Assembly (NCBI GenBank): GCA_033819885.1
Contig: JAQYUZ010000007.1
Span: 478,613-542,612 of the forward strand
DNA: 64,000 nucleotides
Reading direction: 5' to 3'
Source: Microbotryomycetes sp. JL201
Taxonomy: Eukaryota > Basidiomycota > Microbotryomycetes
Shown: positions 1 to 64,000 of the stretch, piece after piece
Numbering within the stretch: position 1 is the stretch's first letter
How the letters are laid out: every line of letters begins with the position of its first letter
Program-made: the position numbers and the translations under genes
The notes under the pieces: generated by a model
What the model saw: only the letters and a program-made list of their open reading frames with translations
Told to the model about the DNA's origin: nothing
Databases searched by the model: none

Positions 1-68
1 TGGTCGACAGCAGCAAGTTTTCTCGAGAGTCGAGGCCGCCAAAGAACGGATATTCAGTCGTGCCACGA

Positions 69-2138
69 ATGAGCGGGCAACAGCCAAGAGTTGTTCTCGC
101 CGAGAGTCCGATGGCTATTGGTAGCGAAGAAACGGGGCCCGGTGCAAGTTACTTCGCATCATCGCCCGGCGCGGCCGAGAACGGTCGCGCAACGACGTCA
201 GAGCACGCAGGCGACATGTCAAAGATCAACATGGACAGGCATGCCAGCTCAATTCTCCAAGAGAGGACTGAGGAGTACCTCCAAGGGGGGCCCGCGCCGT
301 ACCCCACGAGATCAGCTTCGGTTCCGGGCCCGCAGCCGAACGGCGTCAGGCGGCGGCAATGGGCCAGCAGCGACGCACAAAGGGGAACCAATGGCACCAG
401 ACGTCCCAGCAACCCCGCAAGGAAGCCAACGCTGCTCAACAAGACGCTACTGGAACCTTCAAAGCCGCTCGCGTCGCCACCGTCCCTTCGTCAAAGTTTC
501 ATGCACATCATCAAGTACAGCTGGCTCAATGTGTTGCTTGTGTTCATACCGTGAGTCACATTGAGCTTCCCGCCACTGACCTTCAGCTGAAATAACTCTC
601 GCCGCAGAGTCTCGTGGGCTTGCCACTTTACCAACCAAGCCCCGGCTCTCACATTCACGTTCAGCGCCCTAGCCATCATTCCATTGGCAGGCTTGCTCGG
701 ACTTGGAACCGAAGAGATTGCTTTGCGGACGTCTGAAACAATTGGCGGCTTGATCAACGCTACACTCGGAAACACTGTCGAGTTTCTGACTGCCTTGCTC
801 GCTTTGGTCAAAGGCGAACTCAGAGTCGTGCAGTCGAGCTTGCTCGGTGGAATCATCAGCAATACATGCCTCGTTTTGGGCATGAGTCTGTTCGCGTCAG
901 GTCTTCGGTTTCACGAAGCCGGTTACAGCACGAGGCCGGCGCAGCTCCAGATCAATTTGCTCGGCATTAGCACGACAGCCATCGTTATCCCAATCGCATT
1001 CCACGTATTCATCGACGCGAGACAAGTGGAGCCTCTTGATCTGACGGATCGCAACGTACAAAAGATTTCACACGGCGTCGCAATCATTCTCTTATTTGTC
1101 TACGCCGGCTTCCTGCTTTTCCAACTCTGGACACACGCATGTGGGTCACATTGCGCTGATTGAGCATATTATCTGCGCATGCTGACGACCAGTGACAGAT
1201 TTGTATATGCCCGAAGAGAAAGACGGAGACGAGAACGGGTCACCACCATCCCCACGACCAGTCGACATGGATGGGCCTCAACCTCCGATCGGCACTCGAG
1301 TGTTTCGATTGCCGTCATTTCCGTCTTGGGGATCGAGCTCCAGCGCTTCGTCAGAATCGAGCATCGAGTCGCACAACCCAAAGTTGTCCTTCAAAGTCAG
1401 CCTGGCTCTCCTTGTCACCGTCACAGCTATCACGGGCGTCACTGCAGAGTGGCTCGTCAGCGCGATCGAACCTATGACTGCGTCTGGTAATATCTCGAAG
1501 GAATTCGTCGCGTTGATTCTGTTACCGTAAGTCTACTTTCAAGTCGAACCATTTTCGTACACTGACAAGAATTGCTGCAGACTGATTGGCAATGCTGTGA
1601 GCCTCGCTGGATCAAGAGATATCTTGAACGCTGATCCGATTATATTGCAGGCTGAACACGTTACAGCGGTTGTCGTTGCCTCAAAAGGCAAACTTGGCGA
1701 GTTTGTCGCATGTGCATCAAAAAATCAATTGCTGACTTGGCCCACTAGATCTTGCCATGAGTGTCGCCGTTGGCAGTTCGATTCAGATCGCCTTGTTCGT
1801 TATCCCTTTGCTTATCCTGATCGCTTGGGCCATCGGACAACCACTCACATTGTACTTTGATCCGTTCGAGGGTGTCGTGTTCTTCCTAGCAACATTTTCC
1901 GTCATCATGTACGAGCAGATTCTCGCGTTGTTTGCGATTTGCTGCGTCATACTGAGGCTTGCACCATGTTTACATACAGCGCTATCCAAGACAAGTATTC
2001 GAACTGGCTGGAAGGGGCAACTCTGATGACGCTGTATCTGATTATAGCCGTCGTCTTTTGGGTGAGACTTTTCAAAGTGCCTTCTCACGGTTGACGCTGA
2101 CAGCGTAATTCCAGTACTACCCTGGCATCGATGCATGA
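69..2138 (+). CDS. VCX1: Vacuolar Ca2+/H+ exchanger (CAX family)
   Basis: Exchanges cytosolic Ca2+ for vacuolar H+ across the tonoplast. Spliced exons by frame are 69-550, 608-1140, 1199-1526, 1581-1596, 1651-1696, 1749-1908, 1980-2061 and 2115-2138. The two hallmark CAX alpha-repeat motifs are visible: GNTVEFLTALLAL at about 800 and PLIGNAAEHVTAV, assembled across the 16-nt exon. Many hydrophobic helices follow, and the protein ends YYPGID-Ala. The N-terminal ~150 residues are polar and variable, as in fungal VCX1-like proteins. The ATG at 69 is the first in frame; an upstream exon outside the window cannot be excluded. The intron at 1697-1748 has a GC donor (GCGAGT), required to read KGKLDLAMSV in frame. 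Family assignment is secure; the transported ion is inferred. Confidence 0.9.
1581..1596 (+). other. 16-nt microexon of the CAX gene
   Basis: Flanked by introns 1527-1580 (gtaagt...gctgcag) and 1597-1650 (gtgagc...ttgcag). It supplies LIGNA of the second conserved CAX motif; without it the reading frame and the motif are lost. Confidence 0.8.
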
Positions 2139-2248
2139 GTCTGACGTACAATACGGCTGCAATGGCACAGACACTCGTTCAGATCGAGATGACGACCGCG
2201 CTTGGAAGAAGAGAGAGAAGGTTCGTATTGCAAAGCTGAGCAATCATG

Positions 2249-4358
2249 CTACGCCGTCTCGCGAGTCCATATGAGAGATGCAGCCTTTTGACGTCGAGAG
2301 AGCGGAACCAGGTTGAACATTGAGACGTGGTCCGGATAGGCGCGGCTGGGACTGTGCGAATCGGATCGACGTGAGGGCGAACTGTGCGGGTTTTCGTGAT
2401 GGGGTTCTTGTCGAGGCGAGACGTTCGCGTATTCGTTTGTGAGTCCTGGCAAATGGCGAGGAGAAGTAGGGTGCCTGTGAGTCTCTAGGTCCACCAGGTC
2501 CTGCTGCTCTAGGTGGTCAAGTTGATGATGCTGCCATTCCTCCAAGATGGCATGAGACGGGTGAAGCATAGCCAGCTCTTGCTGCAACACTGGATCTAGA
2601 GCTTGCGTGTGCTGGGGAGTTCCCTGTGGTAGGTTTGCGTGACGGCTGAGTGCATGCAGGGGTGCAAAGGTGTCGATGTTGCGCGCGTGGTAAAGACTCA
2701 TCGCTTGAAAAGTTGGCGTCCACGCGGGCCAATCGAGGAATAGACGATGATGGTCTCCGTGCTCTGCGGAAATGTTCTGCTGAATAGCAGTAGTGAAGGT
2801 GTGTTGGAGCCCCTCCTGGACCACCGATGCAACGGCAAGGATCAGCGCCTGACATTTAAGCGCAAAAGTTGTGCCAGACTGAAATTCTGCGCGAAAGTGC
2901 GTCAGGGTTGTGTCGACCGTTCAGAATGATACAAAATCACCGGAAGACTCCGGAAGAAGCGAGCGGATGCGACTCAGCTGGTCGTGCATGACGGGGTTGA
3001 CGCTTAATGAATGCACCGTGGAGCGACGGTTATCGAGCAAACGAGCAGCCTGCTTGATGACCAGGGGCACCACGTAATCTGTCAATTTGGCTTTCCATCA
3101 GCGTCTACTCATTTGATTTCATGTTGCTTACCGTACGAATCGGGATGGGCAGGCTCTGCAGAGGCCTGACTCCGCAATGCAAACAGCTGCGGATTGCTGA
3201 TGGTTAATGACTCGCTTTTCAACCAACACATCATTGGGGTCAGTCACTCTTTCAAGCGGTGACCTCGAAGCCCGAGAGGCAGGTCGGCAAAAGAGATGAA
3301 TTGACCAAGATGAAGCCTTGTCGAGGGCCGACCTAGCATCTTGATCTGTGACAGCTCCTCGGATGTATCGCAACAGCTCGGTCCGCTCGTCGGAGAACTT
3401 GCTGCGAGTTTTCTTGATGTAGCGTACGCTATCTTCATTCAGATGGAAAAATGGCGGCATATGATCGCGCCTCCCCACCAGCATGTCGAAAAAGACATCG
3501 ATGAGCAGGACAATGTTGAGCAGCTGTGATCGGCTAGGCGAGATGAGTTCTCCGTCAAAATTTACCGAGATATGCAGCCTGTCCTGCCTGATGTTGCAGA
3601 TGTCAAGTAGAGACATGAAATGATGGCCAAGATTCCAATGACGAAGCGAAGACATTGGTCGTCGGAATCGCTGAAAGCTCTGCAGGCACTGTGGGTCTGC
3701 CCTCGCGAAACACATCAAGAGTGCCAATACCACTTTGGCTTGATGCACTGGATCGTCCATGGCGAAACCTTGGAACAAAACGGCGTACGGGTCTTCAAGA
3801 TGGTGACTGACTTCAGATGAAAATGAGTGTACGCCTTGCAGCTCTGGCAATAGGGTTCCGAGTGCCTCCCTCATGATATGATAGTCGGAATGACCTTGAG
3901 CGGACTCGATAAAGACTGCTGCTTGCTGTGCAAACACGAGCATCTGGTCCCGAGCAAAGCTCGTTGTACTGAAAAAGATCTGGTTGTCCGCGCCAGAGAG
4001 CAAAACGTCGTCCAGGTCGGACTGGAAGCGCACACGATCGTATGCAGTCGTCTGAGGGGACAATATCACTCCAAACAGTGCGTACCGCTCCAAAAGCAAG
4101 CGGAAGAACACCCGTTCAATGCGCTGTACATGTGCGGGATTGGCGCAGTCGAGGTCAATAAACGTCCTGATGATATAGGCGTCTGCAATGGACAGCATGG
4201 GTCTGAGTCAAGGAGCAGAAACTCATCATCCACGCGCGAATTGTGCTTTTTCCGCGGAACGATATCAGAGCTCCTGGGACTTCCGGTTGAGGTCTCATCT
4301 GAGTCGAGTTACAGCATGGAAGCAAGTGGAACCAGTCAATTTTCCGAGGGTCGTTCAT
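2249..4358 (-). CDS. Unknown protein B, downstream member of a tandem paralogous pair
   Basis: No family recognised. The protein is mostly helical, without a visible zinc cluster or signal peptide. The main exon covers 4190-3310 (for example IVLLIDVFFDMLVG, then FFHLNEDSVRYIKK). Further exons give PDSYDYVVPLVIKQAARLL, then FQSGTTFALKCQALI, and a His/Gln/Pro-rich tail. Introns with clean borders lie near 3132-3080 (donor gtaagc) and 2930-2880 (donor gtgatt). The start is uncertain: ATG 4358 with a 58-nt intron (donor gttccg) before the long exon, or ATG 4198. It resembles the upstream gene throughout: DxFF, FFxLxE and SYD/AYE followed by a matched phase-1 intron. The middle-homology region of fungal regulators was considered, but nothing confirms it. 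Confidence 0.55.
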
Positions 4359-4387
4359 AACAAAGTACAGGACTTCCGTTGTCTGGT

Positions 4388-6004
4388 TTACACTCCCAGC
4401 CCCAGACCAAATCCCCGAGTCAAGTCTTGTTGATAGATCCAGCGCTGGCGTGACGATAAAGGAACCTGATGGGGTAAATGATGATGCGCTAAAGCGTGAG
4501 CTGAAGTAGGCGCATGGTTCGGCGGGGGTTTACCGCCAAAGCGTTCCCAGCTCAGGGTGTGCCAGTGCTCATGATGATTCTCAGGCAATTTGAGTCTCTT
4601 GTTGATAGCCTTGATTGTGCCGAACCAGACTGTGTCAAAGAGGACTTGCTTGTCGTGCTGATTCGAAGAGGCGGAACAATCAGAATCAATTCCGTCAGAC
4701 CAGTCGAGCATAAGACATACCTGGACAATCCACAACGCGGCGCACAGAATACGAATAGCCTTTTCGTGAAGCGTGGTGTGATTCTCAAAGTTCAGGTATT
4801 CATTCCTTTCTTCTGGTATCAGAGGACGGTTGTTGATGACGGCTTGCGCCGACTGGAGAAACAGAGACACGGTGAACTCTGCATCGCGCAATCAACTGTG
4901 AGCTCGGCGTACAGTACCAACGGGAAGGACTTGAGGCATTCTACTAACCGTAAGCTCCTGTTTTGGGCACCCCTGCAAACAACTAGGAGTCAATGGCTTG
5001 AGGTCAGCGATGTATCAGTGAAGGTATCTGGGGACATTTCTGACCTTTTCCCACGGCTGTGAACCGCTTTCGAGTGAAGGCCGAGCGCCAGTGAGGGCAA
5101 GCCACTTGTCCGCATGAAGCGTCATCGCCGTCGTGCCGGCCACTCCATGAGCAGCATTACAAAAAGCCTCGAGTGCTCTGAGATTTCCGACGCTCAATGA
5201 AGTGTAGATCCTTTTGACCTGGTCTTGTTCGTGTTCTGTGAGGTTGAAAAAGGGCTGAGGTCCGACAAAGAGGTGGAAAAACTCGTCAAGGATGCCCATG
5301 AGCTCAACCATTTGGACGGTGGGTGGACGAATCGGCTTGTGTTCCTGGACCGCTATCAAGAAATCGATGCTGCGCGTGCCCGAGTTCCAGCCAAGGTCGT
5401 GCTGCAACCAAAACTTTTTTAGGGGGCTGACGAGCTTGTGCGACTTGACAAACCATCCTAGGGCCAGGAATATGCAAGCTTTGGCAAGTGGCGTTTTAAC
5501 CAATGTCAGATAGGCCACCGCTAGGCCTCCAACTACGTTCGTCTCTGGCTTGACAAGCTGGACGATCTCGAGTAAGTTCTTGTCGACATATTGATGGGTA
5601 TTCAAAAGACGTATGGCAGCCTCTACGTAAGCACCCAAGACAAAAGCGAAAGGTGCCGGCCTCGCGCGATTGAAAAGTGAATCGAGCGAGACAAACTGGT
5701 ATCGAGCGAGAGTGATCGTCGCCAAAATGTAGTACCTCGAGTAGTCTGTCGCAAGACTAGGGAGCATGTCTAAAAGCTCTTGTTTCGAACGTAAAGCAGC
5801 TTCGAACCGACTAGCAATGACCGTCTGATGCTGTGAACGATGCTGCTCACGTGTAGCATCGGCCTCAGATTGACAGGCCACGAAGCGGAGGAGATGCAGA
5901 TCGTCTTCGGTGATTTGAGCTGGCTGGACCGCCGCCATGTCGAATGTTTCGAAGCAAAAGACGACCCGACCCGGCCGCCGGAACCTCGGAGTTCGGGGTT
6001 GCAT
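4388..6004 (-). CDS. Unknown protein A, upstream member of a tandem paralogous pair
   Basis: No family recognised. The first ATG in the long frame is at 6004; the frame is open further upstream but has no ATG there. The long exon (6004 to about 5022) encodes a helical protein with FFHLFVGPQPFFNLTEHE. An intron follows (donor gtcaga, acceptor ctcctag), then a short exon ending GAY-E. A second intron (gttagt...gatgcag) precedes FTVSLFLQSAQAVINNR, and the frame runs open to a stop at 4388. The C-terminus (HHEHWHTLSWERF, then HALAHHHLPHQ) matches the tail of protein B (DHHRLFLDWPAW, HALSRHANLPQ). That is why two genes are called rather than one. Only about 30 bp separate them on the same strand. 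Confidence 0.6.
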
Positions 6005-6216
6005 CGGTTTTTCACTCCTGAACTGTTGCGGCGAATCACCCAAATCAAAAAGCCCGTTTGGCAATGATGATACGTGCTCGTCAGCTGAAGGGTAATATCT
6101 GCTGGAAACTTTGCCGATCTGTTTTGAGATGTTTTACGTTCAAGTTCGCTGAGGGGCGTTGAAAGACCTGAAGGGCTTCGCCGAAATTGAGGATAGCAGA
6201 GTCTTATGACAAGCGA

Positions 6217-9101
6217 TTATGCAACCCCGTGTCTGTACTTGACAAACTCCACTAAATTCTCCAAGACGCCATCTGCGCGATGGCGCAGCTCAGGGAAGCG
6301 TTTTCGGTCGACTTTGCGGACCTGCGGAGGACCGCTTCAGCTCGACTATTATGACTTGACACGAGAACAGACTTACAGCTGCTCGGGTACCTGGAACGAC
6401 GCTCTGGAGAGCAGGCAGGAATTGCTTAGCTCTGAACACAGCCTGGTCCCACGCGCTTTCTTCGTCAGAGTACAAGTCAATGAACGAATCAACCACTTGA
6501 AGCAAAACCTCGATGGTGAGATTGAATGTCGAGGCAGCCTTGTCTCGCGGCATGACCGACAGCAAAAAAGAGCCGATTGCCTTGAAGAAGCAAATTTAGC
6601 ACGCTGGTATCTGTAGGAATCAGGCGCGACTCACCTCATTTTCTGCGACGGGTACACCGGAGCGCCGCCCAATCCAGCCAAGCGCTCCGACAATCCGTAC
6701 ACGGATCGATTCGCCAGCTGGTGTAGCGATCGACGCGAAAGGATGACTAAACAAAGAGACCAAAAATGCGCTCGTGTCGGCGCCGACATCCTATGAAGCC
6801 GAGTGAGTCGCGGGCGGATGTCGGTTCAACCTCAAAACTCACCAGCCTTCGTCCGTGATCAATGCCTATCCGGCTCATGCCCCAAACGGCACCAACGCCG
6901 GCGCTGACAACCTCCATTCGTCTCTGGTCCAACTCATCCATCTCGTCTTCTCTGGTGACGGCTGCACCAGTGTAAGCTGAAGCAGCACCCTGCACCAAGT
7001 TCAAGACCCCTTGCCATACACGTTGCAACTCGTCAACCTGCTTCTTGTCGTCGAAAAAGGAGGCGGCAGACGGTACGGCTGAAGCTCGAGCGAGGGTAAT
7101 GTACAAATTGTTCAAACACTCGAGTGCTCGCACGTGAATCGTCGTGAGAATGTCAGAGATCGCTGACAGTGCTTCGGGGACGACTGGCTCTGATTGAGCT
7201 GGCGCGGCGTTCGAACCATTCTCGGTCGAGATTAGCGTCGATGGCGCCGAGACTGTGGCAGAGGATGCTTGTAGGAACGACAAGGGTGTCGGATGTGCGA
7301 ATGCAAGAAGGAGACCGGGTAGCTTGGAAAACAAGGCAATCGCGGATGTGCTGATTTCGGCGTCAATAAGATTGACGTCGTCGTCGACCATGCCGTCGTC
7401 TGCCGAATCGTCCGGATGCTGTTTGCGGAAAATCCCGTCTGCAGGCACATCTGCCTCGTCTTCGTCCATCTCGACGTCGCCATCGATGATACCTCCCCAT
7501 TCTTCCTCTTCCTCGTCTTCATTTTGCTCAAGGCCGAGACCTTCTGCCTCGATCAATGCACACCACTCGCCGAGCACTTCGAGCGAGAGTTGCAGCGTTG
7601 ACAGCTGCCGTTCAATCGAGGTCAGCCTGAGCGCCTGACCAGTAGTCGCCATGCCTGGCTGATCTGCGATCTTCGGATCCTGTCGAAACTCGGAATAATC
7701 AGCCTACGAGCTTCAATGCTTCGGACATCGTCAATTCACCATGCTTTTGTGGATCTCGACGCTCGTAGAGGCGACAGTGTTGAGGTCCGTCTCCAGGAGT
7801 TGCATTAGCACGCTTTGATTGTCCTTCAGCAGTGCCCGTATTTGATGTTTCGCGGCCGACTTTCCCGTCTTGCTCACTTGGAGCAAAATGCCGAACGCGA
7901 GCACGCGCAGTTGAAGAAAGTCTTCGCTGTCAGTTGTTGCGTCAGAAGCGGCATGCTGTTCCGTTCGCGCAGCTCGAGACGTGGGCGGAGACGAGGCACG
8001 CAGAATCGAGCTCAGGGACGTGAAGTTGGGATTCCTGAGCAAGTGAGACTGGGCTGCTGGGTTCTGCGCCGTGAATGCGTGGACGAGTTGAGCTACGAGA
8101 CGATGCGGATCAATCTTAGCTTTTGCTGTCAATGATACACTTGTGCCAGACATACCTGCAGCAACAGCGACAAACAGGGGCTCGCGCTCGCGCTTGTCGG
8201 CTTTCTTATTCTTCTTGCCATGCTTGCCATCGAGTGTCATGCCATTCTCTACCGGGGCTTTTGCCGCCGACGCAATGTCTAGCGCATGCTCGTTCAAGAA
8301 AGACATGGCAAAATCGACGATCTTGTCGCCATGCGCGTTGAGCGAGGTCAAGATCTTTGTTGTGCTTTCTGACAAGCACCACAAGAGCGTCAGAACGTTC
8401 TCTGACCAGTCCCAGAAGATCCGGCGGTGCAAGTCATTCTGTGCATTGGTCTCGCTGGCGTGCTTTCGCTGTTCAGCGGTGCTGGGCAGTGGCGCCTGGA
8501 TCGGCTCGGGCGCTGGCTCGAGCTGATGTTGTAATTTGAATGTGAGGAGAGGAACGTGCGTCTGCATCAAGGGCAGCAGCACCCGCTTGTTGTGCATTTC
8601 TGACACAATCGATGGCGGTGATGCGACAGCCAAGTTGCGCAATGCACCGAGAGCTTCGACCGTGACTGTCTCGTCCGAATCAGCCAGTCGCTCGATGAGC
8701 AAGCCGATCAAGTTTTTGGACAGCAGCAGGCGCTGGGTGACGGCAGGCAGAGTCAAGAACACGTTGGCAAGCGTGGACTGGTTCCGTGCGACATGTTGAC
8801 GAGCACGAGGAGGGAGAAAGTATCACGTCAGCGCTCGGGCCTCTCGCATGCGGAAACCGGGTCGACTGACGGCGGCCCACTGCCTGTCCTTTACGTCGTC
8901 TGATCTGAGCTTGTCGAGCAGATTTGCAACTTCTGCCTCTTTCTTGCCCTGCTTCTTCTTGCTCGTGCCCTGCTGCACGTCAATCGTCGTCTCAGCAGCG
9001 CTCGGCGCCTCGGCGCTCGTGCTCGAAGCGCCCAAGGGTTGAGCAGTCGCGTCGAGACGAGCTGCTCTGACTCGTTTCCGGTGTCTCTGTGCTTTCGGCA
9101 T
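6217..9101 (-). CDS. SYO1: SYO1-like symportin (co-import adaptor for ribosomal proteins)
   Basis: SYO1 is an ARM/HEAT-repeat adaptor that carries ribosomal proteins uL18 and uL5 together into the nucleus. Exons on the minus strand are 9101-8871, 8777-7740, 7658-6843, 6790-6635, 6580-6377 and 6321-6217. Support: the basic N-terminus MPKAQRHRKRVRAARL; helical repeats such as LADSDETVTVEALGALRN; an acidic insert (EDEEEEEW, residues about 440-490); RVRIVGALGWIGR; and the typical C-terminus KVDRKRFPELRHRADGVLEN. Length is about 850 residues, near or somewhat above the family norm. It is divergent from the gene at 9482, with 380 bp between starts. Family call is firm; the cargo is inferred from yeast. 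Confidence 0.85.
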
Positions 9102-9481
9102 CGCTATCACCAGATTCGGCCGGCGGTGAACGGTCGTATCAAAAAAAGAACGCACCCGGCCAAAAAAGATGGATTAGGGGGGGTCCTTCCATGCTGCAGG
9201 AAATTCCGCCAGACACAAACAGCGAGCACTGAGAATGAGCTGATGAAAATGCTCCTGCTTCGACTGCAAGTTTCCGATGGCATCCGTTCCGCAGCATCGC
9301 GGGGCGTGTGGCACCGTCAGGATGCAGCATTGGCCTCGTTCGAATCGTTTGCTTTTCACACCTTGGAAACGCTCTCATTGACTCTCGCACGATACTGTGC
9401 ATGTGTTGCATCGCTCGGCTGCATCAATTCTCGAGCTCGGACCGTGCTTGAGGAACGGTGGCACGAACACAGACGAACACC
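9102..9481. other. Shared intergenic region of divergent genes
   Basis: 380 bp between the SYO1 start (minus) and the next gene (plus). It presumably carries both promoters. A short poly-A/C patch lies near 9140-9185; no clear TATA box or repeat was seen. Confidence 0.4.
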
Positions 9482-11115
9482 ATGGACCAAGAAAACAAGC
9501 CTCCGGCGCCGACCGAAGTAAGTATAGAAACCTCTCGACGCGTTCTGTATGCCAAGCAATCGCATCAGCCGGTCAGTCACCGTTTCACTCAACTCGGCCT
9601 ACCGTCGAATGACCAAAGACACACCAACAGTTTGCCAAAAGCGCAGCAAAGAGACAATCTGTCATGACATTGCCACCCATTGCCCACCTTCAGGTTTGTA
9701 GAGACGAAAGCGCCACTTCCGCACCTGCTGAAACACTCGCGCTCCAGCATCAATACGCAAAGATGAGCGTCAAGCCAAAACTGAAGCAAACATCAGAGAA
9801 TGATCCTCAATCGTCTGCCCCTGCGCTTTCGGAGGAAGAGGAAACCGACTCATTGCCACCGAGTCCGACAAAACCACGCACACAACCGCGAATGCCGTGG
9901 GATGACGGGATGGAAACCCGCCACCTCGAGCTGGACGCAAGAGTTCTAAACAAAAAGCTAGGAAGAGTTCTCGCAGATTTACGCACAGTGTCAGTGGCGT
10001 GTTTCGTGCAGCCGAAACTAGCTCTGACACGCCGGCGAGTCGCAGATGGGGTTTCTCGAACAATCAAGAGCATTCGCACGACTTGCCCCAGAAGATTGAG
10101 TCAACAGTCAACGCGGTCAGAGTCGTCAAACAATGGCTCGTCGCGTTGCCGTCACACGCTAGCTCACTCGTGTCCGATCAAGATCATTCTGAGCTCCGAA
10201 AGACAATTTTGCTGGTGCTTGGAAGCCTACAAAATTTTAATGTCGCGGAACATGACTCAGAGCAGCGTCTAGTCACGGAAGTGCAGCAAGGGGTCGATAG
10301 TCTGGTGAAACAGATTGAGTGGGCGACGAGGAGTTTCGCGAGTGAATCACGTGGCGCTGAAGCAATGGCCTCGACGCTGGGTTTCGAACCTAGAAAAGTC
10401 CTGCCACGCTGGGCTTCAACTGATGGTCCTGCAGGAGCAGACAGTCTCGGTCGGTTCAGCAAGATCGCGGACTCAGACGGGTCACTGAACATGCTGTCCG
10501 TAGCTCGTGCGCGAGCCATGATCCACGCGTTCCTGCCTGAACAGGAGCTTGGAAGCCTCGACGATGAAGCTTTCATCAAAACTTTGTCGTAAGTCTGACA
10601 GTACATGTGCAAATTCTTCCTGACCCTGTGGGCTTGCAGTGACGGGACTGTGCTTTGTCTCGCCTTCAATGCGATCGTTCATGCCTCAAGCAAAAGGTTC
10701 GGCTTTATTCCGGAAGACAGCATACACTACTTCAAGTCGGATGGGTCAAAGTCTGCCTATCACATCAGCGCAGACATGGATCGACGGGAATCATCATCTT
10801 CCTCTTCCTCGGAATCGATGGGCGAGAACAAGATTGGCGACACTTTCCGGCGCACGAGAAATTTGGCGCAATGGGCTGCGTGAGGAAGCTGATCAAGGTT
10901 TTCCATGACGTGTGACTGATGGGTCTTGTGCTTCCATATGTCCTTCCAGAGCTGTCAAAATCCGGTACCTCGTGTCTATGGGTCATTTCGACGCCAAGAT
11001 TGTTGGCAAACGATCACCAGATTGCGAATACGAGTGGAGAGCGGTGCTAACGAATGCGCTTGAGCTTTATACTTCAGCTGTTGTCGCCGAGACGAGACAA
11101 GATTTCGTCACGTGA
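9482..11115 (+). CDS. Conserved fungal protein with CH-like C-terminal domain
   Basis: The start MDQENKPPAPTE is followed by a clean gtaagt intron. Next comes FAKSAAKRQSVMTLPPIAHLQ, spliced (gtttgt...ctccag) to HQYAKMSVKPK. I recall this motif from uncharacterised fungal proteins but know no function for it. The C-terminal part reads FIKTLSDGTVLCLAFNAIV, then RRTRNLAQWAAAVKIRYL and VLTNALELYTSAVV. This resembles a calponin-homology-type fold, by pattern only. The reading frame shifts between about 9890 and 10010, so at least one exon junction there is unresolved. Junctions at 10589 (gtaagt) and near 10880-10948 (gtgagg...ttccag) are well supported. The stop is at 11113-11115. Confidence 0.6.
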
Positions 11116-11295
11116 CCTACACCTGCGCTTCTCTTGCTGCTCTCAAGACTCATTCGAGATGAATTTGTATTTCCCATGTTGTTGTTGTGCTTTCTCAATG
11201 TTATTCACAATAGCTGGTTGACGATCACTTTCCGCCCGGGCACACTTTTGGCTGCTTGCCCGCCTGCTGCATGCAAACAACAACTGAAGCCAAAG

Positions 11296-12349
11296 ATGGA
11301 CGGAGCAATTGATCAACTTGCACAGCGTATATTGTCTCGCTACGGCCAGTTGAGTGGTGATGTCAACCTAGGCGCCTTCCCCGCTGTGTGCACGCGTCTC
11401 TTTCGCGAGACAGGCCAGCTGATGTCGAATTGACAACGACCTGCAGGTCATCGGATCAAGACAGAATAGTCGTTGGCGTCGCAGGTATTCCGGGCAGTGG
11501 TCAGTTGTCCTGTAGACTGTCGCCATCCTTTTGATCTAACTGGAATGTTGGTTCGGAACAGGCAAGAGTACGCTGGCATATCCACTCGTGAATAAAATGA
11601 ATCAATTGCTCGGCGCCGAGACCGACACAATTCAGGTCGACCGTCAAGAGGCTTTGGCTCACTTTCAAGACGAAAGTCGACATGGTAACGCCGTGGCAGT
11701 GGCAGTTGGCTTGGACGGTTGGCACTGCACGAGAGCTAGATTAGATCAGTTCCCGGTGAGAAGCAAAACGTACATGCGGGATGAAAGTCCTTCTGTTGAC
11801 GTTCTGATCTATCAATCAAGGACCCGGTCGAGGCTCGTCGTCGGAGAGGTGCAGCGTTCACGTTTGAATCACGAGCGTACGTCAGTTTCATCAAACAACT
11901 TAAACAGAAACCATTGCTAGATCGCATCAAGTTTCAAACGTTCTCGCACGCAAAAAAAGACCCCGAGCCCGCAAAGTTTGACATATTAGCGAGCCATCGA
12001 ATCGTCATCGTTGAAGGGTTGTACTGCTTGTTGGACATTGACGATTGGAAAGAAGCGACCGATTTGTTAACCGAAAGAGTATGGGTCGAGTGCGACAGGC
12101 AAGTAGCACGAGAGCGGTTGATCAAGCGGCATCTGGATTCGGGCGTCGAGACAGAGTACGACAAGGCAGTAGACAGAGGTCGGTCTGTCTGACACCGGCA
12201 GCTGATCAAAAGGCTTGCTGAAGGCTTCTCTCTTTCTTACAGTCGACAGAAGCGATCTGCTGAACGGCGATTACATAACGGAGCACCTCGCGAAGCCGAC
12301 ATTCACTGTCAGATCCGTCCAAGATTCTCGACTGGTCGAAGACTCCTAA
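11296..12349 (+). CDS. YFH7: YFH7/uridine-kinase-like P-loop kinase
   Basis: P-loop NTPase of the phosphoribulokinase/uridine kinase superfamily. The spliced Walker A is VVGVAGIPGSGKSTLA (the intron gtcagt...gaacag splits GSG|KS). The signature LDGWHCTRARLDQFPDPVEA is followed by RRGAAFTFES, and then VIVEGLYCLLD. These match the YFH7 group of fungal and plant kinases of unsettled substrate. Four introns are inferred. The first (donor gttgag, about 114 nt) joins ILSRYGQ to SSDQDRIVVG and is the least certain. The C-terminus is VEDS followed by TAA at 12347-12349. It is convergent with the importin gene, 155 bp away. Confidence 0.8.
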
Positions 12350-12504
12350 GACCGCTGCCAAAAGCTGCTCATCCATACCGAATGGGAATAGTCACAAGGT
12401 TGCAGAGGATCAAAGCAAGCAAGGGGTATACAAGAAAACTGGGAACAATGATCAATATGGTAGATACGCACGCGGTTGAGCGAGCGCCGGAGCTCGTTGG
12501 CGAC

Positions 12505-15500
12505 TTAGTGATGCTGAACCTGGACCGGGGCAGGCACGTCCGCTCTTTCTCCACCTCGCATTGCGCGAACGCCGATTTGTTCCAATTGAGCCCTTTGCTC
12601 GGCAGAAAGCCCTGCGGTTGCGTGTTGGAAAAGCTGTGGAGCGCTCCTCTCGAGAGCTGTGAGATGGCAATGCGGGTCAACCCTGGAAAGCAGCCGAGAC
12701 CCGCGGAGTACGAACCAGTCAATGTGCCAGTGAAATGGACGTAAGCATCAATGTTGTCTAACGGCGATTGCCACAACACCTCATCGCTCCATGTGGAGCC
12801 AGTCTCTGATTCGTCATCGGCGTCTCCATTGGCTTCCCGTCTCGCTTGAGCTTCGGCGAGCATGTCAAGGTATTGAGCCGTCGCGTCGCGGACGTCACCT
12901 TCCTCTCCAGTCTCGTCCTCGTCAAAGTCTTCGTCGGCACCTTCGAAATCGTCCTCGTCAAAGTCGTCATCGTCATTGCCAGCTTCTGCAAAGTTGCGTT
13001 CCTGCTCGCGCTTGTCTGCAACGTCGAAGTCAGTCAAATGCTTTAAGCATCCTGATCGGTGCACTCACGGGCCAATGCCTCTGCAAAGTCGCTAAAGATT
13101 ACTAGCCCGCCCGATACAAACTGCCCGACATTGGCGTTCAAGCTTGATGCCGGGTTGGTCACTAACCACTCCAAAATGGCGCAAATGGCCTCGATCGAGA
13201 TCTTCTTGTCGTGAACTCGGTTCAGCTTGGACAAGCGTTTGAACCAGTGTGCAAAGAATTGCTGAGTCCAATCATGAGCGTCAAGGATCGTCATTGTCAT
13301 GGCAGGATTGTACCACATGGCCATGATGACCGATAACAATGCGTGCAGGAACAGTGAAGTTGTGACGACAAAGTTGGGATCGTCATTTGTCGACAAGATG
13401 AATGTCATTGACTTTTCGACAATCGGAGGCAAAGCCTGGACAGGTCATATGATGAAGAGGATCAGACCCATCTACAAAGGTGATTTAAAAACAACTGACC
13501 TCGTCAATCTGGCCGCGCATGTTGAGCAGCATGCTGTCTGCGAGCTTGCAAGCCACGACTCGGTCTTCGGCGCCCAATCTCGTACTCGTCATAATCTCGT
13601 TATAGACGTCGAGAATCATCTTTCTATATTCAGTGTTAGTAGACAGGACATCGCTGCCGTACGTTACGCAGTTGTCGATGAAGCCTGACATTTCTGCGAG
13701 AGTGCAAATTGATCAGCGACAGAGTTCTGCTCTGGACCGTAAACACGCACCGTGCACATAGTCCATCGCGTCCGACATGAATGTCGCATATGTCGCTTCA
13801 AAGATTGGCCACATGATTGGATTGATCTTTTTCTGGAAGAACGTCAACGAGTCGAGGATTTCGAAAACTTCGTCGTATAGCTCTGTCGAAACAGCGTGAG
13901 ATAAGAACCACCTTTACTTGCATTACGAAACCGAACGGAACGTACCAACCATGTGGTTTCGAATGACAACCTCGAGGGCGGGTGCGATTGTCGCCTCGAC
14001 CTTGTCCAACAATTCTGTGCCTTCCAGCGAGCTCGTCAATTGCTCGATCGTCTTGAGAATGTTCATTTGTACGAGCATCTTTTCGTCGTCAAAGTTGAGG
14101 GATTCAAATTCGGGGTCGCGCTCTCGCGCTTCGAGCGACTCTCGCACGAGTCGGCTAAAGGATTCCGTCTGAGCGCGAAGAAAAATGTTCAGCGAGACAG
14201 TCGCATGACAAGAATCGGCGATTGGAGACTTGCAAGTGATTGAGTGAGCTCGGCTGCGAACGGCGTCACCTCGTCTTGGAACTCGGACACGAGCGAGCGC
14301 GTCGTGTTTGTAAGCGCGTCGAGATCCACTTCGTTGGACAGCTTGAGCAATTCTGGATCGGAGTCGACCGTGTCACTCCGGAATTCAAGAGTCACTCGCC
14401 ACGAAAGACGAACCTTGTATAATTCGGCCAATGTTTGGCACCATTGACGCTCTGATATCTTCGTACCTCACCAGTTCCGGCAAGGCTATCGCAGCTTGTA
14501 TCCGTACAGGAAGTTCCGAGTCCGTGACACAATCCATCAGTGCACGCAGCGTCGTTTCGAGGTTCTACATCATCGAATGTCAACGCCGAGTTTGCTTGTT
14601 GAGCTGACTTGGCACGTACCTCTCGTTTTGACCACTTCATGTCGTTCGCCTCGTATCGCTCGACAACTTCGCACACCCTGTATCTGAGGAATCCGTGTGG
14701 GCTCTTGAACTCTGGCAAGATGTGCGTCGTGAAGAACGACTCCATCATGGGCGCAATTTTTTTCTATTAACGCAATCGGGAGTCAGTGAAATAAAGGGGT
14801 TAAGCTTTGGCCGACGACTCACTGCCTTGACGGCTGTACCAGCAACGCACGCGAGCAATCTCAAAGCGCCGTCCTTTTGCCTGGCTGTCGTTTCTGCGGG
14901 ATATCTAGTAGGACGGATTCGAATCAGTTACAGGTTCCACACTCGAATGCCTTTGTCGATTTCGTGACGCACTTGCTCGACACTTCCTGGATGAAATTGA
15001 GGAGAGGCTTCAACGTATGCTGAGGCCTGACGTCGACAAGTGTCGTCACAAATGCCAAAGCGCTCGCTTGAGGAGAAGAGTAAGTGTCTTGAACAAAGTC
15101 TCCAAAGTGCGTTCGCGCAAACTCTTGAGGATCATCGGAAAACATTTCAACTTCTTCGTCCGTGAGGCAAGCGAGAGGAAACACGAATTGTTGAACAAAG
15201 TCGAGGATGTGAGGTTTGACCAAGGTCCAGGTTGCTTTTGGCTTGACGCTGCAAAGCAAAGCATCGAGAACGGTGAGGCAGCTCGTTTGGCGATCCAGAC
15301 TGCACGAGCGCACTCACCACTCTTCAAAGAAGCCGAGCAAGTAGTGCTGGACTTTACGCGCTTGCCACTCGCCGCTGACAATCCTCTCGACCACGCCCAT
15401 GTACACTTTGACAATCTCTGGAGCGAATTGGGCGATGAAACGCTCGGCGAATGGGCCGTACCGCTGCTTCATGTTTGACGGTAGCGAGCTCGGGTTGCCG

Positions 15501-16621
15501 TACCTCTCAAACAGCTTGTTGAGCGAAAAGCACGCCCACTTTTTGGTTTTTGCCCAAGGGTGCTTGTCCCGTTCGTCTGCATCTTCAGGCAAAAGCTCGA
15601 GAGGGATCTGACGCTGAACAATTTGAAGGAGGAGGGTGCCCCAAGGAACGAGCATCTCGTTTGACTGGTGAGCCTCCGTCAAAACGTGCGAAATCGAGTT
15701 TTTATACGACTTGACGATGAGTTTGGCGAGCGAGCCTTGTAGCGAGAGGCTGCCAGCGTCTGTCGGGGTAGGCTCGAGGATTTTTTGCGAAAGAGCCAGT
15801 AAACGCGGCAGGAGAAGCGTCACAAGGGAAGCCAGTACGTTGTCATTCTCTGCCGGTCGGCCATTGTATCTGCAAGATCCGTCATCGTCATCAGCGCCCA
15901 TGTCTCGAATGCTGCCGCCACGCGTCTTGCTGCCACCGTTTCTTTTAGCTTACCTCAAGCTCGAAAAGACACAGTTTGTAGCAGTGAGGCCGGCTTCGAC
16001 CTGTGCCTCTGAGCCTTGCAAGAGCTGGTTGATCTCGTCGGTCAAAGTTGGCCACTCGTCCGGAAAGTCTATTGCGACAACCTTGTCGAGCACTTCTGCC
16101 ACTTGCGCTTTGACCTGAGCCGACTGTTGATCTGCAGAGAGCTCTGCCAGCAGGGGCAAGAGGTGCTGCTTCAAGCTATGCTTGTCCTCTGCTGGAATCG
16201 TCGCCGCCGCCGTTGCTCCATCTGCCGGACGGGACCTCCATGCTTGCTTGACCCTGTTTTTGAGGTAAATGGCAGCGGCGAGTTTGACGACGGCGGATGC
16301 ATGGCTTGGCGGTGCTATCAATTGCACGAGCACAGACACGAGACCGGCCGCTTGCTCGAGCTGTCACGAGTCCATCACACGCGCCATCAAGCACACAGTC
16401 AGGCTTTGATGTGCATGTTACGTCTCCCATGGGCACTGACTGACCTTGCGCAGCTCGAGTTCGGCCTGAATCCGCACGTTCGGATCTGCAACGCGTCGGG
16501 CCACAAAGATGGAAGCGAGTCGACAACGTGAGCACACAGACACCCTGGTCGACCCTCAAACACAGGACTGACCCTGGGAGAAGCTGGCCTCAAACACGCG
16601 GAACAGCGTGTCCGCGTCCAT
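12505..16621 (-). CDS. Importin-7/8-type karyopherin (Nmd5/Sxm1 family)
   Basis: Beta-karyopherin for nuclear import. It starts MDADTLFRVFEASFS (ATG at 16621), followed by the IBN-type region with AAAIYLKNRVKQAW, DFPDEWPTLTDEINQLL and the HEAT-repeat array (for example FAPEIVKVYMGVVERI, HGFLRYRVCEVVERY). The acidic stretch near 12900-12990 (DDDDFDEDDFEGADEDFDED) is typical of the importin-7/8 group. The C-terminus DNIDAYVHFTGTLT is spliced (gttcgt...ctcacag) to an exon containing QHATAGLSAEQRAQLEQI. About ten introns, each with gt/ag borders at frame changes. Nmd5 and Sxm1 orthologues cannot be told apart by eye. Confidence 0.85.
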
Positions 16622-16805
16622 GACGAGCACGAGGGGAAAAAAAGTCTGGAGCGGGGCACGTGACCACTGGTGCATTCCTGCTGTCCGCTCAGGAGTATCC
16701 AGCCCATGTCATAGCATATGCAAGTTTCACCGTTCTTCACTCTACCCAACCTTTACTCTTTGAAAAATAGTCTGACCAAAGCCTTTTTCAAAAATTATCT
16801 CGCAT

Positions 16806-18343
16806 CTAGAAATTTTGTACAGTCTTGATGCCGCCGTCCCTGACGGGCTCGTTTGTAGGATCATCGTCCTCAGTCTTTGCTCCAAAGCCAGTGTCGTGCG
16901 GGATTTGCTTCTGACCTGTGAACGGCATCAAACCGCTCGCAAGACGAATTCCAGCAACGAGGCTGCTCCAGTCCCGGTCTTTTCCACCGTGCGCGCGCGA
17001 AGTGACGAGATCTGTCATAGTCCACGTGAGCGACGAATCATGCGAGCTCGAATCAGAGGCTTACGTTGATGCGCCAAGTCGATGACGGGAATCGTGGCGT
17101 CAACGGATTGTGCCAGCTGCCTCAGGTGCTACATAGGCTCGATGCGTCAGCGGAGGCACCATGACAACGTTGACGCGACACACTCACACGAGCATCTTTG
17201 AGACCACCGTCGACTGTGAAGCCGGTCTCTCCAACAAAGTTATTCTCGGTAATCCGAGTGCCGTATCCAATGGCTGAAGGAGCCGGCATAAACTCCTTGA
17301 CAAACTCCATGAGCAGCTCTGCGCCGACGCCAGTCTTTTCCGCCAATGTCAGGCCTTCTGCGAGCAGTTCGATGATGCCGAGGACCATCATGTTGCCGTT
17401 CAGCTTGAACGCAGACGCGCGTTCGACATTGGATCCAACGTCCAGCACCTTGCGGCCCATTGACGGTACCAAGAATGGTTGCACAGCTTTACGCGCCGAA
17501 ACATCACCAGACAAGACCCACACGAGCTTGGCTTCCTTTGCCATTGGCGGTGGGCCAAACACGGGCGCCTGTAGGTATGACGTTCCTGGTAGTTTTGAAG
17601 CCTGTCGCTCGAGCTCTCCTGCCGTCGTCGGAAACAATGTCGAGGTCTCGATAAAGTACGTTTTCGCGCCCTGAGCCTTGTTCTTGACACCCTCAAAAAG
17701 ATCGGCGTACACCGCCCGCGCGGCCTCGTCATTAGCCATGCTCGTAAAGATTATTTCACATTTTTCAGCGAGCTCTTTTGCCGATTTAGCATGCTTGATG
17801 GCGTCAGACTCTGCCGGTAGTTTCGAGGCGGTTCGATTCCACAAAAGCAACGGCGGGCACGAATTTTGTCGGAGCCATGTAGCCAGGTTTGCAGACATGA
17901 GGGAGCCCATGTTGCCCTGTCGGATGGTGCAAGAGTAAATGTCAGCACCATCGATGAGGGGATGTCTGTAACAGCGGCGCATCGCATCCATTCGAGTACG
18001 GCAAGCAAGGCTTCTGTGCGACGTATGGCGACCGTGAATGGTCGGAACTGTCCAATGCTGGGCCGCAAAGGGTGAGCAGACGGTGCTCGAGTTGCGTCAT
18101 AGGCCGCTGTGCTTGCCGTCAGAGTTGGACGCGGAGCACGTGCCAGCTTGTCACACTTGATACACTCTATACAACGATGTGCTGCCTGGCCGGAGCTTGC
18201 AGGCAGTTTTGCGTTTGCAGACACTCGGCGTGCTTGACCGAGCCGAGCTGTCTCGGACGACGAGGACAGGCGAGACTCACCAGGCCAATAAAGCCAACCT
18301 GCTGGTGATGCGTCTTTGTTTTCTGGTGCGTCGAATGAGTCAT
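16806..18343 (-). CDS. 3-hydroxyisobutyrate dehydrogenase-type NAD(P) oxidoreductase
   Basis: Beta-hydroxyacid dehydrogenase family. Exon 1 encodes MTHSTHQK...QVGFIGL; exon 2 starts at 17916 with GNMGSLMSANLA, so a 364-nt intron (17917-18280) divides the dinucleotide-binding motif GxGxxG. Downstream are the NRT segment after the second strand, TLFPTTAGELE, APVFGPP, and the catalytic-lysine motif FKLNGNMMV. The last exons (HLRQLAQSVDATIPVIDLAHQ, cut by gtaagc) lead to a stop at 16806-16808. The 5' intron is long for this genome. The substrate is unknown; a role in valine catabolism is only one possibility. Divergent from ATG101, with about 160 bp between starts. Confidence 0.8.
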
Positions 18344-18501
18344 CTTTGACGCGCTCAAAGTTCTCGTGGATGAAAAGAGTCGCGAGCTCGACCCTGAACA
18401 GGCGCGTCGATCCTAATTGCTTATCAGAAATGCAACAAAACAAGGCTTGTTGATATAAATCCAAAATCAGTCCCACCTGGAGGTCTCGGCGACTACAACG
18501 A

Positions 18502-19748
18502 TGGCGACCTCGGCCAAGCCTTCAGACATTTTCCAGGCGTCTCTGGTAAGCCGCTTGAGATCAATGTTGTGCGCGTCGAGCCGCTGCTGAAGCCGGTTGG
18601 GCCCCACCTCACCATGCAGACCGTCGAGCGACAATGGCTCAGACAAGTCGTGACAGGTGTGCAGTGCAGCCAAGTGGGATTGAATCACATGGCTCATCGT
18701 TCCCCTGCTCGCTTGCAGCCGTACTCGGCACGATCGTATGGCACAGGTTCGCCGGAAACACAAAGCCGACGACGTACGAGTGCGCAGGCTGTACATTTGC
18801 AAGTCGATCGGTCTCGAACCATTCAGCTCAATTGGAGAGCTGAACGCACACATATATGCACGCTCCAGCCCGTTCCCAGCGAGCCAGAAGTCGAGACTCT
18901 GATCAGCTCGCAAGCCGAGGCGTTTGTCAAGGCATCTCTTGAATCGGGTGGCGCTCAGATGAGCAAAAGCAGTAGGGTGGGTAAACTATTTCTGTACGAG
19001 TCAGCTTGCCCGCGTTCTTACCTAGAATATTTCAGCTCGTCGTCGCCTTCTTTCCCACTCCGACGACCCAGCATCGCCGGCCCAGCTCAGCGTCGAGTGC
19101 GGCAACGGCAATGCCAGCAGGGCAAAAATCGAGACCGTTAGCTCCGACTGTAACGTCCGCGCTGGGCTGGATCTCTGCGTCGGCGGCAAAAGCTTTGACT
19201 GGTGGCGGAGGCGAAGACTGGGGTGCACCCGGGTCCGGCAGTGGCGGCGGCGGCGGCAGGACACGGGAGCCAACTCCGACAGAACAAGAATGGCAAGAGT
19301 TTGGCAAGATGTGGGAAGCCTGGGTGATTGACTTTGACGTTACGCCGGACGGTAGAGCGGGAGCGAGCGAGGACAGTAAGGCGGACCAAACAGGTTTGAT
19401 TTTGACAAGAGCGCGCAGGCCTGATCTTTTTGTCATTGTCCTACAGGAACGAGAGTTCAGTTGAACGACTTTTTGCTGCAGTCATTGGCTTTCGTTATGG
19501 AACGAACGACTCAAGTGCCTCCCATCGTCACGGCCGACCTCCAACCGTTTGGCATGCAGGCGAGTCGAGTTTTGGTTTTCGGCGAATCTTTCTTCTGCGG
19601 CTGAGTAAGGTTTTACTTGTGGCAGATACTGATAAACCCATCGCTGCTGCCGTTCGCACTGCCAAGAGCAAGCGTCGAAATTCCTAAATATTTTCCCAAG
19701 CTACACACTGCACTCGCATCTTCACAACGAGTGACATTGGCACCTTGA
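18502..19748 (+). CDS. ATG101: Autophagy protein ATG101
   Basis: HORMA-fold partner of ATG13 in the autophagy-initiation complex, absent from Saccharomyces but present in many fungi. After splicing, HLTMQTVERQWLRQVVTA joins VLGTIVWHRFAGNTKP, matching the conserved N-terminal strand and helix (AVLHTxxxHR). Then come EPEVETLISSQAEAFVK, the WEAWVIDFDV strand, FLLQSLAFVMERTTQVPPI, and LQPFGMQ joined to ILINPSLLPFAL. The last junction uses a GC donor (19560-19625, GCGAGT). A Ser/Gly-rich insert near 19200-19260 enlarges the middle loop. The start is uncertain: ATG 18502 needs a 46-nt intron with a poor branch site, or an internal ATG (the M of MQTVERQ, about 18615) is used. Confidence 0.82.
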
Positions 19749-19924
19749 CGGCGTTTCATGATATCGGTTGTTAGTGCTCCGGTATAGTTTCTTTTGAACT
19801 GAGAAATCCATCTCCCGCACCGCGGGTATGCATCTTCCTGGTTGTGGCGCGCCGCCGCTTCATGTCCGAACGCGCGCCTACGGCGGGCTTTGTACTCCTG
19901 ACTTGGACCCTCTTTTGAGCGAAC

Positions 19925-22137
19925 ATGGCGACCGCTGCAGGAGCATATGCGATGAAGCCCAACAAGTCTAGGTCTGATGACCCTTACACGTATCAAGTCA
20001 GTCTACATCCAACCTCGGTCCCGCAGGCTCGCAAGGCCAACGAAACTTGTAGCGCACAAGCACTGACGCGCCATGTGGATACGGCACAGGTCGGCTTTGG
20101 CAACAGTTTTGCGTCAGAAGCTATTCCCGGCGCCTTGCCTGTCGGTCAAAACTCGCCTCAAAAGAGTCAGTCTGCTTACTCCTTAGCGCTCGAGTTTTCT
20201 GCACGACGATTCATTGACTCGCACCTGGATTTGGCGAAACAGACGCATGGGGACTGTATGCAGAACGTGAGTTCATACGAGCTGATACTCCCATGACACT
20301 GGAAATCCTCCGATCTCACGATCTGCTTTAATTCTCCAGAGGTTACCGCCACTGCGTTTGTGGCGCCCCGTCACTCGAATCAAAAGCTTTGGCTGTATCG
20401 AATGCGTCCTAGCGTAGCACATCAAGGTTTTATCCGACTACCCGACAACCCAGACCTCGTCGCAGACTTTTCACCTTCGAGTAACCCGAAAGTGACCGTG
20501 TCGCCAACTCAGGTCGCTTGGCGTCCGTTTCCGTTGCCTAGCGACAACGACAAGGTTGATTTTGTCGACGGCATCAAGACGGTCGCCGGTACGGGTGAAC
20601 CGATGAAGAAGGAAGGGTTGGCGATCCACGTATACGTATGCAACACGTCCATGGAGCATCGCGCTTTCTGCAACAACGAGTTGAGTCTAAACGAAGCGGG
20701 CGACTCCATATCAACGCTGCGAGCTGACTCTGCCCACGAAATTCGGGTTTGTTTAGTGGCGACATGTTGATTGTACCTCAACAAGGCCGACTTGACATTC
20801 AGACCGAACTTGGACGCATGATGGTCAAGCCGGGTGAAATTTGCATCATTCAGCGAGGTTTGAGGTTCAAAGTCGTCTTGCCTGACGGTCCTTCGCGTGG
20901 TTACATTCAAGAGGCGTACGGAGCTCACTACAAGCTGCCCGAGCTAGGACCGCTTGGCGCCAACGGCCTCGCTAACGGTCAGCTCTGCAGTTTCCTGTCA
21001 TGTGCTGCATCATGCTGACAGAAAGTATTGATAGCTCGCGACTTTGAACACCCTATTGCCGCTTTTGACATTGACCAATCGGGATGGGAGATTGTCTACA
21101 AATTGATGGGTCAGCTATTCTCGTGCTCGCAAGAACACACGCCTTTCGATGTTGTCGCATGGCATGGAAACTGTAGGTTTTCTCCTTTCAGCGAAGGATT
21201 CGTGTGCGCGGGCGTGTTCGTCTAGCTGACAGGAGGTGATCGTCTGGACAGACGTTCCTTGCAAATACGACTTGAGCAAGTTTTGTGGCGTCGGTTCCAT
21301 CACGTTTGACCACATCGATCCGTCATGCTGCAAGTCCTTCTTTCATTCAGCATTGCCAATCTTAGCTTACACTGACGCCCTTGTTGCTGGCTATTCCGTA
21401 TAGTCTGCGTCTTGACGGTCGACTCTGTCGAACCTGGCACGCCCATGGCCGATTTTCTCATCTTTAGTCCACGGTGGGACGTTGCGTCGCACACGTTCAG
21501 ACCTCCGTACTTTCATCGCAATTCGGCTTCAGAGTTCATGGGTCTCATCATGGGCAATTACGGCGGTCGCAGCGTGAGTCCAGGATTTCTCTCGCGGTCC
21601 GACAATGTCGTCAGGTGGTTCCATTCATGGTAACGCGACGGCTGACTTTGACTCTCCCGATCAGGACGACTTTTTACCAGGAGGAGCATCTTATGAATGT
21701 GGTTTCACGCCTCACGGAGTCGATTACGAAGTGTGGAAACAAGCTTCAGAGATGAAACAAGATGGAGCGAATTGGATCTCTGACGGTACTTATGCTTTCA
21801 TGTTTGAAAGCTGTAGACCGTTTACTTTGACAGAGTATGCCACTGAGAAATGCGGTACGATTCACTACCATGAACCAAAGATGTGGGACCCTCTAGAGTC
21901 GGAAGTAAGTTGAATTTTTTTGGCTCGCGCCCGAACGACGGCGTCCATGTGCGATGTGACGAGAGAGCGATTGCTGATAGGACTCGTGTGTTGGAACAGT
22001 TTATTGAGAGGTTGGACGAAGTCAATAAACACCTCGAGAGTCTCGGATTGCCAAAGCTTGACAAAGGAAACGCTCAAAAGGGCAACAAGGGTTTGCCAAC
22101 GAGGCGACAAGATGCGTCGACCAATGGCAAGCATTGA
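19925..22137 (+). CDS. HGD: Homogentisate 1,2-dioxygenase
   Basis: Fe(II) enzyme that opens homogentisate in tyrosine and phenylalanine catabolism. Support: [37 protein letters not shown] assembled over two introns, [85 protein letters not shown] and [18 protein letters not shown] (iron ligands His and Glu). PHGVDYE follows, probably holding the third ligand. The C-terminus is longer and more basic than usual. About nine introns. The one at 21327-21403 fits only with a weak GC donor (gctgca), giving IDPSFCVLTVDS. Confidence 0.93.
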
Positions 22138-23231
22138 GGCGATACGGACGCGCGCGCGTGCGCGCATGTGTTTCTTTTTCAGCGCCATTTTTTTTTTTTT
22201 TCGAGGGCCCACGTCAGAAGACTGTTTATGCAATTGCAGTTTTCAATGTGCAGTCTTGGCGCCGTAAGCAGCTCGCTTCGTGTTCGATTCATAAGTTGTT
22301 GCCCGCGAGCATGAGTTGACCGAGAGCCGGCAGCGGCCGAACGAGAAGAGCATTTGGAAACTGAGCAACTCGATTGCAATTTGGAAGACAATGGTCGTTC
22401 ATGCCACGAGACTTCCGCTATACCAGCGCAGTGTACCGCAAAACCCCAAGCGTGTAAGGATTGCCTGTCAGACCAGCAGAAGCCAAAGTCAGCACCGCAA
22501 GACGAGTCTCTTTGGCACAAGCGAGAGCTCAGTGTCCGTGTATTTTGGGACAGGACATTTTTTGAAAAGTTGTCGTCAAGAGGTTTACAAGTCCGAAAGA
22601 CTAATCGTTGATAGGCATCTTTGCTCCCGTCGACACTCCGAGATTCTGACTCACACGTTGCTATTACAAGCCAGCTGTCCTGGTTGATATCTGGGAAAAG
22701 TACACACGGTTTCCACCCTGTCAGCGCTGTCTGGTGCACAAGCTAGAGAGGCGTGAATGGGTTCCGTGCGCAACACGCTCGGGGGAGATTCGTCGTCAGG
22801 ATTTTCAGTGTAAGTTTAGTTCTCATGAAGGTGCCGAGTCTCGAGGAAAGAGCAAAGCGGCCCATCCGTCATCTCGTCGTCGGAGACAGAGCGTGTCATG
22901 GCAGCGACGAACGAAGAAGAGGAAAAAAAGCGGGCGAGCGCTCCCCTGCCCGACAAGGACAGGGCCCGTTGACTGGCGATGTAGTCGACGTCTAATTAAA
23001 TAGTGCATCGTTCGACGCGAGACGTGAGCGTGTGCGGGACTTACGATGGTTGTCAAAATGGTTCGAACGAAAGCGACAATTCGAGCGCTCGCCGCCGCCC
23101 GTTTTTGGCGCCCCCCCTCTCCTCCTCAACGATAGCGTCAGTCCATGTCCGCAGTGCCAGCTCGCAAGGAAAAGTTGGTCAAACGAACGTACTGACTCGT
23201 GCTCGACTCGCGGGTTTGCCGTAGCAGAACG
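22138..23231. other. Region without an assignable gene
   Basis: About 1.1 kb between HGD and the ATP synthase g gene. Open frames exist on both strands (plus about 22316-22690 and 22734-23003; minus 22179-22739), but the long ones lack an ATG. It contains an alternating CG/purine stretch near 22150-22168 and a run of 14 T at 22188-22201. Plus-strand translations show cysteine pairs (QACKDCLSDQ near 22460; PPCQRCLVHKLE near 22720) that vaguely recall half Zn2Cys6 clusters. No consistent exon model could be built. Confidence 0.3.
22188..22201 (+). repeat. Poly-T tract (14 T)
   Basis: Homopolymer just downstream of the HGD stop, following a CG-rich alternating stretch. Possibly part of the HGD 3' region. 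Confidence 0.9.
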
Positions 23232-24293
23232 ATGCTGTCCCGTGCCGGACTGCGCACCGTCGCCCGCGTCGCACAGCCGACCGCACGCTTCGCGAGCACA
23301 GAGGCCGCCGCACAGAAGGCTCAACAGTCGGCCACAAAGGCGGCCGAGGCGTCAAAGGAAGGCGCGCAGGCCGCGGCCGACAAGGCCAAGCAGCTCGCCG
23401 GCTCGTACGCCGACAAGGCTCAACAGCTTGCAGGATCCGCCGGACAGTTTGTGTCCAACTCGCTTGGATGTGAGTATCCTGTTTCGGCTTGTTTCTGCGT
23501 GTCGCCCGCATCTGTGCATACGTGCGAGCGACGTTGCTCGGCGCGCGTCGGGTGACGACGCACATGCGCGTACGCGATCCGCATACACGCCCGCCGACCA
23601 CGACTGGCAACTCGTCTGTTGCACATGTCATGTACACTGACACTCTGTGGTCGCTTGTCGCCGCCGTCACCCATGCAGCGTACAAAGAGCCAATCTTTTA
23701 CAACGTGAGTGGATGCGATTGAACATGTCACATGGTCCGCATTGACCCTTTGCTTGCGCGCACGTCTTACTCGATCCATGTCCGTACAGGCTGCCGTGGC
23801 CAAGGAGCTCGTCAAGCAGGTCTACGTCGCAGAGAAGCTCGCACCACCTTCGCTCGCCCAAGTCTCGTACACTTGTCAGTTCCAACTCGGCTGCAGCAAG
23901 TCTTTGAACTTTCGCTGAACACTGCGCCCTCGCGCTCGTTGTCCTGCCTCGCAGACCAAAGTTTCTTCAACGATGCCAAGTCGCCTTCGTTCTGGCAACA
24001 ATTGTACAAGTCGGGCGAATGGAAGCGATGGGCTGTGTACGCCGTCGAAGCTTATGGCATCTTCAAAATTGGAGAGATGATTGGCAGGAGGTCAGTTTGG
24101 CGTCCTCGGCATGGTGCGGAGTGCCCTTTGACTGACACCGTGGTCCCGGATGCGCCTCGCTCGTTGATCATCTAATTCAGACACGTTGTCGGATACAAGC
24201 TCGATGGTCAGTGCTCTTGTGGGTAGTGAGGGTGACATGACCGCTGACGGTTTGCTGATTCCCGTAGAGGAGCGATACGCACACCTGACCTAG
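23232..24293 (+). CDS. ATP20: Mitochondrial ATP synthase subunit g
   Basis: Small membrane subunit g of the F1Fo ATP synthase, involved in dimerisation. It starts MLSRAGLRTVARVAQPTARF, a clear mitochondrial presequence. An Ala/Lys-rich helix follows (KAAEASKEGAQAAADKAKQL), then YKEPIFYN, AAVAKELVKQVYVAEKLAPP, FFNDAKSPSFWQQL and WKRWAVYAVEAYGIFKIGEMIGRR, the conserved C-terminal membrane helix with its Gly pattern. It ends EERYAHLT. Five introns; the second exon, which encodes SYKEPIFYN, is only about 30 nt. The first intron is about 200 nt. Confidence 0.9.
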
Positions 24294-24737
24294 GCGCGCG
24301 AACTGCCAAACGGAAAAGGCGGAAGGTGCGCAGGAGGGTTTCAGATGCATTACTTTGTAGACAAGAGAAGGCAGACAGGAGAATGGACCAAAAAAGGGCA
24401 TCGGCAAGCGAACGCTGGAGTTGATTACTATTTGGAGGACAGAGACGCTAGCAACTGTCTCAGCCCTGGACTCTGTTAAATCAAAGGCAGGTTCGTGTTG
24501 GTGTTATACAGAGTTCCTAGACATTGGCGTGGGTGCCGTTGGGTCCGACGGACCGGGGCGGATAAAAGCGAGTTTTCTTGTATGGCGATTCACACTCATG
24601 TGTACCAATAGTGAGACAGGACATTGAGCTCGTCTGTTGTTTGTTGGTTCGAGATTGTAGCCTGGTCTTGTGCTGCGGATACAATGCGTTTAGCACCAGT
24701 GGGGCGGCCGAACGTTGCTCTCCGCGCTCGATAAACC
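24294..24737. other. Intergenic region
   Basis: 444 bp between ATP20 and BIO2, both on the plus strand. No supported gene or repeat; presumably the terminator of one and the promoter of the other. Confidence 0.4.
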
Positions 24738-26778
24738 ATGTCTGGCAGCATGCCGCGCATGTTGCTCGGTCGATCGACGACGACACTGCGAGCGAGTGAT
24801 GCGCGTAGGTGTGCGCATGCCAATGTGCGCTCGTCGTTGGCGTGGTTGGGCGGCCAGCAGCGCACGCACGCGACCGCCGTCGACGAGCCACAATCCCCAT
24901 CATCTCAAGCACGAACGCAATGGACACGCCAAGAAATCCAAAAAGTCTACGACGCGCCGTTGATGGACTTGATCTTTCAGGCTGTGCGTTCATGAGAGCC
25001 AATCTGTTGACCCGACGACGATTGGGTTGCGGACACAGACTCATCTACCGTTTACATGGGCATCACAGGCATCCGTGCACAGAATGAACCAACCAAAGAA
25101 CCAAGTACAGCTCGCGACGCTACTCAATATCAAGACGGGTCAGTTGATAAAGCCCCGGCATCGACATCGATCTCGAACTCTGCTAACCATCGGATCTACT
25201 TGAACCCGCCTCGTTCTGCCCTCCGGAACCATACGCTCGTGTCATCAAACGTTTCCACGAACGTCCTCGACCGCAGGAGGTTGCTCCGAAGACTGCTCGT
25301 ACTGCGCCCAAAGCTCAAAGCACTCTGCCAAAGTTGGACTCAAGGCGGAAAAGCTAACAGAGGTCGAACCGGTATTGGCGTAAGTGTTCTGTACGACGAG
25401 CGTCGCTCAGCGACGGATGGCAGCCGTTTCGAGCCTAGCTGACGGAAGTTTCTTTCGATTTCACGTCGCACATTCTGTTTTGTCCACGTGTCGCCTGTTT
25501 ACGCACGCACACGTACACGTACATACAATCATTCCGCCGCGCCGCTACAGCGAAGCTCGCAAGGCGAAAGCCAATGGTTCTACTCGGTTCTGTATGGGAG
25601 CAGCATGGCGCGATCTGAGCGGTCGCAAACGCGGGTTCGAACGCATCCTTAAAATGGTCGAAGGTGTCCGGTCCGTCTAACCCTGGTCTTGCCATTGACC
25701 ACAAGTGACATGAATCTGACGACTAATCATGGTCTTTTCAGGGCACTTGACATGGAGGTGTGCACGACACTTGGCATGCTGTCGCCAGAGCAGGCAAAAC
25801 AACTCAAGGCGGCCGGTTTGACGGCATATAACCATAACTTGGACACGTCTCGAGAGTACTATCCCAAGGTGGGTCGAAAACCATCCTGAAGTCTTGACAA
25901 TATTGCTGACGATCAAGTAACACGCGACCAGGTCATCACGACGCGCAAGTTTGACGAGCGACTCGAAACGCTAGAGGCCGTTCGAGCAGCGGGCATCTCG
26001 GTGTGCAGTGGTGGCATCATCGGTCTCGGAGAAGCAGAACATGATCGAGTCGGACTGATTTACGAGATGAGCCAGTCAGTTGCGGCATGGTTCTTGGCTC
26101 GGAAAAGCAGTGTCCTGACAGAGTCTCTCTCGCGCGTGCGTGTTCTTCCTCTCTCTCTATTCCTCTCTTGCATAGACTGCCTGAAGCTCCCGAGTCGTTC
26201 CCCGTCAACGCTCTTGTCGCCATTCCCGGCACGCCCCTCGAAGGCAACGAGCGCGTCACGGTGCAAGAATTGTTGCGCACGATCGCGACTGCACGTATTG
26301 TGCTGCCCACGTACGTCTCGGGCGTCTGATCAGCTCGTGTTGACCATGCCTGAGACATGAGGTGTTGCAGATCCATCATCCGCTTTGCTGCTGGTCGCAT
26401 CAGCTACACCGAAGCCGAACAAGCCATGTGCTTCATGGCCGGAGCAAACGCCATTTTCACTGTAAGCAAGCGAGAGGTCAAAGTGCTGTCACAATGCGCG
26501 GTGCTCGCAGAGAGCTGATGATCTGCCGGGTTCCCCCATTTGTGTCTCGGGCGCAGGGTGAACGCATGTTGACGACTCCGACATCTGGCTGGGACGAGGA
26601 CACGTCCATGCTCGCTCGATGGGGATTGAAGCCGATGCAGTCGTTTGAGAGCCCGACAGTCGTCGCCAAAGAGCGACCCGATTTGCTTCAGGCGACCGAA
26701 GCTCGACGAGCAGCTGCTGGCAGCTCGAGTGTGGCCGCTTCCGTGACGGACGCCTCGGCCACCGCAGCCACTGCATGA
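24738..26778 (+). CDS. BIO2: Biotin synthase (radical SAM)
   Basis: Inserts sulfur into dethiobiotin in mitochondria. The N-terminus [20 protein letters not shown] fits a mitochondrial presequence. The 4Fe-4S motif [14 protein letters not shown] (CxxxCxxC) lies just after the junction joining NIKTG to GC. Later come [90 protein letters not shown] and [18 protein letters not shown]. About nine introns with standard borders. The C-terminus is an Ala/Ser-rich extension. Length (~400 residues after splicing) agrees with fungal BIO2. It is convergent with HIS7, with 180 bp between stops. Confidence 0.95.
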
Positions 26779-26958
26779 GAGCCGATTTGATAATTGCATG
26801 ATGTTTTTTTCTCTTCTTCAAGTAGACATTGGCTCGAGCCCTAGACCTTTTCCTTGCAATCGTTCCATGCGTCATTGCAATCAAAACTTCTCTCTCTCTC
26901 CTCCAAAAGATTCGAGAATGCGCCGTCTGATTCTCAGTGCCAGTATTTTACCCGATGA

Positions 26959-29080
26959 CTACTCGACAATCCTCGTTCTAAAGCCACTCTGCTTCAAGTG
27001 ATCCTTCACGTCCTTGATTGGCACTTCCTTTCTGTGAAAGATGCCCGCTGCCAAACCCGCCTCTACATCCGTCTCTCTAAACACGTCCGAGAAATCTTGC
27101 ACTTTACCAGCTCCAGAACTGGCGACGACTGGGATTGAAACGTTTGACCTGACCAAATTGACCAACCTGAGATCGAAACCTGATTTCGATCCGTCCTTGT
27201 CGACAGAGTTGAGCAAGATTTCACCTGCTCCGAGAAGTTCGACTCCTTTGGCTAATTGAACGACGTCGACGTCTCTGGTTTCTCGACCTCCTTTGACCGT
27301 ACACTGGTACCAGCAAAATTCTTCACCGTTCGGACCGAGGTCTGCCGGTACCGGCTTGCCGCTCGTTCCTCGACCTTTCAAAACGGTCTCTCTCAAGTCG
27401 ACAACGCTAGGTTTGTGAGCGACATCAACGTCGTCAGGAGACGACACGTAAACCCTCTTCGGGTCAAACGAGACGACGACAGCTTGGGCTCCGTAAGCGT
27501 ACGAGATGGTTTCGATACTCGTCTGTCCTGTTGGTCGGTTGTCGTGTTTCGTGATCAGATCTTCAACGGCGTAAACGGCATCTGAACCGATAGAGACTTT
27601 GTCTGCACCCGAACGGAAGTAGGCGCCTGCAACTTCTAAAGCGGACCGGCTCGTGCCGTCCGGGTCGACAGTATCTCTGATTCCGCCACCGATCGTCAAC
27701 GGCACAAACACGGTCTCGGCAGATTGTCTGACGACGTCAAGCATAGGCTGATCGTGCAAAGGACAAGATCTGAACGATGTAATGTTCAAAAATGCAATCT
27801 CGTCGGCACCTTCGGCAAAGTATCTTCGTGCCAAATCGACTGGCTTGCCCAAATTGCGAACGGCGCCTCCTGGCTTGACCGCATTCTCGCTCTTGGGCAT
27901 CGTCGACGATGATGAAGGGCCGTCCTCGGCAGAAATCGAAGGAATGTCGTCGGCGGTCGTTGCCGAAGACGACGACGACTCTCGAACGTCGTACTGATCG
28001 CCTTTTGTAACGACCAAATCTCCGTCGTCGTTTGTCCGGACGTCCAAGCAAGCTACGATACGTTTGGTGAATCCCTTGGCGGCCAGCTCTTTATCAACAA
28101 CGTCTTGCGACCTGGGCGCGGCCGAGCTCGAGTCGATTGTCTGACCTCTGTCCGAGCCGCTCGTGCGGTCCAACCAGGCCTTGAGCACAAACAAACCGGC
28201 CTGACCACTCTTTTCAGGGTGAAACTGTGTGCCGTAGACATTTCCTCTTTGAACAGTGGAAACGTAAGTCTCGTCACCGTACTGCGTCGCAGTCAAGGCC
28301 CAGTCCCTCAACGATTCGTCAAACCCGACCCTGAACGAGTGGACAAAGTAGAACTTGTCTTCGTCTCCGCCAAGCCCGAACTCTTGTTTCAAGACATTTT
28401 TTGGCACGTCACGCAGTTCGATGGCGCCGTTCCAGCCCATGGCAGGCACGCTCTTTGTCTTGCTGTTGAACTTGCCGACGGTAGCAGGAATGATGCCCAA
28501 ACCTTTCTCGGTTGGCGACTCGACAGAGTCTTGGAAGAGCGCCTGCATGCCGATGCAGATACCCATGTAAGGTTTGCCTGATTTGATAAACTTGCGCAGA
28601 GGCTCGACGTAGCCCTTTTGGCGCAGGCTCGCCATGGCAGATCCGAAAGCGCCAACACCAGGGAACAAGATGCGCTGCAGCGTACGAGCCATGTCAGACA
28701 AGTGATACGACTGGACAAATCGAACGAGGATGACTTGCGTCTGCGCGTTCTATATCCTCGACAGATTCGACCCATTTAAACTCGTACCCGAGCGAGCGAA
28801 CAGAGTTGGCTAAGCGTTTTGAATCATTTCATGCCGGGGGTTGACCGTTGCAAGGCGGGTAGATAGCGAGCAGCATAACCCGAATAAGAAAGCCGAGTTA
28901 TGCAAACAACGAAGACCCAAGAGGCGGACGCGCAGTGCAAAAGAATCAGAGGTGGGTCATCATATATCGAGAGGCATGTGTGCAAGGGGCATCAGCTTGC
29001 GTCGCTTGTTGACACACGGTCGAAGCAGACTGACCCAGCGAGGCGACGTTGCCCGCGCCATAGTCGAGCAGGTACAGCAT
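26959..29080 (-). CDS. HIS7: Imidazole glycerol phosphate synthase (HisH-HisF fusion)
   Basis: Bifunctional glutamine amidotransferase/cyclase of histidine synthesis, which also releases AICAR. Exon 1 (29080-29035) encodes MLYLLDYGAGNVASL; a 225-nt intron follows. Exon 2 (28809-28739) encodes NSVRSLGYEFKWVESVEDIE. Exon 3 (28674-26959) carries the rest: LFPGVGAFG, the catalytic Cys in GICIGMQALF, GTQFHPEKSGQ with the triad His and Glu, then the HisF barrel with RIVACLDVRTNDDGDLVVTKGDQ, FLNITSFRSC, LTIGGGIRDT and VVASSGAGKVQDF. The second intron (28675-28738) has a GC donor, GCAAGT. About 615 residues. Divergent from SER3. Confidence 0.95.
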
Positions 29081-29651
29081 GCTAAGCTCAAAAGTCGACG
29101 ATACGCTCGACCTGGTAGATGTGAGGTCACCTGGCAAGGAGAGGGCAGGATCGCAAGCCGAGAAATAATCGGGACGCGAGGGCCGGGGCCGGCGGCTCGA
29201 GTCAAATGCAAACCTCGTGGTCTGCTTGATTCGAGTAACCAGGAGTCGAAGAAAGGTGGGGAAGGCCCCACCTGCCCGCGTTGCCGCATGTGAAACTGCA
29301 CAACAGAGATGGAAAACCGAGTCACGTGACCATTTCTGTCCCTGCGGAGCCGACTGGAACATCAGGCCACTTCAATCGTTGCTCGATACAAATGACACGG
29401 TGAAGCATGCATGCCGCGACACTGAGCTTGCAGGTAGCGGCAAGATCCGCGTGCAATTCGAGGTTAGCGCTTGAGTCCGTGTCTAATGAGAATTGAGCTG
29501 GTTTGTAATCGAGCACGCAATAATGAAGCCGCGCGTGCGCAGCAACTTTTTGCGCTCGCGAGTCAAGCGCAGCCGCTGTTCTTTCTCTCGTCGCACACTC
29601 GTACAGCACGGGGCTAGACTATCTCTCTCTGAAACAGTACTCTCAAAGGAA
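29081..29651. other. Divergent promoter region HIS7/SER3
   Basis: 571 bp between two amino-acid biosynthesis starts (histidine and serine). A TGACTC-like core occurs, for example AGTCACGTGACC near 29321, which also contains an E-box-like CACGTG. Joint control by a Gcn4-type activator is only a guess. No gene seen. Confidence 0.35.
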
Positions 29652-31600
29652 ATGAGCGCTCCCCGTCGGCCGAGTGTCAGTGTGAGCCCGCTGGCGATTG
29701 GCGGATCTTCTCAGCCGGCCGTCGCCGCCGCAACGTCACCGACGATGCTCGCACAGTCGCCGCCAGGCATCAACGGCTTTTCGACATCATTCGGCAGCCC
29801 GCCTCCACATCTCAACGGCGCCCTGTCGTCAGCGTCTGCGCGCCAAGCGTCGGCCGTGTTTCCTCATCAAGTAGGCAAAGCTCTCGCACCATTCCCCGTC
29901 TCGGACTCGCCTGTCAAGATGCTCCTACTCGAAAACATCAACGCGGCCGCCGTCGACATGCTCAAACAGCAAGGCTATCACGTCGAAGAGGTGAAAAAGG
30001 CTCTCGGCGAAGACGAGCTCATTCAGAGGCTCAGGGACGGCCAGTTCCAAGCGGTCGGCATCAGGTCAAAGACGAAAGTGACTGCAAAGGTCATCAAAGA
30101 ATGTCCGCAGGTGAGCTGCTGATGCAACCGTGGCGACGCGAAATGCGCCACCTCGTTCCGCTTCTCGCACGTGGCTGATTCAGCTCTCGTGTTCGTTCTT
30201 GTAGCTGCTTGTCATTGGTTGCTTCTGCATCGGCACAAACCAGGTTGACTTGCTTGCTGCCGCACAAGCTGGTATTCCCGTCTTCAACTCGCCGTTTTCG
30301 AATTCGCGCTCGGTTGCCGAACTCGTCATTTCTGAAATCGTCGCTCTCGCACGCCAACTTTGCGACAGGGCGCGAGAGATGCGCGAAGGCGTCTGGAACA
30401 AGGTGTCAAAGGGCTGCTGGGAGATCCGAGGCAAGACGCTCGGCGTGAGTATCTTCTAGCTCCTGGTGAGCCAACCGGCGCGCTGCTGACAGAATCCGAC
30501 TCGCTCGCAGATTGTAGGATACGGTCACATTGGCTCGCAATTGTCGGTCTTGGCTGAATCCATGGGTATGACCGTCGTCTACTACGATGTCGTTCCAATC
30601 ATGCCACTCGGAACCGCGCGACAAATCGAGTCGCTCGACGAGTTCCTGGGCCTTGCAGATTTTGTCACGCTTCACGTGCCAGAGTTGCCCGAAACGAAGA
30701 ACATGATGGGCGCCGAGCAGTTCAGCAAGATGAAAGATGGCGCTTACCTGATCAACAATGCGCGAGGCAAGGTCGTAGACATTCCTGCTCTTGTTGCAGC
30801 TCTCAAGAGCGGCAAGCTTGCAGGCGCCGCCATTGACGTGTTCCCGAACGAGCCGGCGGCCAACGGTCCAAACTTTGGTGACTCGCTCAACGAGTGGTCG
30901 ACCGAGCTCAGATCCTGCAACAACATTATTCTTACTCCTCACGTGGGTGGCTCTACAGAGGAAGCACAGAGAGCGGCAAGTCAATTCCACGGCGCCTCCA
31001 GGAGAGGCATGCGATAGACAGAACGGCTGACCAGACTTGTGTGCTTTGACAGATCGGATTCGAGGTTGCGGGCACTTTGGTGCGCTTCATGAACTTTGGC
31101 TCGACCATCGGTGCTGTTCAATTCCCCGAGGTCAGTCTAGATCCCAGAGCAGCGTGATACGATCCAGCGCGCAGGCAGTAGACGAGTCTCTCTCTTTCTG
31201 ACTTTTGCGTTGTTTTGTCAAATAGGTTTCGCTGCGCCCGGTCTTGCACGACGGCACTGTCAGGTTGTGCCACGTTCATCTTAACCAGCCCGGTGTCCTC
31301 AAGGTTATCAACTCGATATTAGGAGAGCACAATGTTGAGAAGCAGTGCGTTCATCTCCCTCATAGCTATAGCGTTAGATGCTGACATTGCATTGCAGATT
31401 CTCGGACTCCAAGGGCGACATTGCGTATCTGCTCGCGGACGTTACACAAGTTGATGAGGCCGAGATCAAGGAGATTTACGAGGCCATTTCGGGAGTAAGT
31501 CATGATGTTGTCTTTGGAAATAAAGTGGTAGGTGTTGCAGGTGCTGATGAGGTTGCTCTTACAGACGAGAAGCAACGTCGCTACGCGTATGCTATTCTAA
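29652..31600 (+). CDS. SER3: D-3-phosphoglycerate dehydrogenase
   Basis: First step of serine synthesis from glycolysis. After a Ser/Pro/Ala-rich N-terminal extension of ~85 residues comes KMLLLENINAAAVDMLKQQGY. Then GIRSKTKVTAKVI, CFCIGTNQVDLLAA, FNSPFSNSRSVAEL, the NAD motif IVGYGHIGSQL, the catalytic Arg region INNARGKVVD, VFPNEPAANGPNF and the catalytic His in LTPHVGGSTEEAQ. The C-terminal ACT domain (HVHLNQPGVLKVINSILGEH) is the likely serine sensor. It ends TRSNVATRMLF after a gtaagt intron. About six introns. Confidence 0.95.
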
Positions 31601-31790
31601 AGTTTTCTTGCCCTCTGTACAGCTTCTGTTTTGTGATGAGTTTGTCTGACTTTGTGTACCTTAATCAAAGATTAGTCATTTGCCTTCCTTTTCTTTTGCA
31701 ATCGATAGATAGAGCAACCTTGACGGAACCTGTCCCGCTCTGGGAACAGTCTGAGCAGGTCCCGGGCGGATAGACAGGCTGAATTGCCAG

Positions 31791-31819
<29 letters not shown>
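31791..31819 (+). repeat. Poly-A tract (29 A)
   Basis: Uninterrupted run of 29 adenines about 190 bp past the SER3 stop. Either a length-variable homopolymer or the remnant poly-A tail of a retroposed sequence; no matching retrogene is visible upstream of it. Confidence 0.9.
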
Positions 31820-31823
<4 letters not shown>

Positions 31824-31993
31824 GTTGCACTCAATCTCGCCGAGCTGAGGATGAACGTGCTTGTGCAGAATCGCCGAGGTATGACTGACTTGTTGCAATT
31901 GGGTTTCCCTGCGCAAGAAGAGGGTTCGATTGTGAGATTCACTAACGGCAAAGCTACGAAGGTCCCGGTCCTCGCATGATCTGCTGTATCTGA

Positions 31994-32335
31994 TCATGCA
32001 ATTGGATCGAGAAAGTGCGGTACCTTTCTGTTCTTGCCGTCTGAAAACGCAAAGCGCCAGAGCTTACAAATGAGTCTCGCACTATGTTGATCTTCAGGAC
32101 GATCAGAGGGACGCTCCACATCGCTGTGCCTCATTATGGAACGATGTAACAGTTGATATTGCTTGACCCGATCGTTCACCACATGAGGAACGGTCGGAAT
32201 TGCGGGCTCAGCTTGATATCTTTCTTTCTTTCTTTCTGCGTTTTTGATATATTCAAGCAGCTCAGATTCCATCATTGATATCGAACTTTGCAACAATGCC
32301 AAGGAGCTCCTACAACTTGAGCATCTCTTGATCAT
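31994..32335 (-). CDS. Possible small protein, unsupported by homology
   Basis: ATG-initiated ORF of 113 codons starting MIKRCSSCRSSLALLQ, with a charged, probably coiled segment (EYIKNAERKKERYQAE) encoded partly by the CTTT repeat. No family is recognised and no introns are evident, which is unusual here. It may be spurious. Confidence 0.2.
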   Translation of the reverse strand: MIKRCSSCRSSLALLQSSISMMESELLEYIKNAERKKERYQAEPAIPTVPHVVNDRVKQYQLLHRSIMRHSDVERPSDRPEDQHSARLICKLWRFAFSDGKNRKVPHFLDPIA

Positions 32336-32921
32336 TCTGGGATATTCAAAGACGTCAAATTCTCAAGACTGCGGGAAAGAAGATGGTGTTGACGAGCGCT
32401 CTCATTTCGACTTGACATGCTAAAAAAGCTGAACGGACCATTGTCGTCCGTCCTGCAAGCCAGCCGGAGGTGAAAGGCAATTGATTTAAAGTGTCGCTCG
32501 ACAAATGGTCGACCGATTTGTTTCAGAGTTTCAAACTGCAGGTGACCTCTTCTGACAAAGTCGACAAGGAGCGATAACTAGCCTTCCGTTAATTCCAGCA
32601 AGACTATCGATTCCTGGCTTGCATAGCTCAATTCATGGTTGCATGAGTTCTGTTCCTGCGTCGTGACAGACTCGTTCAGTGCTTCGGAAGTATACTGATA
32701 TCAATGTCAATCAGTAAAGAGCTTCCAGTCGATTCTAGAAACGTGCGCCGCCACCGCGTGTCATTGATGAGGTGCTTGATGCTGTTGCCGAATCGGGAGT
32801 CCTGAGCGGGTCCAAGCCTAAACTCCTTGACTTTGCACCTTGTCGCCGCTCTCCACACTCGCAATCAACAGCATCAACTCTGCATTCCGCTCACCTTGAC
32901 CAACCGAGACCACGACAAGTC

Positions 32922-34479
32922 ATGACACAGGCTGAAGCAGAGCAGCTCGAGTTGGCAAAGGATGAGCTGCGACGGGCGTCGTTGCCAGGCCGAGCACTCA
33001 CGCGCGACGACTGCTTGAAGCACGCGGACAAGCTCAAAGGCAAAGTAGTAGTTGTAACTGGCGCCGGCAGCGGATTTGGAAGGCTTTTCGCAACAGAGGC
33101 GGGCAAGCATGGGTCAGGAGCCGAGCGGCTTTTCGACTTTGCCGAGGTCACGTGCTCACCCTGCATCTCATTCTCGTTTCACATCCAGGGCCAAGCTCGT
33201 ACTAAGCGATGTCAACGAAAATACTGTCACCAAAGTGGTCGAGGCAGTCAAGGAGGCAGGCGGGTGAGCTGGTCACGGGGAATACGACCCATCCTAGCTC
33301 TGAAGCTGAGTCACTGCCACTGCGCGCAGAGATGCAATCGGCACTCAATGCGACGTCACCTCTTGGGATTCTCAAGTCAAGATGTTTGTAAGAATTACTT
33401 TTATTCAACAGTCTTGTACGTAAGCCGAACGAACATGACTCACTCATTCTTCTACAGAGGCTCGGCGCAGACACGTTTGGCAAGATTGACATTGTCGTTC
33501 CAAACGCTGGCGTGACCGAAATTCATGGCTGGTTTGATCTCAAAGCAGGACCAGACGGCGAACCTTTGGCAAGCGCGATCGTATTTCATGACCTGCCCAA
33601 TCCAACTAATCTTTCCTGTTTCATATCTACAGCCGCCACCGAAGTTGACGTACGACGTCAATCTGCTCGGCGTCATGTACTCTTGCAACATTGCACTGTT
33701 CCACTTTCGACAGAACCGCTCGCGGGACAAGAAGAGTATTGTTATGATTGGATCAATGGCCAGCAATTTCCCGATTCCTCTCGGTCCAATGTACTCGATG
33801 GCAAAACATGGTGTGCTCGGTCTGCAGAGGTCGTTGCACCTGTCTCTGTCGGGCGAACGAGTCAGGTGAGCGTACGAGCCAATAATTTAGCCAGGGCGCG
33901 AAGCGACAGAATGAAGGAATTCAGGGACGTATTCTGACCAAACACGCATGCCTCTTGGGGCTTCTACAGGACAAACACGATTTGTCCTTGGTTTGTCAAG
34001 ACGGGCATCATGTCGTTTGACAGTCTGATTGGCACGTCAGGGCTTCCTCTCGGTAACATAGAACACGTCATTCAAGCCATGATTTTGGCCGCTTCAGACG
34101 ACGAGCTCGAAGGCGCAATGTTACCCGTCGACGCGAGCGGAGCGTTTTTGATTCCTTGGGACGCTTGGTTGGGTGGATCTTGGAATTATTGTGAGCGTCG
34201 AAACGTCTCGCTGTCCGTTACTACCAAACAATCATTGTGTCTGACGCCCGTGTCCCCCGATTTCAGATCGTGCATTCGAACAACGAGCAGGCTTGTTGGC
34301 TCAGTAAGTTATCATTGGCGCAGATTCACACGCGCTCGCACCGCCACAAGGTCCCTTTCTCACTCAAAAACTCTTCTTTGTCCTGCCGTCATTACAGCAT
34401 CACGGGTGGCATCAAGAATAATGCGGCTGGCGCGATTGGTGTCGTCCTCAGTTCGATCAAGACTAGAATTTTTGGCTGA
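32922..34479 (+). CDS. Short-chain dehydrogenase/reductase
   Basis: NAD(P)-dependent SDR. Spliced sequence shows VVVVTGAGSGFGR (cofactor motif TGxxxGxG), KLVLSDVNENTV (the Asp after the second strand suggests NAD preference), CDVTSWDSQ, VPNAGVTEIHGW (NAG), the catalytic Ser in IVMIGSMASN, YSMAKHG (YxxxK) and CPWFVKTGIM. The C-terminus NNAAGAIGVVLSSIKTRIF could be a membrane-associating segment. Eight introns. The one before PPPKLTYDVNLLG has a choice between a GT donor (gtattt) and an upstream GC donor (gcaagc), both in phase. The substrate cannot be inferred. Confidence 0.85.
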
Positions 34480-34644
34480 ACGCTCATAGTGTCACGGTCT
34501 GCTTTCTTCCTCCCCTACTCTTTCGCGTTTGTTCACTCAACTGAAAGAAAAGGTGGATTGGCACAACATGCTTGATCGGTATCTAGACAATTAGACAATG
34601 GCAAACTCGTGTCCTTGAGCGAGACTCAGTCGCGTAAAGAGACT

Positions 34645-35299
34645 CTATGACCCTCTGTACGTGCTGTACGCATAAGGCGACAACAACAGTGGAACATCTG
34701 CGCATCGTCATCATGAATCGATCAGCTGGCGTGAGCTAGTCTGGCCAATTCTTGCTCACGATAGTGCTCATCTGCAACCTTGATCTCGAACGCAATCTGT
34801 TTGAAAGGCGCGAGCCATTTAGTATCAATTTGAGGAACGAAGCGCTAGCATCCTAGCGTGCGCCGGCTTACCTCGACGAAAGGATAGAACGAGCTAATGT
34901 TGCGCGTTCCAAAATATTCTTTGGTGTAGAACGTCATCTTGTAAACGCCAGGGTCGATAGTTGGAGACGGTGGTAGCAAAGTGCCGCAACGTCCGTCGTT
35001 ATCAGTCATGCTGTCATAGTTGCGATCGTGGGTAAGAGCGGGCGGTTACCAGATCGTCGAGCGGTAGACTGACCCTTGCGCGTAGAATGTAAAGGCGTTG
35101 CCAACGAATCGATCAAGTTGAACTCGCATGCCCGGTGCAGGCTTGCCCGACATCGAGTCAAGCACTAGAGGACGAGCGCGCGCACGGGGGAATCCAAGAA
35201 GTCAGTACATGAGCACTGCTCGACGACGAATCCGTGGTAGAGGTCCAAATGACAATCCAACTGACCATGACAAGTAATTGGGGAGCGTAGCGGTGCCAT
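34645..35299 (-). CDS. 5-hydroxyisourate hydrolase (transthyretin-related)
   Basis: Hydrolyses 5-hydroxyisourate, the product of urate oxidase, on the way to allantoin. Five small exons give MAPLRSPITCHVLDSMSGKP, RVQLDRFVGNAFTFYAQG, MTDNDGRCGTLLPPS, PGVYKMTFYTKEYF and SFYPFVEIAFEIK. The last exon, beginning after a gtgagc...gcag intron, supplies HVPLLLSPYAYSTYRGS; the C-terminal YRGS is the family signature and the active-site His lies in ITCHVLD. Every exon is short, so no single exon frame is long. ATG 35299 gives a complete enzyme, but a 72-nt intron just upstream can join it in frame to the BED zinc-finger gene. Confidence 0.88.
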
Positions 35300-35309
35300 G
35301 CGGCGCAGA

Positions 35310-35381
35310 CTGAGGAGAGAAACGTCAGCCCGTCCAACCCCGGTCGCTCGAGGCCGTCGGGCCCGAAACGCATACACTCAC
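35310..35381 (-). other. Intron linking the BED gene to the hydrolase (stop codon within donor)
   Basis: Minus-strand donor GTGAGT directly after GGAGC; branch CTGAC and acceptor ctcctcag. The TGA that ends the BED frame (35378-35380) is the TGA of this donor. Splicing would read ...LLEGA-LRR-MAPLRSPITC in frame, using the hydrolase ATG as an internal Met. Borders are excellent, but use in vivo is untested. Confidence 0.65.
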
Positions 35382-36391
35382 GCTCCCTCCAGCAGTGCCT
35401 GGTGAGACACTTGGTCGTCGTCGTCGATCAAGCTTGTATGCTGACCGAACATGGTCGTCATGTCGTGCGCTCCACCGGCGTTACCGCCAAAGTCGAGCCT
35501 GCGCTTTTTAGACGAGTCTGGCTCGCGCGGAAACGGTTGCGACTGGCGCCGGTGTTGCTGCGCTTGTAGTGGTCCGGAAGAGATATCGGTGACGTTCTCG
35601 ATTTGATGGGGGATCTGAATACTATTGGTCGTGCCATGTGTGCTCGGGTGCGACCCGCCGGCTACGGACGAAGAAGCCGGTGGCGAGCCAGAGCTGCCAG
35701 TCTTTTTGAGCAGACGCTCTTGCTTCTTGGCGTCTTTTTCGTCTTGCCACGAGCGCATGCGTTCCAAATCCTGAGGGGGTAAACTTTCGCACATTTCGGC
35801 GTGCGCTCTCATCCTGAACGCCTTTGGATGCTCCGTGCGCCATCCGCACCAGCGACATGTCGCCAATGACTTGTCGCCTGGCAGTCGCCACGCGTGAGCA
35901 CTTGCCATGGTTGCAATAGCGAATGGACTGACCGTCAAAAAACTCCCATACCCTGTCTTTCGGTCGACCACCGAGGTTGTGCTGTTGCGGGCCGTGCATG
36001 GGTCAGTTGCGGCCTCTGAGCCGATATAGCTCTAGCTTGCCTTTTTCTTTCCGTTGCCATCCAATTTGCCATCGTCATGGTGGCTGGGCGCGTCCGGTCG
36101 CAGAGCGTTCGGTCCGCCATTCGTGCCAGGCTGGGACGATCCTGCTGTTCCTGCTCCGGCGTTTGGGTGTTGATGATGATCATGCGGTGACGGTCTGCGG
36201 TGAGGCGAGTGCTGATGCTGCTGTTGTTGTTGCGCGCTTGGGCCCCAGCTGGCAGCATAAGCCGCGCTCGGATTGCTCGTCGAAGGCGAAGCAAACGATC
36301 CTGTTGCGCCATTGCCGTTGCCGGACCTCGGCAGCGATTGATGCAATGTGAACGGCGTCAATGTGTTGTAATCGATCGGCGATGCGACCAT
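35378..36391 (-). CDS. BED-type zinc-finger protein
   Basis: Starts MVASPIDYNTLTPFTLHQSL and has a Gln/His/Pro-rich low-complexity region. A GC-AG intron (35992-36040, donor GCAAGC) joins KKK to HNLGGRPKDRVWEFFDG. A second intron (35878-35932, gtcagt) joins this to DKSLATCRWCGWRTEHPKAF and RMRAHAEMC. The W-x-x-F, CxxC and HxxxC arrangement is that of a BED-like finger in fungal DNA-binding proteins. A basic, coiled segment (MRSWQDEKDAKKQERLLKK) and a putative nuclear signal (SSKKRRLDF) follow. If the terminal GTGAGT is not spliced, the protein ends ALLEGA. DNA binding is inferred. Confidence 0.75.
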
Positions 36392-36957
36392 CTTGTTTTG
36401 ATTGTTTTATGCGATCGGTTTCGTCGGACGAGGTCTGTGCGTTGGGCGTGACCGGCCTCGTCGCTCGATCGACGCTCGGTCACGTCAAGTTGCGCTCCAC
36501 ACACGACGGCACAAGAGCGCGCTGACCCGCGTCCCGCAATCACCTTGCTCGACACCCGTTTTTTGAACCGAGGCGACTGGTATCTCGAGTCTGCGCACGC
36601 GCGCGGCCCCGTGTTTTGGACGCGCGATAGGACCGGAGGGTAAAGAACCCGTTGCGGCCTCGGACAAAAGGGACCGAAACCCATGTTTAAAACAGACCAA
36701 ACATGTTTTGTAATGCGAAGGAAACGCACTTGTATGGTCAAATTGCCGAGCGCACACACAGCCCAACATGGGTTCCTCTGTTTGGTCATCACGATCATTT
36801 TCAATGATGTGTCGCGGCACACGCGGGCTCGGAAGCAGGTCAAGAATTCATCACGCAAGAGCCAATTCAACGAGACGGTGGCGTGCGATTGCAGGTCGGC
36901 ACGGTTTCAAACGCGAAGAATGAGAATTGTGTAATGATTGACCACTACGCACACCGC
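36392..36957. other. Intergenic region
   Basis: 566 bp between the BED gene start and the stop of the DUF3074 gene, both minus strand. No supported gene. It presumably holds the BED gene promoter. Confidence 0.4.
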
Positions 36958-38108
36958 CTATGCCGCCTTGACTGTCGGTGGCGGTCCCGAGCCCTCATCG
37001 CTCGTGAATCTCAACGTCCGACTGATTGACCTGCTCAAGCCTTGCATCTCTGACGACGCTCGGTGTAGCAGCGATTCGCGCTTGCTTGCTCCTCGTGAGC
37101 GCACGGGCACACCCGTGTGCTTTTCCAGGTACTGAAGAAACGGTGGCACGCTGTCGGCCAAGCTTGCCGCCCTGTCCCGAGGCCGGTCAGCACCGGTGTT
37201 GCATTTGTCGCACGAGCTTTTTGGACTGACATGTGTGACTCGGCCACCCTGACCGGTATCGAGCCTCCGGGCGTCGACCGTGAGCAGCATGACCATTCCG
37301 TTACGAGCTCGCCGTTCTGCCTTGTTCGCTTGATGCGCTCTACGCTGACCAGCCTGCCTCTGACGTGATGTTTGTCTAGCCGGAGTACCTCCGTGTCTCC
37401 TTCGTCGTTGACCGGCAGTGAAACGACCAAAAACTCGTCGTCTGAAACAATGTGAACCGTGACATGGCACAAAAAGCTTCTGTCGGTCGTCGGAAACGGC
37501 AGCGTATACTGCTTGAGAAAGACTGGCAGTAGACCGTCAACCAGTGTACAACAAAGTGGCTTGTGGCGCGGACCGGGCAGGCAAGCAGACTGACCATCTT
37601 GACCTCTGTCATGCACGTGTGCCAAGTTGCTGACGTAGTGCTGCTCTTGAATGGTGTGGTCCAAGCCGAGAAGGGAGTACATGACGTCAAATGGCGCTTG
37701 TTCGTCTGACAGTTTGCTTCGCCTGAGCCACCAGCCAATCCCCTCGTCTGCCGCGTCATTGTGCGATGGTCTATGATCCGGAGCGGACCCGAACCAGCCC
37801 CTGCGCTTGGCAGACGGTGTCGCTGGTGCTTGCTCGGCGTTGTTCGCCGAGATGGATGGCGATGCCGCGACAGACCGAGAACGAACGAGCGTGTGATCCA
37901 AGTGATACGTCTTGACCAGGCCATCGTGCCATGATTTCTCGTGACTCCATCCCGGGTGGTCAAGGATCGCGTGAGCTTCACTGACAAGCTGTGCAGGTCC
38001 GCTTTTGTGCTGAGCCCGAGCTCGGTCCTGGTCCGTGTCGAGTTTGGGCAGGAGCCTCGGCGGCAGCGGATGCAGCGTCAAGTACTCTAGCGTGACAGAT
38101 TCCGGCAT
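36958..38108 (-). CDS. DUF3074 / START-like domain protein
   Basis: Begins MPESVTLEYLTLHPLPPRLL. The body shows GWSHEKSWHDGLVKTYH, GWWLRRSKLSDEQAPFDVMY, TIQEQHYV, KQYTLPFPTTDRSFLCHVTV and VERIKRTRQNGELVTEWSCC. This W/H/E pattern is that of the fungal DUF3074 family, a START-like (lipid-binding-type) fold of unknown role. Two introns: gtcagt...ctgccag near 37550-37650, and gtcagt...gggacag near 37165-37228. The latter leads to SLADSVPPFLQYLEKHTG and a Ser-rich tail ending TVKAA. An upstream in-frame Met (38213) would add ~35 residues. Divergent from the EBP1 gene. Confidence 0.7.
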
Positions 38109-38580
38109 CGTTGGGGACCTTGTCTCGTCGCTTGCTCTGAGCCTCGACAAGAGCCAGAGTCGCGACGTCAGCGACCAAAGTGGGGCCCGAGCTGAGCCCC
38201 TCGAGGGGTCCATGCTGCGCGTACGCGGGAAGTGCCAAGCACAGACAATAGTATCGGGTACAACAAGCTCTCTACGAGACTGGCCCGGTGGCGCAGAAGC
38301 GTTGTCGGGCTTTTCGTCCCCCTGTCTCGCGCGTTCGCAGAAAATGTTGCGGCTTGTGCGTCGCGCGGCAACCCTCATACCACAAACATGGTCAGTTGAC
38401 CCGTGCGCCCGTTGCCATCCGACGATCTGACCGACTGTGGGCTCATTGTATACAGTCTGCCGCCGACGACAAGCCACAAGAGCAACTCGCGCGTGCGTCT
38501 CCACTCGTTGCCCGGCCAGGCTACATGCATGCGACACGGGCACCGCACACACCATCCAGTGTCTTGTGCCCACAAGATTG

Positions 38581-40157
38581 ATGCTCTGGTCGCGGTGCCC
38601 CGTCTTGGCTGCTGCTGCTGCCTGCCTGCCCGTTGCTCGCTCGCTCGTAACCCGCACTGACCAAAAACGCTCGTGTGATGTTGTGCACGTCTGTTCCACA
38701 GTCCCAACCGCCACTCTCGACAAGTACAAGGCTGTGCGTGCTTCAGACTGTATCGTCGTCGGCGGTCGCTGACAGTTTGTCGACTCGCAGGCGGCCCAAG
38801 TCGTGTCGAACGCTCTGCAGGCGCTCGTCCCAAAGCTCGTCGACGGCGCAAATATTGTTGAATTGTGCACCGAAGGCGACAAGCTCGTCGAGGAAGGTAC
38901 CGCAAAGCTCTACAACAAGGTCAAGGGCATTCCAAAGGGTTAGTCTCCAGAGTCACGCGACACGGAGCCAACAAAGCCGCCTAATGCGCTTGACGTTTTG
39001 CCGCAGGTCTTGCGTTCCCGACAACTCTGTCTGTCAACTCTGTTCTCCAAAACTTTTCACCCGTGCCGACCGATACCGAGTCTGAAAAGACTCTCAAGGC
39101 AAACGATGTCGTCAAGGTCGTCGTCGGCGCTCACATTGATGGCTACCCGATCATTGCCGCAGAGACGTGAGGATCGCCTCCCTTTTCTCGTTTTGTACGC
39201 GGCCACAGTCGAGCTGACGCCTTGTTGCGCTAATACAGCGTCGTCGTCTCTCCCCCATCAGAGCCCATCTCGGATGTCCGAGCAAACCTGCTTCAGGCCG
39301 CATACCAGGCCGGCGAAGCCGCCATCCGAGCGGTCAAGCCCGGAAGCAAAAACTGGGAAGTGACTGAAGCCATCAAAAAGGTCTTGGCCGAGTATGAAAC
39401 CGCGGGCATCAAGGGCGTCGAGGGCGTCTTGTCTCACCAAGTCAGTTTCGCATTACATTCTGGTCGTTTTGTCAACGGATCTGACATTTGTTTCCGCTCG
39501 TGCACAGTTTGAGCAAAACAACATCGAGGCCAAGAAGGGCATCGTCGCCGTTCCGTCGCACCAGCAGCGCGCCGACAGCGACAACTCATTCACTTTCGAA
39601 GAGGGCGAAGTGTACGGCTTGAACGTGATTGTCACGAATGGCGACAGCAACAAGTTCAAGACTGCAGACACGTCCCGCACGACCGTCTTTCAAAAGACGA
39701 CGTCGTCGTACGCGCTCAAGATGAAGGCTTCGCGAGCGACGTTTTCAGAGATTTCGAAAAAAGCAGGCAGCTTCCCATTTACGCTGCGCGTGCTTGAGGA
39801 CGAGGTCAAGGCGAGAATGGGCGTGCGCGAGTGCGTCTCGCACGGCTTGCTCAAGAGTTATGACCTCACGTAAGTCAGCGCGTCTCGGTTCCGCCGAATG
39901 ATACTTAAATTGACTTTGAAACGTTCGGTAGCACGACCGAAAAGTCGACAGACTTGACGGCGCAAGCGTTCATCACGTTTGCAGTGACAAAGACGGGCGT
40001 CGCACGCCTGTCTCTGCCCTCGACGTACTTTACTGAAACCAGAGTCAAGAGTGACGTCAACGTGTCTGACGAAGTCAAGACCATGGTTACAAAGTCACTC
40101 AAGCCCAAGCCGACAAAGGCAAAGAAGGCCGCTGCGGCGACAGAGACAAAGGCGTGA
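38581..40157 (+). CDS. EBP1/PA2G4-like protein (MetAP fold)
   Basis: Proliferation-associated 2G4 family: methionine-aminopeptidase fold without activity, implicated in ribosome biogenesis and translation. Support: ATLDKYKAAAQVVSNALQAL, GANIVELCTEGDKLVEEG, KGLAFPTTLSVNSVLQNFSP, DVVKVVVGAHIDGYP, AAYQAGEAAIRAVKPGSKNW, GVEGVLSHQFEQNN, FEEGEVYGLNVIVTNGDS and a Lys-rich C-terminus (KPKPTKAKKAAAA). The metal-ligand residues of true aminopeptidases are not evident. The 5' end is unresolved. ATG 38581 is in frame but gives an odd leader; ATG 38388 followed at once by gtcagt looks like a real first exon but its phase does not match. Confidence 0.78.
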
Positions 40158-40295
40158 GAGGGAGTCACCTAGATAGGGACAAGATTTTTTCGCTCCTTTG
40201 CTAGTCTCCCCCCAAAAGTGCCAATATGAACACACCCCTGAATCAAACAGAGTCACGTTGTGAGGTGTATTTACATGCCTACGCGCGGGCGCGTT

Positions 40296-43200
40296 CTAAG
40301 ATTTGACCACGATGCCTTCTGCGATCGGACTAGTCTTGCCGACTCCTTTAACCCTCTGCAACCATCCTCCGATACCGACGCCTGCGGTACCGTCGCTTCC
40401 GTCACCTCGAGTGACGGCCGCTCGTTTCACGTTTGCTCCGACAGCTTCATGTTGTAGATTGTGCAACAATCCGCCACTGGATCCAGCGGCCGATGCGGTT
40501 GACGAAGCTGGGTAGCTGCAGTAACGGTCGGCAATGTACGACACTGACCAAGTGCCTTCTTGGGACGTCATAATCGAGTAAGTATAGTCCGTAATGCCGC
40601 TGTGCGCGAGTCAACGTCAGCGAGAATGAACGGATAAGGAAGAGCCAAATTGCTTACGTGACAGTATGAGTCTCGAGCACGGTCTTGTCCTTGTATCTGT
40701 CTTGAGGTTTTCGCCTACTGTACGTGAACGAGAACGGGGGCGTGCCTTTGAAACCAAACACAATCTCTGTCTGCTCGCCCTCGCGAATGTCGACAATGAA
40801 CGAGTCGCCCGTAGAAACGGACGCTGTCGGGATCGGATGGACGTGTTTGATGCTGTTCAAATTGGATTATCCTCAGCTCGGCACATGCACGCGCGCACGC
40901 GCTTTGCACAACCAAAATCTGGCCGGGAAACTCACAGGTTAACGTTATTTGATCGACATTGGTCCTGGCCGTGTCCGACCGTCAAGATTTTGAATTTCCC
41001 TGGCTCGGCCGCCAACCTCGAAAACTTGCTTGATTGCAGAGGTACGGTGTGCTGCTTGCCGTTGAACTCGTACTTTACCGTAAACGGTGGCGAACCTTGA
41101 ACGACAAACTCGAGGAAATCACCGACGCACACGTCTACATTGTTTGAGACGGCCGCGATAGAAGCAATCTCGGCGACTTGAATCGTCATGGTCGTCTTGG
41201 CGTCGGCAGACAAAGGCGAGCCGCTCGCGGCTGTGCTGTCCAAAACTCGAACGCACCCGTTAGAGTCGCGAACCTTGACGAGCGTGATGACGTGAGGGAC
41301 GGGCAATTGCAGCTCGTAGGGCAAGTCGACGTGCCACTCGTTCGTCTTGATATCAGTGACGTGGAACGTACGCCCATGGCGCTGACCACTCTCGCGAACT
41401 TGGACGTCGAGCTGGAACGGTGGCGAGCCTTGCAGCTTGACGACCATGTCGTCGCGCGTGCTGGTTCGGGACAAGGTGTCGCTCACGCAAAACGCAGGTG
41501 CAGCACGCGAACTCTGGCTGGCCAAAGGCGCAAATTCAGCTATTGGCAGACCAAGTACATGGTGCTCGAGCCGCATCACGCCCGCTCGACCGCCGTCGGG
41601 GGCGATCAAGCCACTATTGTCGACACCCGTGTACAGCGAGTCGCCAACGCCGACAAAGTCGTACACGTGGTGCCCGGCAGACGCAGTGAACAGCGGCAAT
41701 GTCGTGTGCGAGCTGATGGACGACAAAGTGTGTCTCTCTGGATTCTTGCCGTCCTTTGACAATGTGTAGATGGCGTGGAATGGCGCTTGACCTTGGAAGG
41801 TAAACCCGACCTGGTCGAGAGCGTCTTGACACACCGCCGAGCGGACTAGGCTGCCGTTCTTTGCGAGCTTGCCCACGTCTTTATCAACGCGCAGAGATGG
41901 TCTCGGCAAAGTTTCGACCTTCCAATCAGTCTCGAGCACTTGACCGGGACAAAACTCGTCGCGCACGCTGACAAGGCGATAGACACCCGGCCGGGCGTTG
42001 GCGATTTCGAGGTTGACGTTTTGTTCGCGTGCGACAAATTGCTGCGCTGCAGGCAGATTGTGAGATCCTTCCAGCGGCGGAGGCTGGTATGTGATAGTCC
42101 AAGGCTGCGGAAGTAAGAACTGTGAGCCGAGATGGCGAATCGGGGTAAGCTATACCAGGGCTTACTCCATTGCCAGTCAATCGCAACGGAATTTTGGCCG
42201 TGCCCTTGTCTTTGATAACAGCCGTCCTTGAGCCGTCAAGACCATGAAACTTTGCTGTCGGCTTGGTACGTTGCACTTCGACAACAAGGTCAGCAGCCGT
42301 TGTCAATGGCCGCGTGCAACCGTGGCCGTCTCGAATGCTTTCCAACGAGAGTGAAAACACGCCGCCCCGGTCGGCAATTGGCTGCGGTATTGTGACGTCG
42401 ATGGCAAAAGGTGACGACTTGATGCCGGAGATGACTTGCTTGGGATGACCGAGAATCGAGTATTCGAGCGTCCAGGGACCGGCCCCCTAACGAGCGAAAT
42501 GTTCAGCAGCGGACCACAGTTGAGACGACTTTGACACACCTTGAGCTCGACCTCGGCAGTAAACGTCTCTCCTTCGCAAGCGTGTATTACGCGTCTCTGC
42601 CTGGCATTGCGCCACTGCGCGTCGCTCACGAGTTGCACCGTTTGTCGTAGGCTGTACTGCTTGTCGCCTGGCAATCGCACATCTTTGTAAAAATGATCGT
42701 CGATGCTCGTAAATTTGTATTCCCAGTCTCCTGGACCGGGTTCGAGCCTGATCTCGTCTCGCAAAGACGAAATCGTTTTGCGACGGGCGGACCTACGGGG
42801 CCCGTTGGGCGTGTGCTGGATGAGGTCATAGTTGACGACAAACGGTGGAACTCCATTGAGATGCAGTGCAGCAATGGCACCGACTTCAGACTTGCACACG
42901 TCGTACAGTGGCTCGAATGACGACGCCAGCGTCGGCTGCGGCTGCAGGACAACATTGCACTGCATAGCAACGTCAGTCGGCGGACGAGCACGACGTTGAC
43001 ACCCGAACTCACAAGATTTGGTACAAGTACGAGTCCATCGCACCACTGGCCTTGAACTTTGATGATCTCGTACGTTCCAGCCTCCTCGACTGTCATCCGT
43101 GCTGTCTGGGACGATGTGACGACAGTCCTGACCCAGCTCTTGCCGCTTGAGGCTTCCGGAGAATACTTGACCGTGATTGTCCACGATTGCTGTCCGCTCG

Positions 43201-44948
43201 CGCGCAAGTCTTGCTCGATGCCCGTTAGGCGCATCTCTAGCGTCGCCTTGCTTCGGTGCAACAGCTTGACATCTTGGCCGCGCCCACATTGCCCGGCAAA
43301 GGCAACTTCTGGAGGTCGGTGCACGACGAAGGATCGTGTTGCGACTGCCCCATTAACAAGAACGTCGGGCGTTCTCGCGTGAACTGCGTGATGCACGAGC
43401 GCGCCAAGCTTGAACTCTTTCGAGCCGACATGCGCGCGTGTGCTGTCCTTGACGAATTTGACGTCGTTGCCCGCGCCATCGATGACTCTGTCGAGAGTAA
43501 ATGTCGTTCTGCCCGGCCTGGTCAAGCTGACATTGAACGGTACGTCGACCACAGAATCGACAGTCGCGGCCGGGCCGAGAGCAATCGCGTCGAGACCGCT
43601 CTGCCTGCTAGGGCCGTGTTCTCCCTCGCGAGAGTGCCATTTGACCGTCAAAGGTTCTTGTCCGCTAACTGCCAACTCGAGCGAGACCGATCCGGTCAAG
43701 CCGTTTGCGACGCACATGTGCGACTCTTGTTCGTGTTGATCGAGCCGGAACCCCGCTCGAGGGCAAGGATAGACTGTCGCGTCTGCGTCTGTGGACGGCC
43801 GGCCCGGTGTAGGTGCGGATGCGCGTCGACGCCTGATTCGAACGGGGTTGCCCTCGTGATCGGTGACTGATTCAAGGCGAATTGCGCCTGGTTTGTCGAC
43901 AGAAAGGTAATACAATGTCTCTGTCGGGGAGAGATTGAACGGATCGGACGATTCGCGCGCGGCGCTCGGCAGCTGGTGGCGAGGTGCTGCGCTCGAAGAG
44001 GCCGCCGGGACGACGGCCCAGGACGGAAGACCCTCGTCATCCGAGTCGCGAGGTGAAGCGTGCGCGTTTGCGTGTCTCGCGGGTTTTTGCAGCTCCGACA
44101 CGGGCACAGTGATCCGTCGACTCGAGCTCGGATCTGACAAGCTCGCGAGGGTATACGTCAATTGCGTCGGCGACGTGTTGTTGACAATGAAAGGTATCAG
44201 AACGGGCTCTGGCGCCGTTGAGGTGACGCAGTAGCTCGTGGATGGTATCGGGTTGAGCAAAGCGGTTCTGCAAGACCAAAGTCAGCCCGAGCCCCAACTT
44301 CGTCTTGGGCGACTAACGAGACTGCGAGGATGTGGACCGTGTATTGTCCGCCAAGGTGTGACCTGTCTGAGCCTCTGACGGCCGCCAGTTTTGTAGACTG
44401 CTCGGCGGTCGAAAGGTAAGTGACGACGGCCGATTTGATAAACGTCGGCAGCAGCATCGACGGCGTGAGCTGTAAGTATAGATGCTCGTCAGTAGATTTA
44501 TTCCGTGTTTGTCGAGGTTACGACTTGCTGTCCACTGTCCAAACATGATCCAATCGACGACTGCAAACGCTACCCTGAGCGTCAAAAGGCCGCGCCAGCC
44601 CCAGTCGAGCCTTGGTACGCGCAGCATGCTAACGCATTGGATCACGAGCCAGTCGATGGCGATCCACTTGACGAGCGTGGCATTGAATGCGCCGACGCTG
44701 GAGGCGTCACCGACAGACGACGCTGCTGACGCCGAATAGTCCACGCCCGACACCAGATCTGACAATTTGACCGCTTGAACGAGCACGAACGCGGCAAACA
44801 GCCATACGCGCTGGTCTGCCGGGTCGACAAGCTCGGGCGAGATGACAGGCGCGCGCGGCGACGGCCGTGCGCTCGTCGATACAGGCGCATCTGGTGGACG
44901 TTGACCTTGTGGCCGCGATTGCAGGCCGCCGGGCGACTTGTCGGCCAT
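40296..44948 (-). CDS. POM152: Nuclear pore membrane protein POM152
   Basis: Transmembrane ring nucleoporin. The N-terminal part (MADKSPGG, then WLFAAFVLVQAVKLSDLVSG, WIAIDWLVIQCVSML, LTLRVAFAVVDWIMFG) holds the membrane segments. The lumenal part is a series of Ig/cadherin-like repeats marked by recurring PPF motifs (VPPFVVNYDL, SPPFQLDVQV, SPPFTVKYEF, TPPFSFTYS), each preceded by a short polar turn. About 1,300 residues after splicing, as expected for the family. About eight introns. The one at 44470-44528 has a GC donor (GCAAGT), required to read FGQWT-LTPSMLLPTF. Confidence 0.88.
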
Positions 44949-45206
44949 TCGCGCTCGGCGAAAAGCGAGACACGGACGAAAGTCGACCGCTGCTCGCGCG
45001 CGCCCGCACGACACCAGACCCTCTTGCGAGGAGATGATTTCTGAGCCGCCTTTGCTCCCCGTAACTCGGCACTGACGCTTTGCTCTCTCTCTTTCTCTCT
45101 CTAGCTGACTGCGGAACAAGGAAACCCTTTGGGCACGTGACCTTTGCGCAGTCGTCCTACTTCGGACATTGTCAAGCGCGACGACACTGCTTCACTCGTA
45201 CTAGCA

Positions 45207-46504
45207 ATGGGATCCATGCCAGAAGGCACGACGACGCTGCTGGATGCTCTGCAGCGCACGACGCGCGTCGATTATGATGGCAACGACGCCAACCTGGTCA
45301 AGCTGTTTGCGCCACACACGTTTACAGACATGACCTCGAACCAGGTCAGTGGCAGTGTATACCGGTCGCTTGACGTTGCTGAATCGCGCCGCTCAAGGCC
45401 ATTGTCTACGGCGAGCTGGCAAAGGAACATCACAAAGATATTCTCGCACAGTCGTGCTTGCAGGCGCAACTGCTAGTCGAGCAGGGTCAGCCAGGCGCAA
45501 AGAATCGTGATATTGCCGCTGTTGCGGTAGACTTGGCGGTCAGTGTCTGTTCGGTCGACTGTCGTGCGCGCAGCCCCGGAGCGCACGGGCCGCTGCCGTC
45601 GCTCGAGCGTGCATGAGTCGACGAAAGGCTGAAGCGCGTACGCACTCACTGCAGGGAATCACGCTTGCAACTCGCATCCTGCCCTTTTTGAAACCTCACG
45701 GACTCGTGCACGCGCAAACGTCGGTGGCCGCCGCAAACTCTGTCGACCAAACGGTCGCTCACGGCCTTGCCCTTGTGCATTTGTTTGAGCTCTGCGGAGT
45801 TCCGAAGGATCGGGTCTGCTTAAAGGTCCCGGCGACAGTCGCTGGACTGCAAGCATGCGCGCGACTCGAGCGCGAGGGCATCAACACGCTGGCGACCATT
45901 GTCTTTACGATCGAGCAAGCGCTCGCCGGCGCTAGCGCAAACTGCAGATATGTTGCCGCATATGTCAACCCTCTGCACGTGCACTTCAAGCCGGGATCGC
46001 ACATTGAACTGGGTTTGCACGGCTTGCCAGGATGGAACGTGTTGACTGTCGCGCAGCAAACTTTTACAAAGCGTCAAGTTTCGCGCACGCAAATGATGGC
46101 CGCCAGGTAAGTCTGCAAGCAGCTGAGCGCCCAAGCTGTCCGTTGACGATTCTATCTCGGGCAGCCTTGTCACCGTCACCGAGGCTGCGTCCTTGGCTGG
46201 TCTCTCGTGCTCGACCATCTCGCCGGCTCTGCTCGCCTTGTGCCAGTCCACGCCTCTCACTCCTCAGCTCGAAGCTCAAATCAAAGAGTCCCAAAAACGG
46301 TACTCGTCGGCCGAACCGGCAAGCGACAGCCTTGATTGCAATGTCGAATCGGACGTTGGCGTCACGACCGTACGCAACGCGATCGAGAATGACGAACGCG
46401 TCAAAGCGCTCGTCAAAGAAGCTCTCGACATTTTTGGACAGTTTGAGATGGACTTGATGGCCATGGCAAGGGACTGCTTGAGCAAGATTGGGGAGGGACA
46501 CTGA
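45207..46504 (+). CDS. Transaldolase-family protein
   Basis: TIM-barrel transaldolase of the pentose phosphate pathway or a fungal paralogue of it. Support: TTTLLDALQRTTRVDYD, AIVYGELAKEHHKDILAQSC, AAVAVDLAG, ITLATRILPFLKPHGLVHAQ, RVCLKVPATVAGLQACARLE (the Lys of KVPAT is the Schiff-base residue), INTLATIVFTIEQAL, and YVAAYVNPLHVHFKPG. The wording differs from canonical TAL1 (the TNPSL strand is not visible), so this looks like the transaldolase-like branch rather than the main enzyme. Introns begin gtcagt and gtaagt. Convergent with MOCS1, with 82 bp between stops; divergent from POM152. Confidence 0.75.
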
Positions 46505-46586
46505 GCCTTAGAACGGGTGCGTTTTGATTTCGGGTTAGCGACGGTTGGACGGTTTGCATGGAATTACAAAGGGGATGTTTGAGCAG

Positions 46587-48799
46587 CTACCTGCCTGAAT
46601 CGGCTCGTCTCGTCCAATCGCCACTCTTGCCACCTTTTTTGCTCTCGACGTACACGTCACCTATTCGCGCCTCTTGCCCCGCAACAGCCTTGACCATGTC
46701 CCACACAGTCAACAAGCCAACGCTGACGCTTGTCAATGCTTCCATCTCGACACCCGTCTGACCTCGACACTCTACCGTCGCTCGAATCTGAACAGCTAAG
46801 CGATCAACGATGGGTGTCAGGTCGACCTTGATGGACGTCAACATGAGTGGGTGACACAACGGAATCAAAGCGGATGTTGATTTGGCAGCCATGATTGCGG
46901 CTAGTTGAGCTGTCGTCAACACGTCTCCCTTTTTCGTGTGCATCTTCAAAGGTCGAGACGCAGGCTCTGCGTCCGAGACTGGCGATGAAAACTCGATCAA
47001 GTCGAACGCGTCCTTGTTGAGAAAGATTGTACCGACGGCTGTGGCCGTTCGCGTCGTGACGCCCTTGTCCGAGACTGACACCATTGACGGCCTGCCCGTG
47101 GTCGGATCTGTATGCGTGAGACGTTGCGGCTTTGCAGAGGAGTACGCTCGAGCAAAAAGAGGCGCATGTCGATTTTTCGGCAGCCAAGGCAAGACGCTCT
47201 GTGACTGACGTCCTGTCGTTCGCGCAAGACTTGGTGAGCAGTTGCGTCTGGACGGACAAGCGAGCTCACCTGTTGACGGCCAGGGAAAGCAAAGTAAGCA
47301 CCGGCTCAGAAGGCGTCAACCGCCGATGCCGACCATTGGACCCATCTTGCCTTTTTCCTTGATCCCTTGAGCGCCACCGAGTCCGTTGTGCGCAAAGTGC
47401 TTGCCCAAAACGGCTCGCCCGACTTGGTGCATCAGCTTGTCGTCCGTGCACGTTGGGTCACGCAGCAAGGGCCGCAGAGCCAAGACGGGTGGTCCAAACA
47501 GGCAGACCTGTTCGAGTGCAAAGTGTCAGATTTTGTTGTCAAATTGACCTCTGTGGCTCACCTTGACGCCGCCGTCGGGGCCGACACGCAATCGCGAACA
47601 TTCGCCGCAGAAATGATTCGACATGGAAGAAATGAAACCGATCGTGCCTTTGAAGCCGGGAACCTTCCACGACCTCGTCGTATCGCTCTTGGGATCAATC
47701 AGCTTGTGCAGGCCCGGATATCTTGTTTGCAACCGATTGACGAGCGTTGACGACGGCACAAGCTTTTCTGTTGACCATTTGTTGTCTTCGAATGGCATAT
47801 ATTCGATCATGCGTACGGTGATGTCCCGTTCGCGAGTCATTTCGACAAAGTCGGCCACTTCCATGTCGTTCACGCCTGTGGTCGACTCGTTTCAGCGACG
47901 AGACGAGGAGGCTGGTGTCAGACTGACCTCTGATGACGACAACATTGATTTTGAGCCTCAAGCCTGCATCTTTGAGCGACATGGCCGTTTCTATCGAGTC
48001 CAACACGGCCTGAAAGCCTCGTCGTCGCGTCATGATCTCGTACTTGAACGGGTCGAGCGTGTCGAGAGAAATGTTGAGGTGCGTGAGGCCTGCATTGACG
48101 AGGGCGGGCAGCTTGCGCTTGAGAGCGATGCCGTTCGAAGTCATACCGAGAGACGCGAGCGGGAGTCGGCCAAGACGAGCTGACGAGTATGCCGTTAGCT
48201 CAAAGTCCTGTTCACCATGGGCCTTTGCACTTGCCAACAATGTCGATCAAGTCCTTTCGTACGGTCGGCTCGCCACCGGTCAGTCGGATCTTTGTCACGC
48301 CGTTCGAGACAAACATTTTGGCCGTGCGTTCAATCTCGTCGGCCGTGAGCAGATTGTCTTGTGGCAGTAAAGGCACGCCTTGTTCTGGCATGCAGTAGGT
48401 GCCTAGAGGGGGAATAATTAGCTTGCGCGCTCTCGGCCACGACCCGCAGGCACGCGACTAACATCGCAGGTTGCATTTTTCAGTCAGACTGATCCTGAGA
48501 TAATCGTGTTGCCGGCCAAACGAGTCTACAAGGTGTGCCGACACGTTCGCCGGTCCTCGAGTCTGGTCGACCCGACGAATCCGGAGCTGGACCTGTCGAG
48601 GACGGATCAGAAGCAAGTTGAATCGGTCATGTCGCTGCTGACTGACCTTGTCTCGCAGCGTAGAAGCCGGGATGGCAACAGGCGTCGGTATCTGCGCGCT
48701 CGAGCCGCCGCTGTACGACCGGCGCACGAGCGCCGACGATGCTAGAGATTGCGCCGTCCACGCTGAAAGCTGCACTTGTGTCTGCAAGCGCGCTCGCAT
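46587..48799 (-). CDS. Molybdenum cofactor synthesis MOCS1 locus (MoaA + MoaC)
   Basis: Makes cyclic pyranopterin phosphate from GTP. The MoaA part starts [14 protein letters not shown] (mitochondrial-type, RRSYSG). It then has [20 protein letters not shown] spliced to TYCMPEQGV (radical-SAM CxxxCxxC), [55 protein letters not shown] for the second cluster, and the C-terminal tail [13 protein letters not shown] (47316-47318) follows directly, and the same frame then stays open into Moa[69 protein letters not shown] intron lies at 48180-48234 (GCAAGT). See the optional intron at 47270-47320. Coordinates span both products. Confidence 0.9.
47270..47320 (-). other. Optional intron that would remove the MoaA stop codon
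   Basis: 51 nt, minus strand. Donor gttgac follows ATCGGCG of the Gly-Gly tail; the acceptor is gtcaacag. Splicing joins GIG-G to ELACPSRRN and on into MoaC in frame; retention ends MoaA at GG-stop. The donor is weak, as expected of an optional intron. The alternative is readthrough of TGA in a TGA-C context. Confidence 0.55.
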
Positions 48800-48970
48800 G
48801 GCGTGTCGGCGTGGCTTTGATTGGCAGCAAGCCGAAACCCGGCCGAGTCAGCGCGCGCCTCGAGCTCGCACTCTGTCCATACCGCCCGTCATGATCAAGG
48901 TGCGCCGCAGAGCTTCATCTCAGAACCCGTCAACCGCGTCATGACACGTTCAAACATGTAGATCTGGAGC

Positions 48971-50036
48971 ATGAAGAAGAACGAGGAGGCCGCAGCCAAA
49001 AAGAAGCCTAAAACATCTGCGGCACAGATCAGGGTGCAGAAAGGTGAGCCCAGGGGTCTTGATAGAGGTCGTGTCGTGCTTCGCAGGTGCCTTGGAAGAC
49101 CGTCGGGGGCGTCACCATTCTTGAATGACGACAGGCTCGGGACAGCGACGGCTCGTGCACACGACAGCAGACCAAGCAGGCTTTGTGAGGCATGTCACGA
49201 GCCCCCTTTGGCTCGTTAGAGCTCCCTGGAAACGGGCATAGGGCCAGCACAGTGCGCTCGCCTAGTTTCGCGATCACGCGACTGGCGTCATTGTCCGTCG
49301 AGCAGGGCGATGCATACTGCGACGCAACGTCGTCAAAACGGTGCTTATGTGGTCGATGCTGACTCTTGCATGCCGCCGCTTGGCGTGACGGGCTGCATTT
49401 CTTGCAGACTTGACCGAGCTCGACTTGCCATCCACGATGAAGACGCACTTTCCAAATCCAGAAGACTTGCTCAACTTCGAGTTGACAATCACTCCAGACG
49501 ACGGTGCGTCCGCGAACGGGTTTGATGGCGGTCGTCGACTGACGCCACCTGATCCGGCCTAGGCATGTACGTCGGCGGCGAGTTTAAATTTACGTTTGCC
49601 ATCAACTCGAACTATCCGCACGACCCGCCAAAGGTCAAGTGCGTGCCAAAGGTTAGCCGATAGTGTTGAGTTTCTTGCACGCAGCTGCTGAATTCCCGTT
49701 CGGCCACTAGATTTATCATCCCAACCTCGATTTGGAAGGAAACGTGTGTCTCAACATTCTCCGTGAAGACTGGAAGCCTGTGCTCAACCTGAACGCCGTC
49801 ATGGTCGGCCTACAATACTTGTTTCTCGAGCCGAACGCCGACGACCCCCTCAACAAGGGTGAGATTGGCGTGACCGTATCGATGCGCGTCTTGACTGACA
49901 TATTTTGCGTCGGAACGCAGATGCTGCCAAAGATTTGCGCGAAAATCGGCAGCGGTTTGCACAAAACGTTCGTTCGTCAATGCGCGGTGGCGTTGTCAAC
50001 GGCGAGCCGTTTGACGACGTGCGTATCAAGACCTAG
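48971..50036 (+). CDS. UBC12: NEDD8-conjugating enzyme Ubc12
   Basis: E2 enzyme for cullin neddylation. The N-terminal extension [19 protein letters not shown] is typical of Ubc12 (its docking peptide for the NEDD8 E1). A 364-nt intron (49044-49407) follows. Then [55 protein letters not shown], active-site Cys in [20 protein letters not shown] and [16 protein letters not shown]. The last exon encodes [16 protein letters not shown] and ends DVRIKT. Four introns. Divergent from MOCS1, with only about 170 bp between starts. Confidence 0.95.
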
Positions 50037-50283
50037 AGCGCGCCGTGCCTGCTCCGGTTTGACCTGTCGTGCTGAGTCTGATCCGATCAGCGCCCATTCC
50101 CTTTGTTTTCCCTTGGTAGACCTCGCCCGTCCTTGTTGTTGCTGCAAAGCTTTATTTTACCTGCCAGTGTGATTACGATCTGAAGCGAGATTTTATGTAA
50201 TGAAATGACTGGCTGGAGCAGATAAATGTTAGCATGGAATGGCCTGGCACGCGAGTGCGGTCGCTTCTTTTGCGCCTGCAGCC

Positions 50284-52624
50284 ATGTCGCAGCAAGCCAT
50301 CGTCATCAGTGCGTGCCGCTGGGCATCTGAGGACGAGCACAGCCCCAGCACGAGCTAACAAGCGCACGTGCATCTGCTGCCGTGCAGATACGAAAGGCGG
50401 CTCGAGCGCGCACAATGCGCGCCAGTCGCAGACGTCCAACATTACGGCAGCAAAGGCAAGCGACGGTTGAACAGCGACGCCGTTCGCAAAAGCTTACCAA
50501 TAGCTGCTTTTGTATACGCGCAGACTGTCGCCGACTTGATCAAGTCGTGTTTGGGTGCGCCGTCGTTTTCTGCTCGCGCGTCCACAGCTCGCAACGCCGA
50601 TGCTGACTGTGGTCGCGTCATCAACAGGTCCTCGTGCGATGCTCAAGATGATTCTCGACGTGAGCAGCCGTGTGCAGGCGTCCGCTGAATAACCGGAAAG
50701 CTAACTTGTACGCGCGTTCCAACAGCCCATGGGCGGCATTGTGTAAGCACGCCATGCGATCAGGAAGGGTAGTTTTTAACGATGGACCCAATGCCAGCCT
50801 GACAAACGACGGCAATGCCATCTTGCGCGAGGTCGAGGTCAACCATCCGGCGGCAAAGAGCATGATTGAATTGTCGCGAACGCAGGACGAGGAAGTTGGC
50901 GACGGCACGACGAGCGTCATTATTCTCGGTGTGTGCAGCGACCAAAAGTGCAAAACGCTGCTGATGCCTGCCGCTTGTCAGCTGGCGAGATCCTGGCCCA
51001 GGCCTTGCCTCACCTCGAGCGCAACATCCACCCGGTCGTCATCATTGCCGCTTTCAAACGCGCACTCGAAGAGGCGCTCGCCATTATCGATCAAGTGTCG
51101 GTCCCGGTCGATTCCACGAACGAGGATGAGATGCTCGGCTTGATCAAGACGGCCGTCGGAACGAAATTCGTGTCGAGGTGGTCAGATATGATGTGCAAAT
51201 TGGCCTTGTCTGCGATCAGGACCGTTGCTAGGGAAGAAAATGGCGCCAAGACGGTCGACATCAAGCGCTACGCCAAAGTCGAAAAGGTGCCCGGTGGCGA
51301 GATTGAAGACTCGCGCGTGTTGAGCGGCGTCATGGTCAACAAAGACGTGACACACCCTAAGATGAGGAGACGGATCGAAAACCCACGAATCATTCTGCTC
51401 GACTGCCCGCTCGAGTACAAAAAGGGCGAGTCGCAGACCAACATTGAAATCTCGAACGAGGCAGATTGGAACAGGATACTCGAGATCGAAGAGGAGCAGA
51501 TCAAGCAAATGTGTGAAAAGATCATCGAGTTCAAGCCCGACCTCGTCTTTACCGAAAAGGGCATTTCGGGTCGGTCGATACTCGCGTCTTGAGACTACTG
51601 ATGCTGACTTTTTTTTGTGGCAGATTTGGCTCAACACTACCTGCTCAAAGCAGACCCGCCGATTACTGCTATCCGACGATTGCGCAAGTCTGACAATAAC
51701 CGTATCGCTCGTGCCACTGGCGCAACAATTGTCAACCGTGTCGACGATTTGCGAGAGAGCGACGTCGGCACAAACTGCGGCTTGTTTCACGTTGAAAAAC
51801 TTGGCGACGAGTGAGCACGGGCCTGCCGAGCGATGGCGTGAGCACGCGACTGACTCTGGCGCGCTCGCGACACAGATACTTTACATTCCTGACAGAGTGC
51901 AAAGAGCCCAAGGCTTGCACTATCTTGCTGCGCGGTCCGTCCAAGGACGTCCTGCACGAGATTGACCGCAACTTGGCCGATGCCATGGCCGTCGCACGCA
52001 ACGTCGTCTTTGACCCGCGACTAGCGCCCGGTGGAGGAGCGACCGAGATGGCGATTTCTGTTGGCTTGTCGAAAAAAGCGAGGAGTATTGAAGGCGTTGA
52101 AGGTTGGCCGTTCAGGGCAGTGTCGGATGCGATGGAGGTTATTCCGAGAACGCTTGTGCAAAATTGCGGCGGCAACGCCATCCGAGTGTTGACTGAGCTG
52201 AGGGTCAGTGCGGGTTGAATTTTGACGCGCGTGCGTGCCTCACTGACGCTTGCGTCTCAGGCCAAGCATGCTGCTGGCGAGAACTCATTTGGCGTCGACG
52301 GCGAAACGGGCAAGGTTGTCGATATGAAAGAATACGGATTGTACGAGAGTGCAGCTGTCAAAGCGCAGACGATCAAGACTGCCGTCGAAGTGCGTCCTGC
52401 CTGTGCGTTCCGCTGATGGACAGCGACTGACTGATTTTGTCACGCAGTCTGCTTGCTTATTACTGCGAGTTGACGAGTGGGTGTTTCTGAAGAGAGCTTA
52501 CAAGCGTGCGTACTGACGTGGTCGTCATTGCAGCATTGTTTCTGCCAAGCGACCGCAAGGCGATGGTGGTCCGGCAGTTCAGAACATGGGGCCTTCTGAC
52601 GATCAAACCGAGATGCAGCCGTAG
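50284..52624 (+). CDS. CCT3: Chaperonin TRiC/CCT subunit gamma
   Basis: One of eight subunits of the cytosolic chaperonin that folds actin and tubulin. Spliced start MSQQAIVI, then NARQSQTSNITAAK joined by a GC-AG intron (50456-50523, GCAAGC) to TVADLIKSCLG, PRAMLKMILD, PMGGIV and LTNDGNAILREVEV. The ATPase motif is in DEEVGDGTTSVIILAGE. Later segments include NKDVTHPKMRRRIENPR, ITAIRRLRKSDNNRIARATG, RDPRLAPGGGATE-like VFDPRLAPGGGATE and NAIRVLTELRAKHAAG. It ends PSDDQTEMQP. About ten introns. Confidence 0.95.
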
Positions 52625-52757
52625 CGCAGCCTTTCTCTCTCTGTGTTTGCAACGACCGAAGTAGCACAATAGACGTTGTTTCAAAAAGTGCAAGGAATGC
52701 TTTTCAGTCGATGCGCATGTGCTTTGGCCCCTCTTGTCCTCTTTCGAACGTCTCTGC

Positions 52758-53426
52758 ATGGCCTCGCTCGAGGCGCAGCTCCAAGCCGGCTCGAAAGAGT
52801 ATCAAAAGATACAAACCGGTGAGCTTGCAGCTTCTCGGCGTCGTATACGCACGGCCTGACGGTTCGCGCGATCGTTGCTGCCAGACTACGCGAGCGCTGT
52901 CGAGCAACGACAGCGGTTAGAAGCTCAAAAGACGGAGAATGAGGCAGTCAAAAAGGTCTGTCAATGTAGCTCGCTGTCGGTCTGCGGGGGACGAACAAGG
53001 TCAAGCCGAGGGAGCAGCCTTGGACGACATGTCGACTTTGCCTGCACGGTCCATCAATGTTGATTTTCTTGTTATTCTTTTGTCTGGACAGGAGTTTGGC
53101 GCGTTGACGCCGTCGAACCAGATATACAAGCTCGTCGGCGGAGTGCTGCTCAAGCAGGAACAGGTCGAGGCAAAAGCCAACGTCGACAAGCGGTTAGAGT
53201 TTATTCAAGGAGAAATGTGAGTGAATGCGAGCGCGCAGTCTGATTCGCGCCTTGAAGAAATGTCGAGCTCGGCCGAGTGGCGGCGATTGTCACTGACGTC
53301 AACATTATGATGGGCAGCGGACGCGTTGAAGCAACTTTGAAGGAATTAGACGGCAAGATGGAGAAGAAGCGACAGCATCTGGTCGAGCTGCAAACCCAGC
53401 TGCAACAGAAACAGGCGGCAGAGTAG
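52758..53426 (+). CDS. YKE2: Prefoldin subunit 6
   Basis: Beta-class prefoldin subunit that hands nascent actin and tubulin to CCT. Starts MASLEAQLQAGSKEYQKIQT, then DYASAVEQRQRLEAQKTENE, EFGALTPSNQIYKLVGGVLL (the central hairpin) and the second coiled coil with RVEATLKELDGKMEKKRQHL. It ends QKQAAE. Three introns. It lies directly downstream of CCT3 on the same strand (~130 bp), so two partners in one folding pathway are neighbours. Confidence 0.93.
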
Positions 53427-53983
53427 AATGTCGAGATGCAACGATATCCGCCAGTGATGTATTTGTACGAGCCTGCTTGCATATTGTGCGTGAAATGTAT
53501 TTAATCCACTTGCCATGGCTGCGGCCTGCTCGATGCTCTTCCCCTTTACGCTCTGTGCGCACCGTGCGCTTTTGGCACTCGGCTCAGACTCGTTGTTGCC
53601 CCAGTGACATGTGAGTCGCCGACAGTCTTGCTTACAAGCCTTTGTGCATGGCATTGGGCGAGTAGTGCCGATCACCTAGGTCCACTCGCGCTCGAGCCAC
53701 ACTCCTCGCTCACGTGCGCGCGTCCTACCTGCCAGCTCACGTCGACTTTGTCTTCTTCCGAGGTCTTTGTGAAACGTTGGTCCGTCTCATCGTGGGCGAA
53801 CAGCCTGGGACATGCTCCAAGGTGTTCGCGCGCGCGCGCGAAAGGACGCACGCTCGCCATGTCCCACAGCGTTGCAAGGGTGCATTGTGACACTGCTCCC
53901 CGTTCTCTGAGCAACTTGGTCTCTTGCATGGGTTTCGAGTCGCGAGTGTACGACGAGCTGATTCGGCAATTCGCGTGCAGACG
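53427..53983. other. Intergenic region
   Basis: 557 bp, with a CGCG-rich stretch near 53828-53840. No gene supported; ORFs on both strands lack family features. Confidence 0.4.
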
Positions 53984-56102
53984 ATGCCTCCAAAACTGCC
54001 TGGTGCAGCCAAGCCAAACCTGTTTGTCAATAATAAAAAAAGGCCTTCATCGTCCGGCGGCGTCGTGAGCCCGAACGCTTCAGCTTTGCCACCGAGAGCG
54101 GCATCGTCAAGTGCGGCAACAAGTCCCGCCAACACGACACGTGACCTAGCTGTGAATGGATCGGCGAACGGACAGGAGCCGACGGCGACAAAGGCGCGAC
54201 AATCGCTCGACACGGGAGCGGACCCTCGTCCCGACATTGTCGTTTTGCAAAGCCCAGTCGCCGCGACAGCTGACGTCGATGGGGATGCACCTCGACATGT
54301 GCGCCCACGTGTCGAGCTCGAGCCGCCTTCCCCGGAATCACGTGCGCAGATTGACAAGCATTTGAACACTGCCGTTTCAAATTTGGCAGACGTCATCATG
54401 AAGATGTTTGAGGAACGGAACTCGCCCATCGCAGTCTTGACTGATGAAGAGCTGCAAGACCACCCTCAGCGCCAGGAAATTGAAGCATACCTGCAAGAAC
54501 AACGTGGCCCGCTCGAACAATTGCGAACAGAGATGGCCGCCGCCCGGCAAGCCGCTCACGATGCACTGCAGCAGCTCATCACGGACGAGCTTGGACGTCA
54601 CGTGGCAAACTTGGCTGCGGGCGCTCCCAACAGCTACAGCAAATGCGTTGCGCTCGAAGGCGCCGTGGTGTCGCTGCGCAACCTCGTCAACCGCATAAAC
54701 GAAGCCCATAAGAAAATTTCGGATGCGTATACAAGTCTTGGGATGCATATCAAAAGTCTGGACGAAAGGATCACGTCGATAGGCAACTTGTCCGAGACTG
54801 TCACAAACCTTGACGAACGGGTCAGCTCAAAGCTTTCAAATTGCTTGCTCAAGAACGACGACGGAATTTTTAAAGAAGCGCTTGTGCGCGTCACTGGCGT
54901 CTCGAGTATCAATCATTTGGGCGCTGAGCTGCAGGACTTGAAGATCCAACAACAAGCGGAGCTCAAACAACGGAAAGAGCTCACGAAGCAGTTTGAGGAC
55001 AGGTTGGAGGACCTCGAACGTCGTCTTACTGCGGCAGAGGCTCGCTCAAATGCCACAACGACGACGGATGACGGTCAGAGCCTCGCGGCTCTCGCAGCCA
55101 AGGTCGAGAGCTTGACGGTTCAAGTCAATGAAGTGTCGAATATTGCAATTGTACTCGGCGATGTAGGCGTGTCGGCCCTCGACAATAGCGTGACGCTCAA
55201 AGAGCTCGTGCGGACATCAAACCTCTTGGAAACGGCGCCGGCGTTGGTCGACCAGCTGCAGGCGCTCGTTACACAGGGAGAAGAGCAAGCTCGTCAAACC
55301 CAGGATGCAGTCACTCGGCAACCTAACGAAGCGGATGGGACGCCAAAGACTAGAGCAGTCCAACTCGCGGATGGGTTGTCAGAGTCGGCCACTGTTGGCG
55401 ATCCCATGCAGCTCGACGACGGCACGTCGGAAACAGAGGGCAGGGCGTCGACGATGAACGAGATGAAACTCCAGATTGTAAGCTATTTGCGTGCGCTGTT
55501 GTGATCCGTCTGCTCACGGCCGGATTGTCAGCGCGCCGAAGTCGCCAAGCGAACGCATTCGATCGAAAAGACTCTGGAAACCGTCCAATCCGAGCTTGAG
55601 GTGAGAGCTCATGTGTGGTCGCCGCGGCTGCGTCGACTGATTCGTCTATTCGCAGACGCTTGCTGCTCGCGTTTCGCAGAGAAGTAGCTCGTCAGCGTCG
55701 CCCGTGCTTTTGCCAAGGACGAATCTTGGCCCTGCCGATGAATCGCGGCAGCATGCGAGCTCTCTGCCGCTGATTGGCAGGATCGGTCCTCGTCCCGGTA
55801 CTCGTCTCGGTAGGCACATGTCGACCAGTCGAGGGTCACAGTCGCCATTGTCTTGCGCCAGGAACGAGGGCTCTCCGCCGAGACCGCTACGCGATCGCGT
55901 GACTGGTCCTTTCATGTCGGATGACTTGCATGACGACATGCCCTCGCCCGACAAGCCTCTAATCAAGCTCGTCGACCGCATCTCGAGTCCTGCGCCCGAC
56001 AAGAGGTCGTCCGTGATAATTGGAGCCGCGTCTGCACCTGCTTCGACGCCGGCTTTGTTGCCGCGTACACTTTCGAGCAGAGCGCTCACACCACCCTCGT
56101 GA
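53984..56102 (+). CDS. Coiled-coil protein of unknown function
   Basis: No family recognised. MPPKLPGAAKPNLF opens a disordered Ser/Ala/Pro-rich N-terminus of ~120 residues. Long heptad-bearing helices follow: HLNTAVSNLADVIMKMFEER, DPHPQRQE-like DHPQRQEIEAYLQEQRG, SLRNLVNRINEAHKKISDA, LKQRKELTKQFEDRLEDLER. Introns at about 55478-55531 (gtaagc...ttgtcag) and near 55600-55655 (gtgaga...attcgcag) lead to RAEVAKRTHSIEKTLETV. A Ser/Pro/Arg-rich C-terminus ends RALTPPS. About 660 residues. The layout (disordered, coiled coil, disordered) suits a scaffold or cytoskeletal adaptor, but that is a guess. Confidence 0.7.
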
Positions 56103-56196
56103 CCAGGTCGGTATCGCCCTCTGGGAGCCCGTCCCTTTTGCTTGTTGTTGTGTAGATGTATCGATTGCAACAATTCTCTTCTCTCTCTCGACCTAA

Positions 56197-57347
56197 TCAC
56201 GCGCGCTTGGGCAGTGGCGGCGGGCCCGCGCTCGCCTTGTTGCCCTTTTCAATCAAGACCTGCCCGTCAACGACAGATCCGATTTCGGTCCCGTCAGCGG
56301 CAACCTTGACCGGTCCTTTGTGCGTCGGGAACGCTCCGACTGAACCTTCCGGCAGGTCTGACGGGATTTGAGCGAGCGCTGCCGTTTTGCTCACGTACTT
56401 TTGCGTACGGGCCAGTTGACCTGACGCGTACGCGTGTTGCTGCTTTTCGAGGTCGTGAGCCCACATAGCCGCACCGCTGCAGGCACATGGTCAGCAACCG
56501 CATCCGATGGGAACGCACGACTTGCATTCTGTTGGACACTGAAAAGACGATCCCGATTAAAGGGATGCGTTCCATCAAGGACGCAACGAAACCAAACATG
56601 CGGTACTCTATCTGTCGTTCTGCGATCCACAGTTCGATCTGAAACGGACTGTACGGAGAGCAAGCTCAGCGAAGGGATCGGCAGCAAGTGATCAGTTGAC
56701 TCGCGTCATTTTTTTCGCTTCAAAGTACTGCTCGGCAGCACGTGTGAGCATGCTACGCGAAGAGAACGGTTTGTACTTACCGGTCGATGGACAACTCGTG
56801 CCGTGGTCAGACTACGGATCGCAGCCGTGACGACGAGCGCGAGCCCTGGTATGAAGCTCAAAGGAGTCAATAGGACTTTGAGGACGACCATGCGTACGAT
56901 TGGACTAGTCAGTCGCCTGTAGAATGCTTGCTTTTCGGCTGCTCGTTTAGCGCGTTCGACTGGCGGTACGGCCCACTCTTCAAAATATGGCTGCCAAAAT
57001 GTGGCATCTGCAGCGCGCGCGCGTCAGCACGCCGCACCGCGCACACTTGACGAGCGCGCACCTTTGCCACGACTCTTGACCGTCGCCAGATATACCTCCT
57101 CCTTCGCCTTGCCCAGTTCGCGCCGCAACGCCCATTCAATCAACATCGAGATTTGACCAAGAACGAGCGTGATGGTCGTGTATCCGAGAACGTTGATGCC
57201 GAGCACGGCGGCACCGTGGATGTCGTTTGGCGAGAGTGGCGAACGGGTGAGAATGAGCGAGACGTACAGATGTGTGAGCGGATACGATATCAGCATGAAT
57301 GGGATGGTGAGCACGAGGGCGCGCTTTAATGTCTTGCGTGACCGCAT
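56197..57347 (-). CDS. EI24/RRT8-like multi-pass membrane protein
   Basis: Membrane protein of the EI24/outer-spore-wall RRT8-LDS group. Helices are visible in LVLTIPFMLISYPLTHLYVS, HGAAVLGINVLGYTTITLV, VVLKVLLTPLSFIPGLALVV and LMERIPLIGIVFSVSN. After splicing, the family motif reads HRPYFEAKKMTRIELW, IEYRMFGFVASL, then NRIGAAMWAHDLEKQ. The junction producing NRI-GAAMW uses a GC-AG intron (56477-56525, GCAAGT). The C-terminal tail is polar (FPTHKGPVKVAADGTEIG). Function is unclear; yeast relatives act at lipid droplets and the spore wall. Confidence 0.75.
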
Positions 57348-58131
57348 CCTGTCGTACCGGACTGTTCAGGTCACGTGCTCCGAGCAGAAATCTAAGCAGC
57401 AACTTGCCACAGCGGACGCCACAGCTTGTCATCGTGCAAGAGGCGGTATGCGCCGACTGTATGGCTTGCGCGGGTCGGTTGACTGTTGCCGAACAGGCCA
57501 CACTGACTGACCGATGCAATAGACTGGCGGGAACCCGAGCAACTCGACCGGCATAAGTGCTCGACTGCGATGGATAGAATCAGGCTCATGTACAGCACAA
57601 CGCCTCGGCCTGGGACTTTAGCGGGCGCGTCCGCTGGGCAATGACGACATTGGTTCAGGGCGATGCACAAAAAGCGTCTCGTCGCCGTATTTTGCCTAGT
57701 TATTGAGCCGATCTATGTCCCCAGGAGTCGCCTTTGTCCTTGCGAGTGTGCTCGCAGGTATACTGTAACTGCGCCGAGGGTCACGAGCACAGCCAACAAG
57801 TGCCGAGCACCACGGGCCGGCAAGTTGTTGATACCCGCGTGATACATGCAGACTCACATTAAGATCAGAGCCTGCCAAGCTTGAGGGGTTATGGTCCGGC
57901 GAGAGTAGGGCGAGTGCGCACGAGTTTCAGCTTGCTGCGAAACTCGCCCTCACCACGTGCACATACGCACGCACGCACGCACGAACGCTCGCACGCGCGA
58001 GTAGCCGACCCTATAGTTTCTTCACGCTGCTCGGCTTCTTGTCAACGCCCGCCTGTCGTGCCGTGGGCCGCATTCGGCCCTCCAACTTTTTCAGTCGCAC
58101 TCTCGCCGTCGCAGCATTCGACAGACACATC
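57348..58131. other. Divergent intergenic region with a CGCA repeat
   Basis: 784 bp between an EI24-like gene (minus) and DUS1 (plus). It includes a short (ACGC)n array at 57965-57983 and GC-rich alternating sequence to about 58003. Minus-strand ORF 57392-57670 has no recognisable features and lies in the likely promoter. Confidence 0.4.
57965..57983 (+). repeat. (ACGC)n microsatellite
   Basis: About 4.5 copies of ACGC in the promoter-side region of DUS1, followed by imperfect CGCACG units. Confidence 0.8.
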
Positions 58132-60164
58132 ATGCCCGCTCTGAGTGCGCCGGACGCGACGGGAATAATGCCCCCTGCACCCTCTGCGCCACCTGCGACT
58201 GCCGCGCCCGTCGTGCCCGCCTTGCCAGACCAGCCCGGGTCGGACCACACAAAGCTCGGCGGGCACGAGTTTTGGCAGTCGATTGGCTCACCAAAGTACG
58301 TCGTTGCTCCGATGGTGAATCAAAGTGAACTGGTGCGTCTGCGCGAGCCTTTCGATGATGGTTGTTGCCACTCGTGATATCCGAACGACTGATCAGCAAC
58401 GCGTTCGCAGGCATGGCGGGTCTTGTCTCGATTGCACGGCGCCACATTGGCATACACCCCCATGTTCCACGCCGTCTTGTTTGGCTCGCACAACAAGTAT
58501 ATTCAAGACCATTTCGACATGCATCCGGATTCGATCGAAGGCGTCGCGCCCTACGACAGGCCACTCGTAGTTCAATTTTGTGCAAATGACAAGGACGCGT
58601 GGCTCGCTGCAGCGGAAAAGGTTGTCGGACGGTGTGACGCTGTCGACCTCAACCTCGGCTGTCCGCAAGGAATCGCCAAAAAGGGAAGATATGGAGCATT
58701 TCTCATGGAAGAGTGGGACTTGATTCGCAGCATGAGTTCGTTCACGCACGGCTTGTCGTCTCGGAGAACGGACTGACACGATCATTACAGTCTCTCACCT
58801 GCATCGGCACCTTGCGATTCCCGTCATTGCCAAGTTGCGCGTCTACCCGGCACTCGACAAGACGCTCCAGTACGCTTCTCACGTGTTTGGCTCTGGTGCT
58901 CAGCTCGTCACCGTCCACGGCCGTACTCGCGAAGCCAAAGGACGCATGGCCGGGTTCGCGTCGTGGCCCAAGATTCGCGCCGTCGCCGACTTGCTTGGCA
59001 GACGCGTGCCTGTGCTGGCCAACGGCGGTGTACCGAGTGCAGATCAAGTCGAGCCGTGTCTGAAAGAGACTGGCTCTGTCGGCGTCATGAGCGCCGAAGG
59101 CAACTTGTACAATCCGATGATATTTTCGCCTTGTAACGCCGCTGGCGGACGCGAGTACCGCAAATGTCTGCCACAGAGAATGCGGCAAGAGCTTGACACG
59201 TGTGACGAGCAACTCGAAGGCGAGTGGGACCATGACTTGGCTGCGTACGGACCTGCGGTCTGGCTCGCGGATCAATATTTGGCGATTGTCAGGACATTGC
59301 CGCATACCGAGACGGCGTGCTCGGCTATCAAGTCGCACATGTTTAAACTGTTCAGGCCGGCCTGGGCTGCAGAAAAGCATTTAGATTTGCGCGAGATGCT
59401 CGGGCGCGCTGGCAGCGGACGCAACGTCGAGTACATGCAGCGCGTCAAAGAGTACCAAGAGTTTGTTGACGAGTTTAGACGGCGGTTCAAGGTAAGTCCT
59501 TCTTGTTTCGGAAAACAAGGTCAACAGACGGACTGACCTAGGCGTGCAGGGCGACCGCGAACGAGGCGACCTGCCGACAGATTCAAACAAGCCATTAACT
59601 AGCCAAGAAGTGGCTGAAAAGTACGGCGGCAATATTCCATTCTCGCACGCACAGCCGTACATGCGCGTCGTATCGGCAGAGGAGCCGGCCGAGGCAATGA
59701 GCGACAAGCGCGCGAGAGACGTCGAGGTCCAAGGTAGGCGGTGTCGCGCTTTCGAACGAAGTAGTCTAACTGATTGTCACCCAGGCACAATCTCTGGGCG
59801 TGCCGACATTGATGACCATGCCGACAAGCGCTTGCGCTCGAGCGACACGGGCACGTCTATCACAGCTCCTGCGACTGCGCCGTGCATCGGAGCGACTCGT
59901 GAGCCTCCCTGTATTAATCTTGCGGCGGCACGGTGCAGTCACGGCGCGTGTTCGGCGTGCTGCGGCGCCGGGCAAGAAGGTGGCGTCGAGCCTTGCGAGT
60001 TTCACAAGCAAAAGTTGGTCAAGGAGGAAGAAAAGCGAGTCCGTAAAAAGCAAATGGCCAAGCTCCAGCGGGACAAGAAGAATGCAGCCAACAAGGTCAA
60101 GCGGCAGCAACAGCGCGAATTGCGTCAACAGCAGCGAGAGCAGATGCGCGAAACTGTTGCGTAG
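58132..60164 (+). CDS. DUS1: tRNA-dihydrouridine synthase 1 (positions 16/17)
   Basis: FMN enzyme reducing uridine in the tRNA D-loop. Support: KYVVAPMVNQSEL, AWRVLSRLHGATLAYTPMFH, APYDRPLVVQFCANDKD, the catalytic Cys in VDLNLGCPQGIAKKGRYGAF, IPVIAKLRVYPALDKT, LVTVHGRTREAKGRMAGF, PVLANGGVPSADQV, GVMSAEGNLYNPMIF. The N-terminus carries a Pro/Ala-rich extension. The C-terminus has a cysteine cluster (RCSHGACSACCGAGQ, then EPCEFH) and a long basic Lys/Gln/Arg tail, likely for tRNA binding. Four introns (gtgcgt, gttcgt, gtaagt, gtaggc). Confidence 0.92.
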
Positions 60165-60428
60165 AGTCTGAGAGTGCGACTATCATGTCTTTGTTGTTAT
60201 AACAGTATCGGCGCTAATTTTACGAAACAGTCTGTTCGCACCGGACGGCGAGCTTGGGCCTCCTTACCTCTGTGCACCGCCTCTACGGTCGACCGCCCGA
60301 CCGTCCGCCCTCCCGCTCTTGGCATCGAGTCAGCCCTCTAGCGAGCGTGACTTGCGCGCGCGAGCGCCGGCAGTGTCTCTACTGTCTGGGCTTCAACACG
60401 TGACGCGCGCGACGCAACTGACGCGGCC

Positions 60429-62105
60429 ATGGGCTTGTCTACGGCTCTGCAAAAGCAGGTGAGAGTACGCAGACGCCTTTTGAGCATCTATACTTACTAA
60501 TATGGCGTCTTTGTAGCCAGGTGAGCTCTGGAGATGCGCATTGAGTAGCCCTAGCGGAGCTCTGACGCGCGCGACTCGTGCTGCACCACAGAGTCGTACA
60601 AAAAGCAAGTCTGTCTGGCAAGATCGACTTGATTCCCATCTGATAATTTTCACATCGTCCCAGAAAGCAGCAGTACCGTTTCAAAAAAGTTCTCGTGAGC
60701 AGTCGACGAGCTCGGTTGATCGACGGAATGTGTGCTGACACTGCTCGCTCGATCAGGGAGTCGGCGCATTTGGAGAGTCAGTCAGATTTTGGGTGTCGGG
60801 CGCCCCATGCTGACTCGCCAGTCTAAGAGTGAAACAAGCGACATGGACCAAACCAGGCACGGACGAGCAGATCGAGGTAGCAGTCAAGGTGATGAAGAAA
60901 AAGGCGCTCAAAGGCGAAGAGGCGGCAGTGTTTGAAGAGATTGACGTGCTCAAAGGTCTCGAGCATCCCAACATTGGTGCGTCGCAACGTGTCGACACCG
61001 GACCGCGTACTGATTTCGAGTCGCGCGCAGTCAAGTTTTACGACTGGTTTGAGAGCAAAGACAAATACTACCTCGTCTTTCAGCTGGCGAGTGGCGGAGA
61101 ATTGTTTGATCGGATCGCGCGCCAAGGCCGATTCACCGAAGCCGAGGCTGTCAAAGTCGTTCGAGAACTGCTCGAAGGCGTCAAGTATTTGCACTCGCAT
61201 GGCATTGTACATCGAGACCTCAAACCCGAAAACCTCATTTACGTGTCGCCCGACTCGAAAGATCTCGTCATTGCCGATTTCGGCATAGCCAAACATTTTA
61301 CGCCGGGCGAAGAGCTGTTTTCGCTCGCGGGCTCGCCAGGTTACGCAGGTGCGCACCCAACAATCCTCAAGAAAAGGGTTACTGACCAAATGTGTGCGCG
61401 TAGCTCCCGAGGTGCTGCTCGGCAAAGGACACGGACCGCCAGTCGACTTGTGGAGCATTGGCGTCATTTGTTATACGCTCCTGTGTGGCTACACGCCGTT
61501 CCGCGCACACGACACGGCGGGCATGGTGGAAGAAAGCAAGCGGGCGAAAATCGATTTCCAAGACAAGTACTGGAAGAATGTGCATGCCGAGGCAAAAGAT
61601 TTCATCAAGTCGCTCATTCGCGTCGAACCTTCTGAGCGGCCAACGGCCGAGCAGGTGCCTTTATCGTGCAATCATACTCGGTCTCGGGCGGCTTGCTGAC
61701 ACGCTGCATGGGCAGGCTCTCAAGCACAAGTGGCTAACTGATCACGAACCATCGACCGAGCACGACTTGTCTACGGGTATCAGGGAGAATTGGGACTCGC
61801 GCAAGCGGTGGAAGTCGACCATTAACTCGCTAATTGCGACGCAGAGGCTGGCTAAGGCTGCCAGTGTGCGCGAGCACGCTGACGGCGACGAGACGCCCGA
61901 GTTGCGGTCGAGCTCGGAATCGTTCAGGACGGCTGACGGTGACGATCCGAGTGTTGAGCGTACGGACGAGTCAGCTCTGCATGCAGCTGGGCGTCAAGAC
62001 ACTGTCACTCCGGCGAGTCACGAGCGAGAGCGACAAGAGTCGGGCGGCGACTCGATGTTGTCACGTGCTGCGAACGCGTTCCAAAAACTAAAGGTCGGTC
62101 AGTAG
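60429..62105 (+). CDS. Calcium/calmodulin-dependent protein kinase
   Basis: Ser/Thr kinase of the CaMK group. [10 protein letters not shown] is joined through a 4-nt exon to [20 protein letters not shown]. Kinase motifs: GVGAFGE and VKQATW (glycine loop), AVKVMKK (ATP Lys), [55 protein letters not shown] and a C-terminal lobe ending at [11 protein letters not shown]. The region after the kinase core ([20 protein letters not shown]) has the basic amphipathic look of a calmodulin-binding autoinhibitory helix. A Ser/Asp-rich tail follows. An intron at 60605-60663 uses a GC donor (GCAAGT). Confidence 0.9.
60517..60520 (+). other. 4-nt microexon (CCAG) of the CaM-kinase gene
   Basis: Flanked by introns 60459-60516 (gtgaga...ttgtag) and 60521-60591 (gtgagc...ccacag). 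Only with these four bases do the flanking exons join in frame as ...LQKQ-PESYKKK. Confidence 0.65.
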
Positions 62106-62213
62106 TATGCTTTGCTGTAACGTTGTGCCAATATGTTGTATGCCCAAAAAAAACGGGAGCACTCAAAGTTGAAAGTGTATGGACGCCGGCGAGTCGACCT
62201 CACGCCTCACGAC

Positions 62214-63095
62214 ATGACGTCAGCACAGAGCGACGCCTTCACGGCCTACAGCGACGAGTACACTGCGCTCAAAGCGAGCATACAGAGCAAAATCAAGAAT
62301 GTCTCGGCAGAGACGGGAGGTCAGTGGGCGCGCCGCCCTCACGTTACTCGGCAGGCGCGCGGACTACGACTGACGTGCCGTGTGCGCCAAATTTATACGG
62401 ACAGAACAACGTAAAGCGACGCTGCGACGCATCGGACGCGAGCTTGAAGAGCTCGAGGAAGTTGCGAGTCGGCCCCACCTCGCTCCGACGTGCATGGCGC
62501 TGACGCGGCACGCATGCAGGTCGACCAACTTGCCCTCGAAGGAAAGGGCAACGCCAAGCTCATGATCAAAGTCAGGGCGTGTCGCGCAGAGCTACAGAAC
62601 TACAAGCAACACCTAGTCAGTCCTCGGGCCTGCGCCTGCGCGTTCACAGTGACGAGTGCTGATCGTGTACGAATGTAGACGTCCTTGTCATCCATGAACG
62701 ACCGACACTTGCTTCTGGATCGGCAGGAACGACAAATGTACGAGCCCGACGAAGACGAGCCCCTTGGTTCAACGGCCGCAGGACAGCGCTCGCGGCTTTT
62801 GCAGTCTCATGCAACGCTCAACCGCACTGGGGACCGCCTCGATAATGCTCAACGCACCGCGGCAGAGTCAGAGGCACTTGGTGGCGAGATTCTGACCAGC
62901 CTGCGCGGACAACGATCTCAATTAGAGTCGGCACGCGACGAGCTTGATGATGCAGAAGGCAGCATCGGGCGCGCGACCGGCACGATTAAAAAGATGGTCA
63001 GGCTCGCGTACAGGCAGCGCATCATGCTTGGCGTATTCGTCCTCGTTCTCGCACTGCTCGTGCTTCTCGTCTTGTGGGCAAAGTTTTTCAGGTGA
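62214..63095 (+). CDS. VTI1: Qb-SNARE VTI1
   Basis: Golgi/endosome/vacuole SNARE. Starts MTSAQSDAFTAYSDEYTALK (an ATG at 62133 in frame would add a basic leader). The N-terminal three-helix domain includes KATLRRIGRELEELEEVDQL and RAELQNYKQHLTSL. The SNARE helix runs HATLNRTGDRLDNAQRTAAE, ILTSLRGQRSQLESARDELD (central Gln in GQRSQL) and RATGTIKKMVRLAYRQR. A single C-terminal membrane anchor ends VLLVLWAKFFR. Three introns. The stop lies ~900 bp from the window edge. Confidence 0.92.
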
Positions 63096-63221
63096 TACAC
63101 CATTTGTGGTATATCTGACCGCGGTCTTGTTGTATGATTTCAATTACATGGATGAGGTGGAGCGGCCGCCGCTTGTGTTCTGAATCTAATCTGTCAGTCC
63201 CTGCGACCCGGCACTTTCACG

Positions 63222-64000
63222 TCAAGTGCGCACCCGCGCGCTCGGGCCTCTTTCAGTCTTGCATTTTGTCCAACTGTACACGACACCTGCACGCACCTCG
63301 GCCCCCCTGGTTCCGGATTGCGGATATTTGACTCTTGAAGAAGACCGCTGTAACGAGTGCCAAAGCGCTGACCCGCCCTCGGGCGCGACGCTCTGGCCTA
63401 CCCGCCCTTCTCTGCCATCTGCGCCAACGCTTGGCGTAGCAGCAAAATCTCTGGGCGTGTCAAGCTTTTGATCGGGTGCGTCTGCTATGGCACGCGGCCG
63501 GCCTTCCATGCGCCAAAGTACGCGGCTTGACGACGCCGCCTCAGCCACACTGTCAAGGCCATCACTTAGCTCGGCGACGCCTGGAATAGTGTTGTGCTGA
63601 CTGACGCGATGATTTGCCGAGCCGGCAAGCATGACGAGGGAGCCATTGACGTCGCCAGCCCATTGCGCGCCACTCAGGCCGTCCGCGTCAGTTACGTACA
63701 CGCCTAGAGACGACGCGAGCACCATCACGCGACAGTATAATTGTTGAGTATGATCGCACGCGTGCGACTTGCTACTGAAATGCGCGTTGGCATCGGTGGC
63801 GTTCCTCGAACTATCCTGCGCCGTAACTGGGCTAGTGCCACCGTGATCAGCCTAGGTCTGTTGCAATTACTGCACCATCAGTTGTCTCCGTGTTCTTGCG
63901 CGCGCGCATATGGACAGTGACTATGTCCGCGCGCAGCGTTGAACGCGAAGTCTGTGAGCTCGAGCCCCTCGGCGTCGCACAAAATGGCCACGATGTCGCT
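63222..64000 (-). CDS. Possible partial gene entering from the right edge
   Basis: The minus-strand frame that opens at the window end reads SDIVAILCDAEGLELTDFAF. Further in, 63728-63222 reads MMVLASSLGVYVTDADGL, then GDVNGSLVMLAGSANHRVSQ and an Ala/Gly-rich stretch, with a stop at 63222. The two segments may be exons of one gene cut by the window, but the joining introns are not resolved and no family is recognised. Confidence 0.3.

Follow-up and report, generated by a model that had tools for sequence, protein, structure and literature searches.

A locus on the minus strand of the DNA stretch analysed here (the window, 64,000 nt from Microbotryomycetes sp. JL201) encodes MoaA and then MoaC, with 64 codons between them and a stop codon at the end of MoaA. 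How can both proteins be obtained from such a locus? Our results make it likely that this is a gene of the MOCS1 / nit-7 type which is read in two ways: splicing would yield either free MoaA or a MoaA–MoaC fusion, and the fusion would be imported into mitochondria and cleaved in its linker. The gene would serve the first step of molybdenum cofactor synthesis, and its two parts presumably lie on one mRNA. The coding parts of the locus are as follows.

48647 to 48799, minus strand: MoaA exon 1, placed by its reading frame and the joined translation
48463 to 48592, minus strand: MoaA exon 2, ending within the radical-SAM motif CNLRC-TYC
48235 to 48402, minus strand: MoaA exon 3, with a Radical_SAM (PF04055) match in its frame
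47928 to 48179, minus strand: MoaA exon 4, with a Radical_SAM match in its frame; the preceding intron is of the GC-AG type
47562 to 47875, minus strand: MoaA exon 5, C-terminal cluster domain, Mob_synth_C (PF06463, E 3.3e-21)
47316 to 47507, minus strand: MoaA exon 6 including the stop, with the TIGR02666 match reaching its end
47316 to 47318, minus strand: TGA directly after the Gly-Gly tail, context TGA CGC
47124 to 47210, minus strand: linker of 29 residues, in which R-A-Y|S-S fits RX(F/Y/I/L)|(S/A)(S/T), a consensus taken from the covered part of PMC8847149
46587 to 47123, minus strand: MoaC through its stop (PF01967, E 1.4e-46; TIGR00581, 149 bits)

Joined, the six MoaA exons encode a protein of 402 residues. 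Residues 72–402 match all of NCBIfam TIGR02666 (positions 1–336 of 336) with 328.6 bits (cut-off 284.05), and the last position of the model coincides with the last residue of the protein, immediately 5' of the stop. More specifically, the minus strand reads ATG GTC GGC ATC GGC GGT TGA at this point, i.e. MVGIGG and then the stop, as the initial annotation had it. The Gly-Gly stop of MoaA is beyond chance, since the whole profile is matched up to it. By sequence, the best solved structure for this protein is 1tv7 (a MoaA; E 1.6e-49), and the printed alignment stops at residue 366, short of Gly-Gly. The Arg/Ser-rich N-terminus of MoaA (MRARLQ...VRRSYSGG) resembles a mitochondrial presequence and contains R-S-Y|S.

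Introns were scored with a model that was self-trained on coding frames alone, without transcripts, in 264 kb of DNA (the window plus 200 kb). The model was trained on GT donors only, and GC donors were assigned a 1% prior. The trained set comprises 297 introns with a GT[GACT]AG[TC]-like donor, the branch site CTGAC and a median length of 66 nt. It includes one candidate from this locus (47333–47270). The five introns that we place in MoaA all lie outside it and therefore provide a small independent check. They score 23.8, 12.6, 6.5 (GC-AG), 19.5 and 23.6 bits, and each of their donors carries A at +4 and G at +5. Introns 2–5 are needed for the frame; the first one (48646–48593, 23.8 bits) was placed by splice signals alone, the frame being open through it. 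The intron at 48403–48462 (minus strand) has a T at donor position +3 (GTTAGT) and splits the radical-SAM cysteine motif CNLRC-TYC. The GC-AG intron at 48180–48234 (minus strand; G|GCAAGT...CGTCAG) is needed at the junction of exons 3 and 4 for the MoaA frame.

The assembly of 17.15 Mb is compact and rich in introns, as fits a fungus. PF01967 and PF06463 are matched once each in it, both times at the MOCS1 locus. MoaE is encoded on contig C52, and an Oxidored_molyb protein (sulfite oxidase / nitrate reductase family) on contig C23, where three neighbouring, exon-like pieces apparently form one gene. Since both of these proteins are encoded as well, the molybdenum cofactor pathway is probably in use. 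Regarding the neighbours of MOCS1, a transaldolase gene at 45207–46504 (plus strand; PF00923, E 1.6e-24 for the main exon) faces it. The stop codons of the two genes are separated by 82 nt, and the 3' ends of their mRNAs therefore probably overlap. On the other side, a divergent gene at 48891–49562 (plus strand) starts 91 bp from the MOCS1 ATG. Pieces of it suggest a possible NEDD8-conjugating enzyme like UBC12; two fragments of this gene gave no Pfam match.

Downstream of the TGA the MoaA frame is open from 47315 to 46587, i.e. for 242 codons, and contains MoaC. The MoaC match covers 136 of the 136 positions of PF01967, the TIGR00581 score exceeds the cut-off of 141.5, and the protein matches ten solved MoaC sequences. 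As compared to two bacterial MoaC structures with printed alignments, it carries an extra stretch of about 20 residues at ~46935–47005 (minus strand). The initial annotation had the frame running open for about 65 codons into MoaC, and this is borne out, the distance from the TGA to RLTHTD of MoaC being 64 codons. An open frame of this length follows 15.5% of the 9,567 TGAs in the 264 kb examined; by simple arithmetic, the chance of having MoaC in frame as well is 15.5% x 1/3, or about 5%, and the open frame is thus only mildly beyond chance. Within the 64 linker codons there is no ATG in the MoaC frame. The first in-frame ATG, at 47084, falls exactly where the Pfam MoaC match begins; a protein started there would be without a presequence and without the 13 residues from RLTHTD onward. 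It is important to note that the NCBIfam MoaC matches begin earlier, at residue 68 for TIGR00581 and residue 64 for NF006870, as compared to 78 for the start at 47084. With the first ATG at the domain edge and no presequence behind it, mitochondrial MoaC is likely to stem from the MoaA–MoaC fusion.

If MoaC is made as a fusion, the TGA has to be passed. Four segments around it have to be considered.

47270 to 47320, minus strand: the 51-nt GT-AG segment of the initial annotation; donor GTTGAC 0.4, acceptor CAACAG 6.5, branch-like GCTTACT 4.8 bits
47213 to 47269, minus strand: 57-nt intron candidate 3' of the stop, CAG|GTGAGC...CGACAG, 20.1 bits; TGA kept
47213 to 47320, minus strand: 108-nt fusion intron candidate, with the weak donor 47320 and an acceptor shared with the strong 57-nt candidate, 11.0 bits; in frame
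47205 to 47333, minus strand: 129-nt fusion intron candidate, ATG|GTCGGC...CGTCAG, 12.9 bits; in frame, VGIGG and the stop removed

The strongest donor of the region, CAG|GTGAGC at 47269 (9.4 bits), lies 46 nt from the stop. It stands at the 97th percentile of the trained donors and the 57-nt candidate (exact score 20.05) at the 66th percentile of the trained set, comparisons that are partly circular because the trained introns were selected by a score threshold (all are at least 13 for donor, acceptor and branch together). Donors of at least 9.4 bits are found at 2 of 44,569 positions in the interiors of long ORFs, and within 150 nt 3' of 1.6% of 1,500 TGAs. Intron-like pairs of at least 20.1 bits occur in 4.0% of 224 long-ORF pieces of 200 nt; for the 200 nt that follow each of 1,500 TGAs, a set in which real introns are present, the share is 9.7%. 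By these figures the donor at 47269 is probably real. At 47264–47275 (minus strand) the strong donor GTGAGC begins right where the good acceptor CAACAG ends, making this a possible recursive splice point; the abutment is to some extent expected, because donors too have CAG as their consensus on the exon side.

The signals that would remove the stop are weaker. The best-scoring option is the 129-nt candidate, and the Gly-Gly codons lie inside it, which is the mark of the nit-7 subtype; the options starting at 47320 split the second Gly codon, and the fusion retains GG. Control TGAs were required to have 30 open codons on the 5' side and 40 on the 3' side, which gave 1,220 cases (taken from both strands of all DNA examined, real introns therefore included). 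Of these, 47.7% offer a GT-AG pair of at least 11.7 bits that takes out the stop and keeps the frame, and 38.8% offer one of at least 12.9 bits. For 1,500 random TGAs the corresponding values are 52.5% and 42.7%. With equal pairs so common, the existence of a stop-removing in-frame pair is no evidence for its use.

This bears on the mechanism put forward in the initial annotation, where the 51-nt segment is a single intron and the sole variable element: its retention would yield MoaA, its splicing the fusion. The segment does have GT and AG borders, and its removal joins MoaA and MoaC in frame. Besides the TGA, the 15 codons that follow it are lost as well. Its acceptor and the branch-like GCTTACT 26 nt from the end are consistent with an intron, and the total of 11.7 bits is insufficient to dismiss it because two MoaA introns that are required are weak as well (12.6 bits with GTTAGT, and 6.5 bits for the penalised GC-AG intron). 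Against this, the donor GTTGAC is found in 1 of the 297 trained introns and is without A and G at +4/+5, unlike all five placed MoaA introns; about half of the control TGAs offer an equal or better option; and the strong donor next to the segment is left unexplained. The 51-nt intron is probably not the main one, and we find it unlikely that it explains the choice by itself.

Codon usage does not settle the status of the 51-nt and 57-nt segments. By the full codon score, the share of stretches as low as these two together is 0.17% for coding windows (n = 579) and 4.3% for off-frame windows (n = 511). When synonymous choice alone is counted the signal is gone (as low in 6.0% of 851 coding windows), the linker being no better (6.1%), and we rejected codon usage as a proof of intronic origin. 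An RNA hairpin steering the splice choice was likewise rejected: a 7-bp pairing joins the strong donor (GGTGAGC) with the branch region (GCTCACC), but shuffling the 71-nt segment 2,000 times gives an inverted repeat of this length in 6.9% of cases, and the RNA at 47360–47195 folds no better than its own shuffles (z 0.13).

Because the strong donor at 47269, overlooked in the initial annotation, lies after the stop, the locus points to alternative 5' splice sites instead of plain retention of one intron. In a gene read in two ways, mRNAs that keep the TGA, either with the intron retained or with splicing from 47269, would give mitochondrial MoaA with the free C-terminal Gly-Gly that is required for activity. 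Use of a weaker donor, 47320 or 47333 (the 51-, 108- and 129-nt options), would lead to loss of the stop and to the MoaA–MoaC fusion. For these two donors we favour the acceptors 47213 or 47205. It speaks against this scheme that all stop-removing in-frame options are low, 12.9 bits at best, and that the strong donor by itself leaves the stop in place; the contrast of these low scores with the trained introns is partly circular, because the latter were selected at 13 bits or more. The fusion would be imported into mitochondria via the MoaA presequence, and cleavage within the linker would then free MoaC; R-A-Y|S-S is a plausible site for this, with the matrix processing peptidase (MPP) as the enzyme.

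The 29-residue linker contains no acidic residues. The motif in it is of the two-step type, cut by MPP and then by Icp55 according to the covered part of PMC8847149. When the 64-residue linker was shuffled 20,000 times, 0.6% of the products contained R.Y[SA][SA] and 9.2% the less strict R.[YFL][SA][SAT]; both figures apply to a pattern that was picked after inspection of the sequence. R-A-Y|S-S may be an MPP/Icp55 site that explains MoaC release; it is a good lead and not a result. The most specific version of the splicing and cleavage scheme has weak 5' splice sites at or just before Gly-Gly competing with the strong one 46 nt after the stop, which might also serve as a recursive splice point, and an internal presequence on which MPP and Icp55 act at R-A-Y|S-S. 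We put this forward tentatively, as possible rather than probable. If this is true, it gives a molecular identity to the MoaC-releasing cleavage in fungi, for which the literature, as far as covered here, names no protease.

Two further explanations do without a fusion made by splicing. Ribosomes could bypass the stop by readthrough, the sole intron being the 57-nt one after it, whose removal keeps the frame. The common frame is open for the 64 codons, this intron scores best and is a multiple of three in length, and readthrough isoforms are established in fungi according to the covered part of PMC4207609. The same source has UGA followed by CU as sufficient for efficient readthrough in Ustilago maydis, whereas the context here is UGA CG (UGA CGC); moreover, the nit-7 and MOCS1 precedents both rely on splicing. 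Over this context we set readthrough aside as the main route and rate it as quite improbable, although low-level readthrough may still take place.

Alternatively, MoaC could be translated separately, by re-initiation on a bicistronic mRNA or from an internal promoter, starting at the ATG 47084 or at a near-cognate codon. The ATG would keep the Pfam domain whole, and there are in-frame CTG codons at 47309 and 47183 and a TTG at 47192. A start at CTG 47309 would even provide an Arg-rich presequence, the stretch up to RAYSS being basic with one acidic residue. Trace re-initiation has been reported in a human MOCS1 mutant (review PMC9607355, in the part covered). However, MoaC started at 47084 would be without a presequence and without the 13 residues that are partly matched by the NCBIfam MoaC models, and in N. 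crassa NIT-7B started at its own methionine stayed outside the mitochondria and failed to restore growth (PMC7232280). Reading from CTG 47309 crosses both of the segments with the poorest codon scores. Separate translation is very doubtful in our view.

We return to the gene read in two ways by splicing, the general logic of which is already known from Neurospora nit-7, absent from the initial annotation, and from human MOCS1. The outline drawn there, free MoaA versus a fusion by splicing, fits the anatomy of the locus and both of these precedents; the 51-nt intron that was to carry it is doubtful because its donor is very poor. In N. crassa the unspliced nit-7 mRNA gives NIT-7A and the spliced one NIT-7AB, from which NIT-7B is freed after import, and the unspliced form increases with higher cofactor demand (PMC7232280). 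The choice involves a single intron of 237 nt (1460–1696) with an alternative donor nine bases on (PMC7232280). Among the open-licence titles listed as matches, this was the only experimental fungal study of the choice between MoaA and MoaA–MoaC. Like nit-7, the locus consists of one gene with MoaA, a Gly-Gly stop, potential in-frame splice signals that remove the stop, a linker, and then MoaC. Also as in nit-7, MoaC probably depends on the fusion for import, the ATG 47084 being comparable to M623 of NIT-7B. Given this layout, with an ATG-free linker and the first ATG at the edge of the MoaC domain, we infer the same two products. Unlike nit-7, MoaA has five introns here as we place them, the boundary candidates are 51–129 nt long and a strong donor follows the stop. 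Moreover, the choice in nit-7 is retention of one intron, whereas the one proposed here is between 5' splice sites. Human MOCS1 makes use of alternative 5' sites.

In human MOCS1, alternative splicing in exon 9 yields either MOCS1A or MOCS1AB, the latter being cleaved in the matrix (review PMC9607355, in the part covered). As in the human gene, the last MoaA exon would decide between the free A protein and the fusion, and the B part would be released by cleavage, as described for MOCS1B in the covered part of PMC9607355. The gene structure is different, and human MOCS1AB is imported via an internal targeting motif (same part of PMC9607355). The place of the human cleavage is given differently, being cytosolic according to PMC7232280 and in the matrix according to the covered part of the review PMC9607355. 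A precedent for a cut inside a precursor is the yeast tandem protein Arg5,6, which is cleaved internally by MPP (PMC8847149, in the part covered). The likeness lies in a mitochondrial tandem protein being cut inside, which is proposed here; the enzymes are unrelated. We know of no splice choice in Arg5,6. In Aspergillus nidulans, cnxABC likewise has both domains at one locus, which is likened to ours by description and is said, in the covered part of PMC7232280, to have been discussed as bicistronic.

The phenomenon itself is thus already published for Neurospora and human. The locus is a probable added fungal case of one gene that yields an enzyme with a free C-terminus as well as its fusion to the next enzyme, and the linker motif offers a directly testable site for MoaC release. 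The Neurospora authors suggest that B-domain release originated separately (PMC7232280). A comparison of splice layouts could show whether fungi and animals share the choice by descent or whether it evolved repeatedly.
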